Shown here: piece after piece, positions 1-64,000 of the stretch
Position numbering within the stretch: position 1 is the first letter of the stretch
Layout of the letters: each line of letters begins with the position of its first letter
Assembly: GCF_017795745.1 (NCBI RefSeq)
Contig: NZ_CP059067.1
Span: forward strand, 1,240,001-1,304,000
Length of the DNA: 64,000 nucleotides
Source: Rhizobacter sp. AJA081-3
GTDB lineage: Bacteria; Pseudomonadota; Gammaproteobacteria; Burkholderiales; Burkholderiaceae_C
Direction of reading: 5' to 3'
Made by a program: the position numbers and the translations under genes
The notes under the pieces: generated by a model
What the model saw: the letters and a program-made list of their open reading frames with translations, nothing else
Told to the model about the DNA's origin: nothing
The model's database searches: none

Positions 1-2279
1 TCTCGTGGTCGACCGGTCGGCTGGTGCGCGAGTACACGATGCTGTTCGATCCGGCGACGACGGCGCGCGCGCCGGTACCGACCGCGCCGGCCACGGCGCC
101 TTCGATTGCCGCTGCTCCTCCGGCGCCAGTGGCCCCGGCGCCTGCGCGTCGCCCGGCCGCAGAGCCGCGCCAAGCCGCTGTGGCCGCTCCGACCACCCCG
201 GCCGCTGCGCCGGCTTCGCCGGCGCCTGCTGGTGCTGACGAGTACAAGGTCCGCCAGGGCGACACCTTGTCGCGCATCGCGGGCAAGACGCAGCGTGCTG
301 GCGTGTCGCTCGACCAGATGCTGGTCTCGCTGTACCGCGCCAACCCCGAGGCCTTCGTCGAAAACAACATGAACCGGCTGAAGGCCGGTGTCGTGCTCGC
401 GGTCCCCAGCGCCGAGGAGGCGAAGGCCGTGCCGACGGCCGAAGCGCGCCAGGTGATCCAGGCGCAGAGCGCCGACTTCGGTGCCTATCGCCAGCGCCTG
501 GCCGGTGCGGTACCTGCCGCCAAGGACACGGGCAGCACGCGTCAGGCGGAGGGCAAGGTTCAGACAGAGGTGCAGGATCGCAAGTCCGCGGCTGCGCCTG
601 CCCCCGACAAGCTGACGCTGAGCAAGGGCGCTGCAGCCAAGGCGGGCGCCGAAGAGCAGATCGCCAAGAGCGGAGAGAAGAAGGACGTTTCGACCCGCGT
701 GGCCGAACTGTCCAAGAACGTGGCCGAGCTGAAGAAGCTCGGCGCCGAGGCAGCCAAGGCGTCGGTGCCCGCGACGGCAGCGGCTCCTGCCGCGCCGGTG
801 GCTGCCAAGCCCGCCGTGGTCGCGGCTGCGTCGGTTCCTGCCGTGGTGGCAACGCCTGTGGCGAAGCCCGCGGCACCCGCTTCGGTGCCCGCACCGGCCG
901 TGGCGGCTGCGCCGGCCCCGGTGGCTTCGGCCGCCGTGGCCGTGGCTCCCGCAGCGCCCGCGTCGGTAGCCCAGGCTGCACCAGTGTCTGCCCCTGTCGT
1001 CGCGGCGGCCTCTTCGCCGGCCTCGGCACCTGTCGTGGCGGCTGCTCCGGCCGCTTCCGTGGCCCGGCCGGCCATCCCGAAGCCGGCACCGGTCGTCGTT
1101 TCGCAGGAAGAGCCGGGATTCCTCGGTTCGTTGCTGGATGACAACCCGTTGGCGCTGGCGCTGGGCGGTGGCCTGATCGCGCTCCTGGCAGGTTTTGGCA
1201 TCTACCGATTCACGCGACGTTCGAAGAAGGACAGCGGCGAAACCTCGTTCCTCGAGAGCCGCCTGCAGCCCGACTCCTTCTTCGGCGCCAGCGGTGGCCA
1301 GCGCATCGACACGCGCGACGCCGGTGGCAACTCGTCGTCGATGAGCTACTCGCTGAGCCAGCTCGATGCGATCGGCGATGTCGATCCGGTCGCCGAGGCG
1401 GATGTCTACCTCGCCTACGGGCGCGACCTGCAGGCCGAAGAGATCCTCAAGGAAGCGATGCGCGGCAATCCCGAGCGCATGGCGATCCGGACCAAGCTGC
1501 TCGAGGTCTACGCCAAGCGCCGCGACACCAAGGGCTTCGAACTGCTGGCCACCCAGCTTTATTCGCTGACGCAAGGTCAGGGCGAGGACTGGGCCAAGGC
1601 CCAGGAACTCGGCATGCAGATCGATCCCGAGAATGCGCTGTACCAGCCTGGCGGCGCGCCGGCCGGTGGCGCAGCCGCGGCGGGCCAGATGGTCGAGGCG
1701 CTGGGTGCCAGCACGATGCCGCAATCGGTGCTGCCGTCGCCGTCGCAGTTCAACGCCTCCATCATCGACTCGACGCCGTCCGGCGGCACCGACGTCGATC
1801 TGGACCTCGACCTGGGTGGCGTTGCGCCGGGCCCGACCGAGCCGGCCCCGCTGCAAGCCACGCAGACGCTGGCGCCTGCCGCGCCGGCGGGCAATTCGAT
1901 GGACTTCGATTCGCCGATGACGGATCTGACCCTGCCCGACATCGCGCCCGCCGCGCCGGCGGCCATGCCCGCGGGCAGCCCGGCGGTCGAGTTCGATCTC
2001 GCCGGCATCTCGCTCGATCTCGATCTGCCGGCCGGCGGATCGGCCGCCGCGTCGCCTACCGGGCCGACCACGGTGCCTTCGGGCTTCGGCGAATCGGGCC
2101 TGTCGGGCTTCGACGAAGACGACGTTGGCGATCCGCTGTCGCGCAAGCTCGAACTGGCCGAAGAGTTCCGCCAGATCGGCGACATGGAAGGCGCCCGCGA
2201 CCTGCTGCAGGAAGTGGTGTCCAAGGCCTCGGGCTCGCTGAAGTCCAAGGCCCAGGGCATGCTTGAGCAGCTCGGCTGA
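1..2279 (+). CDS. fimV: FimV family pilus/polar assembly protein, 5'-truncated
   Basis: The reading frame is open from the first bases, so the start lies upstream; the first readable residues (GRLVREYTMLFDP) match the conserved N-terminal region of FimV rather than a true start. A LysM-like peptidoglycan-binding segment follows (EYKVRQGDTLSRIAG, about 240-420), then a long Ala/Pro/Val-rich linker, one transmembrane helix (about 1140-1210), an acidic cytoplasmic part with a TPR-like stretch (DVYLAYGRDLQAEEIL) and the conserved FimV C-terminal domain (KLELAEEFRQIGDMEGARDLL). FimV-type proteins are inner-membrane scaffolds for type IV pilus assembly, twitching and pole organisation. The position just upstream of truA and the trp genes is normal in Betaproteobacteria. 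Identification is firm; only the missing 5' end limits it. Confidence 0.93.
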   Translation, partial: SWSTGRLVREYTMLFDPATTARAPVPTAPATAPSIAAAPPAPVAPAPARRPAAEPRQAAVAAPTTPAAAPASPAPAGADEYKVRQGDTLSRIAGKTQRAGVSLDQMLVSLYRANPEAFVENNMNRLKAGVVLAVPSAEEAKAVPTAEARQVIQAQSADFGAYRQRLAGAVPAAKDTGSTRQAEGKVQTEVQDRKSAAAPAPDKLTLSKGAAAKAGAEEQIAKSGEKKDVSTRVAELSKNVAELKKLGAEAAKASVPATAAAPAAPVAAKPAVVAAASVPAVVATPVAKPAAPASVPAPAVAAAPAPVASAAVAVAPAAPASVAQAAPVSAPVVAAASSPASAPVVAAAPAASVARPAIPKPAPVVVSQEEPGFLGSLLDDNPLALALGGGLIALLAGFGIYRFTRRSKKDSGETSFLESRLQPDSFFGASGGQRIDTRDAGGNSSSMSYSLSQLDAIGDVDPVAEADVYLAYGRDLQAEEILKEAMRGNPERMAIRTKLLEVYAKRRDTKGFELLATQLYSLTQGQGEDWAKAQELGMQIDPENALYQPGGAPAGGAAAAGQMVEALGASTMPQSVLPSPSQFNASIIDSTPSGGTDVDLDLDLGGVAPGPTEPAPLQATQTLAPAAPAGNSMDFDSPMTDLTLPDIAPAAPAAMPAGSPAVEFDLAGISLDLDLPAGGSAAASPTGPTTVPSGFGESGLSGFDEDDVGDPLSRKLELAEEFRQIGDMEGARDLLQEVVSKASGSLKSKAQGMLEQLG

Positions 2280-2317
2280 CGCGCAGCGGCGCTTCGGCGC
2301 CGGCCAGTGAGCCTGCC

Positions 2318-3100
2318 GTGAGGGTTGCGCTCGGGGTCAGCTACCGCGGTACCGCCTACCAGGGCTGGCAGAGCCAGCCCGGCGGGCGCACCGTGCAGGA
2401 CCAGCTCGAACGGGCCCTGGCTCAATTCCTCGACGCTCCGGTGCGCGTGATGTGCGCCGGCCGCACCGATGCCGGCGTGCATGCGCTGAACCAGGTGGTT
2501 CACCTGGACTGCGAGGCGCAGCGCGAGCCCTTCTCCTGGCTGCGCGGCACCAATCGCTTCCTGCCGGAAGACATCGCCGTTCAGTGGTGTCGCCCGGTCG
2601 CTGAGCAGTTCCACGCCCGCAACAGTGCACGTGGACGCCGTTACGTCTACGTGCTGCGCGAATCGCCCGTGCGTGCTTCACTCGAAGCCGGCTTGGTGGG
2701 CTGGAGCTTCCGCCCGCTGGACGAGGTTGCATTGAATCTCGCTGTCCAGCGCCTGATCGGCGAACACGACTTCACCGCGTTTCGCTCCGCCGAGTGCCAG
2801 GCGGCCTCGCCGGTGAAGACGCTGCGCGAGATCCGCGTCGAGCGGCGTGGCGCCTACTGGCGCTTCGAGTTCGACGCCAGCGCGTTCCTGCATCACATGG
2901 TGCGCAACATCATGGGCTGTCTGGTGGCGGTGGGCAACGGCTCGCGCGACGCTGACTGGCTGACTGCGGTGCTGCAATCGCGCGACCGCAGCCTGGCAGC
3001 GCCCACCTTCGCCGCCGATGGCCTGTACTTCGCCGGACCGTACTACGATCCGGGGCTCCAGATTCCCGAGACCACGGCAGCAATGGACTGGCTGCCCTGA
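2318..3100 (+). CDS. truA: tRNA pseudouridine(38-40) synthase TruA
   Basis: This gene encodes 260 residues, the usual length for TruA, which isomerises uridines 38-40 in the anticodon arm of many tRNAs. The catalytic aspartate sits in AGRTDAGVHA (Asp51). The N-terminal VSYRGTAYQGWQ and C-terminal FLHHMVRNIMG motifs are also family signatures. The start is GTG at 2318, the only start that gives the full conserved N-terminus. It lies 38 bases after fimV and 10 bases before trpF, so it is probably co-transcribed with the trp genes, as in many Burkholderiales. Confidence 0.97.
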   Translation: MRVALGVSYRGTAYQGWQSQPGGRTVQDQLERALAQFLDAPVRVMCAGRTDAGVHALNQVVHLDCEAQREPFSWLRGTNRFLPEDIAVQWCRPVAEQFHARNSARGRRYVYVLRESPVRASLEAGLVGWSFRPLDEVALNLAVQRLIGEHDFTAFRSAECQAASPVKTLREIRVERRGAYWRFEFDASAFLHHMVRNIMGCLVAVGNGSRDADWLTAVLQSRDRSLAAPTFAADGLYFAGPYYDPGLQIPETTAAMDWLP

Positions 3101-3110
3101 GGCCCGACCC

Positions 3111-3758
3111 ATGACCCAGCGAACCCGCATCAAGATCTGCGGCCTGACGCGCGAGGCCGACGTCGACGCGGCCGTGCAGGCGGGTGCCGATGCGGTCGGC
3201 TTCGTCCTCTACGAGAAGAGCCCGCGTCACGTCAGCCCGGCGCGCGCGGCCGAACTCGCCCGGCAGCTGCCGCCCTTCGTGACGCCGGTCGCACTGCTTG
3301 TCAATGCCTCGGACGCCGAGATCGCTGCGGCCATCGCGGCGATGCCCCTGGCACTGCTGCAGTTCCATGGCGACGAGAGCCCGCAGCGCTGCGAGGCAGC
3401 GTCCCGGCCCTACCTGCGGGCCGCCCGTATGAGCGAAGCCTTCGATTTGCTAGACTTCGCCACGCAGTTCTCGAACGCCCAGGCCATCCTGCTCGACGCG
3501 CATGTCGAGGGTTATGGCGGCGGCGGAAAGGTATTCGATTGGTCGCTCATTCCCGCAAACGTGCCCTCTCCAGTCGTTTTGTCTGGTGGGTTGCATGCCG
3601 GAAATGTGACCGAAGGCATTCTTCAGGTGCGGCCCTGGGCCGTTGACGTGAGTTCCGGCGTGGAAGCTGCCAAGGGCATCAAGGATGCCGCGCTGATCCG
3701 CCGCTTCTGCGATGCCGTGCGCGAAGCCGATGCACGCATCGCCATCTCCGAAACCTGA
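3111..3758 (+). CDS. trpF: Phosphoribosylanthranilate isomerase
   Basis: This is a 215-residue (beta/alpha)8-barrel enzyme that converts N-(5'-phosphoribosyl)anthranilate to the carboxyphenylamino-deoxyribulose phosphate in tryptophan synthesis. The catalytic cysteine is in RIKICGLT (Cys10) and the general-acid aspartate in [13 protein letters not shown]. The phosphate-binding [12 protein letters not shown] loop is intact. ATG at 3111 is chosen because the upstream in-frame extension overlaps truA and has no family similarity. It starts the trpF-trpB-trpA run, with trpB 13 bases downstream. Confidence 0.97.
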
Positions 3759-3771
3759 ATCCTTCTCCACC

Positions 3772-5019
3772 ATGTTGAACTACCAGCAACCCGACGCACG
3801 GGGGCACTTCGGCGTCTACGGCGGCACCTTCGTCGCCGAGACACTGATCCACGCCCTCGATGAGCTCAAGCAGGCGTACGACGAGGCGCGCAACGACCCG
3901 GCGTTCATGGCCGAGTTCCGCTCCGAGCTCGCCCACTTCGTCGGCCGGCCGAGCCCCGTCTACCACGCCGCGCGCCTCAGCCGTGAACTCGGCGGCGCGC
4001 AGATCTACCTGAAGCGCGAGGACCTGAACCACACCGGCGCGCACAAGGTGAACAACACCATCGGCCAGGCGATGCTCGCGCGCCGCATGGGCAAGCCGCG
4101 CGTGATCGCCGAGACCGGCGCGGGCCAGCATGGCGTGGCCACCGCCACCATCTGCGCACGCTACGGCATGGAGTGCGTGGTCTACATGGGCAGCGAGGAC
4201 GTCAAGCGCCAGTCGCCCAACGTCTACCGCATGCACCTGCTGGGCGCCACGGTGGTGCCGGTAGAGAGCGGCTCGAAGACCCTCAAGGACGCGCTCAACG
4301 AAGCGCTGCGCGACTGGGTCACCAACGTCGAGCGCACCTTCTACATCATCGGCACGGTCGCCGGCCCGCACCCCTACCCGATGATGGTCCGCGACTTCCA
4401 GCGCGTCATCGGCGACGAGTGCCTCGTGCAGATGCCCGAGATGATCGGCCGTCAGCCCGATGCCGTGATCGCCTGCGTGGGCGGCGGCAGCAATGCGATG
4501 GGCATCTTCTATCCGTACATCGAACACGAAGGCACGCGCCTGATCGGCGTCGAAGCTGCGGGGCAAGGCCTGGACAGCGGCAAGCACGCCGCGTCGCTGT
4601 CGGCCGGCACGCCCGGCGTCCTGCACGGCAACCGCACCTACTTGCTGCAGGACGCGAACGGCCAGATCACCGAGACGCACTCCATCTCCGCCGGACTGGA
4701 CTACCCCGGCGTGGGCCCCGAGCATGCGTACCTGAAGGACATCGGCCGCGCCGAGTACGTCGGCATTACCGACGACGAGGCGCTTTCGGCCTTCCATCGC
4801 CTGTGCCGCACCGAGGGCATCATCCCGGCGCTCGAATCGAGCCATGCCGTGGCCCATGCGATGAAGTTGGCGCCGACGATGCGCAGCGACCAGCACCTGC
4901 TCGTCAACCTCTCCGGCCGCGGCGACAAGGACATCGGCACCGTCGCCGACCTGTCGGGTGCCGAGTTCTACTGCCGGCCGTCTTGCCGCGGCCAGACGGT
5001 CAAGGGTGGTGCACGATGA
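3772..5019 (+). CDS. trpB: Tryptophan synthase beta chain
   Basis: This gene encodes 415 residues, a little longer than the usual 395-400. It catalyses the PLP-dependent condensation of indole with serine. The PLP lysine is Lys92 in [10 protein letters not shown], and the phosphate-binding GGGSNA motif is present ([11 protein letters not shown]). The start at 3772 gives [18 protein letters not shown], typical of the family. The C-terminus extends about 20 residues beyond the usual SGRGDKD end. The stop overlaps the trpA start in an ATGA arrangement, which implies translational coupling of the two subunits. Confidence 0.98.
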
Positions 5020-5813
5020 GCCGCATCGCCGCCACCTTCACCGCCTTGCAGGCGCGGGGCCGCAAGGCGCTGATCCCCTACGTGACCGCGGGTGACCCGT
5101 ACGCCGACGCGACGGCCGACATCATGGTCGCGCTGGCGAAGGCCGGTGCCGACGTGATCGAGCTCGGCGTGCCGTTCTCCGACCCGATGGCCGACGGCCC
5201 GGTGATCCAGAAGGCATCCGAACGCGCCCTGGCGCGCGGCATCGGCATGACGCAGGTGCTGGACGCCGTGCGTTCCTTCCGCCAACGCGACGATCGCACG
5301 CCGGTGGTGCTGATGGGCTACGCCAACCCGATCGAGCGCTACGGCGTCGACCGCTTCGTGGTCGATGCGAAGGCGGCCGGCGTGGATGGCGTGCTCGTCG
5401 TCGACTACCCACCGGAAGAGTGCGAGGCTTTTGCCGCCACGCTGCGTGCTGCGGGCCTGGACATGATTTTCCTGCTGGCGCCCACCTCCACCGAGCAGCG
5501 CATCCGCGACGTCGGTCGCATGGCCAGCGGCTATGTGTACTACGTGTCGCTGAAGGGCGTGACGGGTGCCGGGCACCTGGACATCGCCGCCGTGGCCGAG
5601 ATGGTGCCGCGCATCAAGCAGCATGTGAAGCTGCCCGTCGGCGTGGGCTTCGGCATCCGCGACGCGAAGACTGCGCGTGCGGTGGCCGACGTCTCCGACG
5701 CGGTGGTCATCGGTTCGGCGCTCGTGCAACTGCTCGAGACGCGCGAGCGTGGCAACGTGGCCGCGGCCGCGGCCGACTTCATCGGCGGCATCCGCGCCGC
5801 CCTCGATTCGTGA
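5016..5813 (+). CDS. trpA: Tryptophan synthase alpha chain
   Basis: The protein has 265 residues and cleaves indole-3-glycerol phosphate to indole, which is channelled to TrpB. The two catalytic residues are visible: Glu49 ([11 protein letters not shown]) and Asp60 ([14 protein letters not shown] context). The glycine-rich phosphate loop near the C-terminus (VGVGFGI) is intact. The start codon overlaps the trpB stop by four bases. accD follows after 13 bases, the common trpFBA-accD-folC arrangement of Proteobacteria. Confidence 0.98.
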
Positions 5814-5826
5814 AAGGAACGGCACC

Positions 5827-6699
<873 letters not shown>

Positions 6700-6754
6700 T
6701 TCGACTCACAGGCGCCGTGGCTGCCCGCACGCTGCGGGCACGCCGGGCACCCCC

Positions 6755-8053
6755 ATGACTCCGAGCACCCTCGACCAGTGGCTCGCGCACTGCGCGGCCA
6801 TGCATCCCACCGAGATCGACCTGTCGCTGGAGCGGGTGGTCGAGGTGCGGGCGCGGCTGGGCATCGACTTCAAGGTGCCGGTGATCACCGTGGCCGGCAC
6901 CAACGGCAAGGGATCGACCTGCGCCATGCTGGAGGCCATCGCTCTGCAGGCCGGCTACCGCGTCGGCCTGTACGCCAAGCCGCACCTGGTGCATTTCGAG
7001 GAGCGCTGCCGCGTCGACGGGCACATGGTCGATGCGGCGCAGCTGCTGCCGCATTTCGAGGCCGTGGAGGCCGCCCGGCGCGAGATCACGTTGAGCATCT
7101 TCGAGTTCACGACGCTGGCCATCGTGCGGCTGCTGTCGCAGGCGCCGCTGGACCTGGTGATCCTGGAAGTGGGCCTGGGCGGGCGCTTCGACGCGGTCAA
7201 CGCCTTCGACGCCGACTGCGCGATCATCACCAGCATCGACCTCGACCACATGGAGTTCCTCGGCCCCGACCGCGAGTCGATCGGGCGCGAGAAGGCCGGC
7301 ATCATGCGCGCCGGCAAGCCGGTGGTCGTCAGCGACCCGCTGCCTCCGCGCAGCGTGATCGCTCAGGCCGAGAACCTCGGCGCCGACCTGTGGCTGTTCG
7401 GCCGCGATTTCAACTACGCTGGCGACCGCCAGCAATGGAACTGGGCCGGCCGCGAGCGCCGCTACAACGGCCTGGCCTATCCGGCGCTGCGCGGCGCCAA
7501 TCAGTTGCTCAATGCCGCCGGCGCGCTGGCGGCGTTCGAGGCGATGCGCGGCGTGCTGCCGATCACCGCGCAGGCGGTGCGCAACGGCTTCGCGCTGGTC
7601 GATTTGCCCGGCCGCTTCCAGATCGTGGCCGGGCAGCCCACGCTGGTGCTGGATGTCGCACACAACCCGCATTCGGTGGCGGCGCTGGCGCAGAACCTCG
7701 ACCAGATGGGCTTTCACCCGCGCACCCATGCGGTGTTCGGCGCCATGCGCGACAAGGACGTGGCGGCCATCATCGCGCGCATGGTGCCTCTCGTGGATTC
7801 ATGGCATTTCACCGACCTGCCGCTGCCGCGTGCCGCCCGCGCGCAGGAACTGGCTGCCATCCACGCCGCGAGCGGGGCGAAGCCTCCCGGGCCGGTGACC
7901 GTCGATTGCCATGCCGAGCCGCGGGCGGCCCTGGCGGCGGCGCTGGCTGCAGCAGACCCCGCTGATAGAATCGTCGTCTTCGGATCGTTCTACACCGTCG
8001 GCGGCGTGTTGAAGGACGGCGTGCCCCGGCTCGGGGCGCGGCACGTCGGCTGA
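6755..8053 (+). CDS. folC: Bifunctional dihydrofolate synthase/folylpolyglutamate synthase
   Basis: The 432-residue Mur-ligase-like protein adds glutamate to dihydropteroate and to folates. The ATP-binding loop VAGTNGKGSTCAML is near residue 48, with further family motifs GLGGRFDAVNA and LDVAHNPHS (ligase domain with the conserved DxxHN). It lies 55 bases after accD, the expected neighbour, and is followed by the SPOR-domain gene and cvpA, as in many Beta- and Gammaproteobacteria. Confidence 0.96.
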   Translation: MTPSTLDQWLAHCAAMHPTEIDLSLERVVEVRARLGIDFKVPVITVAGTNGKGSTCAMLEAIALQAGYRVGLYAKPHLVHFEERCRVDGHMVDAAQLLPHFEAVEAARREITLSIFEFTTLAIVRLLSQAPLDLVILEVGLGGRFDAVNAFDADCAIITSIDLDHMEFLGPDRESIGREKAGIMRAGKPVVVSDPLPPRSVIAQAENLGADLWLFGRDFNYAGDRQQWNWAGRERRYNGLAYPALRGANQLLNAAGALAAFEAMRGVLPITAQAVRNGFALVDLPGRFQIVAGQPTLVLDVAHNPHSVAALAQNLDQMGFHPRTHAVFGAMRDKDVAAIIARMVPLVDSWHFTDLPLPRAARAQELAAIHAASGAKPPGPVTVDCHAEPRAALAAALAAADPADRIVVFGSFYTVGGVLKDGVPRLGARHVG

Positions 8054-8136
8054 GCATCGCAGCAAGCGGCCGGCATCCTCGCGCATGAGGGTGTGGCGCG
8101 CCGACCCTCACCGCCTACTTGCACCTGACGCATCGC

Positions 8137-8898
8137 ATGGGTCTGCTGTCCATTTTCCAGCGCCGCAACAGCGGTGCCGACGTGCCGCCCAGACCCACCG
8201 AGACGGGCGATGCGATCACGGCGGCCCGCACCCGCGCGCGCCGTCGGTTGATGGGTGCCGCGGTGCTGGTGATGGCCGGCGTGATCGGCTTTCCGCTGGT
8301 GTTCGAGACACAGCCGCGGCCGATCCCGGTCGACATTCCCATCGAGATCCCCCGCAAGGATGGCGCGCCGGCGCTGCCCATGCCGCCGGCCCGGCCTGCC
8401 GCAACCAAGGCCTCGGCGCCGTTGGCCGTGCCGCGCGACGAGGCTCCACCGCAAGTGGCCGTCGACGCGCCGCGAGAAGCGACTCCGCCCGCCAGCGCAG
8501 CCGTGACGAAGCCTGCCGCTCCGGTGGTCGAGCCGCCGAAGAAGACCGTTGTCGAGACGCGTCCGCCTGCGGCGATACCGGCGCCTGCTCCCGAATCTGC
8601 ACGCGCGAAGGCGCTGCTCGAAGGCAAGGAGTCCGCGAAACCGGCGGCGACCGCGGCCAAGCCCGACGCAGGCCGCTTTGTCGTGCAGGTGGGAGCCTTT
8701 GCCGATGCGGCCGCGGCGCGCGAGATGCGCGCCAAGGTCGAGAAGCTGGGCCTGAAGAGCTACATGCAGGTCGTCGAGACCTCGGGCGGCAACCGCACGC
8801 GTGTACGTGCCGGCCCGTTCGATTCGCGCGACGAGGCCGAGAAGGCTCTCGCCAAGGCCAGGGCCGCCGGGCTGAACGCCGTGGTGCTGACCCTCTGA
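8137..8898 (+). CDS. SPOR domain-containing protein (DedD-like)
   Basis: The 253-residue protein has a short cytoplasmic N-terminus, one transmembrane helix (MGAAVLVMAGVIGFPLVF), a long Pro/Ala-rich periplasmic linker and a C-terminal SPOR domain (RFVVQVGAFADAAAAREM...NRTRVRAGPFDSRDEAEKA). SPOR domains bind denuded septal peptidoglycan, so a role in cell division like that of DedD is likely. The folC-SPOR-cvpA-purF order supports this. I start it at ATG 8137 (MGLLSIF); an in-frame TTG at 8119 is a weaker alternative. Confidence 0.88.
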   Translation: MGLLSIFQRRNSGADVPPRPTETGDAITAARTRARRRLMGAAVLVMAGVIGFPLVFETQPRPIPVDIPIEIPRKDGAPALPMPPARPAATKASAPLAVPRDEAPPQVAVDAPREATPPASAAVTKPAAPVVEPPKKTVVETRPPAAIPAPAPESARAKALLEGKESAKPAATAAKPDAGRFVVQVGAFADAAAAREMRAKVEKLGLKSYMQVVETSGGNRTRVRAGPFDSRDEAEKALAKARAAGLNAVVLTL

Positions 8899-8907
8899 CG
8901 GCACGCC

Positions 8908-9414
8908 ATGGACTTCTCCCAGATCGGTTGGGTCGATGCGGTCTTGATCGCCGTGCTGGTGATCTCGGTGATCGTCGGCGCGATCCGTGGCTTCGTGTTC
9001 GAGTTGCTGTCGCTGGTCGGATGGATTGCCGCATGGTTTGCAGCGCAATGGTTCTCTCCGCAGGTCGCCCCCTACATCCCGGTAGGCGCGAACGGATCGG
9101 CGCTGAACCTGGCGGTCGCCTTCGCCGCGGTCTTCGTTGCCGCGCTGATCGTCTGGGCGATCGCGGCACGGCTGATCCGGCTGGTACTTCACGCCACGCC
9201 GCTGAGCGTCGTCGACCGCGGCCTGGGCGTGGTCTTCGGCCTGCTGCGCGGCGTGGTGTTGCTGATGGCGGTGGCCGTGGCAGTGGGTCTGACGCCGGCG
9301 GCCAAGTCGATGGCCTGGCAACAGTCGCGTGGCGCCGGGGTGCTGGCCGCGCTGATCGAGGGCCTGATGCCGCTGCTGCCACCCCAGGTGGCCGGTCACC
9401 TTCGCCGTGCCTGA
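8908..9414 (+). CDS. cvpA: CvpA family membrane protein
   Basis: This is a 168-residue inner-membrane protein with about four hydrophobic helices; the N-terminal DAVLIAVLVISVIVGAIRGF is the CvpA/colicin V production family signature. CvpA proteins sit beside purF in many Proteobacteria and have been tied to colicin V export and envelope homeostasis, without a defined biochemical activity. It starts 9 bases after the SPOR gene and ends 32 bases before purF, so it is almost certainly in the same operon. Confidence 0.93.
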   Translation: MDFSQIGWVDAVLIAVLVISVIVGAIRGFVFELLSLVGWIAAWFAAQWFSPQVAPYIPVGANGSALNLAVAFAAVFVAALIVWAIAARLIRLVLHATPLSVVDRGLGVVFGLLRGVVLLMAVAVAVGLTPAAKSMAWQQSRGAGVLAALIEGLMPLLPPQVAGHLRRA

Positions 9415-9446
9415 TGCGCACGCTGCGATGAACAGGAGTTGATGAC

Positions 9447-10970
9447 ATGTGTGGCATCGTCGGTGTGATCTCCCGCTCGCCGGTCAACCAGTTGATCTAC
9501 GACGCGCTGCTGCTGCTGCAGCACCGAGGGCAGGATGCGGCCGGCATCGTCACCATGCTCGGCACCAAGTGCTTCATGCACAAGGCGCGCGGCATGGTGC
9601 GCGACGTCTTCCGCACGCGCAACATGCGGGGGCTGCCGGGCAACGTGGGCCTGGGCCAGGTTCGCTATCCGACGGCCGGCAACGCCTACAGCGAAGAAGA
9701 GGCGCAACCCTTCTACGTGAACGCACCGTTCGGCATCGTGCTGGTGCACAACGGCAACCTCACCAATGCGCAGGCGCTGAAGAAGGAACTCTTTGACATC
9801 GACCGCCGCCACATCAATACCGAAAGCGACACCGAGGTACTGATCAACGTCGTGGCCCACGAGCTCGAGCAGGTGGCGCGCGACCTGCCGCTCACGCCCG
9901 AGTCGATCTTCCGGGCGGTGGCGGCGGTGCACAAGCGTCTGAAGGGCTCCTATGCGGTCATCGCGCTGATCGCCGGCCATGGCCTGCTGGCCTTCCGCGA
10001 CCCGTTCGGCATCCGGCCGTTGTGCTTCGGCGAAGCGGACACGCCGGATGGTCCCGAGACGATGGTGGCCAGCGAATCGGTCGCCCTCGAGGGCACCGGA
10101 CACAAGCTGGTGCGCGACGTGGCCCCCGGCGAAGCGGTGTTCATCGATCTCGCCGGCCGCGTGCATGCGCAGCAATGTGCCGAGCACCCGAGCCTGAACC
10201 CCTGCATGTTCGAGTACGTGTACCTGGCCCGGCCCGACTCGGTGATGGATGGCGTTTCGGTGTACCAGGCGCGGCTGAACATGGGCGAAACGCTGGCGCA
10301 GCGGCTGATCTCCACCATGCCGCCGAGCGAGATCGACGTAGTGATCCCGATCCCGGAGTCGAGCCGGCCGTCAGCCATGCAGCTCGCGCAGAAGATCGGC
10401 AAGCCCTACCGCGAGGGCTTCGTGAAGAACCGCTATGTCGGCCGCACCTTCATCATGCCGGGGCAGGGCATGCGGAAGAAGTCGGTGCGCCAGAAGCTCA
10501 ATGCCATTGCCTCGGAGTTCAAGGGGCGCAACGTGCTGCTGGTCGACGACTCCATCGTGCGCGGCACGACATCGAAGGAGATCGTGCAGATGGCGCGCGA
10601 TGCCGGTGCGCGCAAGGTCTACATGGCCTCGGCCGCGCCGCCGGTTCGATTCCCGAATGTCTACGGCATCGACATGCCGACCAAGGACGAACTGATCGCC
10701 CACAACCGCAGCAACGAGGAGATCCGCCAGTACATCGGCGCCGATGCACTCATCTACCAGGACGTCGCGGCGATGAAGAAGGTGGTCGCCACATTGAATC
10801 CGAAGTTGCATGGCTTCGAAGCCTCGTGCTTCGACGGCGTCTACGTCACCGGCGACATCACTGCGGCCGACTTCGACACGATGGCCGCCCAGCGCAAGTC
10901 GCAGGGCGAAGAAGAAGAGGGCGACGACCGCTCTCGCCTGGCCTTGCAGAACGCGGCGGAGACGCGCTGA
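9447..10970 (+). CDS. purF: Amidophosphoribosyltransferase
   Basis: The 507-residue enzyme performs the first step of de novo purine synthesis, making phosphoribosylamine from PRPP and glutamine. The N-terminal glutaminase nucleophile Cys2 is exposed in MCGIVGVI. The PRPP-binding signature VLLVDDSIVRGTTSKEI lies in the C-terminal phosphoribosyltransferase domain. An AGGAG ribosome-binding site precedes the ATG. Its stop overlaps the metZ ATG by one base. The C-terminal tail is rich in Glu and Arg and poorly conserved. Confidence 0.98.
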   Translation: MCGIVGVISRSPVNQLIYDALLLLQHRGQDAAGIVTMLGTKCFMHKARGMVRDVFRTRNMRGLPGNVGLGQVRYPTAGNAYSEEEAQPFYVNAPFGIVLVHNGNLTNAQALKKELFDIDRRHINTESDTEVLINVVAHELEQVARDLPLTPESIFRAVAAVHKRLKGSYAVIALIAGHGLLAFRDPFGIRPLCFGEADTPDGPETMVASESVALEGTGHKLVRDVAPGEAVFIDLAGRVHAQQCAEHPSLNPCMFEYVYLARPDSVMDGVSVYQARLNMGETLAQRLISTMPPSEIDVVIPIPESSRPSAMQLAQKIGKPYREGFVKNRYVGRTFIMPGQGMRKKSVRQKLNAIASEFKGRNVLLVDDSIVRGTTSKEIVQMARDAGARKVYMASAAPPVRFPNVYGIDMPTKDELIAHNRSNEEIRQYIGADALIYQDVAAMKKVVATLNPKLHGFEASCFDGVYVTGDITAADFDTMAAQRKSQGEEEEGDDRSRLALQNAAETR

Positions 10971-12196
10971 TGAACGACAAGCGCATCCCTCGCGTCGATC
11001 TGCCGGAGGGGGTCCATCTGGACACGCTGGCCGTGCGCGAAGGCCTGCCGCCCAGTGCCTGGGGCGAGAACTCCGAGGCCCTGTTCCTCACCAGCAGCTT
11101 CCGCCAACCCGACGCCGCGACGGCTGCCGCACGTTTCGCCAACGAGGAAGAGGCGTTCATCTACTCGCGCTTCACCAACCCGACGGTGATGATGTTCGAG
11201 CGTCGACTGGCAGCGCTGGAAGGGGCGCAAGCCTGCATCGCCACCTCCAGCGGCATGAGCGCGATCCTGCTGCTCGGCATGGGTCTGCTGAAGGCAGGCG
11301 ACCATGTGATCTGCTCGCGAAGCGTGTTCGGCTCCACCATCATGCTGTTCGGGCGCGAGTTCGCGAAGTTCGGCGTCGAGACGACGTTCGTGTCGCAGAC
11401 CGACGTCTCGGAATGGGAGCGCGCGGTGAAGCCCAACACGCGGCTGCTGTTCGCCGAGTCGCCGACGAACCCCTTGACCGAGGTGTGCGACATCGCTGCG
11501 CTCTCAGCCATCGCCAAGCGCGCCGGAGCCTGGCTGGCGGTCGACAATTGCTTCTGTTCGCCGGCACTGCAGCGGCCCATCGAGTACGGCGCCGATCTGG
11601 TCATCCACTCCGGCACCAAGTACCTCGACGGCCAGGGCCGCGTGATTGCCGGTGCACTGTGCGGCAGCGAGGCGCTGGTCAACGAGAAGTTCGTGCCCGT
11701 CATGCGCAGCGCCGGCATGAGCCTGTCGCCCTTCAACGCGTGGGTGGTGCTCAAGGGGCTCGAGACGCTGTCGATCCGCATGGAAGCGCAGAGCAAGCGC
11801 GCGCTGGAACTGGCGCGCTGGCTCGAAACGCAGCCGCAGGTCGATCGGGTCTTCTATCCGGGGCTCGAGTCGCATCCGCAGCACCAGCTGGCTATGGCGC
11901 AGCAGTCAGGTAGCGGCGGGGCGGTGGTGTCCTTCATCGTGCGCGCCGATGGGGCCACCGATGCGCGGCGCCAAGCCTTTCACGTGATCGACCAAACGAA
12001 GGTGTGTTCGATCACGGCCAACCTGGGCGACACCAAGACGACCATCACCCACCCGGCGAGCACCTCGCATGGGCGCCTCACCGAAGAACAGCGCCAGGCC
12101 GCAGGCATCACGCAGGGCATGATTCGCGTCGCCGTGGGCCTGGAGGACGTGCGCGACATCCAGGCCGACCTGCTGCGCGGGTTGGCCTCGCTTTGA
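10970..12196 (+). CDS. metZ: O-succinylhomoserine sulfhydrylase
   Basis: The protein has 408 residues and belongs to the Cys/Met-metabolism PLP enzymes. It makes homocysteine directly from O-succinylhomoserine and sulfide, bypassing cystathionine. The PLP lysine is Lys217 in [19 protein letters not shown] and [12 protein letters not shown] are family motifs. I favour MetZ over cystathionine gamma-synthase because of the purF-metZ neighbourhood common in Pseudomonas and Burkholderiales and the [10 protein letters not shown]-type active-site loop. The start overlaps the purF stop, which suggests coupling. Confidence 0.93.
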
Positions 12197-12210
12197 ACCC
12201 GAACCTAACA

Positions 12211-13605
12211 ATGACCCGCAGAGTCCGCACCCGAATCGCCCCGTCGCCCACGGGCTTTCTACATCTCGGCACCGCGCGTACCGCGCTGTTCTCGTGGGCT
12301 TTCGCACGCCACCATGGCGGCGACTTCATTCTGCGCATCGAGGACACCGACGTCGCACGTTCCACGCAGGAGGCGGTCGACCAGATCATCGCGGCGATGC
12401 AATGGCTCGAACTCGACTACGACGAGGGGCCGTTCTATCAGATGAAGCGGCTCGACCGCTATCGCGAGGTCATCGCCAAGATGCTGGTGGAGGGCTCGGC
12501 GTACCACTGCTATTGCACCCCGGAGGAACTCGACGCGATGCGCGAGGCACAACGTGCCCGCGGCGAGAAGCCCCGCTACGACGGGCGCTGGCGTCCCGAG
12601 CCGGGCAAGCAGCTGCCCGAGGTGCCGCAGGGCGTGCCGGCGGTAATCCGCTTTCGCAACCCGGTCGATGGCGAGGTGACCTGGAACGACATGGTCAAGG
12701 GCCCGATCACGATCAGCAACCGCGAACTCGACGACCTGATCATCAGCCGCCCCGACGGCACGCCGACCTACAACTTCTGCGTGGTGGTCGACGACTGGGA
12801 CATGCAGATCAGCCACGTGATCCGCGGCGACGACCACGTCAACAACACGCCGCGCCAGATCAACATCCTGCGCGCGCTCGGCGCCGAACTGCCCGAGTAC
12901 GGTCACGTCCCGATGATCCTGGGCCCGGACGGCGACAAGCTTTCCAAGCGGCACGGCGCGGTCAGCGTGATGCAGTACGAGGAGGGCGGCTACCTGCCCG
13001 AGGCGATGCTCAACTACCTCGCGCGGCTCGGCTGGAGCCACGGCGATGACGAACTGTTCGGCCGCGACCAACTGGTCGCCTGGTTTGACGGCCACCACCT
13101 GGCACGCAGCCCGGCGCAGTGGGATGCGGCCAAGCTGAACTGGGTCAATGCTCATGTCATCAAGGGCATGCCCGACGAAGCGCTGGCGAGCGGTGTGGTT
13201 CGCCAGTTTGCACTGCGTGGTGTCAGCCTGAGTGTCGACGAACGATTGAAGAGGATGTGCGCCGTCTTCAAGGACCGCTGTGCCACGCTGGCTGAACTGG
13301 CCGATTGGCTGGGCATGTACTTCCTCGACATCAAGCCGCGCGATGAGGACTTGGCGGCGCACGTCACGGCGACCGTTCGGCCGGCTCTTCAGTCGCTTCG
13401 CGACCGCCTGGCCGATATCGACTGGGACAAGGGCACGATCGCCGCCGCCATGAAGGAAACGCTGTCCACTCACGGACTGAAGATGCCGCAACTGGCACCG
13501 GCCCTGCGCGTGCTCGTGTGCGGACGCGCCCAGACGCCGTCTATCGATGCCGTGCTCGAACTGTTCCCTCGCGAGCTGGTGCTGCTCAGATTGCAGGGCG
13601 CCTGA
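12211..13605 (+). CDS. gltX: Glutamyl-tRNA synthetase
   Basis: This is a 464-residue class I aminoacyl-tRNA synthetase that charges tRNA-Glu. The HIGH-type motif is [10 protein letters not shown] (residues 11-20) and the KMSKS-type motif is DKLSKRHG near residue 242. ATG at 12211 is chosen because the upstream in-frame extension lies over metZ. A tRNA-Glu gene lies directly downstream. The last bases of the gene carry the promoter of the tRNA cluster. Confidence 0.97.
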
Positions 13606-13620
13606 AAAGCTGGCTATAAT
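13591..13620 (+). promoter_or_regulatory. Sigma-70-type promoter of the tRNA cluster
   Basis: A -35-like TTGCAG at 13591-13596 and a perfect -10 TATAAT at 13615-13620 are separated by 18 bases. The -35 element lies inside the last codons of gltX, and the first tRNA starts 48 bases after the -10. A short inverted repeat (CGCAGT at 13621-13626, ACTGCG at 13637-13642) falls in the expected leader. Confidence 0.75.
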
Positions 13621-13667
13621 CGCAGTCTCGCTTGAAACTGCGACTGCTGCACCAACGGCATCAAAAC

Positions 13668-13743
<76 letters not shown>

Positions 13744-13790
13744 AAGTTGCCACGGTATGCACAGCGCGGTTTTGAGTCGAAGGAGTTCAA

Positions 13791-13866
13791 GTCCCCTTCG
13801 TCTAGAGGCCTAGGACACGACCCTTTCACGGTTGTAACAGGGGTTCGAATCCCCTAGGGGACGCCA
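13791..13866 (+). tRNA. tRNA-Glu (anticodon TTC)
   Basis: The 76-base cloverleaf has encoded CCA. The acceptor stem GTCCCCT pairs with AGGGGAC, and the anticodon loop CCTTTCACG gives TTC. It closely matches other proteobacterial tRNA-Glu sequences, including the TCTAGAGGCC D-arm. It lies 47 bases after tRNA-Ala in one cluster. Confidence 0.96.
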
Positions 13867-13912
13867 AGTTTCGGCAGCGCTTGAGGAGCAATCCTGAAGT
13901 TGCCGGCCACGC

Positions 13913-13989
13913 GGAGTGGTAGTTCAGTTGGTTAGAATACCGGCCTGTCACGCCGGGGGTCGCGGGTTCGAGCCCCGTCCACTCCGCCA
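13913..13989 (+). tRNA. tRNA-Asp (anticodon GTC)
   Basis: The 77-base cloverleaf has encoded CCA. The anticodon loop CTGTCAC gives GTC. The acceptor stem GGAGTGG pairs with CCACTCC, the GGTTCGAGCC T-arm is present, and the sequence is very close to the Escherichia coli tRNA-Asp. Confidence 0.96.
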
Positions 13990-14031
13990 TCCCTTTTCGG
14001 TCAGCGATGATCGTCGAGCGATGATTCCAGC

Positions 14032-14056
14032 AAAGGCACCTTCGGGTGCCTTTTTG
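14032..14056 (+). terminator. Rho-independent terminator of the tRNA cluster
   Basis: The stem AGGCACC / GGTGCCT with a TTCG loop is followed by a run of five T. It lies 43 bases after tRNA-Asp and closes the housekeeping block. Confidence 0.9.
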
Positions 14057-14158
14057 CTTTGAGCCGTGAATACTTGACAGGGCAGAGCCCTCGATTGCAG
14101 GGCTGCCTCGGCAAACACCAACTTCTATACTGGGCCGGCTCCTTCAGAGAAGCTATCC

Positions 14159-15124
14159 ATGTCACGCACTCCCGATCTGTCCGCCGGTTTCCAAGCAAAC
14201 GAATCTGCGCTGGGCCGATCGCTTCAGCCGCGGCGCTTCCAGGTCTCGGTGGACGACCCGGTCCGATTCTCGACCGCACGTGTGCAGGCCATTCGGCACA
14301 GCTTTCAGGATCATCCGTTGTTCCAGCTGCCGGAGTTGGCCAAGCTGGCAAAGGTTCTCTACAGCACGAAGCAATGCCGCTTCATCATGCCAGGGGCCCG
14401 GCAGAATGCGCCGTTCGAACATGACGCGGTCGACCCCGGCGGTCGTGGCATCGACGAAGTCTTCGCGCATATCGAGGAGTCCGGCTCCTGGGTGGCGCTG
14501 TACAACGTCGAAACCCATCCACCCTATCGCGCATTGCTCGAGGAAATTGCGGCCAACGTGCGCCCTCTGGTCGAGCCTCAGGAACCCGGCATGTTCAACG
14601 TCGGCGGGTTCATCTTCGTCTCCGCTCCACCTTCGGTCACACCGTTCCACATCGATCGGGAGAACAACTTCTGGCTGCAGATCAGGGGCCGGAAGACGAT
14701 GAACGTCTGGGAGGCGACCGACACTCACGTCGTGCCCACGGTCGATCGAGAGACATTCATCGTGAATGCCAGTCTGGACAATGTCAGACTCAAGGACGGC
14801 TTCCGTGAACGCAGCCACGAGTTCGACGTGGGCCCGGGCGATGGTGTTTACTTCCCGAGCACGTCACCTCACATGACGCGCAGCGAAACGGACTGGACGA
14901 AGCCGGGTGACGGGGTGTCGATCAGTATTGGCGTCGTCTTCTACACGGATGTCACGCGCAGGACGGCGCACCTGCACATCCTGAACCGCTTCCTGCGCAA
15001 GCTGGGGCTGGTGCCCCGCGCGCCGGGAGAGCGGCCTTGGGTCGATGCACTGAAGTACCCACTGGCCTGGGCGCTGGTCAGCTTCAAGAAATTGTTTCGG
15101 GGCTATGTCCGGGCCGGCATTTGA
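14159..15124 (+). CDS. Cupin-like/JmjC-type protein
   Basis: The 321-residue protein has a double-stranded beta-helix fold signature of the cupin_8/JmjC group. The HxD iron-binding pair is His164-Ile-Asp166 in TPFHIDRENN, and a likely distal ligand is His238 in STSPHMTRSE after the conserved GPGDGVYFP turn. Such proteins are Fe(II)/2-oxoglutarate oxygenases or cupin regulators; the substrate is unknown. It has its own upstream spacer after the tRNA terminator and ends five bases from the convergent sugar dehydrogenase gene with no obvious terminator between. It may be unrelated to the EPS locus. Confidence 0.75.
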   Translation: MSRTPDLSAGFQANESALGRSLQPRRFQVSVDDPVRFSTARVQAIRHSFQDHPLFQLPELAKLAKVLYSTKQCRFIMPGARQNAPFEHDAVDPGGRGIDEVFAHIEESGSWVALYNVETHPPYRALLEEIAANVRPLVEPQEPGMFNVGGFIFVSAPPSVTPFHIDRENNFWLQIRGRKTMNVWEATDTHVVPTVDRETFIVNASLDNVRLKDGFRERSHEFDVGPGDGVYFPSTSPHMTRSETDWTKPGDGVSISIGVVFYTDVTRRTAHLHILNRFLRKLGLVPRAPGERPWVDALKYPLAWALVSFKKLFRGYVRAGI

Positions 15125-15129
15125 CCTGC

Positions 15130-16287
15130 TCAGCGCTCGATTCGGATGATCCGGCCCTCTGGGCTGTTGGTGACGACATAGAGCCAGCCGTCGGGGCCCT
15201 GGCGAACATCGCGAATCCTCTCCAGAAGCCCGGTCACCAAGCGCTGCTGTTCGACCACCCGGCGACCTTCGAGCTTGACGCGCAACAGCGCTCGGCCGCG
15301 TAGATTTCCGATGAACATCTGGCCTTTCCAGCCCGGGTAGCGGTCGCTGGTGAGGAAGGCCATGCCACTTGGCGCAATGGAGATGGGACCCCACCATGTG
15401 ACGGGCTGTTCCATGCCGCTCTTGGCCGTGCCTTCGCCGATCTTTGCGCTGTCTGCGTATTCCGTCCCGTAGGTGATCGTCGGCCAGCCGTAATTCTTTC
15501 CGCGATCGATGACGTTCAGTTCGTCACCTCCTTGCGGGCCATGGTCGGTGGCCCAGAGTTCACCGGTTTCCGGATGGAAGGCCATGCCCTGGACGTTGCG
15601 GTGTCCCCAGGACCACACGTGTTGCAGCGCGCTCGGTGTCGACGCCAACGGATTGTCGGGCAGCGCATTGCCCTGTACGTCCATACGCAAGATCTTTCCG
15701 TGCGCCGATGCGACATCCTGAGCGTCCGGGCGCGCTCCGCGATCACCGAGGCCGACAAAGAGGCTGCCGTCTCGAGCGAAGGCCAGTCTGGATCCGAAGT
15801 GCGACCCATCCTCAGACTTGACGGGCTGCCTGAAGATCACACGGGCATCGGCGATCCTGTCATCGATCAGCCGACCCCGGGCCACCGCCGTGCTCCGCGC
15901 CTGCGGCGACGAACCCGAGGGCTCGGAGAACGACCAGTAGATCGTCCTGTTCGCCGGAAAGCCGGGGTCGAGTACGACGTCGAGCAAGCCGCCCTCGTCG
16001 CCTGAGGCCACGGGCAAGAGCCCCACCAGGGGCTCGCTCAAGACTCCATTCGCCGTGACGATGCGCATCCGCCCCGGCCGTTCGGTCACAAGCATCCGGC
16101 CATCCGGCAGGAAAGCGATCGCCCAGGGGTGCTCCAGTCCCTTCGCCACCGTGACCGGCCGCAGGCCTTGCATGTCGAGCCTTCTGAGAACCTTGGGCGT
16201 CAGCCAGGCGGCGAGAGCCAGTGCCACGATGGCGGCCAACAGCAGGATCCATCCTTTGCGCTTGAGCATCTTCGATTGCCACTCCAT
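15130..16287 (-). CDS. PQQ-dependent sugar (aldose) dehydrogenase, membrane-anchored
   Basis: The protein has 385 residues. An N-terminal hydrophobic helix (WILLLAAIVALALAAWLTP) is followed by a six-bladed beta-propeller of the soluble glucose/aldose sugar dehydrogenase family (YliI/Asd): LEHPWAIAFLPDGRMLVTER, GLGDRGARPDAQ and NVQGMAFHPETG are family motifs. Members oxidise aldoses to lactones with PQQ and calcium in the periplasm. The start is uncertain: ATG 16287 is chosen, ATG 16269 is possible, and neither has a strong ribosome-binding site. It points away from the EPS operon and shares a 332-base upstream region with it. A second PQQ-type propeller occurs in the gene at 30982. Confidence 0.85.
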   Translation of the reverse strand: MEWQSKMLKRKGWILLLAAIVALALAAWLTPKVLRRLDMQGLRPVTVAKGLEHPWAIAFLPDGRMLVTERPGRMRIVTANGVLSEPLVGLLPVASGDEGGLLDVVLDPGFPANRTIYWSFSEPSGSSPQARSTAVARGRLIDDRIADARVIFRQPVKSEDGSHFGSRLAFARDGSLFVGLGDRGARPDAQDVASAHGKILRMDVQGNALPDNPLASTPSALQHVWSWGHRNVQGMAFHPETGELWATDHGPQGGDELNVIDRGKNYGWPTITYGTEYADSAKIGEGTAKSGMEQPVTWWGPISIAPSGMAFLTSDRYPGWKGQMFIGNLRGRALLRVKLEGRRVVEQQRLVTGLLERIRDVRQGPDGWLYVVTNSPEGRIIRIER

Positions 16288-16619
16288 GCGGGCGCGGATT
16301 CTGCCAGAGAGGCCGCCGCCGATCGCTGGGCGGACGTGGGGGTCCATTCTTGGGGGGTGGGCAAAAGTGTGTACTTCCGCACGCTGAATCACCTGCTGAA
16401 GCACAACGCCATGACGCAATGACTGTGGGGGAGCCCCCCGCATGGAGGGTTGCGGCGGACATGGCGCCAAACATAATTCGTCACAAGTTGAAGGGTGCCA
16501 AGGAAGTAGCAGGTGGCCCTCGCGATCCGATTCTGGCTGGTCGTCTGAGCGGGGTCTGGCTGACGCACCAGTTCACATTGCGACCACGCGGCATTCGCTG
16601 CTGCGGCACAGGAGACAGA
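16288..16619. other. Divergent intergenic region upstream of the EPS operon
   Basis: These 332 bases separate the minus-strand sugar dehydrogenase from the first plus-strand EPS gene. The stretch is less coding-like than its surroundings and includes a short AT-richer part (ACATAATTCGTCACAAG near 16470). It should hold promoters for both directions. I could not find a convincing sigma-70 pair or a GG-N10-GC sigma-54 element. Confidence 0.4.
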
Positions 16620-18017
16620 ATGTTCCGCGCCTTTCACCACCGTGCATACGCTGCAGTGCTTCTCGATGCCGGCATGGACGCCTTGCTGGGGTTCCTCGCC
16701 GTGCTGATCGCGGCCTGGACAATCAGCGCGGTGCCGATGAGCGAGTTCGGCCGGACGCTGGCCAACCCTTCGGTCATGCTCGCTGCCTCGGGTTTCGCGG
16801 TCTGCATGGCGATGCTCCAGTCGTTCCTGGGGCTGTATCGCCAGGCGGGCCTGTCCTTCGCATCCCAGCTCGCCCGGCTGCTCGTGGCGATGAGCGTCGG
16901 TGGCTACTTGACCTACTTGGTTCTGAAGGAGGTCGGTTTCGACGGCCATCCGAGCCGCCTCGTCGGCTACTCCGTCGTGAACCTGATCTTGGCGATCCTC
17001 CTGGTCCGCGGCACGATCATGCTCGTGCGCGCTGCCCAAGGGTCCAGCCGCGTGTTGATCGTGGGCACCGGCCCCGAAGCTGTCTCTGTGGCGAACGACC
17101 TGCGTCGCAGCTCGCGCGTGAGCGGAGAGGTCATCGGCTTCTACCCGACCCCGGCCGTGGCGCCAGACCAGAACATCGACGGCAAGCTGTTGCTCGACGC
17201 GCGAGTGCCGCTGGAACAACTGGCCCGCGAGCTCGAGATCGACTCGATCATCGTCGCCACACGCGAACAGCGCGGTGGCGCGATGCCTATGGATCAACTG
17301 GTGATCTGCCGGTCAATGGGCATCCCGGTCATGGATCTCGCAGGCTTCTACGAGCGCACGCACGCCGAGGTCCCGCTGGACAGCCTGAAGGCCAGCTGGC
17401 TCGTCTACGGGCCGGGTTTCGTGCAGGGGCGTGTTCGCCAGGCGCTCAAGCGCGGGTTCGACATCGTGACCTCATCGATTCTGCTCGTGCTCGCCTTGCC
17501 GGTGATGATCGCTGCTGCCGTGGCGATCAAGCTCGACAGCCGCGGGCCCCTGATCTACAGGCAGGAGCGCGTGGGGCTGGGTGGTCGCAGTTTCATGTGC
17601 CTGAAGTTCCGCAGCATGTGCACGGACGCGGAGCGCGACGGCGTGGCGCGTTGGGCCACCAAGAATGACGCCCGGGTGACGCGTGTCGGGCGCATCATCC
17701 GCAAGGCGCGAATTGATGAGCTTCCCCAATTGTTCAGCGTGCTCAAGGGCGAAATGAGCATCGTCGGGCCGCGCCCGGAGCGGCCCAGCTTCGTCAAGGA
17801 ACTGCAGAGCAAGGTCGCGTTCTATGACCTGCGCCATACCGTGAAGCCCGGCGTGACCGGCTGGGCCCAGGTGCGCTACTGTTATGGTGCCTCGGTCGAG
17901 GACGCGCGCCGCAAGCATCAGTTCGACCTGTACTACATCAAGAACAACTCCCTGCTGCTCGACATCGTGATCCTGATCGAGACGGTGAGCGTCGTGCTCT
18001 TCGGCGAAGGGCAGTAA
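16620..18017 (+). CDS. Undecaprenyl-phosphate glycosylphosphotransferase starting EPS synthesis
   Basis: The 465-residue protein is a polyisoprenyl-phosphate hexose-1-phosphate transferase (WbaP/EpsB type). Four or more N-terminal helices are followed by a Rossmann-like CoA-binding fold (RVLIVGTGPEAVSVANDL) and a C-terminal bacterial sugar-transferase domain with KFRSMCTDAERDG, RIDELPQLFSVLKGEMSIVG (split by the usual variable residues) and GPRPERPSF. It transfers the first sugar-phosphate of the repeat unit to the lipid carrier at the inner membrane. The start at 16620 follows an AGGAGA ribosome-binding site; a 90-codon in-frame extension upstream is non-conserved. It is typical of the XrtA/PEP-CTERM-linked EPS loci, where it comes first. 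Confidence 0.93.
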   Translation: MFRAFHHRAYAAVLLDAGMDALLGFLAVLIAAWTISAVPMSEFGRTLANPSVMLAASGFAVCMAMLQSFLGLYRQAGLSFASQLARLLVAMSVGGYLTYLVLKEVGFDGHPSRLVGYSVVNLILAILLVRGTIMLVRAAQGSSRVLIVGTGPEAVSVANDLRRSSRVSGEVIGFYPTPAVAPDQNIDGKLLLDARVPLEQLARELEIDSIIVATREQRGGAMPMDQLVICRSMGIPVMDLAGFYERTHAEVPLDSLKASWLVYGPGFVQGRVRQALKRGFDIVTSSILLVLALPVMIAAAVAIKLDSRGPLIYRQERVGLGGRSFMCLKFRSMCTDAERDGVARWATKNDARVTRVGRIIRKARIDELPQLFSVLKGEMSIVGPRPERPSFVKELQSKVAFYDLRHTVKPGVTGWAQVRYCYGASVEDARRKHQFDLYYIKNNSLLLDIVILIETVSVVLFGEGQ

Positions 18018-18119
18018 GCCCCGGGGCTGGCCGGCCTGGGCCGCGCCCTAGGGGGACAGATCGATCGGTGGGCGAGCCGATTCGACCTAAACTAGTAACG
18101 ATTGGATGGAACTTGAACG

Positions 18120-18138
18120 CGCTGCCAAGTCGGCAGCG
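18120..18138. repeat. Hairpin in the leader of the export gene
   Basis: The perfect inverted repeat CGCTGCC / GGCAGCG has a five-base loop (18127-18131). It lies 47 bases before the start of the Wza-like gene and has no T-tract, so it looks more like an mRNA leader structure or a protein-binding palindrome than a terminator. Confidence 0.5.
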
Positions 18139-18185
18139 TGGCTTGGGTCCATTTCGCTTGAACCAACGGCATCGGGGGCCTTGAT

Positions 18186-18821
18186 ATGGGAATGAACTTT
18201 TCGGTGACTTTCGCCAAGGTGTGGGCCACCCTTGCCTTCGCGATCGGCCTGCTCGGCCTGTCCGGGTGTGCGAGCAACAGCGGCTACGCGCCGGCGCCTT
18301 CTTCGGTGCCTTCCGTCGAGCACAGATACAAGGTCGGTCCGCTGGACGTGCTGGCCATCACCGTCTGGCGAAACCCCGAGTTGTCCACCACGGTCACCGT
18401 GCGTCCTGACGGTCGCATCTCGATGCCCTTGATCGATGACGTGATGGCGGCTGGGAAGAACCCCAGCGAAGTCGCGCGGGAACTTGAAAAAGGCTTGGCC
18501 AAGCTGTTGCGCGATCCGTCCGTGAAGGTCATCGTGAGCGGCTTCCAGGGCATCTACGGGGAGCAGATCCGCATCGTGGGCGAGGCAGCCAGGCCGCAGG
18601 CAGTGCCCTTCCGACAGGAGATGACGGTTCTCGACGTGATGATCCAGGCTGGCGGGCTGACCGACTACGCCGACGGCAATGCCGCCGTGCTCGTGCGCGG
18701 CTCCGAAAAAGGCAGGCAGTACAGCTTGCGATTGAAGGACTTGCTCAAGCGAGGCGACATCTCCGCCAATGCGCCGGTCCTGCCGGGCGACATCATCATC
18801 GTTCCGCAAAGCTGGTTCTAA
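18186..18821 (+). CDS. Polysaccharide export lipoprotein (Wza/EpsE-like)
   Basis: The 211-residue protein has a lipoprotein signal ending in LGLSGC (lipidated Cys28). A Poly_export domain follows (HRYKVGPLDVLAITVWRNPEL...VRPDGRISMPLIDDV) and then a SLBB-like domain (IRIVGEAARPQAVPF). It is shorter than Escherichia coli Wza and fits the single-SLBB subfamily found beside PEP-CTERM-linked EPS genes. It would form the periplasmic/outer-membrane part of the export channel, together with the Wzz-like protein next door and perhaps the barrel at 21439. It lies 168 bases after the phosphotransferase. Confidence 0.93.
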   Translation: MGMNFSVTFAKVWATLAFAIGLLGLSGCASNSGYAPAPSSVPSVEHRYKVGPLDVLAITVWRNPELSTTVTVRPDGRISMPLIDDVMAAGKNPSEVARELEKGLAKLLRDPSVKVIVSGFQGIYGEQIRIVGEAARPQAVPFRQEMTVLDVMIQAGGLTDYADGNAAVLVRGSEKGRQYSLRLKDLLKRGDISANAPVLPGDIIIVPQSWF

Positions 18822-18860
18822 GCGGCATTTCGTCGCGGCGCAGCGTGTACCGCGACCGGA

Positions 18861-18891
18861 TAGCGCCACTCGTACCGAAGTGGTGGCGCTA
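18861..18891. repeat. Inverted repeat between export and chain-length genes
   Basis: TAGCGCCAC (18861-18869) and GTGGCGCTA (18883-18891) form a perfect 9-bp stem with a 13-base loop. There is no T-tract directly after, so an mRNA-stability or processing hairpin is more likely than a terminator. It sits in the 171-base gap between the Wza-like and Wzz-like genes. Confidence 0.55.
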
Positions 18892-18992
18892 CGATCGACG
18901 ACTGTCATTTTGTGCGCTGCAGCAGCGCAGGAAGACCCGCGGTGGTGGGCTGGCCGGGCTGTTGACTTTGCAAAAGGATCATTGAGTTCCAA

Positions 18993-20534
18993 ATGAACGA
19001 CGCACTTCGTCTCGGCCTGATTCGAGCCAGTGGCGCATGGCGCTACCGCTGGGTGGGCGTGACTGTCGCCTGGGTTGTGGCGCTGCTCGCCGCCGCGGGC
19101 CTGCATTTCTTCAAAGATCGCTACGAAGCAAGTGCGCGTGTCCACGTGAATACGCAGACCGTGCTCAAGCCCCTGATGGCTCAGCTGGCAGTTCAACCCG
19201 ACATCGACCAGCAGGTGCGCATGCTGGCCCGGACGCTGATCTCTCGGCCGCGGATCGAACAACTGATCGACTCGCTCGACTTCGCGGAGAAGCAAGACGG
19301 TCCGCGCGTGCGCGAGCGGATCGTCAACGACCTTGTCGCTGCCATCAAGCTCGAAGGCAGCACGTCAGGAAACCTGTACACCATCAGTTATCGCGATCGC
19401 GATCCCGTCCGCGCAAGGCGGCTGGTGGAAACACTGGTCAACCTCTTCGTCGAATCGAGCGCGGTCAGCAAGCGCCGCGACTCCGAGCGTGCCCGCGAGT
19501 TCATCGACGAGCAGATCGTCGAGAACGAGAAGAAGCTGACCGAGGCGGAGTCGCGCCTGAAGGATTTCAAGCTGAAGAACTTCGGCATGTCCGGCGCGAC
19601 CAACCAGGACTTCTTTGCACGGATGGCTACGACGTCGGACGAAGTCAATCGACTTCGCCTTGAACTGAACGCCGCCGAGCAGGCGCGCGATGCGTTGAAG
19701 CGAGAGCTCAGTTCCGAAGCGCCGCAGTTGCCTGCGGAAGCCTTGCAGGCCCGAGCGCCCATGGCTCCGAGTGAGCTCGAGACTCGACTCGACGCTCAGC
19801 GTCGAATTCTGGACGACCTCCTGCGCCGCTTCACTGAAGTTCATCCGGACGTGATTGCCGCGCGGCGCAACATCGCCCAGATCGAGCGGCAGCGCAAGGA
19901 AGAAGCCGACGCGGCGCGAAACGGCGCGCGCGGCATGGCGCCGACGAATCCGGTATTCCAGCAACTTCGTGTTTCGCTCGCGCAGGCGGAAGCGCAGGTG
20001 GCTTCGCTGCGTTCGCAGCTCGGTGTTCAGCAAGGCCGACTCGATCTGGTCCGCAGCCAGGCCTCGAAGATGCCTCAGGTCGAGGCGGAGCTGGCGCAGC
20101 TCAATCGGGACTACGACGTCATTCGCCGCAACTACCAGCAACTGGTCGAGCGGCGGGAATCGGCCTCCCTCGGCATCAAACTCGACGACTCCGCGCAGTT
20201 GGCCGACTTCCGGATCATCGAGCCGGCGATGGTCGCGCCCAAGCCGGTGTTCCCGTCGCGCAGCGTTCTGGCACTTGCGGCGGTGATCGCGTCCATTGCC
20301 GCTGGCATCGCAGCAGCGTTCGGCATGACATTCGTTTTCCCGGCCTTGTTCGACGAGAAACAACTGCAGGCGGTCACCGATCGCCCGGTCATCGGCAGTG
20401 TGTCCGTCGTGCTCGACAGTGCCGGTCAGCGGGCTCACCGGTGGCAGATGTTCCAGTTCGGCGGCACGGCTGGGCTGCTGATCTTGGCCAGCGTGGCGTG
20501 GCTGGGCTGGGTGGTCGTGAGCAGCAGAATCTAA
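18993..20534 (+). CDS. Polysaccharide chain-length determinant (Wzz/EpsF-like)
   Basis: This is a 513-residue PCP-type inner-membrane protein. One N-terminal helix (VGVTVAWVVALLAAAGLHFF) precedes a Wzz domain (YEASARVHVNTQTVLKPL) and a long coiled-coil periplasmic region (residues about 170-390, rich in Glu, Arg, Leu and Gln). C-terminal helices (SVLALAAVIASIAAGIAAAF and a last one at LLILASVAWLGWVV) follow, with the PCP-linked motif ending in TDRPVIGSV between them. It sets chain length and links the kinase to the export lipoprotein. The kinase domain is encoded separately by the next gene, as usual in Proteobacteria of this locus type. Confidence 0.93.
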   Translation: MNDALRLGLIRASGAWRYRWVGVTVAWVVALLAAAGLHFFKDRYEASARVHVNTQTVLKPLMAQLAVQPDIDQQVRMLARTLISRPRIEQLIDSLDFAEKQDGPRVRERIVNDLVAAIKLEGSTSGNLYTISYRDRDPVRARRLVETLVNLFVESSAVSKRRDSERAREFIDEQIVENEKKLTEAESRLKDFKLKNFGMSGATNQDFFARMATTSDEVNRLRLELNAAEQARDALKRELSSEAPQLPAEALQARAPMAPSELETRLDAQRRILDDLLRRFTEVHPDVIAARRNIAQIERQRKEEADAARNGARGMAPTNPVFQQLRVSLAQAEAQVASLRSQLGVQQGRLDLVRSQASKMPQVEAELAQLNRDYDVIRRNYQQLVERRESASLGIKLDDSAQLADFRIIEPAMVAPKPVFPSRSVLALAAVIASIAAGIAAAFGMTFVFPALFDEKQLQAVTDRPVIGSVSVVLDSAGQRAHRWQMFQFGGTAGLLILASVAWLGWVVVSSRI

Positions 20535-20546
20535 TCCGGGGCATCC

Positions 20547-21467
20547 GTGAGCATCATTGAACAGGCAACCAAGCGACTGGAGCAACTGCGCCAGGCCGGC
20601 GTCGAAGTGTCCTGGCAGCAGCAGACGGCTGTCCCAGCAGCCGGTGCATCGGCAGACGTCGCTGCCCGCGCCTCGCGGCAAGACGCGGGCGATGCCCTTG
20701 TCAGGAAAACGCCCGCCGAACCGGCTTCGCCGCCCAAGGCATCGAAGTCGATCGAACTCGATCTCCAGAAGTTGGCGGAGTCGCTCATGCTGGTGCCGGG
20801 CAATCAGCACCAGGAGCTCGCTGCCGAGTTCCGGGGTATCAAGCGACCGCTCGTCGCCAATCTCGTCAGCGGGGCCGGCGCAGCGCTTCCGGGCAGCAAT
20901 CTCATCGTGGTGACAAGTGCCGTGCCGGGCGAAGGAAAGACCTTCTGCGCGATCAATCTGGCGCTGAGCATGGCTGCGGAGGTGGACAAGACGGTGCTCT
21001 TGGTGGACGCCGATGTGCTGAAACCCTCCGTGGCCAGCCGACTCGGTATCGAGGCCCGTGCGGGCCTGCTCGATTTGCTGTCGAATCCGAGCATCGACCT
21101 GTCCGACTTGCTGTTGAAGACGAATATCCCCAAGTTCACGGTGCTGCCGGCCGGCAAGCCGCGCGCCGACTCGGCGGAACTGCTGGCGGGTGGGCACATG
21201 AAGCAGCTCTTCGATGAGCTGGCACAGCGCTACCCAGATCGCATCATCATAGTGGACGCCCCGCCCCTGTTGCCTACGACCGAGGCGCGTACGCTGGCGA
21301 CCCGTGCAGGGCAGGTTGTGATGATCGTCGATGCCGGAAGCACGTCGCAGGGCGTCCTGACCGAGGCCTTCGGGACGATCAAGGACTGCAAGAACGTGAT
21401 GTCGATCCTCAATCGCCGCAGCGGCATCCTGCGCAACTATGGCAATGGTTATGGCTACGGCGACTGA
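20547..21467 (+). CDS. BY-type tyrosine autokinase of the EPS system
   Basis: This is a 306-residue cytoplasmic P-loop kinase. Walker A is SAVPGEGKT (124-132), Walker A' is LLVDADVLKPS (151-161) and Walker B is IIIVDAPP (near 233-240). The C-terminus is a short tyrosine cluster (NYGNGYGYGD), the expected autophosphorylation site. It partners with the Wzz-like protein to control polymerisation and export. The start codon is GTG at 20547, 12 bases after the upstream gene. Its final 29 bases are shared with the most upstream start of the next gene. It matches the XrtA-associated kinase type; the first 110 residues are a variable linker. Confidence 0.92.
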   Translation: MSIIEQATKRLEQLRQAGVEVSWQQQTAVPAAGASADVAARASRQDAGDALVRKTPAEPASPPKASKSIELDLQKLAESLMLVPGNQHQELAAEFRGIKRPLVANLVSGAGAALPGSNLIVVTSAVPGEGKTFCAINLALSMAAEVDKTVLLVDADVLKPSVASRLGIEARAGLLDLLSNPSIDLSDLLLKTNIPKFTVLPAGKPRADSAELLAGGHMKQLFDELAQRYPDRIIIVDAPPLLPTTEARTLATRAGQVVMIVDAGSTSQGVLTEAFGTIKDCKNVMSILNRRSGILRNYGNGYGYGD

Positions 21468-23007
21468 CCGTCGGGCCGGTGTGTCGAGACTCGGCCCCGT
21501 GGCCGTCCTGATTGGGCTGGGTGCCTTTGGCGATCACGTCGGCGCGCAGGCGTTGCGCATTCAGCCGGAGGTCGAGAGTACGGTCACCGTGACCAACAAC
21601 GCCTCGTTCACCTCCCGTGACCAGGCCCAGTCCGACACGATCATCAGCGTGAATCCGCGCCTTCATGTGACCTCTCGCGGGGGGCGGGCAGCCATCGAGG
21701 GGACCTTCGGACTCGAGGCTGTCACCTACGTCAACAACGCGCAGGACTCGATCGTCCGCCCGCGTGGCTCACTCAGTCTGCGAAGCCAGCTGGTCGAGCG
21801 CTTGATGTATCTCGACGCATCGGTGACTGCCGATCGCATCAGCGCAGATCCCTTTGCAGCACGGCCGGAGAGTGCGACTGCATTCAACGACTACACGCAG
21901 ATGCGGTACCGCTTCACGCCGTACATCGAGCGCGAGCTGACGCCGTCGCTGTCCCTGCTGGCTCGAACCGATCACATCGTCACGCGGCGCGTGGGTTCGC
22001 CCACGGGTGCGGCCTCGACCGAAGTGGCGCGCGATTCGCACGAGCAGGAGCAGACCCTGCGTCTTGCGCAGCGCCCGCAGCCGTTCGGCTGGACCGCCGA
22101 ACTCACCCGTCAGGAGACTCGACTTCGCTACTCGGACCAGGCCATCCTGACGCAGACCGCCGCGCGGGCGATCGGCACCTATGCCGTCGGACCTCAGTTG
22201 ATCGTCGGAGTCAGCGTCGGCCGCGAGAACAACGAGTATTCTTTGATCGACCGTTCAGATTCGATCGTGGGTGTCAGGCTCAACTGGCAGCCGAACGAGC
22301 GTGGTGAAGTGAACGCATCGATCGAGAAGCGCTTCTTCGGCACGGGTGGCGACCTCGAGTGGCGCCAGCGCTCGCCGTTCCTCGGCTTCTCGATCCGTGC
22401 GAACCGCACGCCGGTGGCTCAGTCCGGCTCCCATCTCTTCGGGGCAGCCGGCGACAATCTCGTGAGCTTGCTCGACGGGGTGCTGACGACCCGCTATCCC
22501 GACCCCGGCCAACGCAGCACGGCTGTGAATGACCTGGTTCGGCAACTGAACCTCCCAGGCACATTGACTGGCCCGGTCGAGCTGTACACCAGCTATGCCC
22601 AGCTGCAGGACAACGTCTCCGCCACCGCACTCTTCTTCGGGCGCCTGACAACGGCGTCCGCGACCGTCTTCGGCCGCCGGCGCACGCGACTGGCGGACGT
22701 GGAGGATGTCCTTGCACCGGCCTCACTTTCATCCGACAACGTTCAGTATGGCGTTGAGATCGACGTGTCGCGGCGGCTGTCCCCGGTGCTGACGGCTGAC
22801 GGCGGCATTCGCTATACGCGCATCGAAGGCCTCGGCATCCGCGACGGGCAGGCCAGCCGCGACGCCGCGATCCGCTTCGGCATGACCCGGATCGTGAGCA
22901 TCAACACCCGAATCAGCGCGGGGCTGCGATACCAGACGGTGTCGTCGTCCGTGACGAGCCCGGCGAACGAGATGGCCGTCGTCGGGGCCTTGTTGCACCG
23001 GTTCTGA
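21439..23007 (+). CDS. Outer-membrane beta-barrel protein of the EPS/PEP-CTERM locus
   Basis: The 522-residue protein has a signal peptide (cleavage likely after HVGAQA) and alternating beta-strand character throughout, with many Arg/Thr/Tyr repeats such as RLTTASATVFGRRRTRL. The C-terminus ends in an aromatic residue (GALLHRF), as in outer-membrane barrels. It fits the PEP-CTERM-associated outer-membrane family usually found between the kinase and the ATPase, thought to be an outer-membrane export component. ATG 21439 overlaps the kinase gene; later in-frame starts at 21445, 21451 or GTG 21481 are possible. Confidence 0.82.
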   Translation: MAMVMATATDRRAGVSRLGPVAVLIGLGAFGDHVGAQALRIQPEVESTVTVTNNASFTSRDQAQSDTIISVNPRLHVTSRGGRAAIEGTFGLEAVTYVNNAQDSIVRPRGSLSLRSQLVERLMYLDASVTADRISADPFAARPESATAFNDYTQMRYRFTPYIERELTPSLSLLARTDHIVTRRVGSPTGAASTEVARDSHEQEQTLRLAQRPQPFGWTAELTRQETRLRYSDQAILTQTAARAIGTYAVGPQLIVGVSVGRENNEYSLIDRSDSIVGVRLNWQPNERGEVNASIEKRFFGTGGDLEWRQRSPFLGFSIRANRTPVAQSGSHLFGAAGDNLVSLLDGVLTTRYPDPGQRSTAVNDLVRQLNLPGTLTGPVELYTSYAQLQDNVSATALFFGRLTTASATVFGRRRTRLADVEDVLAPASLSSDNVQYGVEIDVSRRLSPVLTADGGIRYTRIEGLGIRDGQASRDAAIRFGMTRIVSINTRISAGLRYQTVSSSVTSPANEMAVVGALLHRF

Positions 23008-23016
23008 GCCAATTCC

Positions 23017-25056
23017 ATGTACGAATCGCATTTCGGGCTGAGTGCCCCTCCGTTCCAGCTCAGTCCCGACCCGAGCTTCTACTTCGACAGCAAGGGCCAC
23101 AGCAATGCGCTCGCATATCTGCGCTTCGGGGCTTACCAGGGCGAGGGCTTCATCGTCGTCACCGGAGAGATCGGTGCGGGCAAGACGACGCTGGTGCGGG
23201 CGCTGCTGTCCGAGCTGAACACCGACAAGGTCGTCGCCGCTCAGGTGGTGAGCACGCAACTCGAGGCCGGGGACCTGCTGCGTTCGATTCTCACCGCCTT
23301 CGGCGTGAGCTCGGCCGGTTTGACGAAGGCCCAGCTGATCGCTTCGCTCGAGGCCTTCCTGACTCTGCTTGCAACGCGCGGCCAGCGGGCGCTTCTGATC
23401 ATCGACGAGGCCCAGAACCTGAACCTGGAGGCTGTCGAAGAGATGCGCATGCTGTCGAACTTCCAGTTCGATCAGCATGCACTGCTGCAGAGCTTCCTGG
23501 TGGGGCAACCTGAACTGCGGCGCTTGCTCCAGTCGAAGTCGATGGAGCAGTTGCGACAGCGTGTCATCGCGTCCTGCCACCTCGGGCCGCTCGATCTGCC
23601 GGAAACCCGCGCCTATGTCGAACACCGGCTGCGCAAGGTAGGCTGGGAGGACAGGCCGCATTTCGAGCCCGAAGCCTTCGACGTGATTCATGCGGCGACG
23701 GGCGGCATTCCGCGGCGCATCAACGTCCTGTGCAACCGGGTCATGCTGGCGGCCTTCCTGGCTGAGAACGACCAGATCACCGCAGAGTCGGTGAAGGGCG
23801 TGGCCGATGATCTTCGCGCCGAAGTCGGGGAGCAGGCCAGCGTGGGTCAGGCGCCCCGCGGGCCGGTTGCCGCACCATCTGCCGTCAAGGCGTTGCCGTC
23901 GGCCGCCGAGGTGATGAGGCTTCACCGCACGCCGGGTGCGAAGCCTGAGCGGCCTGTGCTGCTGGTGGCGGATTCGCCGATCGACTACCTGAAGTTGCGA
24001 GCCCTCGCGGCCAGACTCGAAGCCGCAGGCTCGACCTGCGCGCCGGTCCTCGTGTCCTCGCGCAGCTTGCGTGACGTGCGCAGCGATGAAACCGCTGCCG
24101 ATGCGTTGCCCGCACCCATGCTTGAGGTCTGCCTCAATGCAGGCACGAACGAGGGTGCGGAGATGGTCGCGCAGGTTCTGCTTCGATTCGACGCCCAGAT
24201 CGTCGATCTGGCCCCTGCGGCCGTGGCCGTCATCGGCAATGGCGATGCCGTGCTGGCCTGTGCCCTGGCTGCGAACCTGCGAGGCATCCCGTTGCTCCGA
24301 CTCGATGGCGGACTGCGTGAAGCGCCCACGTCGTCGCCGGGCGGCGCCAATCCCGCGCTGGTCGATCGGCTGGCTTCGGCGGTGTTCACTCGCAGCGTGA
24401 ACTCGCACTACGCGCTGTACCGCGAAGGAATCCCCTCGGAACGCGTGCAGTGTGTTGGGAGTCTGTTCGGTGCCTTGCTCGAGTCCACCCGCGCAGCGCT
24501 GCCGGAAGCGGCAGAAGTCCTGCGCCGATTCGGGCTGCCCACTGCGGCGCTCGACACCGCCCGACCCTTCGCATTGCTGTCGCTGACCGGTACCGCGGAG
24601 GCTTCGATGGCCAGCCGGCTCGAAGCACTCTTTGCTCAGATCAAGGGAAGCATCCCCATGCTCTGGGTCGCCGATCGGTCGACGGCCGATGCGATCCGCA
24701 CGGCCGCGCTCGAGAGCCGGCTCGAACGCCATCGCGTCACGCTGCTGCCGTCGCTCGGACTTCTCGACGGCTTGGCGCTGATGTCGCGTGCGAGCCTGGT
24801 GATCGGCGACGCGAGGGCAAGGTGGGTCGAAGAGGCCGCCTGCCTCGGAAAGCCTTACCTGGAACTGGCTGACGACGGCGCCAATGCTGCGTCCCTGGCT
24901 CGAGCCGTCGACGAAATCCTCGCCGGAGAGCCGGTTGCGGGCGAGCCTTCTGCCGACCAGCGTGCGGTCGAGGCGGTGCTGCAGTGGCTGGCCGTACTCG
25001 AGACCGAGCCGGCGCACGGCGCGCGAGCAGCGCAGGAGCCGGGCCGGAAGCGATGA
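23017..25056 (+). CDS. ExeA-like AAA ATPase fused to a degenerate UDP-GlcNAc 2-epimerase-like domain
   Basis: Residues 1 to about 275 form a GspA/ExeA-type ATPase, the kind found in XrtA-linked EPS loci: MYESHFGLSAPPFQLSPDP start, Walker A GEIGAGKT (50-57) and Walker B LLIIDEAQ (126-133). After a Pro/Ala linker, residues about 310-650 resemble WecB-type UDP-N-acetylglucosamine 2-epimerases in order of motifs: GGLRE, NPALVDRLASAVFTRS, YREGIPSERVQCVGS and WVEEAACLGKP. The catalytic and UDP-binding signatures of WecB are changed: EAGLR reads DGGLR, the HRREN region is SLTGTAEAS, and DSGGIQEEA reads DARARWVEEA. The second half therefore looks non-catalytic, perhaps a sugar-nucleotide sensor. The usual ATPase in such loci is about half this size. 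It overlaps the next gene by ATGA. Confidence 0.78.
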   Translation: MYESHFGLSAPPFQLSPDPSFYFDSKGHSNALAYLRFGAYQGEGFIVVTGEIGAGKTTLVRALLSELNTDKVVAAQVVSTQLEAGDLLRSILTAFGVSSAGLTKAQLIASLEAFLTLLATRGQRALLIIDEAQNLNLEAVEEMRMLSNFQFDQHALLQSFLVGQPELRRLLQSKSMEQLRQRVIASCHLGPLDLPETRAYVEHRLRKVGWEDRPHFEPEAFDVIHAATGGIPRRINVLCNRVMLAAFLAENDQITAESVKGVADDLRAEVGEQASVGQAPRGPVAAPSAVKALPSAAEVMRLHRTPGAKPERPVLLVADSPIDYLKLRALAARLEAAGSTCAPVLVSSRSLRDVRSDETAADALPAPMLEVCLNAGTNEGAEMVAQVLLRFDAQIVDLAPAAVAVIGNGDAVLACALAANLRGIPLLRLDGGLREAPTSSPGGANPALVDRLASAVFTRSVNSHYALYREGIPSERVQCVGSLFGALLESTRAALPEAAEVLRRFGLPTAALDTARPFALLSLTGTAEASMASRLEALFAQIKGSIPMLWVADRSTADAIRTAALESRLERHRVTLLPSLGLLDGLALMSRASLVIGDARARWVEEAACLGKPYLELADDGANAASLARAVDEILAGEPVAGEPSADQRAVEAVLQWLAVLETEPAHGARAAQEPGRKR

Positions 25057-26198
25057 GGATCGCGCACGTCGTCGAGAGCCTGGATATCGGTGGTCTGGAG
25101 CACGTGGTCGTGGCGCTCGCCGCCGCCCAGCGTGCACGCGGGCACGAGGTGCGCATCATCTGCCTGTGGCGGCGTGGCGCCCTGGCCGAACGTGCCGAAC
25201 TTGCAGGCGTGCGCGTCGAGTGCTGCGACAAGAAGTCGGGGCTGGACGCTCAGGCGCTGCGGCGCATGAGGACGCTGCTGCGCGAATTCGGTGGCGATGT
25301 CCTGCACACGCACAACCCGATGGCCCATTACTACGCCGTGGCAGCGTCGCTGGGCCTGGGCATTTCCCGCGTGCTCAACTCCCGCCACGGTATGGGCTCC
25401 GGTGAGCTTTCGGCGCGTCGCGAGAAGCTCTATCGGCTGGCGCTGCTGGCCACCGATCATGCGGTCAGCGTCTGCGATGCGGCGCGGCAGCGCTTCGTCG
25501 CGCACGGCGTGATGCCGGCGCGCAAGGCCAGCGTGGTGCGCAACGGCATCGACCTCTCGCGGTTCGTTGCCCGCAACGAGGCCGCTGGCGCCGCCTTGCG
25601 CACGGCACTGGGGCTGCCCGACGAGGTGGTCCTGTTCGGCACGGTCGGCCGTCTGAACGAGGCCAAGCAGCAGGGTCGGTTGCTCGTCGCCCTGCGCACC
25701 CTACTCGACAGCGGCGTGCCTGCGGCCCTGGTCATCGCTGGCGACGGCGAACTGCGCGCCGCACTCGAGTCGCAGACGGACAGTCTGGGCCTGCGCGAAC
25801 GCGTCAGGCTGCTCGGTGCGCGCAACGACGTGCCGGACCTGCTCGCTGCGATGGATGTCTTCGTGTTGCCGTCACGCACCGAGGGCTACTCGCTGGCGCT
25901 GGTCGAAGCGAGCGCCGCGGCCCTGCCGATCATCGCGACCGCCGTCGGTGGCAATGCCGAGATCGTGCACGACGGCGTCACCGGCCGGGTCATTCCGGCG
26001 GGCGACGACGATCGTCTCGCCGCCGCCATGCGCGAACTCGCGCTGGATGCCCCGAGGCGAGCGTCGCTGGGCGCGCAGGCGCGAGCCTGGGCCCTGCGGG
26101 AAGGCTCGCTCGACGCCATGTGCGATGGCTACCAGCGCCTGTACGGCGAGACCGAGCAATCCTCGGCCGCGCGCTTGCGCGATGGCATCTCGGCTTAG
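25053..26198 (+). CDS. Glycosyltransferase family 4 (EPS assembly)
   Basis: This is a 381-residue GT-B enzyme. The N-terminal Rossmann half opens with MRIAHVVESLDIGGLEHVV, and the acceptor-side HTHNPMAHYYA is typical of the sugar transferases of PEP-CTERM/EpsH1-type loci. The C-terminal donor-binding half has LFGTVGRLNEAKQQGRLL and the GT4 motif PSRTEGYSLALVEA (EX7E type). It would add one sugar to the lipid-linked repeat on the cytoplasmic face. It starts inside the ATPase stop (ATGA), so the two are coupled, and it ends 15 bases before a second GT4 gene. Confidence 0.88.
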   Translation: MRIAHVVESLDIGGLEHVVVALAAAQRARGHEVRIICLWRRGALAERAELAGVRVECCDKKSGLDAQALRRMRTLLREFGGDVLHTHNPMAHYYAVAASLGLGISRVLNSRHGMGSGELSARREKLYRLALLATDHAVSVCDAARQRFVAHGVMPARKASVVRNGIDLSRFVARNEAAGAALRTALGLPDEVVLFGTVGRLNEAKQQGRLLVALRTLLDSGVPAALVIAGDGELRAALESQTDSLGLRERVRLLGARNDVPDLLAAMDVFVLPSRTEGYSLALVEASAAALPIIATAVGGNAEIVHDGVTGRVIPAGDDDRLAAAMRELALDAPRRASLGAQARAWALREGSLDAMCDGYQRLYGETEQSSAARLRDGISA

Positions 26199-26213
26199 GT
26201 CGAGCCCATCGTC

Positions 26214-27404
26214 ATGCGCTTGCGCGTTCTGATCGTCACCAACCTCTTTGCCGACCCGTTCAACGCGTCGCGCGCCACCTTCAACCAGCAGCAGTTCGGC
26301 CGTCTGGCCGGGCAGGTCGACCTCACGGTGATGGTGCCCGTGTCGTGGCTGGAGGTGATCAGGCAACCGCTGGCCTACCGGCGGTTGCGGCGCGAGACGC
26401 TCGAGCGCTGGCCCTTTGCCGACTACGTGATCTATTGGTACGTGCCGGGCATCGGTCGGCGCTTTCACGCGGCCTTCCTGTTTCTGTCGCTACTGTTGCA
26501 GCGCCTGCCCACCTTGCTCTTCAGGCGCTGGGATTGCCTGTTCGGGAGTTGGGGCTACCCGGATGCCGTCGCCGTGGCTGCCGTCGCGAAGCTGACCGGC
26601 ATACCGATGATCGCGAAGGTGCACGGCTCCGATGTCAACGTCTTCACGCGAGAGCCCGCGCGGCGAGCGCAGATCTGCTGGGCGCTGAACCACTCTAGCC
26701 ACGTGGTGGCAGTCAGCCAGGCACTGGCAGACCGGCTCGCCGAACTGGGCGTGGACCGGGCGCGAACCACGGTGCTCTACAACGGGGTCGACCCGGTGCG
26801 CTTCCATCCCGTTCCGCGTGCCGAAGCCCGGCGCGCCTTGGGGTTTGCCGACGATGAACGGGTCATTCTGTATGTCGGCAACATCCTGGCGAGCAAGGGT
26901 TGCATGGACCTGATGGAGGCGTTCGGGCGGCTGCGCGAGCGCCTGCCGGGCCTCACGCTGGTCTACGTCGGAGCCGGGCCGCTGGTGCGCGCACTGACAG
27001 AGCGGGCGGCAGCGATGGGAGCCACCGGTCGAGTCCGCTTCGCCGGCAGGCTGGCACACGAGCAGATCGTGCAGTGGTTCGGTGCTGCGGACGTGTTCTG
27101 CCTGCCCAGCCATGCGGAGGGCGTGCCCAACGTCGTGCTCGAATCGATGGCCTGCGGGACGCCGGTGGTCAGCACGCGCGTGGGCGGCATTCCCGAAGTC
27201 CTGCCCGACTATGCCGGCGCGATGGTGCAGGCCCAGGACACGGCTGCACTCGAATCGGCATTGTTCACAGCATTGCACACCGAATGGGACCGCGAACGCA
27301 TCGTCGAACATGCACGTGGCTTCGATTGGGATAAAAACGTGACCCGGCTGCGAGAACTGATCGAGCACGCCGCCCAACGCGCGCAGGCGCCCCTCACACC
27401 ATGA
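26214..27404 (+). CDS. Glycosyltransferase family 4 (second)
   Basis: The 396-residue GT-B protein starts MRLRVLIVTNLFADPFNASRA. AKVHGSDVNVF in the N-domain, LYVGNILASKGCMDLMEAF and PSHAEGVPNVVLESMACGTP in the C-domain are GT4 signatures with the two conserved glutamates. A hydrophobic stretch (residues about 85-105, FHAAFLFLSLLLQRLP) suggests membrane contact. It acts after or before the neighbouring GT4 on the EPS repeat; donor and linkage cannot be read from sequence. The stop overlaps the following GT2 gene by ATGA. Confidence 0.88.
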   Translation: MRLRVLIVTNLFADPFNASRATFNQQQFGRLAGQVDLTVMVPVSWLEVIRQPLAYRRLRRETLERWPFADYVIYWYVPGIGRRFHAAFLFLSLLLQRLPTLLFRRWDCLFGSWGYPDAVAVAAVAKLTGIPMIAKVHGSDVNVFTREPARRAQICWALNHSSHVVAVSQALADRLAELGVDRARTTVLYNGVDPVRFHPVPRAEARRALGFADDERVILYVGNILASKGCMDLMEAFGRLRERLPGLTLVYVGAGPLVRALTERAAAMGATGRVRFAGRLAHEQIVQWFGAADVFCLPSHAEGVPNVVLESMACGTPVVSTRVGGIPEVLPDYAGAMVQAQDTAALESALFTALHTEWDRERIVEHARGFDWDKNVTRLRELIEHAAQRAQAPLTP

Positions 27405-28585
27405 TCGCCGTCGAGATCGTCTTCTGGCTGGCCGCCCTGGCCATCGTGTACACGTACTTCCTGTACCCCGTGGTGCTGATGCTGCTGAGCGCGCTCAAGC
27501 AGCTGCGCGCCGACCTGCGCTACGTCTCGCAGGGTGCCACGCGCCGCCCGTTGCAGGGCAACGAGCATCTGCCCACGGTGGCCGTGCTGGTGGCTGCCTA
27601 CAACGAGGAACGGCATATCGCCGAACGAATCCGCAACCTCCTGGCCTGCGACTACCCGCCGGAGCTCCTGCGCATCTACATCGGCTCGGACGGTTCTTCA
27701 GACGCGACCAATCGGCTCGTGGACGAAGCCCGGCACGAGCGCATCGTGTTCCGCCCGTTCGAGCAACGTCGTGGCAAGCCTTCGGTGATCAACGATCTCG
27801 CTGCGCTGGCCAAAGAAGACATTCTTGTGTTCACGGACGCCAACACCTCGTTCGAACCCGACGCCGTGCGCCGGCTTGTGCGGCACTTCTCGGATCCGAG
27901 CATCGGTTGCGTGTCGGGCGAACTGAGGCTGGTGGCGGGCTCGAAGAACGAGAACCCCGACAACGTCTATTGGCGCTACGAGCGCGTGCTGAAGTTCTTC
28001 GAGGGGCGGCTCGGAGCCCTGCTGGGTGCCAACGGCGGCGTGTACGGATTGCGGCGCGAGCACTACCGGCCCATCCCACCCGACACCATCGTCGACGACT
28101 TCTCGATCTCCGTGGCCCTGATCGAGCAGGGGCTTCGATGCCACTACGACCCGGAAGCGCGCGCGACGGAAGAGATTCCACCGCGCATATCAGACGAGTT
28201 CCGTCGCCGCGTTCGCATCGGCATCGGCAACTACCAGGCGCTGCGCCGGCATGTCGGCTTGCTGCACCCGCGACATGGTTACGCGGCGCTGGCTTTTCTG
28301 TCGCACAAGTGCCTGCGCTGGTTTGCGCCGCACTGCATGGTGATCGCACTGCTCACCAACTTGGTGCTCGCGGCGGGCCATCCGGTGTACCGAGCGCTGC
28401 TCGTGTTCCAGGTCCTGTTCTATCTGCTGGCCGCGGTCGGCCACGTGGCGGGCAAGGGCGGCGCAGTGCCGAAACTGCTGCGGCTGCCGGTGTTCTTCGT
28501 GAGCATGAACATGGCATTGTTGGTGGGGTACTACCGCTATTTGACCGGTGGCTTCTCCGGCACGTGGGCACGAACGGCCCGCTGA
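27401..28585 (+). CDS. Membrane glycosyltransferase family 2
   Basis: The 394-residue protein has an N-terminal transmembrane helix (IVFWLAALAIVYTYFLYPVV), a cytoplasmic GT-A domain and three or four C-terminal helices. Catalytic motifs include AAYNEERHIAERI, GSDGSSDAT, VFTDANTSFEP (DxD-like) and DDFSISVALIEQG. RRRVRIGIGNYQAL is in the QxxRW position. This architecture is shared with processive or membrane-anchored glycosyltransferases of EPS loci. It is the third consecutive transferase and is translationally coupled to the second. Confidence 0.88.
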   Translation: MIAVEIVFWLAALAIVYTYFLYPVVLMLLSALKQLRADLRYVSQGATRRPLQGNEHLPTVAVLVAAYNEERHIAERIRNLLACDYPPELLRIYIGSDGSSDATNRLVDEARHERIVFRPFEQRRGKPSVINDLAALAKEDILVFTDANTSFEPDAVRRLVRHFSDPSIGCVSGELRLVAGSKNENPDNVYWRYERVLKFFEGRLGALLGANGGVYGLRREHYRPIPPDTIVDDFSISVALIEQGLRCHYDPEARATEEIPPRISDEFRRRVRIGIGNYQALRRHVGLLHPRHGYAALAFLSHKCLRWFAPHCMVIALLTNLVLAAGHPVYRALLVFQVLFYLLAAVGHVAGKGGAVPKLLRLPVFFVSMNMALLVGYYRYLTGGFSGTWARTAR

Positions 28586-28627
28586 TGTTTCAATTCGACT
28601 ACAACAGAAATAAGTGGGGCGGGAACG

Positions 28628-29815
28628 ATGATCTGGTGGCTGCTGCCGATGCTGCTTGCGCTGGGGGGCGCAGCGGTCGTCGCACGTGAATTCAAGCGCA
28701 AGAACGCCGACATCTGGCTCGGTTCGTACCTTCGCCGGCGCCTGCCTGCGCGTCCTGATGCTCCTGTTCACGTGATGTTCTGCTTCGTCGACCACTTCGA
28801 GCCGAAGTGGGGCCGGCCGAGCGCGGATGTCGAGGAGCGGCGCGTGCAGGCCTGGTGCGAGAGATACGAGCGCATGGCGTCGAGGCACCGTGATGCCGAT
28901 GGCGTGGCGCCCCAGCACACCTTCTTCTACCCGGAAGAGGAATACGAGAAGCCGCACCTGGACAAGCTCGAAGCGCTGTGCCGGCGGGGCTACGGCGAGA
29001 TCGAGGTGCACCTGCACCATGACAACGACACGGCAGATGGCCTGCGCGAGAAGATCCGCCGCTTCGGAGCCATCCTGCACGAGCGCCACGGTGCTCTGCC
29101 GAGAGATCCCGTCACCGGCGAACTGAAGTTCGGCTTCATCCACGGCAACTGGGCGCTCGACAACTCGCGCCCGGATGGCCGCTGGTGCGGCGTCAATGAC
29201 GAGATCCGCGTGCTCGCCGAGCTGGGCTGCTACGCGGACTTCACGCTGCCCTCGGCACCGAGCGACACGCAGACAGCCAAGATCAACAGCATCTACTACG
29301 CCACGGACGATCCGCACAAACCCTGTTCCCACAACCACGGGGTGGACGTCGAGGTCGGCCGCAAGGAAAGTGGGGACCTGATGATCGTGCAGGGACCACT
29401 GGCCTTGAACTGGCGCCGCCGCAAATGGGGCGTGATTCCGCGCATCGAGAATTCGGACGTCCGTGCTTCGAGTCCACCAACGGATGATCGCGTCGACCTG
29501 TGGGTGCGCCAGCACATCCACGTTCAGGGGCGGCCCGAGTGGGTGTTCGTGAAGGTGCACACCCATGGCGCGCAGGAGAACGACATGGAGACGCTCCTCG
29601 GCGCTCCCGCCGACGCCATGTTCAGCTACCTCGAAAGAGCCTACAACGACGGCAAGCGCTACGTCCTGCACTACGTGAACGCGCGCGAGGTCTACAACAT
29701 TGCCAAGGCGGCCGAGCAGGGCCTAGAGGGCAACCCATCCGACTACCGCGATCACGTGCTGCCGCGCCCGGCAGCCAGTCGTGCGGCGGCGGGTGCAACG
29801 GCTGTGGCGACGTGA
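28628..29815 (+). CDS. Conserved protein with polysaccharide-deacetylase-like metal motifs
   Basis: The 395-residue protein begins with a hydrophobic anchor (MIWWLLPMLLALGGAAVVA). I do not recognise a named family. His/Asp clusters stand out: CFVDHFEP (Asp55-His56), EVHLHHDND (His128, His130, His131), FIHGNWALDN, SHNHGVDVEVG and VKVHTHGAQEND. Their spacing resembles the metal sites of NodB-type carbohydrate esterases or of a related TIM-like barrel. It lies between a glycosyltransferase and a true NodB deacetylase that overlaps it by four bases (GTGA). A role in modifying the EPS or its lipid-linked precursor is therefore likely, as an inference. A GGGGCGGG ribosome-binding site precedes the ATG. 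Confidence 0.6.
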   Translation: MIWWLLPMLLALGGAAVVAREFKRKNADIWLGSYLRRRLPARPDAPVHVMFCFVDHFEPKWGRPSADVEERRVQAWCERYERMASRHRDADGVAPQHTFFYPEEEYEKPHLDKLEALCRRGYGEIEVHLHHDNDTADGLREKIRRFGAILHERHGALPRDPVTGELKFGFIHGNWALDNSRPDGRWCGVNDEIRVLAELGCYADFTLPSAPSDTQTAKINSIYYATDDPHKPCSHNHGVDVEVGRKESGDLMIVQGPLALNWRRRKWGVIPRIENSDVRASSPPTDDRVDLWVRQHIHVQGRPEWVFVKVHTHGAQENDMETLLGAPADAMFSYLERAYNDGKRYVLHYVNAREVYNIAKAAEQGLEGNPSDYRDHVLPRPAASRAAAGATAVAT

Positions 29816-30843
29816 TCGCCAAGCGCGAACTTGCCGCACAACTGGTGGTCCGGGCCGGCCTGGCCCGGCCGCTGGGGGCCGTCTATTCGGCGACGCTGCA
29901 TCGGGTGAAGGTGCTTGCCTATCACCGCGTGGTGCCTCGCGTGGACGAGAACAGTTTTCCGTTTGACCTCGAACTCGTCAGCGCCTGGCAGGAGGAGTTC
30001 GATTGGCAGGTGCGTTTCCTGGCCGCCAATCATGAGGTCATCACCTGCCGCGACCTGGCCGGACTGCTGGATGCCGGCCGGCCCGTGCCGCGGGGTGCCG
30101 TCATCATCACCTTCGACGACGGCTACCGCGACAACCATGACGTGGTGCTGCCGATCCTGAAGCAGTACCGCGTGCCGGCGGTGGTGTTCGTGGCGACCGG
30201 CTACATGGACGCCAGCGAGACCTACTGGTACGACCAGATCGTCAACGAGTTGCTGCGCACGAAGGCGACGCATCTCCCCCTGGCGGAAGGCGCACCGGAA
30301 CTCGATATCCGGGGCGATCACGCGGCCCGTCGGAGTGCTGCCGTTCGTGCGCTCGCGCATCTCAAGACCTTGTCCGACGGCGCTCGACAGGAGACCCTGC
30401 GCCGCTGGCGCGACCTGATGGCGGTGGAGTCGCCCGCCGGTTGTGCCGGCCTCGATGGCCCGATGAGCTGGGCGCAGGTCAGAGCCCTCTCCGACGCCGG
30501 CGTCGAGATCGGCTCGCACTCGGTGACTCACCCGGTACTCGCCAAGCTGACCGACAACGCAAAGCTCGAGCACGAGCTGTTCGAGTCCAAGGCGCAGATC
30601 GAAGTCCACACGGGCAAGCCGGTGGTGGCGTTGGCGTATCCGGTGGGCGGGCCCGGCGCCTACAGCGATCGGGTCATCGATGTCGCGCGACGCGCCGGCT
30701 ACCGGTTCGGCTTCACCTACGAGTCCGGCGTCATCGACCCGGCCCACCTGGATGCCTTCCGGCTGCGCCGGCTGGCGGTGGAGCGGTATGTGTCGCGCGA
30801 GCGCTTCCGGGCCATGATGGCTGTGCCGCCCTTGTTCGCATAG
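29812..30843 (+). CDS. Polysaccharide deacetylase (NodB homology)
   Basis: The 343-residue protein has a carbohydrate esterase family 4 domain: VLAYHRVV at the start, the metal-binding Asp pair in IITFDDGYRDNHD (Asp102-Asp103), IGSHSVTHPVL for the zinc histidines and VALAYPVGGPGAYSD near the end. An insert with a WYDQIVNELL-type helix is typical of the longer EPS deacetylases. It removes acetyl (or other N-acyl) groups from amino sugars. No clear signal peptide is seen. The GTG start overlaps the preceding stop; this ends the first plus-strand EPS run. Confidence 0.88.
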   Translation: MIAKRELAAQLVVRAGLARPLGAVYSATLHRVKVLAYHRVVPRVDENSFPFDLELVSAWQEEFDWQVRFLAANHEVITCRDLAGLLDAGRPVPRGAVIITFDDGYRDNHDVVLPILKQYRVPAVVFVATGYMDASETYWYDQIVNELLRTKATHLPLAEGAPELDIRGDHAARRSAAVRALAHLKTLSDGARQETLRRWRDLMAVESPAGCAGLDGPMSWAQVRALSDAGVEIGSHSVTHPVLAKLTDNAKLEHELFESKAQIEVHTGKPVVALAYPVGGPGAYSDRVIDVARRAGYRFGFTYESGVIDPAHLDAFRLRRLAVERYVSRERFRAMMAVPPLFA

Positions 30844-30981
30844 CGAAGTCCGCCCCCCTCGGTTGGGGTGAAGGGCTGGCCACCGTGCTACATGTGGATT
30901 CCTTCACGCTTTGCGACCGCCTATAGTCGTCGCTTGGCAAGATGTGTCGGTGCGAATGCACCGCCGACGACGGGAGAAACA

Positions 30982-33900
30982 ATGCGGTTCGGCAAGTCGA
31001 TGATCTGGCTCACGATGCTCGTGGCCCTGTTGCTGGCCGGCTGCGGCTCCGGCGCGGACAAGAACGAAGCCGGTGCCACGGCCGACCTGACGGTGACCGT
31101 GGCTGGCACGGGCAGTATCGCGTCCAGTGTGGCCGGCATCGACTGCGGCAGCGGCAGCAGCGGCGATTGCGCCGAAACCTATGCCTCGGGAACCGTGGTC
31201 ACGCTCACCGCCACACCGGCCGCGGGCTGGCGCTTCGTCGGCTGGACCGGCGGCGGTTGCAACGGAACGGCAACCTGCGTGATGACGATGAATGCGGCCG
31301 CCACGGTGACCGCCACTTTCGACCAGCTCACGTTCACGCTTTCAGTCAACAAGACTGGCCAGGGTACGGTGTCGTCGAACCCGGTGGGCATCAGTTGCGG
31401 CTCCGACTGCGGTGAAGCGTATGCGCAGGGCACCGCCGTGACGCTCACGCCGGTGCCCGCCACCGGCTACCAGTTCGCCGGCTGGGGAGGGGCGAACGTG
31501 CCATGCACCGGCACGGGGACCTGCGTGGTGACGCTCGACAACAATCTCAACGTGAACGCCACCTTCACAGCCGTGACCGCTGGCAACGTTGCGCTGCAGC
31601 TGAACGTGACCGGCGCTGGCACGGTGTCGTCCAGCGTGGGCGGCATCGTTTGCCCGCCGTCCTGCTCGCAGTCGCTCGCGCAGGGCAGCCAGGTCACGTT
31701 GACCGCGGCGCCGCAATCCGGCGCTTCGTTCCAGGGCTGGAGTGGCGGCTGTACCGGCACCGGCACCACCTGCGTCGTGACCATGACCGCCGCCACCACG
31801 GTGTCGGCCAGCTTCTCGACAGTCAACTTTCCCCTGACCGTCACGCGTGCCGGGGCAGGGACGGGAACGGTCACCTCGGCACCGGCCGGCATCAGTTGCG
31901 GTGCCGACTGCACCGAGTCCTATGCACAGAACACGGCGGTGACGCTGACGGCGGCCGCTGGTGCCGGGTCGGTGTTCACCGGCTGGAGCGGTGCCTGCTC
32001 AGGGGCCTCGACCTGTGCCCTGAGCATGTCGGCGGCGCGCGACGTCACCGCCACCTTCGCCGTCGCCCGCGTGCTGACCGTGGCCAAGGCTGGCACAGGC
32101 GCAGGTACGGTCACATCGTCCCCGGCCGGCATCAATTGCGGTTCGACTTGCGCGGCGAGCTTTGCCAACGGCAGCACCGTCACCCTGACGGCCGCGGCCA
32201 CCAGCGGCTCCACGTTCGGCGGCTGGAGCGGCGGCGGGTGCTCGGGAACGGGCACGAGCTGCACGACCTCGGCGCTGACGGCTGCCACCACCGTGACCGC
32301 CACCTTCTCCGGCGGCTCCGCCCTCGGCCTGAGCACGCGGCCGAGCAACACCACCTGCTTCGCTTTCGATCCGCCCACCAGCACCACGGCCAGCCTGACG
32401 CTGCCGCGTGCGTTCACCGGCTTGTCGTTCTCCGAACCGGTGGCGATGCTGCAGGCGCCCGGCGACAGTTCGCGCTGGTTCGTCGTCGAGAAGAGCGGTG
32501 TGGTGCGCGTGTTCGCCAACAGCGCTTCGACCACGACCTCGTCGGTGTTCATCGACATCACGGCCAAGATCGTCACGGCCGGCGAACTCGAGGCCGGCCT
32601 GCTGGGCATGGCCTTCGACCCGAACTTCGGCGTGGGTGCCGGCAAGAACCAGAACTTCTATCTCTTCTACAGTGGTGCGCCGGCCAGTGGGTTCCGATTG
32701 CGCTCGAAGATCTCGCGCTTCACCGCCAACTCGGCGGCCACTTCGGCGCTCTCGAGCTCCGAGGTTCCTCTGCTCGGACTGGAAAAGCTGGATAGCAACC
32801 ACAACGGCGGCAACCTCGCCTTCGGCCCGGACGGTTACCTCTACGCCGGCTTCGGCGACGGCGGCGGCGACCCCAACCCGCAGGCGCAGGACGACAAGTT
32901 CCTGTTCGGCAAGATCATTCGCATCAATCCGAACGCGAGCACCGGCGCGGTGACCTACGCGATCCCGGCAGACAACCCGAACGCCGGCCAACCCCTGTGC
33001 AGTGCCACCGGACGCGGCGGAGCGAACAACTGCCCCGAAGTCTGGGCGCGCGGCTTCCGCAACCCGTGGCGCTGGAGCTTCGACCGCAACAATGGCCGTC
33101 TGTGGGTGGGCGACGTGGGCTGGGGCAGTTTCGAGGAAGTCAACATCGTCACCAAGGGGGCCAACTACGGCTGGCCACAGAAGGAGGGCTATTGCACTTC
33201 GGGTTGCGCGGGGCTGACCGATCCCGTCTATGCCGTGCCGCGCGGCGACGGCCAATCGATCACAGGTGGCTACGTCTACCGCGGAACACAGACCACCGAC
33301 CTGGCGGGCCAGTACATCTTCGGCGACTTCGGCAGCAAGATGTTCAGCGCCGTGGTGGCCGGCAGCACCGCGGGCACCTACACGACGCGACAGCTGATCG
33401 CGCCGTTCTCGAGCAACTCGGTGATGCCGTCGTCCTTCGGTGAAGGCACCGATGGCGAGCTCTACGTGCTGGGCTTCGACACCGGCTTCATCCACAAGCT
33501 GACCTTCTCGTCGGGCAGCGGAGGCGGCGGGCCTGTCGTGCCCACGCAGCTGTCGGCCACCGGCTGCGCGGCCAGCAACCCGCAGAATCCGTCGACCGGC
33601 ATGGTGGGCTACGAGATCAATGCGCCGTTCTGGTCCGACAACGCGGTGAAGACACGCTTCTTCGCGTTGCCGAACTCGACCGCGTCCTTCACTCCGGGCA
33701 CCGACGGCGACTGGAGCACGCCGGCGCGCAGCGTGTTCCGCAAGGACTTCCGTCTGGGCGGGCAACTGATCGAGACCCGGTTGATGATGAAGCAGTCCAA
33801 CGGCGACTGGGCGGGCTACTCCTACGAGTGGAACACGGGGCAGACAGACGCCACCCTGGTCGCCGCGGCCGGCAAGGATGTGACCATCGCCGGCCAGACC

Positions 33901-34458
33901 TGGAGCTACCCGAGCCGGCAGCAGTGCTTGCAGTGCCACACCTCGGTGGCCGGCTTCAGCCTGGGGCCCGAGACGCAGCAGATGAACCGCACGGCGCTCT
34001 ATTCGCAGACCGGCATCACGGCGCACCAGCTCACCACGCTGAGCGCGCCAGTCATCGCGATGTTGACGCCGCAGATCAGCGACCCGGCCGCGCAGCCCAA
34101 GATGTCCGATCCGTTCGGCACTGACAGCGTGTCGCTGCGCGCGCGGGCCTGGCTGCACACCAACTGTTCGTTCTGCCATCGCCCGAACGGGCCGACGCCG
34201 TCGAGCTTGAACCTGCTGGCCACGGCCTCGCTGGCGGCGACGAACACCTGCAATGTCGATCCGACCGCCGGGAATGCAGGTGTGTTGACCAATCCCAAGA
34301 TCATTTCGCCCGGTCTGCCGGACAGTTCAGTGCTGCTGGCTCGCGTGAACAGCCGTGCCGCCCTGATCCAGATGCCACCGATCGGCAGCCATGTGGTGGA
34401 CACGGCCGGCGTCGCGTTGCTGCGCAGCTGGATCTCGTCGCTGACCAGTTGCAACTGA
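30982..34458 (+). CDS. Multidomain lipoprotein: five InlB-like repeats, PQQ-type sugar dehydrogenase propeller, diheme cytochrome region
   Basis: The protein has 1158 residues. The lipoprotein signal ends in LLLAGC (Cys21). Residues about 35-443 are five repeats of around 80 residues of the divergent InlB B-repeat type, each with GTGxVxSxPxGIxCG...C, a GWSGxC core and a TVTATF end, and usually four cysteines. Residues about 474-843 are a glucose/aldose dehydrogenase-like propeller (SEPVAMLQAPGDSSRWFVVE, NHNGGNLAFGPDGYLYAGFG, ARGFRNPWRWSFD). Residues about 852-1158 resemble the SO2930-type diheme cytochrome family (FWSDNAVKTRFFALP) with two CxxCH haem sites, Cys982-His986 (CLQCH) and Cys1062-His1066 (CSFCH). 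It is therefore a surface or periplasmic sugar oxidase that could pass electrons to its own haems. An ATG at 30982 with GGGAGAAAC upstream is chosen. Confidence 0.85.
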   Translation: MRFGKSMIWLTMLVALLLAGCGSGADKNEAGATADLTVTVAGTGSIASSVAGIDCGSGSSGDCAETYASGTVVTLTATPAAGWRFVGWTGGGCNGTATCVMTMNAAATVTATFDQLTFTLSVNKTGQGTVSSNPVGISCGSDCGEAYAQGTAVTLTPVPATGYQFAGWGGANVPCTGTGTCVVTLDNNLNVNATFTAVTAGNVALQLNVTGAGTVSSSVGGIVCPPSCSQSLAQGSQVTLTAAPQSGASFQGWSGGCTGTGTTCVVTMTAATTVSASFSTVNFPLTVTRAGAGTGTVTSAPAGISCGADCTESYAQNTAVTLTAAAGAGSVFTGWSGACSGASTCALSMSAARDVTATFAVARVLTVAKAGTGAGTVTSSPAGINCGSTCAASFANGSTVTLTAAATSGSTFGGWSGGGCSGTGTSCTTSALTAATTVTATFSGGSALGLSTRPSNTTCFAFDPPTSTTASLTLPRAFTGLSFSEPVAMLQAPGDSSRWFVVEKSGVVRVFANSASTTTSSVFIDITAKIVTAGELEAGLLGMAFDPNFGVGAGKNQNFYLFYSGAPASGFRLRSKISRFTANSAATSALSSSEVPLLGLEKLDSNHNGGNLAFGPDGYLYAGFGDGGGDPNPQAQDDKFLFGKIIRINPNASTGAVTYAIPADNPNAGQPLCSATGRGGANNCPEVWARGFRNPWRWSFDRNNGRLWVGDVGWGSFEEVNIVTKGANYGWPQKEGYCTSGCAGLTDPVYAVPRGDGQSITGGYVYRGTQTTDLAGQYIFGDFGSKMFSAVVAGSTAGTYTTRQLIAPFSSNSVMPSSFGEGTDGELYVLGFDTGFIHKLTFSSGSGGGGPVVPTQLSATGCAASNPQNPSTGMVGYEINAPFWSDNAVKTRFFALPNSTASFTPGTDGDWSTPARSVFRKDFRLGGQLIETRLMMKQSNGDWAGYSYEWNTGQTDATLVAAAGKDVTIAGQTWSYPSRQQCLQCHTSVAGFSLGPETQQMNRTALYSQTGITAHQLTTLSAPVIAMLTPQISDPAAQPKMSDPFGTDSVSLRARAWLHTNCSFCHRPNGPTPSSLNLLATASLAATNTCNVDPTAGNAGVLTNPKIISPGLPDSSVLLARVNSRAALIQMPPIGSHVVDTAGVALLRSWISSLTSCN

Positions 34459-34611
34459 TGGTGACCGGGGTACACGGGTGACCGGGCTGCCGTGGCCGTT
34501 CGCGGCACGCCGTGGAAACCACTGGATACGTAACGGTGCCGAATACCGGCGACTATTCCGTATTGCGCTTTCGAGCAGAAGTGTGTTTGACGACGGCCTT
34601 TTGGGGGTTTG

Positions 34612-37140
34612 ATGGTTTCGAGTCTGATTCGTGGGAGCGCCATCGTGGCGCTGGTGATGGCCGTCGCAGGGTGCGGAGGGGGATCGGGAAGCGAAAAGGC
34701 GGCCGATGCCGGAGGCGGAGGTACGCAGACTTTCGTTCTCACCACCTCCACCTCCGGGACGGGCAGCATCGCCTCGACGCCGGCGGGCATCAGCTGCGGC
34801 AATGATTGCAGCGAGACGATCGCCGCAGGCAGCACCGTCACCCTGACCGCCACGCCGACCTCCGGTGCCTTGTTCTCGGGCTGGGGTGGCGCCTGCAGCG
34901 GCACGGGCAGCTGTTCGGTGACCTTGACCCAGGACACCACGGTCACGGCCAGCTTTGCCGCCGTGCCCTCCAACTCCAGCGCGCTGACCGTTTCCAAGGC
35001 GGGCTCGGGCACCGTCACGTCGAGCCCGGCAGGCATCAACTGCGGCACCGACTGCGGCGAGGCCTATGTCACCGGCACCACCGTCACGCTCACGGCCAGT
35101 GCCGCGACCGGCTACACCTTCAGCGGCTGGAGCGGTCCGTGCAGCGGCACCGGCAACTGCGTGGTCACGCTGTCCCAGGCGCAGATCGTGTCGGCCAATT
35201 TCGCCAGTTCGGGCGGCCCCGTCGCGGGCTGCACGCTGCCGCGCGGTACCGCCACGGCACCGGTGGTCTCGAGTACGCACCCGAAGGTGCTGCTCAATCA
35301 CGCGGCGACCAAGAGCTGCCTTCAGCAGCTGCTGAACTCCGGTTCGGCGTCGGCCACGCGCTTCAAGAACATGGTCGACAGCCAGATGAACGGCGGCAAC
35401 ATCTACGGCTTCGAGCCGTGGTACGCGGCGCTGATGTACCAGGTGACCGGCCAGCAAGCCTACGCCACCTATGCAATCCAGCGGACCGATGCGTTCGTGG
35501 CATCGGAAGAGGCGCTCATCGCCGCCAATCAGCGTGCGACGGTGGCCGGCGACAGCTACCTCGAAGTCGGGCCGATGATCGGCAGCGTGGCCCTGGTCTA
35601 CGACTGGACCTACAACCTGCTCACGCCGACGCAGCGCACGCGCTGGATCACCTACGCCAACCAGGCGGTCTGGAACGTCTGGAACTACCAGCAGGCCAAG
35701 TGGGGCAACACCACCTACGCGTGGAGTGGCTGGTCGATCGACAACCCCTCGAACAACTACTACTACTCGTTCCTGAAGGCGACCATGCTGCTCGGCCTGG
35801 CGAGCCAGGGAGAGAACTCGCAGGCGCAGGCCTGGATCGACAAGTTCCGCACCGAGAAGATCGAGAACCAGCTCATTCCGACCTTCAACCGTGATCTCGA
35901 CGGCGGCGGCTCGCGCGAGGGCACGGGCTACGGCACGGCGATGAAGAACCTGTGGCAGCTCTACGACTGGTGGGAACGCTCCACCGGCGAGCGCATCGCC
36001 ACGCGCACGCCGCACACGCTGGCATCGATGGCGCACCTGATGCACAGCATCGTGCCCACGCTGGACCGCCTGGCACCCACGGGCGACCACGCACGCGACA
36101 GCACCGCCGCGCTGTTCGACTACCACCGCGAATACCTGCTCGAGTTGATATCGATCTTCCCGCAGGAGCGGCTGTCGGGAGCCGCGAAGTCGCTGCTCGA
36201 CGCGTCGAGCGTGCCGCGCATGTCGCAGTACTTCGAATACTTCGTCGACTACATCTACGAGCCGCCGCAGCTGTCGGCGACGGCGCTGACCGACCTGTCG
36301 ACCACCTACTGGGGCCCAGGCACAGGCCAGTTGATGATGCGTTCGGGCTGGGACACCGGCGCGGCGTTCTCCAACTTCATCTGCGGCCCATACAGCGAGA
36401 GCCACGCCCACCACGACCAGGGCAGCTTCGTCGTCTACCGCGGCAACTGGCTCGCCTACGACGCCAACGTCGACTCGGCCTCTGGCATCGAGCAGGGCGA
36501 GGAAATGCACAACCTCGTCCGCATCACCCAAGGCGGCAGCACGGTTCCCCAGCGCGAAGGCGCGCCCCGCTGCAACCTGCTCGCGCTGGCCGACAACGCA
36601 CAGTTCACGTACGCGGTGGCCGACGTCACGCCGATCTACAACGGCAGCGCGGCGGTGACCAAGGTGCAGCGCGAGTTCCTGTTCATCCGGCCCAGCACCT
36701 TTGTGGTGTTCGACCGCGTCGTCACCGGCACCAACACGAGCAAGATCTGGACGTTGAATCTGCCGGGTACGCCCACGCTGAACGGCAACCTGATCAGCTA
36801 TGTGACCGGGGCCAACCGGCTCGACGTGCGGCGTGTGGCGCCGACCAACCTGACCTCGACGCTCTCTGGCCGGCGTGTCGAAGTGGCAGACAGTGCCGCG
36901 GGGCAGTCGCTGTTCCTCAACGTGCTGGGCACCAATGGTTCGGTCACCAACGCCGTGGCCGCCAATGGCACCGACCAGACGGGCGCGCAGATCACGCTGG
37001 CCGACGGACGTACGGCCACGGTGCGCTTCTCCAACAGCGGCACCGGCGGCACGCTCGAACTGCCAGCCTTCAACGGTGCGGCCGCCTTCAGCGGTAGCTT
37101 GCCGACCACGGTGGTGGCCCCGCCGCTGTTCCGCAACTGA
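34612..37140 (+). CDS. Heparinase II/III-family lipoprotein with two InlB-like repeats
   Basis: The 842-residue protein has a lipoprotein signal ending in AVAGC (Cys21). Two InlB-like repeats (about 42-200) are nearly the same type as those in the preceding gene. From about 220 to the end it is an alpha/alpha-toroid plus beta-sandwich of the heparinase II/III-alginate-lyase-like family: FEPWYAALMYQVTG, VWNVWNYQQAKWGNT, GGGSREGTGYGTAMKNLW, and a catalytic-type ESHAHHDQGSF (first His598). Such enzymes cleave uronic-acid-containing polysaccharides by beta-elimination; here the EPS itself is the likely substrate. It is a close paralogue of the genes at 37471 and 46067. A perfect terminator follows at 37164. 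Confidence 0.85.
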   Translation: MVSSLIRGSAIVALVMAVAGCGGGSGSEKAADAGGGGTQTFVLTTSTSGTGSIASTPAGISCGNDCSETIAAGSTVTLTATPTSGALFSGWGGACSGTGSCSVTLTQDTTVTASFAAVPSNSSALTVSKAGSGTVTSSPAGINCGTDCGEAYVTGTTVTLTASAATGYTFSGWSGPCSGTGNCVVTLSQAQIVSANFASSGGPVAGCTLPRGTATAPVVSSTHPKVLLNHAATKSCLQQLLNSGSASATRFKNMVDSQMNGGNIYGFEPWYAALMYQVTGQQAYATYAIQRTDAFVASEEALIAANQRATVAGDSYLEVGPMIGSVALVYDWTYNLLTPTQRTRWITYANQAVWNVWNYQQAKWGNTTYAWSGWSIDNPSNNYYYSFLKATMLLGLASQGENSQAQAWIDKFRTEKIENQLIPTFNRDLDGGGSREGTGYGTAMKNLWQLYDWWERSTGERIATRTPHTLASMAHLMHSIVPTLDRLAPTGDHARDSTAALFDYHREYLLELISIFPQERLSGAAKSLLDASSVPRMSQYFEYFVDYIYEPPQLSATALTDLSTTYWGPGTGQLMMRSGWDTGAAFSNFICGPYSESHAHHDQGSFVVYRGNWLAYDANVDSASGIEQGEEMHNLVRITQGGSTVPQREGAPRCNLLALADNAQFTYAVADVTPIYNGSAAVTKVQREFLFIRPSTFVVFDRVVTGTNTSKIWTLNLPGTPTLNGNLISYVTGANRLDVRRVAPTNLTSTLSGRRVEVADSAAGQSLFLNVLGTNGSVTNAVAANGTDQTGAQITLADGRTATVRFSNSGTGGTLELPAFNGAAAFSGSLPTTVVAPPLFRN

Positions 37141-37163
37141 TCCCTGCTTGCGCCAGAGCAGAG

Positions 37164-37185
37164 CGGCCCCTTCGGGGGCCGTTTT
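37164..37185 (+). terminator. Rho-independent terminator after the first heparinase-like gene
   Basis: The stem CGGCCCC / GGGGCCG with a TTCG tetraloop is perfect over 7 bp and is followed by TTTT. It lies 24 bases after the stop at 37140. Confidence 0.88.
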
Positions 37186-37470
37186 GCTTGATGGCGAGCC
37201 CTTCTCAACCGATCAACACCCATCTCCGGGTCGCGCGGCTCGGCGATACAGGACGCTCTGATCGGTGCGGTGATGTAACAAGTGCTGCGCTTCCCGCGGC
37301 GCGATCCGGGTCCGGCGGGCTGCGCCGCTTTCGCTGGCGAGCATCTGCCGACGTTACATGTCGGCCCCCCCGTTACCGGGGGTGGGCTGTGCGCCGGTAC
37401 CGTGCAGGTCGATGAGCCATGCAGGCGCGCTGAAGGCGCCGCAGGTCACACCTCACAAGGATCGTTGGGA
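37186..37470. other. Upstream region of the Ala-Pro-repeat lipoprotein
   Basis: These 285 bases carry no convincing gene. Several short palindromes are visible, for example GCCGAC / GTCGGC around 37347-37365. The region lies between a terminator and a gene, so it should contain an independent promoter for the gene at 37471, but no clear -35/-10 pair is evident. Confidence 0.4.
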
Positions 37471-40242
<2,772 letters not shown>

Positions 40243-40253
40243 AGTTCGCACCA

Positions 40254-40269
40254 GGCCTCGATCGAGGCC
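40254..40269. repeat. 16-base perfect palindrome
   Basis: GGCCTCGATCGAGGCC is a perfect palindrome 11 bases after the stop of the lipoprotein gene, just before the convergent terminator. Its function is unknown; it may add to the terminator structure. Confidence 0.4.
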
Positions 40270-40279
40270 GCGACATCCG

Positions 40280-40316
40280 CATCGCCGCCGGGTCAACCCC
40301 GGCGGCGATGTTCTTT
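40280..40316. terminator. Strong hairpin terminator between convergent genes
   Basis: A perfect 13-bp stem (40280-40292 with 40298-40310) and a five-base loop are followed by TTCTTT on the plus strand. It lies between the stop of the lipoprotein gene and the stop of the convergent GMC gene. It probably ends plus-strand transcripts and may also act on the minus strand. Confidence 0.8.
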
Positions 40317-41512
40317 CAGGCAAGCCCGACGGCGCGCTGCGCCCGAGCCATCGCCCCCAGCATCATCTTGAAGCTGTGGTGCTCCGGGCCGATCTCGCTG
40401 AGCACGGAGGCGTCGACCACCTGCACCGGAAAGTCGGCGTCGCCGACGCCCGCGCGCGCCAGCGCAGGCAGGTCCACCGAGTGGTGCAGGTGAATGCCCG
40501 GGATCGTGAGTTCCGGTCGCTGCGAGACACGCACCCCGGCGAACGGCGCATGCGCGCGCGCGGCGTCGGTGGCCGTGCGGATGGCCTGCTCCTTCGCGGC
40601 CAGCGCCGTCTCGGTCGCGCCGACCACATAGGCGTCGCGGACGAGCACCTGCGCATAGACGCTGTGTCGCGGCGCGCTGGGGAAGAGTCCGAAGCGGTTG
40701 TAGAAAGCCTCGGCCAGCAAGCCCGGCGACATGCGTTTGGAGATCTTGGCGATCGCGCTGCCGGTGGGCAGGCCGAAGACGGCGCGCTGCTCGATGCCGT
40801 GGTCCAGCGTGCGATAGGCAAAGCGCGCCGGGCGCAGTGTGTACAGCGCGTCGGTGCAGGCGCCTTGCCAGGCCTGGAAGAAGGCGCCGTCACGGTTGCG
40901 ATGGATCGCCGGTGCCGGCAGGCCGTCCGCCTGGCCGACATAACAACCCACGTGGTCCGACACCAGGCCGCGCGCTATGCCGTTCCCCAGCGACCGCTCC
41001 AGCAGGCCCGGCGTGTGCAGCGCGCCGGCGGCAATCCACAGCCGCCTTGCGCGGTGCGTCGTCGTGGCCGTGGTCACAGCGACGCCGGCGCGGCTGGCGC
41101 GGAAGGAAACAGCGAGCTCTTGTGCCAGCGTGAGCTGGCTGCCGCGCTCGCGCTGCAGCCGGGCGAATTCGGGGCGCGGCCGGATCGGCTTCCATGGCAC
41201 GAACAGCCACGGCTTCCCCAGGCGAGGCCGCGGGTCGGTCCGCGGATAGAAATGTCGGAACAGGGTGGCATAGCTCTCGTCGTCGCGCGGGTCGTAGGCG
41301 TTGCACCAGCCGGTCGGGATGACGCCATGCCAGTCGTTGCCGAGCCCGCCCTCGCCCAGGTACGAACTCGGCACGGTGGCGCGTCCGTCGTAGTGGCTGA
41401 ATCGGCCCTGCGCCGGCCCGCCCAGTACAAGCACGCTGGGGCTGCCCTTCAGGCCGATGGCGGCGCCAAGCGCAGCCAGTCCCGAACCGATCACGATGTC
41501 TTCGAAGTCCAC
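40316..41512 (-). CDS. GMC-family FAD-dependent oxidoreductase
   Basis: The 398-residue protein has an N-terminal dinucleotide-binding motif (DIVIGSGLAALGAA) and a C-terminal GMC signature (VVDASVLSEIGPEHHSFKMMLG). It is shorter than the usual 500-600 residues of glucose-methanol-choline oxidoreductases. ARRLWIAAGALHTPGLL is the typical FAD-domain return motif. No signal peptide is seen, so it should act in the cytoplasm, perhaps on a sugar nucleotide or lipid-linked sugar. The start is GTG 41512, which overlaps the upstream SDR-like gene by 22 bases. It is last of the seven-gene minus-strand block, and the SDR/aldo-keto neighbours suggest one redox pathway. Confidence 0.78.
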   Translation of the reverse strand: MDFEDIVIGSGLAALGAAIGLKGSPSVLVLGGPAQGRFSHYDGRATVPSSYLGEGGLGNDWHGVIPTGWCNAYDPRDDESYATLFRHFYPRTDPRPRLGKPWLFVPWKPIRPRPEFARLQRERGSQLTLAQELAVSFRASRAGVAVTTATTTHRARRLWIAAGALHTPGLLERSLGNGIARGLVSDHVGCYVGQADGLPAPAIHRNRDGAFFQAWQGACTDALYTLRPARFAYRTLDHGIEQRAVFGLPTGSAIAKISKRMSPGLLAEAFYNRFGLFPSAPRHSVYAQVLVRDAYVVGATETALAAKEQAIRTATDAARAHAPFAGVRVSQRPELTIPGIHLHHSVDLPALARAGVGDADFPVQVVDASVLSEIGPEHHSFKMMLGAMARAQRAVGLA

Positions 41513-42177
41513 AGGCGGTTGCTCAGGCAGGTGTAGCCGTACCAGCGCCAGCCGAGCAGGCGCAGGATCAGGTCAATGGGGCGAAGCAGGCATGGGCGCG
41601 AACCCGCGGCCATCAACAGCGAGGTATAGATGCCGCACGCCGCACGCTCGATCGCGCCGCCGAACGGGCGCCGCTCGACGTGGAAGAGCCGCTTGCCGCG
41701 GCCGCCGCTGTCGGGCCAGTCGGGCTGCAGCATGAACGCGGCGAGCTCGCCGTAGCGCGTGGCGATGTTGGTGCCGGCCGGTAGTTCGTCGACGCTGTCG
41801 TGCATCAGGCCGATCGTCAGCAGTTTCGCCTGCGGCAGTGCCAGCGCCTCCTGCTCGGCCTGCAGCTTGACGCGCGGGTACTCGTAGCAGCGGGTGCGTT
41901 GCGCGACGATGGTGGAGGCCGAGCTGACGTAGACGATCTCGCGCACGCCCGCCGCACCCAGCCGCTGCAGCATGGCGCTGTTCTCACGCGGATCCCGCGA
42001 GTAGGACAGCACCCAGACGCGGTCGGCCGGCGTGAACTCGAAGGTGGCGAGATCGTGGTGGCCGATGGCCGCGCCGACGCGCCCGGCCAGCGATGGCTCG
42101 ACGCTCAGGCGCCGCCACACGGTCGAACCGCGGCCGAGCACGAGCTCGCGGGTGGGCAGGGGCGAGGCCGTCGTCAT
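41491..42177 (-). CDS. SDR/NAD(P)-epimerase-like protein
   Basis: The 228-residue protein has a short-chain dehydrogenase fold in reduced form. The central strand and serine region IVYVSSAS and the catalytic-type YPRVK (YxxxK) are visible. The N-terminal nucleotide-binding loop is unusual (LVLGRGSTVWRRL). It lacks the normal C-terminal substrate domain length, ending with a hydrophobic RPIDLILRLLGWRWYGYT stretch. ATG 42177 overlaps the stop of the aldo-keto reductase in an ATGA arrangement. The likely job is oxidation, reduction or epimerisation of a sugar for the EPS; the exact reaction is unknown. Confidence 0.65.
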   Translation of the reverse strand: MTTASPLPTRELVLGRGSTVWRRLSVEPSLAGRVGAAIGHHDLATFEFTPADRVWVLSYSRDPRENSAMLQRLGAAGVREIVYVSSASTIVAQRTRCYEYPRVKLQAEQEALALPQAKLLTIGLMHDSVDELPAGTNIATRYGELAAFMLQPDWPDSGGRGKRLFHVERRPFGGAIERAACGIYTSLLMAAGSRPCLLRPIDLILRLLGWRWYGYTCLSNRLWTSKTS

Positions 42178-43124
42178 GCGCGCAGGATCCTGGACTTCAG
42201 CCGGCGCCACAGCCGGGCGGCGCGACTGGCCGGGTAGACGCCAAGCGAGCGCTGGACCTGTGCGATGCGTTCGAGCATGGCCGGCGGCAGCGAGGCCGGC
42301 GACTCGCCGCCGAGATTGGCCTCGACCTGCTCGACACTCTTGCAGCTCAGGATGACCGTCGACACTTCAGGGTACGACAGCGGGTATGCGATCGCCGCCG
42401 CATGCAGCGAGCCGGCCGATCCGGCCAGGAAGTCGAAGGCACGCGCCTGCTCAGAGAGCGTGAGGATGCGAGCCGGCTCCCACTCGCGCCGCTGGTCGGC
42501 CGGGTCGGTGAAGCGCGCCGCCGCGTCGTACTTGCCGGTGAGAAAACCTCCCTTGAGCACCGAGCGGGCGATGACGCCGACGCCGCGCTCGCGCAGCAGC
42601 GCCAGGCGCGCGAGCAGCGGGTCGGGGTCGAGCAGGCTCACGCAGATCTGCAGCCCGTCGATGCCGGGCCGGGCGAGCACATGGTCGATGTCGCCGGCGC
42701 TGCGCAGCGATACGCCCACAAAGCGCAGCTTGCCGGCACGCTTGAGCGCGTCGAGTTCGTCGAACAGTGCTTCGTCCTTGCCGCGCGGCGCCCAGTGGAG
42801 CTGGTAGAAGTCGATGCGGTCGGTGTTCAGGCGGCGAAGCTGCTCGTGCACCAGCGTCGTCATGCCCTGCGGCTGGCCCGAGTACTTGCTGGCGACGATC
42901 CAGCGGTCGCGGCGGCCCGACAGGAAGCGACCGAGCAGCGCTTCCGACTCGCCGTACACGGCGGCCGTGTCGACGAAGTTGCAGCCCAGTGCCTCCGCCC
43001 GCGCCAGGGCGTCGAGCGCCTGCTGCGCCGGCACGGCGCCGTAACTGGCGCCGCCGATGGCCCAGGCGCCGAAGCCGCGCTCCGACACCTTCAGGCCGGT
43101 CCTGCCGAAGTCACGCGTTCGCAC
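42174..43124 (-). CDS. Aldo/keto reductase
   Basis: The 316-residue (beta/alpha)8 NADPH oxidoreductase has the catalytic tetrad visible: Asp in FVDTAAVYGE, Tyr in the same motif, Lys in IVASKYSG and His in FYQLHWAP. GRTGLKVSERGFGAWAIGG is the family N-terminus. It reduces carbonyl groups of sugars or other aldehydes. It is coupled by ATGA to the SDR-like gene and follows the PaaK-like gene by 15 bases, so it belongs to the same transcript. Confidence 0.88.
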   Translation of the reverse strand: MRTRDFGRTGLKVSERGFGAWAIGGASYGAVPAQQALDALARAEALGCNFVDTAAVYGESEALLGRFLSGRRDRWIVASKYSGQPQGMTTLVHEQLRRLNTDRIDFYQLHWAPRGKDEALFDELDALKRAGKLRFVGVSLRSAGDIDHVLARPGIDGLQICVSLLDPDPLLARLALLRERGVGVIARSVLKGGFLTGKYDAAARFTDPADQRREWEPARILTLSEQARAFDFLAGSAGSLHAAAIAYPLSYPEVSTVILSCKSVEQVEANLGGESPASLPPAMLERIAQVQRSLGVYPASRAARLWRRLKSRILRA

Positions 43125-43139
43125 GTCCGTCCTGTCTGG

Positions 43140-44507
43140 TCATCGCGCAGGGGGCCTTTCGATCTCGCGGACCGTCACGCGCCGCTTTCCCGACGGCGTC
43201 AACGGAATCTCGTCGACCCACTCGAAATCCACGCGCAACTGCGGCCCGGTCTGCTTCTCGATGCTGGCGCGAAGCTGTTGCTGAACGGGCTCCGAACGGC
43301 CGCCCTCGCCGACGAGCAGGATCTTCAGCCGATCCTCGCTCGTCTGGCGGACCTGGAAGCCTTCGATGGCCGAATGGTCCTTCATCAGGTGCGGGAAGAA
43401 CTCGCCGGGGATGATGCGGCCGTCCGGGCTGGTCAGCACATCCAGGCTGCGCCCTTCCACGGCGCCGAGCAGCGGCAAGCTGCGGCCGCAGGCGCAGGCG
43501 CCGCGGTGGTTCGACGTGCGGCCCAGGTCGCCGTTGAGGTAGCGCACGAATGGCATGCCCTCATTGTGCAGGTCGGTGATCGTCACGTGGCCGCTGCCCG
43601 AATCGACGGGTACGCCGGCATCGTCCGTCAGCTCGACGACCAGGTGGTCGGCGCTCGTGTGGTAGCCGTTGTGATGCTCGCACTCCGCGCCGATCAGCAT
43701 GAACTCGCGGCAACCGTAGGTATGGAACACCGGCGCGCGGAAGGCCCGTTCGAGCAGCGTGCGCTGGTCCTGCGTGAGCATCTCCGCGGCCGTGATCACC
43801 GACTGCGGCGACCAGCGTGCGCCCTGGTGGCGCTCGATCCAGCGCGCGAGTTCGACCAGTGCGCTGGTGTAGCCGACGATGACCCTGGGCCGGTAGTCGT
43901 CGATCGCCCGCACGTACTGCGGCAGGTTGTCCTGCGTCATGGTGAAGCAGCTCAGCACGCGGCGGCCGAGCACGCGGTCGTGCAGCTGCGTCTTCCAGCG
44001 CTTCAGTGCGGAGGTCGGCGTGATCTCGGTGCCCCAGATGTCCAGCCGGCGCTCGCCTTGCCGCCAGCCGGCCCAGGCATAGCCGCGCATCATCACCGCC
44101 ATGCGGCGCTCGTAGCTCTCGCGCGTGTATTCGAACGAGAAGGGCTGCCCGGTGGAGCCGCCGGTCGACTTGCGCATCGTCCGGCCCTGCCAGGAACTCG
44201 CGACCATGTCGGCCTGGTGGGCGCGGATCATGGCCTTGTCGATGGTCGGGAAATGGCGCAGGTCCGCAAGCTCGCGAAGATCGTGCGACGACACATCGGC
44301 CATCGCCCAGTGCCGTTGATAGAAGGGCACCTGCGCCTCGCAGTGCACGATCAGGCGCTTGAGCTTGGCGAACTGCATCGCGTGGAGCTCGTCGCTCGAC
44401 AGCCTTTGGTTGGCCTCGTACTCGGCCACGTATTCGAAGGTCTTTCGCCCGCGCAGGTGCGCCTCGTAAAAGGGATAGACGTGCTTACCGATCCACTCCA
44501 CTGCCAT
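43140..44507 (-). CDS. PaaK/CapK-like AMP-forming adenylating protein (copy 1)
   Basis: The 455-residue protein belongs to the phenylacetate-CoA-ligase/coenzyme F390 synthetase group, a branch of adenylating enzymes often found in capsule and EPS clusters. The phosphate-binding motif is TGGSTG (115-120), the A5-like motif is YGCREFMLIG, a zinc-like HRGACACGRS cluster follows, and PSGKRR at the C-terminus has the catalytic-type lysine. The substrate is not known. ATG 44507 is chosen; the 40-codon extension upstream is non-conserved. It is a tandem paralogue of the gene at 44680, with TGGSTG at the same residue number. Confidence 0.8.
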   Translation of the reverse strand: MAVEWIGKHVYPFYEAHLRGRKTFEYVAEYEANQRLSSDELHAMQFAKLKRLIVHCEAQVPFYQRHWAMADVSSHDLRELADLRHFPTIDKAMIRAHQADMVASSWQGRTMRKSTGGSTGQPFSFEYTRESYERRMAVMMRGYAWAGWRQGERRLDIWGTEITPTSALKRWKTQLHDRVLGRRVLSCFTMTQDNLPQYVRAIDDYRPRVIVGYTSALVELARWIERHQGARWSPQSVITAAEMLTQDQRTLLERAFRAPVFHTYGCREFMLIGAECEHHNGYHTSADHLVVELTDDAGVPVDSGSGHVTITDLHNEGMPFVRYLNGDLGRTSNHRGACACGRSLPLLGAVEGRSLDVLTSPDGRIIPGEFFPHLMKDHSAIEGFQVRQTSEDRLKILLVGEGGRSEPVQQQLRASIEKQTGPQLRVDFEWVDEIPLTPSGKRRVTVREIERPPAR

Positions 44508-44679
44508 GTTCTTGTTCCGCCCTGGATGACGGCGACGTGACCGGTTCGCGTCGCCTGGGCGGAAGTGGAGCACCGGCTGGCGGTGCTGTCCTTGAGCAAG
44601 AGAGGGCCGATTGCGAATCGTGTGCATCGGTGTGGGGGAGGGGCCGCAATCCAGTGGAGAAGTACCGCTGGCGGACCTG

Positions 44680-46041
44680 TCAGTTCAGCAAGGAGGCGTT
44701 GGCCAGCGAGATCGTGAGCCGGCGCTTGCCGGACGGCGTGGTCGGGATCGTGTCGACCTCGACGATCTCCACCCGCATCCCCGTCCCGGCGGTGGCCTGT
44801 ACCTTGGCGGTCAGCTTGTCGCGGCGCTCCTGGCTCCAAGGCGCCGGGACGACCAGCCTGAACTGCACGCAGTCGTGCGCCGTCTGCACCACCTGCCACT
44901 GGCGGACATCGGGCCAATCGAGCATGGCGTAGACGAAGAACTCACCCGGCACGTGGCGGCCATCGGGGGTCTCGATCAGATCGAGCACGCGCCCGTCGAC
45001 CGAGGCGAGCAGCGGCAGGCCGCGGCCGCAACTGCATCCGCTGGTCGCGTAGGTCGCCCGGTCGCCGTTGAGGTAGCGCACCATCGGCATGCCGAAGTTG
45101 TGCAGGTCGGTGATGGCGACCTCGCCCGAACTGCCTGCGGCGACGTTTCGGCCCGATTCATCGAGCGTCTCGAGCACCAGGTGGTCGACGTTGACGTGCA
45201 GGCCCTGGTGCTTCTCGCACTCCGAGGCCATCAGCATCACCTCGCGCGAGCCGTAGGTGTTGAACACCGGGCAGCCGAAGGCACGCTCGATGTCGTGGCG
45301 TTCCGGGTCGTACAGCGCCTCGGCGCCGGTGAGCACGCCGCGCACGCCAGTCAGCGTGCGGCCGGTCTGGATCATGCGACGAGCCACCAGCGCCACCGGA
45401 GTGACGTAGCCGACGATCGCGTTCGGCCGGTAGGCCACGAGCTCGTCGATGATCGGATCGATGTTCGACTCGGTCAGCGAGAAGGCGTCGAAGAATCGGC
45501 GATTGAAGGCGCCGTGGTACAGGCGGTCCTTGAAGCCGCCCCAGCCGCCCTTGCGCAGGCCGGTGCCCCACAGGTAGCCGGTGCGCGTGCCGAGCTTCGC
45601 GCCGCCCCAGCCGTAGCCGCGCCACATCACGGCGGTGCGCCGCGCATAGACGTCCATCGTGTACTCGAATCGGAACGGGTCACCGGTGGAGCCACCGGTG
45701 ACCTTGGTCAGCGTGCGGCCGCGCCAGCTGGTCGCAATCATCTCGTCGTAGTGGGCGCTGATGAGCGCCTTGGTCAGCACCGGATAGCGCTCGAGTTCGC
45801 TGACGCTGCCGAGCGGGCCAGCGGCCACGCCGTGCTCGCGCCAATGCCGTTGCAGGAAGGGCACCTGCTCCCAGCAGTGCGCCAGCAGCTCGTTGAGCTT
45901 GCGCAACTGCAGCGCCTGGAGCTCGTGCGGAGCGAGCCACTGGTTGCGTTCGTACTCGGCAACGTGCGACGCGGTGCCACGGCGCTTGACCAGCGTCTCG
46001 TAGGCCGGGAACAGCGCATTGCGGAACAGTGACTCGTACAA
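44680..46041 (-). CDS. PaaK/CapK-like AMP-forming adenylating protein (copy 2)
   Basis: The 453-residue protein has the same architecture as its downstream neighbour: TGGSTG (115-120), YGSREVMLMASECE, SGCSCGRGLP and PSGKRRLT. The similarity runs over the full length, so the pair arose by tandem duplication. Such proteins activate a carboxylate as acyl-AMP and pass it to CoA or another acceptor. Here acyl or amino-acid decoration of the EPS is plausible because an acyltransferase lies in the same block. It starts 25 bases after the heparinase-like gene. 172 bases separate it from copy 1; they contain no gene. Confidence 0.8.
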   Translation of the reverse strand: MYESLFRNALFPAYETLVKRRGTASHVAEYERNQWLAPHELQALQLRKLNELLAHCWEQVPFLQRHWREHGVAAGPLGSVSELERYPVLTKALISAHYDEMIATSWRGRTLTKVTGGSTGDPFRFEYTMDVYARRTAVMWRGYGWGGAKLGTRTGYLWGTGLRKGGWGGFKDRLYHGAFNRRFFDAFSLTESNIDPIIDELVAYRPNAIVGYVTPVALVARRMIQTGRTLTGVRGVLTGAEALYDPERHDIERAFGCPVFNTYGSREVMLMASECEKHQGLHVNVDHLVLETLDESGRNVAAGSSGEVAITDLHNFGMPMVRYLNGDRATYATSGCSCGRGLPLLASVDGRVLDLIETPDGRHVPGEFFVYAMLDWPDVRQWQVVQTAHDCVQFRLVVPAPWSQERRDKLTAKVQATAGTGMRVEIVEVDTIPTTPSGKRRLTISLANASLLN

Positions 46042-46066
46042 GGCTTCTCCAGTCGAAGAGGGCAGC

Positions 46067-48088
46067 TCAGTTCGCGAACAGGGCCGGTGGCGTCACGCCG
46101 GTGGGCAGCGGCCCGCTGAACTGAGGCGACTGGTCCGCACCGCGCAACTCCAGCGTGGCGCCGTTGGCCTGCGTGGAAAACCGGACCGTGGCCGTGCGGC
46201 CGTCGGCCAGCTTGATCTGCGCACCGGTCTGACCCGGCGCGTCGGACCGCGCGGCCGAGGTCACGGCCCCGTTGGCCGAGAGCACGTGCAGGAACACCGA
46301 GGCCGTGCCGGCCGAATCGGCCACGTCGACACGCACGCCGCCCTGCATGCCCTTGCGCAGCTCGGGCCACTGGCGCACCTCCGCCGTCAGCCCGGCGGGC
46401 GCGAGGCGCTGAACGTCGAGCCGGCTCTTGCCGTCGGCATAGCCGATCGTGTCGCCCGCCACGGTCGGCGGCCCGCCGAGGTTCAGGGTCCAGGTGCGCT
46501 TCGTCGCGGGGGAGCCGACGTTGGCCCGATCGAACACCACGAAGGTGTCGGGCTTGATGAAGAGGAACTCGCGCTCGGACTTCGTCACCGCCGGGTTGTT
46601 GCGGTAGACCGGCGTGATCTTGGCCGACGCGTACGTGAAGTGCTTGTTGTCGGCCAGCGCAGCCAGGGTGCAGCTCGTGCCATAGGCCTGCTTGACCGGC
46701 GCGCCGCCGTTGTCGAAGCGCACCAGGTTGTGCAGTTCCTCGTCCTGTTCGATGCCCGAGCGCGAGAACACGTTGGAGTCGGTGGCCAGCCAGGCGCCCT
46801 TGAAGAGCACGAAGCTGCCCTGGTCGCGGTGCGCGTGGCTCTCGGTGTAGGGGCCGCAGATGAAGTTGGCGTAGGTGGCCGAGCTGTCCCAGGCCGAGCG
46901 CATCATCAACTGCCCGGTGCCCGGGGCCCAGTAGGTGGTCGACAGGTCGGTCAGCGGCCGCGCCTGCAGGTCGGGCTGCTCGTAGAGAAAGTCCGCGACG
47001 AACATGAAGCTGTTCTTCATCTGCGGCACCGATGACGAATCGAGCAGCGTGCGTGCGGCGCCCGACAGTCGCTCCTGCGGGAACAGGGCCATCAGCTCGA
47101 GCAGGTATTCGCGGTGGTAGTCGAACAGCGCGGCGGTGCTGTCGCGGGCGTGGTCGCCGGTGGGCGCCAGGCGGTCCAGCGTGGGCACGATGCTATGCAT
47201 GAGGTGCGCCATCGAGGCCAGCGTGTGCGGCGTGCGCGTGGCGATGCGTTCGCCGGTGGAGCGCTCCCACCAGTCGTACAGCTGCCACAGGTTCTTCATC
47301 GCCGTGCCGTAGCCCGTGCCTTCGCGCGAGCCGCCGCCCTGCAACTCGCGGTTGAAGGTCGGGATGAGCTGGTTCTCGATCTTCGCGTTGCGGAACTTGT
47401 CGATCCACGCCGGCGCCTGCGGGTTCTCGCCGTGCGTCGCCAGGCCGAGCAGCATGGTCGCGCGCAGGAACGAGTAGTAGTAGTTGTTCGAGGGGTTGTC
47501 GACCGACCACCCGCTCCAGGCATAGGTGGTGTTGCCCCACTTGGCGCCGGTGTGGTTCCAGACGTTGCCCACCGCCACGTTCGAGTAGCTCACCCAGCGT
47601 GCGCGCTGCTCCGGAGTGAGCAGCGCATGGCACCAGTCGTACACCAGCGCCACGTTGCCGATGGTCTGACCGACCTCGAGGTAGCTGTCTCCGGCCACCG
47701 CAGCGCGCTGGTTGCGGGCGATCTTCTCCTCTTCGGCGACGACGAACTTCTCGGTTTCCTCGATGGCGTAGCTGGCGTACCGGGCGTCACCGGTGAGCTG
47801 GTACAGCAAGGCGGCGTACCAGGGCTGGAATGCATAGGCACGACGCCCCATCAGCTGGCCTGCCACCTGGTCCTGGAAGCGGCCGGCCGCCGCGGAGCGG
47901 CTGTCGAGCACCTTCATCAGGCGTGCCTTCGTGGCCTCGTCGGAGAGAAGGATGCGCGGATGCGCCTGGGGCAGCTTGAACGACGCCGGCGCCCGCCTGG
48001 CTTCGGCGCTGGTTTGGGCGAAAGCGCTGCTCCCCAGCGCCACGGCGGCGAGAGACAGGCAGATGGCAATGGATCGGCGCAGGCTCAT
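46067..48088 (-). CDS. Heparinase II/III-family secreted protein (third copy)
   Basis: The 673-residue protein has a cleavable signal peptide (SIAICLSLAAVALGSSAFA, cleavage near AFA-QT), not a lipobox, and no repeat or spacer domain. The toroid and sandwich are the same as in the two lipoproteins: FQPWYAALLYQLTG, GGGSREGTGYGTAMKNLW, TESHAHRDQGSF (first His418, with Arg replacing the second of two adjacent His). It would be periplasmic or secreted. Close protein identity with the gene at 34612 across about 80 residues suggests a recent duplication or conversion. The start at 48088 lacks a strong ribosome-binding site but fits the signal peptide. Confidence 0.87.
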   Translation of the reverse strand: MSLRRSIAICLSLAAVALGSSAFAQTSAEARRAPASFKLPQAHPRILLSDEATKARLMKVLDSRSAAAGRFQDQVAGQLMGRRAYAFQPWYAALLYQLTGDARYASYAIEETEKFVVAEEEKIARNQRAAVAGDSYLEVGQTIGNVALVYDWCHALLTPEQRARWVSYSNVAVGNVWNHTGAKWGNTTYAWSGWSVDNPSNNYYYSFLRATMLLGLATHGENPQAPAWIDKFRNAKIENQLIPTFNRELQGGGSREGTGYGTAMKNLWQLYDWWERSTGERIATRTPHTLASMAHLMHSIVPTLDRLAPTGDHARDSTAALFDYHREYLLELMALFPQERLSGAARTLLDSSSVPQMKNSFMFVADFLYEQPDLQARPLTDLSTTYWAPGTGQLMMRSAWDSSATYANFICGPYTESHAHRDQGSFVLFKGAWLATDSNVFSRSGIEQDEELHNLVRFDNGGAPVKQAYGTSCTLAALADNKHFTYASAKITPVYRNNPAVTKSEREFLFIKPDTFVVFDRANVGSPATKRTWTLNLGGPPTVAGDTIGYADGKSRLDVQRLAPAGLTAEVRQWPELRKGMQGGVRVDVADSAGTASVFLHVLSANGAVTSAARSDAPGQTGAQIKLADGRTATVRFSTQANGATLELRGADQSPQFSGPLPTGVTPPALFAN

Positions 48089-48189
48089 GGCAGGAGGCTC
48101 GGAAACGGAATCGCGCAGGATAGCGCCGCGTGTCGTGGCGGCAAGCGTCTGTTCTGGGGGGCTGCGCGAAGACTCGTCTCTTAGGGGCG

Positions 48190-49206
48190 TCACCAGCGCT
48201 TGTTGATCCAGTCCCGGCAGGGGTTTTCGAACAGATAGAAGGACGCCAGGCCGGTGAGCAGCGCCCCGACGACCGCCAGGCCGGCCGGAAAGGATGCCTT
48301 GTAGTCGTAGAAGGGCTGTTGCCAGAGATAGATCGAGTACGACCAGATGCCCATTTGGCGCAACGGCCACGCGGCGAGCGCCTGGCGCACGGCGGTGGGT
48401 GTCACGGCCAAGTGATTGACGCAGAAGGCCAGCGCCAGCGGCGACACGATGGCGCTCACCCACCAGTGCGCGTGCGGCAGGTAGCCCGGTACGGCCAGGC
48501 CCAGCGCCAGCAGCGGCATCCAGGGCCGCACGTACGGCGCGACGCGGTGCTTGACGAGAAAGTAGCCCGCCGAGACGAGCAGGAACGAGGCCGCGATCTC
48601 GGTACGGATCTCGAACGAGGTGGCGGCGATCCGCGGGTTCGTCTCGTACACGTAGTACAGCCCCATCGTCACCGCGCTCACCGCCGCGAGCACCCACGCC
48701 TCGCGCTTTCGCAGCACCGCGACCAGCGTCAGCAGGCTGAGGAACACGTAGCTGTGTTCCTCGACATTGAGCGACCAGAGATGGCCGATCGGCAGCCCCG
48801 TGCTCCAGATGTCCGGCTGTGCCGGCAGGTAGGTGCGAAGGAAGAGCGCCGAGGCGGCGATCTCGTTCCATCCCCGGCCGATGCCCGCCCAGGCCGCCAG
48901 ACCGTAGACCACGGTGATGAACAGCAGGAAGGCGGGCAGGATGCGGCTGATCCGCCGCTTGTAGAAGTGCACCAGTGAAACCCGCTTGACGAACAGGAGG
49001 TTGCTCATCAGCAGGCCGGAGAGGCAGAAGAAGATGTCGACGCCGAGTTGTCCCGAGTCGATGGCGTGCGAGGGCAGGAAATGCGACTGCAGCACCAGCA
49101 CGATGGCCAGGCCTCGCCACCCATCGAGGTAGTCGACACGGTCGGCAAGTTGCTGCCCGGCAGCGGGCACGGCGGCTGCGGCGATCAAGGGACTTTGGAT
49201 GATCAC
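48190..49206 (-). CDS. Acyltransferase family 3 membrane protein (OafA/YrhL-like)
   Basis: The 338-residue integral membrane protein has about ten helices. The family signature near the N-terminus is YLDGWRGLAIVLVLQSHFLP, with Arg31 and His42 in the conserved positions. SGLLMSNLLFVKR and WSLNVEEHSYVFLSLL are further motifs. These proteins move acetyl or other acyl groups across the membrane onto periplasmic or lipid-linked polysaccharides. The likely start is GTG 49206; upstream in-frame codons are non-conserved. It is the first gene of the minus-strand block and is divergent from the gene at 49376. Confidence 0.85.
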   Translation of the reverse strand: MIIQSPLIAAAAVPAAGQQLADRVDYLDGWRGLAIVLVLQSHFLPSHAIDSGQLGVDIFFCLSGLLMSNLLFVKRVSLVHFYKRRISRILPAFLLFITVVYGLAAWAGIGRGWNEIAASALFLRTYLPAQPDIWSTGLPIGHLWSLNVEEHSYVFLSLLTLVAVLRKREAWVLAAVSAVTMGLYYVYETNPRIAATSFEIRTEIAASFLLVSAGYFLVKHRVAPYVRPWMPLLALGLAVPGYLPHAHWWVSAIVSPLALAFCVNHLAVTPTAVRQALAAWPLRQMGIWSYSIYLWQQPFYDYKASFPAGLAVVGALLTGLASFYLFENPCRDWINKRW

Positions 49207-49375
49207 AACGACTGTGGGCTGGGGAAACCAGCTCCTGTTCGGCGCTGCGATGCGCCTGTGGCGTCGAATGTAATCGCTGCCGGATCGCCGCAGGTGCCCT
49301 TGAACAGGGGGGAAGCGGCGCGGGGGCCTGCAGCGTGGGATCCTGCCCACAGGAGGGCTTGCTCATAATCGCCGG

Positions 49376-51091
49376 ATGCGTCTGTCTTCCACGGGGTATG
49401 CCGGCCGCCAGGGCCGGATTCGGGCCGGCCTCGGGCTGGCAATCGTTTTCTTGGCGGCGGCCGCGGCCGTCGCGTCACCCGAGCCATACGCGGCTCCGCA
49501 GGCTGCCGGAACGGTCGTGGCGACCGTGCAATGCGCGGCGGGCAGCGGCGACGCCCAGGCGATCGGATTCGGCCTGCCGCTGCCGCGCGGGTTCCTGGCC
49601 GACTCGTCCAGGCTGAGGCTCGAGACGCCGGAGGGCCGCGAGGTGGCGGCGGATGTCGTCGAGCTGGCGCGTTGGCGGCACTTCAGTGACGCGGCGATCG
49701 ATGGCAAGTCCATCCGTGCCGTGCTGATTGCCTTTACGCACGACTGCGCCCGTGCAGCCACGGCGCAGTACGTGGTGCGCTGGGGTCAGGTGCGCACGCT
49801 TGGGGCGGGTACCGGCATCACGCCGGCCAACGTGGCCGAGCGCACCTGGGGGCCGCAAGCCGAGCCGTCGCCGCTGGAGCACCCGCAGACGGACAACTAT
49901 GCGATCGACACGACGGCTGCACCGCTGCGCGAGCCGCGTGCCTGGGTCGGGCTGCCGGCGGCGTGGCTGATGCAGTCCAACCTGCGCGGGCCGGTGGCGC
50001 CGATCCGGGCCGGCATCGGCCGCGACTGGCAGATCGGATTCATGCGCACCTACGTGAACGACGTGGCCGCTGACGTGACGCGCTTCGAAACCGGTGAGAA
50101 CGGCCAGGGCCTGATCCACTGGGGCAACGAGTTCGAGGGCTGGCTGTACGACCGCCCCAGCGTGCTGTGGAACGCCTACGTGCAGACCGGCGATGCGAAG
50201 TGGCTCCGGCATGCCCACCGTGCCACGCAGTTCTATGCATCGCACATCGCGCTCGAGGGCCGCCGCGGCTCTTTCGCCAAGCGGCCGGGCGACGCGAAGT
50301 ACGCGCATGCCGGCGGCCTGTTCATGGCCTACCTGCTGACCGGCGACGCGCGGCTGATCGAGCGCATTCGCGCCGTGGCGGACCTGGTGGCCACGGTACC
50401 CACGCGGCTGCCGCCCTTCGAGAAGACCACCGGGCTGTGGACTGAGCGGCACATGAGCGTGGCGATCGGCGGCGCCTTGACGGCCTGGGAGGCGACGGGC
50501 GACGCCGTCCACCGCACCCGCGTGCAGCGCATCGTCGAGGGCATGCGCGCCGACGTGAGCCAGCCGCCGCCGGGCTATCCCGGCGCCGCGGAGATGGCCG
50601 GTGTGCTGCTGCACCGGCCCGAAGTGCACGAGGAGGGCAGTTTCCCCGATGTGGTGATGAGCCCGTGGATGGCAGCGCTGATGACGGAGGCGCTGTGGCG
50701 CTACCACCTGCACAGCGACGATCGCCGCGCGCTGCAACTTCTGGGCGACTACGCGCAGTTCGTGGCCGAACGCGCGATCGAGCAGGAAGGCGTCGACTGG
50801 TCACCTCGCTACCTGTCGGGATTGAAGGGCAACTACGAAGGCGCCGAGGCGGAACACGCCTTCAACGTGCTGGGCCTGCTGGCGCGTGGACGCTGGGCGC
50901 GCCAGAGGCTCGGGCAACCGACCGGCGAGATCGATACGCAGATCGCGCGCTTGCGCGTGACGGCCGATGCCAATTTCTCGCGCTGGGTGCGCCCGTCGGC
51001 GGGCGTGCCTCGCTACCGGCTGTCGCCCACGCGCAAAGCCGGCTGGTGGTACGGCACCACCTACGACCTGGCCTGGTTCGGCTACGACTGA
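49376..51091 (+). CDS. Secreted alpha/alpha-toroid protein, possibly a polysaccharide lyase or hydrolase
   Basis: The 571-residue protein has a signal peptide (LGLAIVFLAAAAAVASPEP). The N-terminal part (about 40-150) looks like a beta-rich RIFT-barrel domain (IGFGLPLPRGFLADSSRLRL) of the kind found in YetA/PcRGLX-like exo-rhamnogalacturonan lyases. The remainder is helical with repeated toroid-type motifs (LWNAYVQTGDAKWLRHAHRA, HAGGLFMAYLLTGDARLIER, SPWMAALMTEALWRYHL). I assign it only broadly as a carbohydrate-active enzyme. It stands alone between two minus-strand groups, and its last 10 bases overlap the end of the methyltransferase gene. The 169-base gap upstream is a divergent promoter region. 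Confidence 0.6.
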   Translation: MRLSSTGYAGRQGRIRAGLGLAIVFLAAAAAVASPEPYAAPQAAGTVVATVQCAAGSGDAQAIGFGLPLPRGFLADSSRLRLETPEGREVAADVVELARWRHFSDAAIDGKSIRAVLIAFTHDCARAATAQYVVRWGQVRTLGAGTGITPANVAERTWGPQAEPSPLEHPQTDNYAIDTTAAPLREPRAWVGLPAAWLMQSNLRGPVAPIRAGIGRDWQIGFMRTYVNDVAADVTRFETGENGQGLIHWGNEFEGWLYDRPSVLWNAYVQTGDAKWLRHAHRATQFYASHIALEGRRGSFAKRPGDAKYAHAGGLFMAYLLTGDARLIERIRAVADLVATVPTRLPPFEKTTGLWTERHMSVAIGGALTAWEATGDAVHRTRVQRIVEGMRADVSQPPPGYPGAAEMAGVLLHRPEVHEEGSFPDVVMSPWMAALMTEALWRYHLHSDDRRALQLLGDYAQFVAERAIEQEGVDWSPRYLSGLKGNYEGAEAEHAFNVLGLLARGRWARQRLGQPTGEIDTQIARLRVTADANFSRWVRPSAGVPRYRLSPTRKAGWWYGTTYDLAWFGYD

Positions 51092-51741
51092 GCCGGCTCG
51101 GCGCCCTGCGGGCGCCAGTAGGCCCACAGCCAGGCGTAGGGATCGTGGTAGATCCAGCCGCGCTGCAGGCCAGGGATGTCCTGCAAGTGCTCGGCCACGC
51201 GCCGGGCCGACGGGCAGAAGAAGGTCACCAGGCAGGCGTTGCCGAGCCTGGACATGGCGTCGACGGCGCCGGCGATGTCGCTCAGGTAGTACAGCACTTC
51301 GCAGGCGACCACCAGGTCGTACTTGCCGCCCTGTGGCGGCTCCCAGGGCAGGGCGGTGATCTCGCCGACGCCGAAGCGGGCCTGGGGCAGGCGCTCGCGG
51401 GCGCGATCCACGGCGCGTTCGCTGACGTCCAGGCCGTAGAGCTGGTCGCACATCTTCGACAGGTGTTCGCTCTGGTGGCCTTCACCGCTGCCGATCTCCA
51501 GCAGCGTGCCGACGTGGCCTGCATGCGCGGCGATCACCGCATTGGTCTGCGCAAAGCGCGACTGCTCGCGGCCGGTGGTCATGCCCCAGGGGTCGGGCAG
51601 TGCGTAGAGCTTGTCCAGCCCCGCGTGGTTGTCGTTGGCGCCGATGCCGCGCATCGCGTAGCGCCGCCACAGCTTCGAGACGAGTTGGCGGGCCGGCGCC
51701 CCTTCGGACGCCACGATGTCGAGCACGGTCTTCTTGGTCAT
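51082..51741 (-). CDS. SAM-dependent methyltransferase (NodS-like)
   Basis: The 219-residue class I methyltransferase has motif I LLEIGSGEGHQSEHL, an acidic strand LYGLDVSERAV and the post-motif YDLVVACEVLYYLSD. Family resemblance is to NodS-like N-methyltransferases that act on sugars, which fits an EPS locus with deacetylases that would expose amino groups. A GAAGGAA ribosome-binding site precedes ATG 51741. It lies 26 bases after the GT2 gene on the same strand and overlaps the convergent neighbour by 10 bases. Confidence 0.8.
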   Translation of the reverse strand: MTKKTVLDIVASEGAPARQLVSKLWRRYAMRGIGANDNHAGLDKLYALPDPWGMTTGREQSRFAQTNAVIAAHAGHVGTLLEIGSGEGHQSEHLSKMCDQLYGLDVSERAVDRARERLPQARFGVGEITALPWEPPQGGKYDLVVACEVLYYLSDIAGAVDAMSRLGNACLVTFFCPSARRVAEHLQDIPGLQRGWIYHDPYAWLWAYWRPQGAEPAQS

Positions 51742-51767
51742 GACGTTCCTTCGGTGTCCTTGGGCGC

Positions 51768-52685
51768 TCAACGGCCGTGGCGCAACCCGGCGACAACGCG
51801 CCGCGCGGCCAGCGGCATCAGGCCGAGCAGTTCGCGTCGCGCCGCGGCTTCGGGTTCGAGGCGCCAGGCTTTGCGCGCCAGTTCCCAGGCTGCCTGCCAA
51901 CGCCGCAGGTAGACCATGCCGCGGGCGTTGCGCGCATAGGCGCGTGCCAGCGCACGGTGGCGGTCGACCTCGGAGACGCTGCCCGCCGCAAGCGCCACCG
52001 CGCGCTCGATCACCCGGACATAGTCGTCATAGGTCCGCGCCAGGCTCGACAGGCCATCGTGGCCGCGCATCGCGCGCACCAGCGGCTGCTCGACGATGCC
52101 GATCGGCCACCGCGCCGCGACACGCAGGTGAAAGTCCAGGTCTTCGCCAGTGGCCAGCGTCTCGTCGAAGCCGCCCACCGTCTCGAACACCTCGCGTCGC
52201 ATCATCACGGAGGCGGGCACCAGAGCCGGCTGCACCAGCACCCACTTGAGGATCATGCCGTCCTCGGGCAGCAACTCGCGCCGGCGGAACAGCTCGACAT
52301 CGCGATGCTCCGCGTCCATGCGCACGACGTCGCAAAGCGCCATGCCGTAGTCGGGCCGGGCCTGCAGCCATTCGATCTGCCGCTGCGTCTTCTCGGGCAG
52401 CCATTCGTCGTCGCTGTCCAGCAGCGCCAGGTAGCGACCGCGCGCCAGGCGCAGACCGTGATTGCGCGCCGACGAGACGCCGCCATTGGCCTGACGGACG
52501 TAACGGATGCGGTCGCCGAACGCCGCGGCGAGCGCGTCGCCGGTGCCGTCGGTCGAACCGTCGTCGACGACCAGGATCTCCTGCACCGCGCGCGTCTGCG
52601 CGAGCACCGTGCCGATGGCCCGCTGCACGAGCTCGCGCCGGTTGTACGTCGGTATGATCACCGACACTTCCACGTCGAGTGCCAT
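51768..52685 (-). CDS. Glycosyltransferase family 2
   Basis: The 305-residue GT-A enzyme has VSVIIPTYNRRELVQRA, DDGSTDGTGD and ALLDSDDEWLP (the DxD region). No transmembrane helix is apparent, so it is a soluble or peripheral transferase. The start ATG 52685 with GGAG upstream is favoured over ATG 52703. Its start codon overlaps the start codon of the divergent deacetylase, so the two genes have no spacer at all. It probably adds a side branch or main-chain sugar to the EPS repeat. Confidence 0.87.
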   Translation of the reverse strand: MALDVEVSVIIPTYNRRELVQRAIGTVLAQTRAVQEILVVDDGSTDGTGDALAAAFGDRIRYVRQANGGVSSARNHGLRLARGRYLALLDSDDEWLPEKTQRQIEWLQARPDYGMALCDVVRMDAEHRDVELFRRRELLPEDGMILKWVLVQPALVPASVMMRREVFETVGGFDETLATGEDLDFHLRVAARWPIGIVEQPLVRAMRGHDGLSSLARTYDDYVRVIERAVALAAGSVSEVDRHRALARAYARNARGMVYLRRWQAAWELARKAWRLEPEAAARRELLGLMPLAARRVVAGLRHGR

Positions 52686-53703
52686 GTTCTCCGATCTGTT
52701 CAAGAAGCTGCTCTACGCCAGCGGTGCCCTCGGTCTCTACCACCGGGTCCGCAATGCCCGCACGTTGACGGTCATCATGTTCCATCGCGTGCTCGAGCCC
52801 ACCGACGCACGCTGGGCCCACTGCGATCCCGACTACACGCTGCGTGCCGACCTGTTCACGAGTTGCCTCGAGTTTTTCGCCGCGCATTACAACATGGTGA
52901 CGGCGGATGACGTGGTTCGCGCGCGTCGCGGCGAACACGAGCTGCCACCGCGTGCGCTGTTGGTCACGTTCGACGATGGCTGGTCGGACAATGTCGACCA
53001 TGCCCTGCCCCGCATGCGCGCGCTGCAGGCGCCCGGCCTGATGTTCGTCGTGTCCGATGCGGTCGGCCGCGACGAACCCTTCTACCAGGAGCGCATCATC
53101 GGTGCCTGGCGGCGTGGGCGACTGGATGGCCGGGTGCTGGCGCAGGCCTTGCGTCGCCATGGCGTGCAGGCGCCCGAGCCGTCCGACACGGGTGCTGCCG
53201 CGTTGCGACTGCTGATCGCGCAGGTCGAGCAACTGGCGCCCGAGAAGCGAAAGGCGCTGCTCGCCGAGATCGCCGAACCGCTGGCCGATCCCTTGCGCCA
53301 CATGATCACCGCCGACGAACTGCGCACGCTCGACGAGGGCGGCATCGCCATCGGGCTGCATGGCAAGACACACACGCCGATGACCTCGGCGCCGGATCTC
53401 GATGCCGAACTCGGCGGTGCGCGTGCCGAGATGGCGGCCCGCATGCCGCACCGGCCGGCGCCGGTCACGATGTCGTTTCCGCATGGGCGTTTCGATCCGG
53501 CCATCGCCGAGCGGGCGCGCAGCGCTGGCTACGAACTCGTCTTCACCAGCGTTCCGGTGGTCAACAGCACCGACTCGAAGGTGGGCTGGTTGCTGGGTCG
53601 GCTGGGCTTCGAGACCGGTGCGGTGGCCGATGCTTCCGGCCGCTTCAGGCCCGATCTGCTGGCGCTGTATCTGTTCCGGCGGCCGCGCCGCTTGCTGGCC
53701 TGA
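52684..53703 (+). CDS. Polysaccharide deacetylase (second NodB-type)
   Basis: The 339-residue protein has LTVIMFHRVL near the start, the metal-binding Asp97-Asp98 in LLVTFDDGWSDN, and IGLHGKTHTPM in the zinc-histidine region. The overall plan matches the enzyme at 29812, with VTMSFPHGRFDP corresponding to the AYPVGG region, but the family motif SHxxxH has become HGKTH. No signal peptide is visible. ATG 52684 is chosen since the upstream extension lies antisense to the GT2 gene. Confidence 0.85.
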   Translation: MFSDLFKKLLYASGALGLYHRVRNARTLTVIMFHRVLEPTDARWAHCDPDYTLRADLFTSCLEFFAAHYNMVTADDVVRARRGEHELPPRALLVTFDDGWSDNVDHALPRMRALQAPGLMFVVSDAVGRDEPFYQERIIGAWRRGRLDGRVLAQALRRHGVQAPEPSDTGAAALRLLIAQVEQLAPEKRKALLAEIAEPLADPLRHMITADELRTLDEGGIAIGLHGKTHTPMTSAPDLDAELGGARAEMAARMPHRPAPVTMSFPHGRFDPAIAERARSAGYELVFTSVPVVNSTDSKVGWLLGRLGFETGAVADASGRFRPDLLALYLFRRPRRLLA

Positions 53704-53837
53704 AGCCTGCCTTATCCCCCTAGATCGCGGGGCGGGCGTGTGGCGTCTGTCCAACCGGCCGGTGACCCGGTGTGCGATCCGCCCATCTTGAGGACGCTCG
53801 GCTGCCCTAGCATTGGGCCCCCTGCAAGGAGTGCCGT

Positions 53838-55385
53838 TTGAAGGAAAAGATTGCGCTGCTGCGCAATGTCGCGCTGGTCGCGATGGCCAGCTACGTCGAG
53901 TCGGCAGTCGGCCTGCTGGCGGGCGTGCTGATCGCGCGCACGCTCGGCCCGACCGACTACGGCCACTACGCTTTCGGCATCTGGCTGTGCGGCGCATTGA
54001 TCATGGCCGGCAACAACGCGCTGCCGACCTCATCCATCAAGTTCCTGGCCGAGGCGCGTGGTGCCGGCCGGGAAGACGTGGCCCAGGCGCTGGTGCAGCG
54101 TTTCCTGCGGCTGCAACTGATCAGCTCCGGGCTGGTGCTGGGCATCTTCGTGATCGCGATGATCGTCCGGCCGGTCTCGGACTGGAGCGAACAGTTGCCT
54201 CTGTTCCTCGGCATCGCCGTGGTTGCAGTGTGGTCGCGCGCCGGCTTCTGGATGCGCGGAGCGATCAGCAAGGGCTACGAGCTCTTCGTGCCCGAGAACG
54301 CGTCGCTGGCGCTGACGGCCATCGCCAACCTGGTGCTGGTGGTGGTGCTGGCTTGGAAGGGTGCCACCGTCGCCCAGTTCTTCGCGGCCTACGCCGTGCT
54401 GGGCCTGTTCTCGAACATCCTCGTGCGCCTGCTGCTTCGGCGCATGGGGGTGAGTGCCGTGGCCGGCTCGATCCCTGACGAACTGAACCGGCGCCTGCGC
54501 AAGCACCTCGTGCTCACCGGCATCATGATGCTGCTGGTGGTGGCCACCAACAAGGCGGTCGAGATGACGCTTCTCAAGGCCTACACCAACGCAGAGACGG
54601 TCGGCTACTTCGCCATTGCCGGTGCGCTGACCAAGGGCGCGGTGGAGATCCTCGCCGGCGGCATGGCCGCCGTGTTGCTGCCCGCGATGGCGCGCCGTTT
54701 TGGTGAAGGCGGGGCCGAGTCGCTGGGCCGGATGCTCGCCGAGTCGACCCGCATGTACTGGTTCGTCGGGCTGGCGATCGCCGGGCTCGGGCTGACGGTG
54801 TCCGAGGGCCTCGTGCATCTGCTCTACGGCGAGCGCTACGAAGGCGCGATTCCTGCGCTCATGTGGCACCTGGTGGTGGCGGGCTTCGTCGTGGTCAACG
54901 GCGCCGCGGCGGCCGTGCTGACCGCCAGCGACCGGCAGATCGACCGCATCCGGGTCATCCTGTGCGCGCTGATCGTGAACCTGATCGCCGGTTTCCTGCT
55001 CATTCCGCGCTTCGGGCTGCCCGGGGCGATCGCCAGCTTCGCGATCACGCAGCTGTGCGACACGGCGATCAGTTGGTGGTACGCCCACCGACGTACCAAC
55101 GTGAAGCTGCCCTTCGGGCCGATGGCGCGCCTGCTCGCTGCAGGCGCCATCGCCACGGCGCTGGGTTACCTGACGGCCGAGTCGTTGCACCTGAAGCTGG
55201 CGTTCATTGGCGGCGCGGTGGTCTTCACGACCGTTTACCTGACCCTGAGCGTGCTGCTTCGCACTTGGCGGGTGGGCGACTACGAGGTGATTGCCAACGT
55301 CATCGGGCGCCTGCCCAAGGTCGGCCGGGCGCTTTCGCCGCGGGTGCTGTCCTTGCAGCGTTTCGCGATGGCCGAGTCGGCCTGA
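53838..55385 (+). CDS. Oligosaccharide flippase (Wzx/MATE-like)
   Basis: The 515-residue polytopic protein has about 14 helices and the Wzx/polysaccharide biosynthesis family profile (VALVAMASYVESAVGLLAGV, IARTLGPTDYGHYAFGIWL). It moves the lipid-linked repeat unit to the periplasmic face. The start is TTG 53838 with a good AAGGAG ribosome-binding site seven bases upstream. It follows a 134-base gene-free gap and precedes a methyltransferase by 21 bases. With the ligase/polymerase at 58331 and the Wzz/Wza proteins it completes a Wzx/Wzy-type pathway. Confidence 0.9.
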   Translation: MKEKIALLRNVALVAMASYVESAVGLLAGVLIARTLGPTDYGHYAFGIWLCGALIMAGNNALPTSSIKFLAEARGAGREDVAQALVQRFLRLQLISSGLVLGIFVIAMIVRPVSDWSEQLPLFLGIAVVAVWSRAGFWMRGAISKGYELFVPENASLALTAIANLVLVVVLAWKGATVAQFFAAYAVLGLFSNILVRLLLRRMGVSAVAGSIPDELNRRLRKHLVLTGIMMLLVVATNKAVEMTLLKAYTNAETVGYFAIAGALTKGAVEILAGGMAAVLLPAMARRFGEGGAESLGRMLAESTRMYWFVGLAIAGLGLTVSEGLVHLLYGERYEGAIPALMWHLVVAGFVVVNGAAAAVLTASDRQIDRIRVILCALIVNLIAGFLLIPRFGLPGAIASFAITQLCDTAISWWYAHRRTNVKLPFGPMARLLAAGAIATALGYLTAESLHLKLAFIGGAVVFTTVYLTLSVLLRTWRVGDYEVIANVIGRLPKVGRALSPRVLSLQRFAMAESA

Positions 55386-55406
55386 GTTCACAAGGGAGGT
55401 GAGCGA

Positions 55407-56342
55407 ATGGATTGGCGAGTCAAGGGAGTGCTGCAGGGCCTGCTGTCACGGGTGCCTGGGGGAACCGTTCTCAATGACGCCTTGCAGCGCGCAGCTGGTG
55501 GCCGCCGCGACGAAAGCGCACACATCGACATCAAGTTCAAGGCCGACTGGCTGGTGCAGGTCGAGGTGCTGAATCGGCTCGGTTTCCGGGTGCAGGGACG
55601 GGACCTGCTCGAGATCGGCACCGGCTGGCTTCCCGTGTTTCCCTTGTGCTTCGCCCTGGCCGGAGCGCGCCGCTGCCATACCTTCGACCTGAACCGCCAC
55701 CTGAACCCGGCTGCCGTGCCCGGTGCGCTGCGCGAGCTCGAGCGGCACCTGCCGGCCATCGCGCAGGCCTGCGGCGATGCCGAGGCCACGGTGCGCGGTC
55801 GCTGGCAAGGCCTCGTGGCTGCCGGCGACGGCCATGCGATCCTGCGCGCCGCCGGCGTGGAGTACCGCGCCCCGGCCGATGCCACCACGACAGGACTGAA
55901 GGACGCGTCGGTCGCGCTCGTGTTCTCCAACAGCGTGCTCGAACATGTCACGCCCGAGGTGCTGGCGCCGATGATGCGCGAATCGTGCCGCGTGCTCCAG
56001 CCGGATGGCCTGTCGCTGCACAGCGTCAACTGCGGCGACCACTACGCCTACTTCGACCGGTCCATCACCCAGGTCCACTACCTGCGATTCACAGACCGCC
56101 AGTGGCGCAAGTGGAACAACGACCTGCTCTACCAGAACCGCCTGCGGCCGGTGGACTTCGTCGATGCGGCGCGCTCCGCCGGCATGGACGTGCTGCTCGA
56201 CATGCATGTGCCGCGCTCCGAGCTGATGGCGCGCTTCGATCAGATCCCCATCGCGCCGGAGTTCCGGCGCTATCCGCCCGAGCAGTTGTGCTGCACTTCC
56301 GTGACCTTCGCGGCGCGGCCCGCTGCGGCGGCATCGACATGA
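55407..56342 (+). CDS. SAM-dependent methyltransferase
   Basis: The 311-residue methyltransferase has motif I LLEIGTGWLPVFPL, strand two TFDLNRHLNP and VALVFSNSVLEHVTPE with the CRVLQPDGL strand after it. The C-terminal part (HYLRFTDRQWRKWNNDLLYQN) is typical of sugar-polymer methyltransferases of EPS clusters. It could cap or decorate the EPS chain. An AGGGAGGTGAGCG ribosome-binding region precedes the ATG. The stop overlaps the next gene by ATGA. Confidence 0.8.
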   Translation: MDWRVKGVLQGLLSRVPGGTVLNDALQRAAGGRRDESAHIDIKFKADWLVQVEVLNRLGFRVQGRDLLEIGTGWLPVFPLCFALAGARRCHTFDLNRHLNPAAVPGALRELERHLPAIAQACGDAEATVRGRWQGLVAAGDGHAILRAAGVEYRAPADATTTGLKDASVALVFSNSVLEHVTPEVLAPMMRESCRVLQPDGLSLHSVNCGDHYAYFDRSITQVHYLRFTDRQWRKWNNDLLYQNRLRPVDFVDAARSAGMDVLLDMHVPRSELMARFDQIPIAPEFRRYPPEQLCCTSVTFAARPAAAAST

Positions 56343-57535
56343 GCGCCGAAGCGCCGGATCTGCACGGCGACGGCCTGGGCATCGTCTACTTCGGCAACGA
56401 CTGGAACGCGGAGAACCGCACCAGCAGCCACCACATCGCGCGGCGCCTGGCCGGGCGCACCACGCTGCTGTACGTGGACTCGCCCGGCATGCGCGCCCCC
56501 ACGACGAGCGGCCGCGATCTGAAGCGCTTGTGGCGCAAGCTCGGGCAGACCTTCCAGCGTGCGCGCCACGTCGATCCGGGCCTGTGGCATTGCACCGTGC
56601 CGCAACTGCCGTGGCGGCGATTGCCCGGCGTGGCCACGCTGAACCGCTGGTTCGGGGCCTGGGCCGTGCGGCGGGCCATGCGTGCCGCGGGCATCCGCCG
56701 CGCCATCCTCTGGTTCGTGGTGCCGCACCCGGCCTTCATGATCGATGCGGTGGCGCACGAGCTGTCGGTGTACTACTGCATCGACGACTATGCCGCGCAC
56801 CCCGGCGTGGACGTGCAGCTGATCCAGTCCTGCGACACCAAGCTGACACGGGAGGCCGACCGCGTCTTCGTGGCACCTCCGGCGCTGGTGGCGGCCAAGC
56901 AGGCCCTCAACCCGACCACGACCTTCTCGCCGCACGGCGTGGACGTGGCCATGTTCGCCGGCGCCCAGGACGAGCGCACCGTCGTGCCGACGGCGGCGGC
57001 CGGCCTGCCCAGGCCTGTCATCGGCTACTTCGGGCTGCTCGCTGCCTGGACAGACACCGAACTGATCGAATGGCTGGCGCTCCAGCGGCCCCAGTGGACC
57101 TTCCTTCTGGTCGGCCATGCCAAGGTGGACGTGGATGCGCTGGCGCGGCTGCCCAACGTGGTGATGGCCGGGGCCCAGCCCTACGAAACCCTGCCGGGCT
57201 GGGCCAAGGCCTTCGACGTGGCGATCATTCCCTATCGGCAGAACCAGCAGGTGCGAAACGCCAACCCGCTGAAGCTGCGCGAGTACCTGGCGACCGGCAA
57301 GCCCGTGGTGTCGGTGCCCACGCCCGAGATCGACCGGTTCGCCGAGGTCGTGCGGCTCGCACCAGACCGCGAGGGCTTCCTCGCTGCCATCGAAGCCGCC
57401 CTGCGGGGCGACTCCATCGCGGCCCGCGACGCGCGCATGGCCTCGGTGCGCGACATGAGCTGGGACCACCGCGTGGACGAAACCCTCGCGATCGTGGGTC
57501 AGGCGCTGCGCGAACGTGCAGTGCGGCACGCTTGA
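56339..57535 (+). CDS. Glycosyltransferase (TuaH-like, GT-B)
   Basis: The 398-residue protein begins GIVYFGNDWNAENRTSSHHIAR, the start signature of TuaH-like glycosyltransferases. FVVPHPAFMIDAV and YYCIDDYAAHPGVD are in the N-domain. The donor-binding half has IGYFGLLAAWTDTELIEW and NPLKLREYLATGKPVV with the conserved glutamate region. It is translationally coupled to the methyltransferase by ATGA. The linkage is unknown. The 135-base gap downstream holds no gene. Confidence 0.86.
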   Translation: MSAEAPDLHGDGLGIVYFGNDWNAENRTSSHHIARRLAGRTTLLYVDSPGMRAPTTSGRDLKRLWRKLGQTFQRARHVDPGLWHCTVPQLPWRRLPGVATLNRWFGAWAVRRAMRAAGIRRAILWFVVPHPAFMIDAVAHELSVYYCIDDYAAHPGVDVQLIQSCDTKLTREADRVFVAPPALVAAKQALNPTTTFSPHGVDVAMFAGAQDERTVVPTAAAGLPRPVIGYFGLLAAWTDTELIEWLALQRPQWTFLLVGHAKVDVDALARLPNVVMAGAQPYETLPGWAKAFDVAIIPYRQNQQVRNANPLKLREYLATGKPVVSVPTPEIDRFAEVVRLAPDREGFLAAIEAALRGDSIAARDARMASVRDMSWDHRVDETLAIVGQALRERAVRHA

Positions 57536-57670
57536 GTGCCCCTGAAAGGCGAAGTGCCCACGCATGAGGGATCGCTCTTGCAATTTCCGGGTGACATACT
57601 CGCGTAAACCCCAAAGCGTTGCCTTTCCATAGCGGGCTCCTCCGACCCGTACGGCAATGCACTCCACCTG

Positions 57671-58300
57671 ATGTCTCTCGCTCCGATGCACTGGATCTGG
57701 TCTGTTGTCGCCGTCCTGACCGTCTACACGGTCAGGGTGAGCATGCCCCGCCGCGAACCGAAGCTTTACCTGTCTTTCGACGACGGCCCGCACCCTGAGC
57801 ACACCCCCCCGCTGCTCGAACTGCTGCGCTTGCATGGCGCGAAGGCGACCTTCTTCCTGGTCGGAAGCCAGGTCGAGAAGTACCCTCAGATCGTTCAGCA
57901 GATCGTCGACGAGGGGCACGCGATCGGCAACCATTCGATGACGCATCCTCGCCTGCCCCAGCTGTCGGCGCGCGATCAGCTCGCCGACATCGCCCGAGCC
58001 GATGCCGTGATGGCGCGATTCAACGGGCGCCGTCGCCAGATGTTCCGCCCGCCCAACGGCCGCGCGACGGTCACGACGATCGTCAACAGCGTGGTCAAGC
58101 GCCAGCCGCTCGTGCTGTGGTCGATCGACAGCATGGACTACCAGCTCGATGCCGAGCAGGTGGCGGCGCGCCTCGAGAAGCTGACGGTGCGCGGCGGCGA
58201 CATCGTCCTGTTCCACGACGATGGCGGTGCGGCGCTCGGCGCGCTGTCGCGGCTGTTGCCGCGCTGGTCCGGTTCCGGCTTGCGCTTCGCGCCGCTGTAG
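57671..58300 (+). CDS. Polysaccharide deacetylase (third NodB-type, short)
   Basis: The 209-residue protein has one N-terminal hydrophobic helix and a minimal NodB domain: LYLSFDDGPHPEHTP (Asp37-Asp38), IGNHSMTHPRLPQL for the zinc histidines, FRPPNGRA for the catalytic base/Arg region and DIVLFHDDGG for the closing His. All five family motifs are intact, so activity is likely. The anchor would place it in the periplasm. The ligase/polymerase gene starts 30 bases downstream. Confidence 0.9.
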   Translation: MSLAPMHWIWSVVAVLTVYTVRVSMPRREPKLYLSFDDGPHPEHTPPLLELLRLHGAKATFFLVGSQVEKYPQIVQQIVDEGHAIGNHSMTHPRLPQLSARDQLADIARADAVMARFNGRRRQMFRPPNGRATVTTIVNSVVKRQPLVLWSIDSMDYQLDAEQVAARLEKLTVRGGDIVLFHDDGGAALGALSRLLPRWSGSGLRFAPL

Positions 58301-58330
58301 TCTGCCGCGGCCCCGGCCAGCGGCCCTGCC

Positions 58331-59614
58331 ATGCTGAATCCGACCCAGCCGTATTTCTACCTGCTGGCGTACCTGAGCGTCCTGTACATCCGCCCGCACG
58401 AGTTCGTGCCGGCGTTCATGGGCTGGCCGGTGCTGCCGATCCTGCTCCTGCTGGCCTTCTTCTTCTGGCTGGTGCGGCAGGACAAGCGTTTCGAGGCGCC
58501 GCAGTTCTGGATCATCCCGGTGCTGATGCTGATGATGGCGCTGTCGGTCATCTTCTCCGGCTGGCTGACGGGCGGGCTGAACGTGCTGTCGGAGTTCGCG
58601 CCGGTCGTCATGCTGTTCTACATGGTGGCCACCTCGACCGACTCGATGCAGCGAATGCGGCAGATCTTCTTCGTGCTGTCGGTGTGCATCACGGTGATCG
58701 CCTGGCACGGCATCGACCAGTCCATCAAGGGCATCGGCTGGACAGGGGCCGAGCTCAGCCAGCAGACCCGCATCACCTACCTGGGTTTCCTCAACGACCC
58801 GAACGATCTCGCGATGGCGCTGGTGATGGTGCTGCCCATGATCCTGCACCTGGCACGCGACCTCGGCTTCCTGCTGCGCATGGCGTCCTACGCTGCGGCG
58901 GGCGCCGTGGCCTATGCGGTGTACCTGACCAACTCGCGCGGCAGCGTGCTGGCGATGGGCGCGATGCTGTTCATGTACGGGATCCTGCGCTACGGCCTGA
59001 TGAAGAGCGTCATCGTGGTGCCGATGCTGTTCGCGCCGCTGATCGCGCTCGGGCCGAGCCGGATGGCCGACATGTCGGCCGACGAGGATTCGGCCGAAGG
59101 GCGCATCGAGGCCTGGTACGAAGGCGTGCAGCTGCTCATCTGGCGCCCATTGTTCGGCGTAGGCAAGGGCCTCTTCGCCGACCACCACGGCTTGACGGCG
59201 CACAACTCCTTCGTGCTGGCCTTCGCCGAGCTCGGCATGATCGGCTACTTCTTCTGGCTGTCCAACATCATCATCTCCTGGATCATGCTGCAAAGGCTGG
59301 TGCAGACCGCGGCGGCGGCGGACGCGGCGCCGCAGGATGTGCAGAAGTGGGAAGAGTTGCGCGGCGCGGCGCGAACGCTCCTGTACGGCTACGTGGGAGG
59401 GCTGGTGTCGGCCTTTTTCCTCAGCCGCAGCTACGTGGTCATCCTCTACCTGCACATCGCGCTCGTCGTGGCGGTGTATCAGATGGCCCGAGCGCAGCGC
59501 CCGGACTTCGCGGCGATCACCTGGTCCGAGCGATCCGGCAAGCTGGTCATGATGAGCATCGGCAGCGTGTTCTTCATGTGGCTGCTGACGCGGGTGCTGC
59601 TGTCCTTCACCTGA
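58331..59614 (+). CDS. O-antigen ligase/Wzy-type membrane protein, exosortase-A-linked type
   Basis: The 427-residue protein has about ten to twelve helices. The Wzy_C signature is seen in YLTNSRGSVLAMGAMLF and in the periplasmic loop HNSFVLAFAELGMIGYF, with Arg and His residues of the ligase/polymerase active region. The N-terminus (YFYLLAYLSVLYIRPHEFVP) resembles the putative O-glycosylation ligases of exosortase A systems. It either polymerises the EPS repeat or transfers glycans to protein; the sequence does not decide between these. A 197-base gap follows with no clear gene or terminator. Confidence 0.85.
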   Translation: MLNPTQPYFYLLAYLSVLYIRPHEFVPAFMGWPVLPILLLLAFFFWLVRQDKRFEAPQFWIIPVLMLMMALSVIFSGWLTGGLNVLSEFAPVVMLFYMVATSTDSMQRMRQIFFVLSVCITVIAWHGIDQSIKGIGWTGAELSQQTRITYLGFLNDPNDLAMALVMVLPMILHLARDLGFLLRMASYAAAGAVAYAVYLTNSRGSVLAMGAMLFMYGILRYGLMKSVIVVPMLFAPLIALGPSRMADMSADEDSAEGRIEAWYEGVQLLIWRPLFGVGKGLFADHHGLTAHNSFVLAFAELGMIGYFFWLSNIIISWIMLQRLVQTAAAADAAPQDVQKWEELRGAARTLLYGYVGGLVSAFFLSRSYVVILYLHIALVVAVYQMARAQRPDFAAITWSERSGKLVMMSIGSVFFMWLLTRVLLSFT

Positions 59615-59811
59615 GCTCGGCTGCGCAGTGAAATTTGCCCGCAATGGGCCCCGTGCGAGCCGTGTGTAGGGGGGGTGTCGGCGCAAGTCCGGGTGTTAGC
59701 ATGCCCTCACAGGCTGCACGGCCTGCAATCACCCCGTTCCTCCGAGCGAACCTTGCGCAGCGCCATCGGCCTTGCCGTATGCGTCGCTCCAAGGTGGACG
59801 AATCGACGTCG

Positions 59812-60858
59812 ATGGCCATCAGTTACCACATCGAAGAAGCCGATCTGTCAACGGCCGCTGCCGCCATTCAGGGTCTGTGGGTCGCCAACCTGGTCGGCCA
59901 CGACGCGCGCAGCGCGGCCGCAAAGCTGCGCCTGGGTTACGCAGAGAACCCGGCCGGCACCGGCACGGCCATCCTCCTGTATCCGCAGGGCGACGATCGG
60001 CCCAGCGGCGTACAGGGGCTGCACCCGCGCCTGTTCCATTTCGGCACCCGTCGCCTGCGCGCGGCGGGCCTGGCCGACTACGCTGTCGACGAGGCGCACC
60101 GTTCGCTCGGGCCGGCGTTGATGCTGATGCGCCGCGGGTCCGAACTCGGCGCCGAGCGCTTCGACCTCACCTATGGCCTGCCTAACCGGAAGGCGGCGGC
60201 CGTGGTGGCACGGGCCGGCCTGAAGCGCATCGGCATGGTGCGTCGTTATGCCAAGCCGTTGCGCAGCCGGGCGCAGCTCGCGCAGCGGCTGCCGCCGGCT
60301 CTGGCCGCAGTGTGCGCGCCGTTGGTCGACGGCGGGCTTCGTCTGCGCGATGCGTTGCGCTCCGCTGGATTGCGCCAACGCCTCGAGTGCCGCGACACCG
60401 ACTGGAACGACGCTGCGCTCGATCAGATCTGGGCGCGGCGCCCTGCATTGCTTCTGCTGTCGGATCGTTCGGCGGCGATGCTCCGCTGGCGCTTCGGTGC
60501 GCCCGAGCGTGGCGACTGGAAGGTGTGCCTCGCGCGTGACGAGGACGGCGCGGTGCAAGGCCACGTGGTCTGGCGCTTGCAGGACGACTTCGCCGAGATC
60601 GGCGACTTCTTCAGCACCGACCCCGACGCGCTCACGGCGCCCCTCATCCTGGCCTTCACCCGCCTGGCTCGCCGCGCCGGTGCGGCCAGCATCTCGGTGA
60701 CCTTCTTCGGGCGCGAGCCGGTCGCCAGCGCGCTTGTGGCCAGTGGCATGGTGCTGCGTCCGCAGGAAGCGCCGCTGTTCAAGTTGCCCGGCGGGCCGCC
60801 CGAGCTGGATGCGGTCGAGCACTGGTACCTCACGAGTTTCGACAACGACGCGGACTGA
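59812..60858 (+). CDS. GNAT-superfamily acyltransferase-like protein
   Basis: The 348-residue protein appears to hold two GNAT-like halves (about 1-150 and 190-340), with RSLGPALMLMRRGSELGA in the first and DGAVQGHVVWRLQDDF in the second. The classical acetyl-CoA loop is weak, so it may be one active and one vestigial half, or a FemAB-like protein. Proteins of this type lie near the amidotransferase in exosortase A-associated EPS loci. The start is uncertain: ATG 59812 or ATG 59779, neither with a strong ribosome-binding site. It ends 8 bases before the amidotransferase. Confidence 0.65.
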   Translation: MAISYHIEEADLSTAAAAIQGLWVANLVGHDARSAAAKLRLGYAENPAGTGTAILLYPQGDDRPSGVQGLHPRLFHFGTRRLRAAGLADYAVDEAHRSLGPALMLMRRGSELGAERFDLTYGLPNRKAAAVVARAGLKRIGMVRRYAKPLRSRAQLAQRLPPALAAVCAPLVDGGLRLRDALRSAGLRQRLECRDTDWNDAALDQIWARRPALLLLSDRSAAMLRWRFGAPERGDWKVCLARDEDGAVQGHVVWRLQDDFAEIGDFFSTDPDALTAPLILAFTRLARRAGAASISVTFFGREPVASALVASGMVLRPQEAPLFKLPGGPPELDAVEHWYLTSFDNDAD

Positions 60859-60866
60859 ACCCTGAC

Positions 60867-62816
60867 ATGTGCGGCATAGCGGGTCTCTACAGCTTCGGGA
60901 ATGCGGCGCCACCGGCCAAGGGTGAACTCGCCGCCATGATCGGTGCGCTTCACCATCGCGGGCCCGATGGCAGCTCGACCTTCGTCGACGGCCCGACCGG
61001 CCTGGCCCATGCACGGCTGTCGATCATCGACCTGGCCACCGGCTGGCAGCCGATCGCCAACGAGGACGAGAGCGTCTGGGTCGTCTTCAACGGCGAGATC
61101 TTCAACTTCGTCGAGCTGCGCGAGGCGCTCGAGAAGCGCGGCCATCGTTTCCGCACCAAGTCCGACACCGAGGTCATCGTCCATCTCTACGAAGACCTCG
61201 GTGACGACTTCGTCGACGAACTGAACGGGCAGTTCGCCATCGCGCTGTGGGACAAGCGCCGTCAGCGTCTGGTGCTGGCGCGCGACCGCACCGGCATCCG
61301 CCCGGTGTTCTACACGCAGGCCGCTGGCCGGTTCGCCTTCGCCTCCGAGGTGAAGGCCTTGTTCGCGCTGCCCGAGGTGCCGCGGCGCTTCGACCTGGAC
61401 GGCCTGGCCTCGACCTTCAGCTACTGGTCGGCCTTGCCGCCTTCGACGATCTTCGAGGGCGTGCACTGCCTGCCGCCGGGCCACCGCATGGTCGTCGACG
61501 CGAGCGGCGTGCGCACCGAGTGCTACTGGGACTGGTCGTTCCCGGATGTGATGCCTTCGGCGCGCAGCGAGGAAGACTGCGCCGACGAACTGCGCGCGCT
61601 GCTGATCGACGCGGTGCGGCTGCAACTGCGCTCCGACGTGCCGGTCGGCGCCTACCTCAGCGGCGGCCTCGATTCGTCGATCATCACGACGATCATCAAG
61701 AACCACACCGACACGCCGCTGCGCAGCTTCTCGCTGACTTTCGAGAACCCGGAGTTCGACGAGAGCGCGCACCAGAACGAGCTGGTGCGCCACCTCGGCA
61801 CCGAGCATTCGGCACAGATGTGCAGGCGCGGCGACATCGGCGCGGCCTTTCCGCGCGCCGTGTGGCATGCCGAAGCGGCGCTGGTGCGCACCGCGCCCAC
61901 GCCGATGATGCTGCTCGCGGGCAGCGTGCGCGCCGCCGGCTACAAGGTGGTGCTGACGGGCGAGGGCGCCGACGAGGTGTTCGGCGGCTACGACCTCTTC
62001 AAGGAAGCGAAGGTGCGCCGCTTCCTGGCGCGCCAGCCGGAATCGAAGTGGCGCGGCCGCATCCTCGAGCGGCTCTATCCCTACCTGCAGCATTCGCCCG
62101 CGGCTGGCCGCGCATTCACGCAGCGCTTCTTCAGCGAGGGGCTGGACGAGATCCGCGAGCCCTGGTTCGCGCACATCCCGCGCATGACGACGACGCGCCG
62201 TGCGCTGCAGTTCCTGCGGCCCGAGCTCCACGAGCGCGCGATGGCCTGGGATCCGAAGGCTGCCCTGCGCGCCACGCTGCCCGAGGGCATCGACCGCTGG
62301 CTGCCGCAAGGTCGCGACCAGTACGTCGAGGCACACACGCTGATGTCGGGCTACCTTCTGTCGTCGCAGGGTGACCGCATGGCGATGGCAGCCTCGATCG
62401 AGGCGCGCTTTCCCTTCCTCGACCACCGCGTCATCGAGTTCGCCAACCGGCTGCCGCCGCAGTACAAGCTGCGCGGGCTGACCGAGAAGTACATTCTCAA
62501 GAAGGCGATGGCAGCCGAGCTGCCCGCCTCGATCACCAATCGCAGCAAGCAGCCCTACCGCTCGCCGGACAGCTCCAGCTTCTTCGTCGACGGCCAGCCG
62601 CTGGAGTACGTGGCCGAGCTGCTGAGCAAGAAGCGCATCGAGGACGCCGGCGTGTTCGACGCCACCGCGGTCGGCAAGCTGACCGAGAAGTGCCGCACCG
62701 GCAAGGCGCTGGGCTTCGGCGACAACATGGCCTTCGTCGGCGTGCTGTCGACGATGCTGCTGCACGACCAGTTCATCGCCCCGGCAGGCGGGCCGCGGCC
62801 GCTGACGGCGCTCTGA
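60867..62816 (+). CDS. Asparagine synthase-like amidotransferase (exosortase A-associated type)
   Basis: The 649-residue class II glutamine amidotransferase has nucleophile Cys2 in MCGIAGLY, the glutaminase motif HHRGPDGSS and FNGEIFNF. The C-terminal synthetase domain has the PPi loop LSGGLDSSIITTI near residue 265 and LTGEGADEVFGGYDLF. AsnB-like proteins in EPS loci are thought to amidate uronic acids or other carboxyls of the polysaccharide rather than make free asparagine. The next gene (acyl-CoA ligase) and the layout are those of exosortase A loci, where this gene is needed for floc formation in Zoogloea-like bacteria. Confidence 0.9.
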   Translation: MCGIAGLYSFGNAAPPAKGELAAMIGALHHRGPDGSSTFVDGPTGLAHARLSIIDLATGWQPIANEDESVWVVFNGEIFNFVELREALEKRGHRFRTKSDTEVIVHLYEDLGDDFVDELNGQFAIALWDKRRQRLVLARDRTGIRPVFYTQAAGRFAFASEVKALFALPEVPRRFDLDGLASTFSYWSALPPSTIFEGVHCLPPGHRMVVDASGVRTECYWDWSFPDVMPSARSEEDCADELRALLIDAVRLQLRSDVPVGAYLSGGLDSSIITTIIKNHTDTPLRSFSLTFENPEFDESAHQNELVRHLGTEHSAQMCRRGDIGAAFPRAVWHAEAALVRTAPTPMMLLAGSVRAAGYKVVLTGEGADEVFGGYDLFKEAKVRRFLARQPESKWRGRILERLYPYLQHSPAAGRAFTQRFFSEGLDEIREPWFAHIPRMTTTRRALQFLRPELHERAMAWDPKAALRATLPEGIDRWLPQGRDQYVEAHTLMSGYLLSSQGDRMAMAASIEARFPFLDHRVIEFANRLPPQYKLRGLTEKYILKKAMAAELPASITNRSKQPYRSPDSSSFFVDGQPLEYVAELLSKKRIEDAGVFDATAVGKLTEKCRTGKALGFGDNMAFVGVLSTMLLHDQFIAPAGGPRPLTAL

Positions 62817-62823
62817 TCGACCC

Positions 62824-64000
62824 ATGCTGCTGCACCACGCCTTCGAATCGAGCTGCGCCCGGCTGCCGGCGAAGACCGCCATCGTTTGCGGCGACGAGCG
62901 TGTCAGCTACGGCGACCTTGCCGGGCGCGTCGATGCGCTCGCCTCGCTGCTGCGCAGGCGCGGCGTGGAGCACGGCGACCGCGTGGCGCTGTTCCTCGAC
63001 AGCAGTGTCGAGTTTGCCGTCGCGGTGCATGCGGTGTTGCGGCTGGGGGCGGTGTTCATGCCGATCTCGCCGCTGACCAAGGCCGACAAGCTGGCCTACA
63101 TGCTGGGCGATACGCGCGCCGCGGCGCTGCTCACACAGGCCAGGCTGCAGCCGGTCTGGCAGGACGCACTCGAGCGCAGCGCCAGCGTGCACAGCTGTGT
63201 CGTGCAGGGCGGTCAGGCCGGCGGCGACCGCGTGCTCGGCTGGCCGACAGGCGCGGCCGCCGGCGACGGTTCCCGCTCGCCGGAGCTGATCGACCAGGAC
63301 CTCGCCGCCATCATCTACACCTCGGGCACCACCGGCGTGCCCAAGGGCGTGATGCTCACGCACCTGAACATGTGCAGCGCCTGGCGCTCGGTGCAGGCCT
63401 ACATCGGCTTTCGCGAGGACGACGTGATCGGTCTGGCGCTGTCGCCCTCGTTCAGCTACGGCCTCTACCACGTGCTGATGGCCCTGGGCCTGGGCGCCAC
63501 GCTGGTGCTCGAGCGCTCGGTGTCCTTCCCGGTCAAGGTGGTCGAGAACCTGGCCCGTGAGCGGGTGACCGTGTTCCCCGGCGTGCCGACGCTGTATTCG
63601 TCGATCCTCGGCCTGTCCAACCTCGCCAGCTTCGACCTGTCGGCGCTGCGCATCGTCACCAATGCCGCGGCCGCGCTGCCCGACGAACATGTGCGCCGGC
63701 TGGCCGAGTTGCTGCCCGGCGCGCGGCTTTTCTCGATGTACGGCATGACCGAGTGCAAGCGCATAAGCTTCCTGCCGCCCGAGCAGCTGACGATCCGTCC
63801 CACCAGCGTGGGCCGGGGCATGCCCAACCAGGAATGCTGGCTGGTCGACGAACTCGGCCGGCGGCTGCCGAACGGGTCCACCGGCGAACTGGTGGTGCGT
63901 GGCAGCCACGTCATGCGCGGCTACTGGGAAAAGCCGGTCGAGACCGCCGAGCGGCTCAAGCCCGGTGGCATCGAGGGCGAGCGGGTGCTGTACACCGGCG
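62824..64000 (+). CDS. AMP-forming acyl-CoA ligase (exosortase A-associated type), 3'-truncated
   Basis: At least 392 residues are present, with no stop before the window end. An ANL-superfamily adenylating enzyme is shown by the A3 motif YTSGTTGVPKGVMLTH (from about residue 165), the A5 motif MYGMTECKRISFLPP, and STGELVVRGSHVMRGYW. The C-terminal lid domain is beyond the window. It starts 7 bases after the amidotransferase. In exosortase A loci this ligase is usually followed by a PLP-dependent decarboxylase, an acyl carrier protein and hydrolases, which may lie just downstream. Confidence 0.9.
   Translation, partial: MLLHHAFESSCARLPAKTAIVCGDERVSYGDLAGRVDALASLLRRRGVEHGDRVALFLDSSVEFAVAVHAVLRLGAVFMPISPLTKADKLAYMLGDTRAAALLTQARLQPVWQDALERSASVHSCVVQGGQAGGDRVLGWPTGAAAGDGSRSPELIDQDLAAIIYTSGTTGVPKGVMLTHLNMCSAWRSVQAYIGFREDDVIGLALSPSFSYGLYHVLMALGLGATLVLERSVSFPVKVVENLARERVTVFPGVPTLYSSILGLSNLASFDLSALRIVTNAAAALPDEHVRRLAELLPGARLFSMYGMTECKRISFLPPEQLTIRPTSVGRGMPNQECWLVDELGRRLPNGSTGELVVRGSHVMRGYWEKPVETAERLKPGGIEGERVLYTG

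Follow-up and report, generated by a model that had tools for sequence, protein, structure and literature searches.

The ATPase recognized by the TIGR03015 model belongs to XrtA-type EPS systems, which make floc and biofilm matrix. In the unfused loci compared here (as in L053) it follows the genes for the export protein, the chain-length determinant, the tyrosine kinase and the outer membrane protein, in this order. Such unfused ATPases mostly end about 60 to 110 residues past the ATPase domain; in 27 cases the gene that follows encodes a separate epimerase. According to the accessible part of the report on Rubrivivax gelatinosus psc1, an EPS cluster found in a biofilm screen, the ATPase gene (RGS1_10397) likewise adjoins an epimerase gene (epsC, RGS1_10398) (PMC3684757). 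For the 2-epimerases, the consulted sections of the literature give the catalytic residues of E. coli WecB (D95, E117, E131 and H213), its substrate-binding set (R10, K15, E131, R135, H213, S290 and E296) and the MnaA-type allosteric UDP-GlcNAc site of the P. alvei enzyme (Q42, H43, Q45, Q69, R209 and H241; PMC11464976), as well as three dimer-interface helices and their contacts in the T. thermophilus enzyme (PMC10622841). A search of titles and abstract openings yielded neither an account of an ATPase-epimerase fusion nor a description of the role of the ATPase in XrtA-type EPS systems. The available excerpts of PMC9850573 and PMC1569441 mention neither 'ATPase' nor 'epimerase'; those of PMC4886054 name a 2-epimerase and a PEP-CTERM system, in separate passages.

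The stretch analysed here, referred to as the window, comprises 64,000 nucleotides of the genome of Rhizobacter sp. AJA081-3, and contains an EPS locus in which the two domains are encoded by a single gene (Table 1). The five genes preceding the fusion all score over the cutoffs of XrtA-system models, and the fusion occupies the place usually taken by the ATPase. Gene order is that of the unfused loci, and the window ATPase matches the entire TIGR03015 profile over cutoff, but differs from the unfused ATPases by its C-terminal 2-epimerase domain. Similarly, ATPase and epimerase are adjacent in an EPS cluster as in the described part of R. gelatinosus psc1, but as one gene rather than two (PMC3684757). 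The two exosortase-family genes of the genome (G000:C1:4534081-4534848 and G000:C1:5315240-5315965) are located far from this locus.

Table 1. Features of the window EPS locus and of the fusion gene (window positions; residue numbers refer to the fusion protein).
Feature	Position	Strand	Remarks
XrtA-system glycosyltransferase	16350..18017	+	TIGR03013
XrtA export protein	18186..18821	+	TIGR03027
Chain-length determinant	18993..20534	+	TIGR03007
Tyrosine autokinase	20547..21467	+	TIGR03018
PEP-CTERM-associated outer membrane protein	21439..23007	+	TIGR03016
Fusion gene, XrtA/PEP-CTERM-type AAA ATPase and degenerate UDP-GlcNAc 2-epimerase domain	23017..25056	+	679 aa
ATPase domain, residues 1-269	23017..23823	+	TIGR03015
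Walker A GEIGAGKTT, residues 50-58	23164..23190	+	G50 and G53-T58 invariant in 27 aligned fused proteins
Walker B LLIIDEAQ, residues 126-133	23392..23415	+	D130-Q133 invariant in 27 aligned fused proteins
Linker, residues 271-296, probably disordered	23827..23904	+	pLDDT <50 in full-length model
Degenerate epimerase domain, about residues 314-679	23956..25053	+	PF02350 match 362-622; model, Z 31.6 to 1f6d
Former GARPNFMK, now DSPIDYLK	23971..23994	+	substrate Arg gone, Lys326 retained
Former GDVNST, now GNGDAVLAC	24235..24261	+	catalytic Asp replaced by N408; new Asp D410 at interface-helix start
Former HVEAGLR, now RLDGGLRE, residues 428-435	24298..24321	+	catalytic Glu117 replaced by Asp430
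Former MPEEINR, now SPGGANP	24334..24354	+	catalytic Glu131 replaced by Gly442
Former TLHRPSN, now LSLTGTAEAS, residues 521-530	24577..24606	+	catalytic His213 replaced by Thr524
Former TDSGGLQEE, now GDARARWVEEA, residues 597-607	24805..24837	+	phosphate loop gone, ribose Glu606 retained
ATGA, 4-base overlap of fusion stop and in-frame ATG of next gene (glycosyltransferase ORF to 26198)	25053..25056	+	

The fusion gene starts with ATG and runs as an uninterrupted single frame. Its first part scores 380.2 bits against TIGR03015 (cutoff 324.5), with residues 1-269 covering the whole profile (1-269 of 269), and is the sole match over cutoff in its genome. Both GEIGAGKTT and LLIIDEAQ, which we take to be the Walker A and Walker B motifs, are present. 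Judging from these matches, this half is a full XrtA/PEP-CTERM-type ATPase, predicted to hydrolyse ATP and to serve EPS export. The second part matches Epimerase_2 (PF02350) with 83.5 bits (cutoff 30.6) over residues 362-622, while the wecB profile TIGR00236 gives 50.5 bits, well under its cutoff of 210.15. The earlier note, made from the letters of this DNA, had described an export ATPase fused to a WecB-type domain, and the profile matches confirm it.

High-GC DNA yields long chance ORFs, and several long frames met in this work (L063, L064, L067, L069, L076, L086) proved to be two genes preceded by chance upstream starts, so that a long open frame was not accepted as proof of fusion. For the window, an origin by frameshift, misassembly or mis-called ORF was nevertheless rejected, and its probability is practically nil, because a 679-aa ORF, 96% identical to the window fusion from end to end, is found in a relative (G002), and fused ORFs occur in at least 24 further genomes. 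The window region is also present in JADJJI010000001.1, from Piscinibacter sp., a genus of the Burkholderiales.

The structure of the second part was predicted and superposed on WecB, as the earlier note had suggested. The AlphaFold2 model of the domain (pLDDT 85.9, pTM 0.86) matches E. coli WecB (1f6d) with a VIA Z of 31.6 and an rmsd of 3.1 over 341 residues; the next-nearest fold is that of the GT-B glycosyltransferases, with Z 21.4. Among the 50 Foldseek matches listed, all are 2-epimerases, so titled or named MnaA or NeuC, save two CapG. The predicted fold leans on the separate enzymes, since these, all intact, supply 35 of the 64 rows of the alignment used; a full-length model built from 27 fused rows only has similar secondary structure and a pTM of 0.53. 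In the prediction, the residues after the linker form a complete epimerase-fold domain. The domain thus resembles WecB/MnaA in fold, in its match to the family profile and in its position among XrtA-locus epimerases in the tree described below, but differs from them in the absence of every catalytic residue, in a wecB score far under cutoff and in the attached ATPase.

Alignment to E. coli WecB, with residue roles as given in the consulted part of PMC11464976, revealed that none of the four catalytic residues is left in the window (D95>N408, E117>D430, E131>G442, H213>T524) and that two of the seven substrate-binding residues are retained, K15 (K326) and E296 (E606). The side chains holding the UDP phosphates (R10, H213 and S290) are all altered; R135, the two glycines of the loop and the residues aligned with the allosteric site are also missing, and the sequence has been replaced both around H213 and in the phosphate loop. 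At the six positions of the P. alvei allosteric site the window carries R, S, R, N, G and D, so that none is kept; we derived the correspondence between P. alvei and E. coli numbering from motifs, and a shift by one is possible in its first three columns, but the letters near them, SSRSLRD, include neither Gln nor His. The three motif changes listed in the earlier note, now RLDGGLRE, LSLTGTAEAS and GDARARWVEEA, were thus all recovered, and the loss of catalysis that it proposed agrees with the residues present. The two outcomes that the note would have taken as refutation, a fold other than that of an epimerase and a full set of catalytic residues, are both contradicted.

Other fusions were looked for in 60 relatives and 250 genomes of the family, in overlapping sets, followed by targeted retrieval; an ORF was counted only if the ATPase query and the epimerase query both matched it. 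At least 32 fused ORFs were obtained, from at least 25 genomes and 13 genera, all within one Burkholderiales family; thus the fusion recurs in other genomes, as the earlier note had proposed to check. Open frames of 600 or more in G028, G202 and G128:C24 contained no fusion. The last ORF added (L179 in G195, 718 aa) retains two of 11 key residues; it came after the trees and the conservation and selection statistics, which are based on at most the first 31 ORFs. L100, whose epimerase part aligns poorly and shows His in the H213 column, was omitted from the conservation statistics and from the epimerase tree, and both L100 and L101 were omitted from alignments A2 and A4. L041, the two fragments of a broken second copy in G004, was left out of the separate group, and L057-L060 and L062 were left out as duplicates.

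All 32 fused ORFs (of at least 32) retain between none and five of the 11 key residues; all 35 separate copies have 11 out of 11. Separate wecB neighbours, which the earlier note had placed in related loci, were found there in intact form. In none of 31 fused copies are three or all four of the catalytic residues present: in the 30 well-aligned ones, H213 is never found, E131 is found in two, D95 in four and E117 in seven. The separate copies are unfused XrtA-type and related enzymes, eight of which (L055, L071, L072, L088, the second ORF of L095, L097, L103 and L104) have no adjacent ATPase in the DNA examined. Outside this set, the FnlC-like enzyme of the window genome scores 9/11, and lower than full scores were also given by long-frame rows L162-L165 (11-12 of 13) and L182 (9/11); all these values are presumably ordinary for their subfamilies.

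The 30 fused rows group together in the epimerase tree, as a single clade with 100/100 support nested among XrtA-locus epimerases; its sister is an intact unfused copy (L103 in G105, support 98/92). In the ATPase tree, built without an outgroup from 31 fused and 27 separate sequences and including two very long branches (L100 and L101), fused and separate labels require two changes, one beyond a single origin. The exception is L042 of G004, a lone ATPase placed inside the fused rows. Trees therefore support one origin of the fused clade, while the branching inside it is unsure because several fused rows lie on long branches. G004 belongs to the genus of the window genome, and the ATPase of its EPS locus has no epimerase match in the following 1.7 kb. 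The epimerase domain hence appears dispensable in G004, probably by a secondary, natural loss. A flippase-like frame, recognized by eye, follows this lone ATPase.

Selection was evaluated by NG86 in eight close pairs of fused genes. For the epimerase part, dN/dS is 0.103 (window and G002), 0.132, 0.026, 0.086, 0.159, 0.285, 0.131 and 0.277, which indicates that selection acts on the dead domain; in these pairs the ATPase parts give 0.040-0.191, and six pairs of separate epimerases give 0.036-0.305, similar to the fused domains. Over longer distances, the window domain is 20-33% identical to 27 of 28 other fused copies. In terms of sequence, the dead domain is thus clearly constrained, yet strongly diverged. 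On the basis of sequence and model together, the window domain is a putative pseudoenzyme, in which the predicted fold is kept and catalytic residues are lost under purifying selection.

Beyond the family, 46 loci from the order and class levels were inspected, consisting of the best 29 and of 17 picked for long frames, the latter including every listed row of 600 or more save those of the window genome; three of the 46 duplicate places already covered (L130, L133, and L143/L170, a single place), and L133 comes from the window family. A single fusion was found, L158:1405-3609 (734 aa; L183:5905-8109 in a wider view), in a genome of another family of the same class (G702). Like the window gene, it joins ATPase and epimerase in one ORF and is surrounded by EPS-locus genes for export, chain length and a kinase; unlike it, its epimerase has all 13 checked residues and groups, in a quick tree, with the unfused ones. 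The fusion therefore appears to have arisen at least twice, because the L158 epimerase falls outside the fused clade, and loss of catalysis is not its automatic result. The proposal of a fusion followed by loss, made in the earlier note, fits the trees for the clade of the window, but not as a general sequence of events. Catalytic loss appears to belong to a single fused clade, and L158 is possibly a candidate bifunctional protein.

In 33 of the 56 unfused ATPase-epimerase pairs, a set from which the broken fusion of G004 was excluded, an in-frame epimerase start overlaps the ATPase stop by four bases. This arrangement, and the existence of the second, residue-intact fusion, make a physical association of ATPase and epimerase plausible. 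We propose that the gene of an XrtA-type EPS-export ATPase and that of a neighbouring active wecB-type epimerase, often overlapping it by four bases, would have been joined in a single event, in an ancestor shared by some members of the window family; that the epimerase half would then have lost catalysis, as judged by residues, in every fused descendant found, while retaining its fold; and that the domain may now be a permanent structural part of the ATPase. It would act as a dimerisation or docking module, fixing the oligomeric state of the ATPase or its place among the EPS-export proteins. We give about even chances to the proposal that the fused, catalytically dead epimerase serves the ATPase as such a scaffold, a role which, together with the dimer contact, we infer from sequence patterns. 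That a clade joined a neighbouring metabolic enzyme to the ATPase, losing catalysis and keeping the fold, suggests that the two proteins are physical partners, and the fusion offers a direct handle on the function of the ATPase. An evolutionary series is visible, including overlapping genes, a residue-intact fusion, dead fusions and domain loss; retention of the dead domain by many related species suggests that a former enzyme took on a structural role.

The main alternative roles concern the former active-site cleft. The earlier note had suggested an allosteric sensor, in which the dead domain still binds UDP-sugar and reports precursor supply to the ATPase. In its favour, the predicted fold is retained, and the two lobes of 2-epimerases close upon UDP-sugar binding, according to the sections available (PMC10622841, PMC11464976); moreover, of 30 fused copies, 22 retain K15 and 24 retain E296, which binds ribose, and R135 and S290 are likewise fixed in all nine copies of the b-type. 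A shared sensor should, however, preserve its pocket, and the pocket is lost or drifting: the window lacks the phosphate-holding, loop and allosteric residues listed above, and the 15 ligand and allosteric columns, nearly fixed in the 35 separate enzymes (entropy 0.04; none of 5000 random column sets as conserved), have an entropy of 2.32 in the 30 fused copies, against an all-column mean of 2.09, with 4393 of 5000 random sets as conserved. Of the columns fixed in active enzymes, fused copies even keep a smaller fraction at ligand positions than elsewhere (0.26 vs 0.37 in the a-type, 0.35 vs 0.55 in the b-type). The sensor is thus not supported, and we regard it as unlikely. An equally low probability is given to a cleft re-tooled for a new ligand or chemistry, perhaps lineage by lineage. 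In its favour, E117>G and G291>W are fixed in 9/9 b-type copies, the fold resembles GT-B glycosyltransferases, and a GT4-like Pfam model recognizes six of 29 fused domains with an E of 0.001 or better; against it, cleft residues vary widely among a-type lineages, and the sole shared new residue found lies at the start of an interface helix.

This residue is acidic and lies where the T. thermophilus enzyme has D100, an interface residue; it is present in 27 of 31 fused copies and in none of 35 separate ones. Its pairing with a basic residue is incomplete: both are present in 21 of 31 fused copies, and the window has a Leu at the partner position. Interface positions follow the consulted part of PMC10622841, and their conversion from T. 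thermophilus to E. coli numbers is our own. When ligand positions are excluded, 18 of 5000 random column sets are as conserved as the interface helices in the nine b-type copies, and 591 of 5000 in the other 21 fused copies, a weak signal, so that the window's own type shows only modest conservation. Considered by themselves, the five hydrophobic contact positions give no clear sign of conservation (equally conserved random sets: 514 of 5000 for all fused copies, 1448 of 5000 for the b-type), though hydrophobic residues fill 0.77-0.78 of their cells in fused copies against 0.48-0.49 over all columns (0.97 in separate enzymes); the window has L, L, L, N and L. The interface signal is a lead, not proof, of a retained structural role, because columns are interdependent and random columns, being scattered, make a generous control for helices, which are contiguous. 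The domain might also be a functionless, decaying remnant carried by an essential ATPase, as the long branches of fused rows and its absence from the EPS-locus ATPase of G004 would allow. This seems improbable, given that dN/dS is well under 1 in all eight pairs, that open frames are kept in at least 31 copies over 13 genera, and that all 29 fused members scanned still match PF02350. The structural role is favoured over the UDP-sugar sensor because ligand columns drift while interface helices are somewhat better kept.

A second fusion is found in the window genome about 46 kb past the end of the window gene (L036:7391-9619, 742 aa). It is equally degenerate, with HVGAGLR and DSWNVQEEA at the motif positions, and lies outside any EPS locus, directly after genes which we read, from their Pfam matches, as formate dehydrogenase-like (L036:2382-7345). 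A further possibility, which we hold only tentatively, is that the enzyme, captured by its export motor and having lost catalysis, became a dimerisation or clutch module of the AAA ATPase, which was later copied, the copy being re-used in this genus outside EPS export beside such genes. No other XrtA-type epimerase was found in this genome, where the search gave only two further Epimerase_2 genes, which we take to be FnlC-like and NeuC-like.

The neighbours of this second fusion include NuoEF-like and molybdopterin formate dehydrogenase-like genes, and it stands opposite an EamA transporter. Among seven genomes of the genus with intact b-type copies, all have the transporter and six have the dehydrogenase-like genes; the broken second copy of G004 is likewise flanked by both. 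In G012, another fusion (L050:8449-11157, 902 aa, with about 240 residues separating ATPase from epimerase) has formate dehydrogenase-like genes on its other side, and a 1046-aa fused ORF (L049:7827-10967) has 233 residues before the ATPase, perhaps from a chance upstream start. In L118 (G138) and L119 (G230) a very diverged fusion is found where the EPS genes begin, and the position behind the outer membrane protein, usual for the ATPase, is taken by an ordinary lone one. Finally, G226 carries two fusions of different type in tandem (L087/L107), with an XrtA-type glycosyltransferase gene between them.
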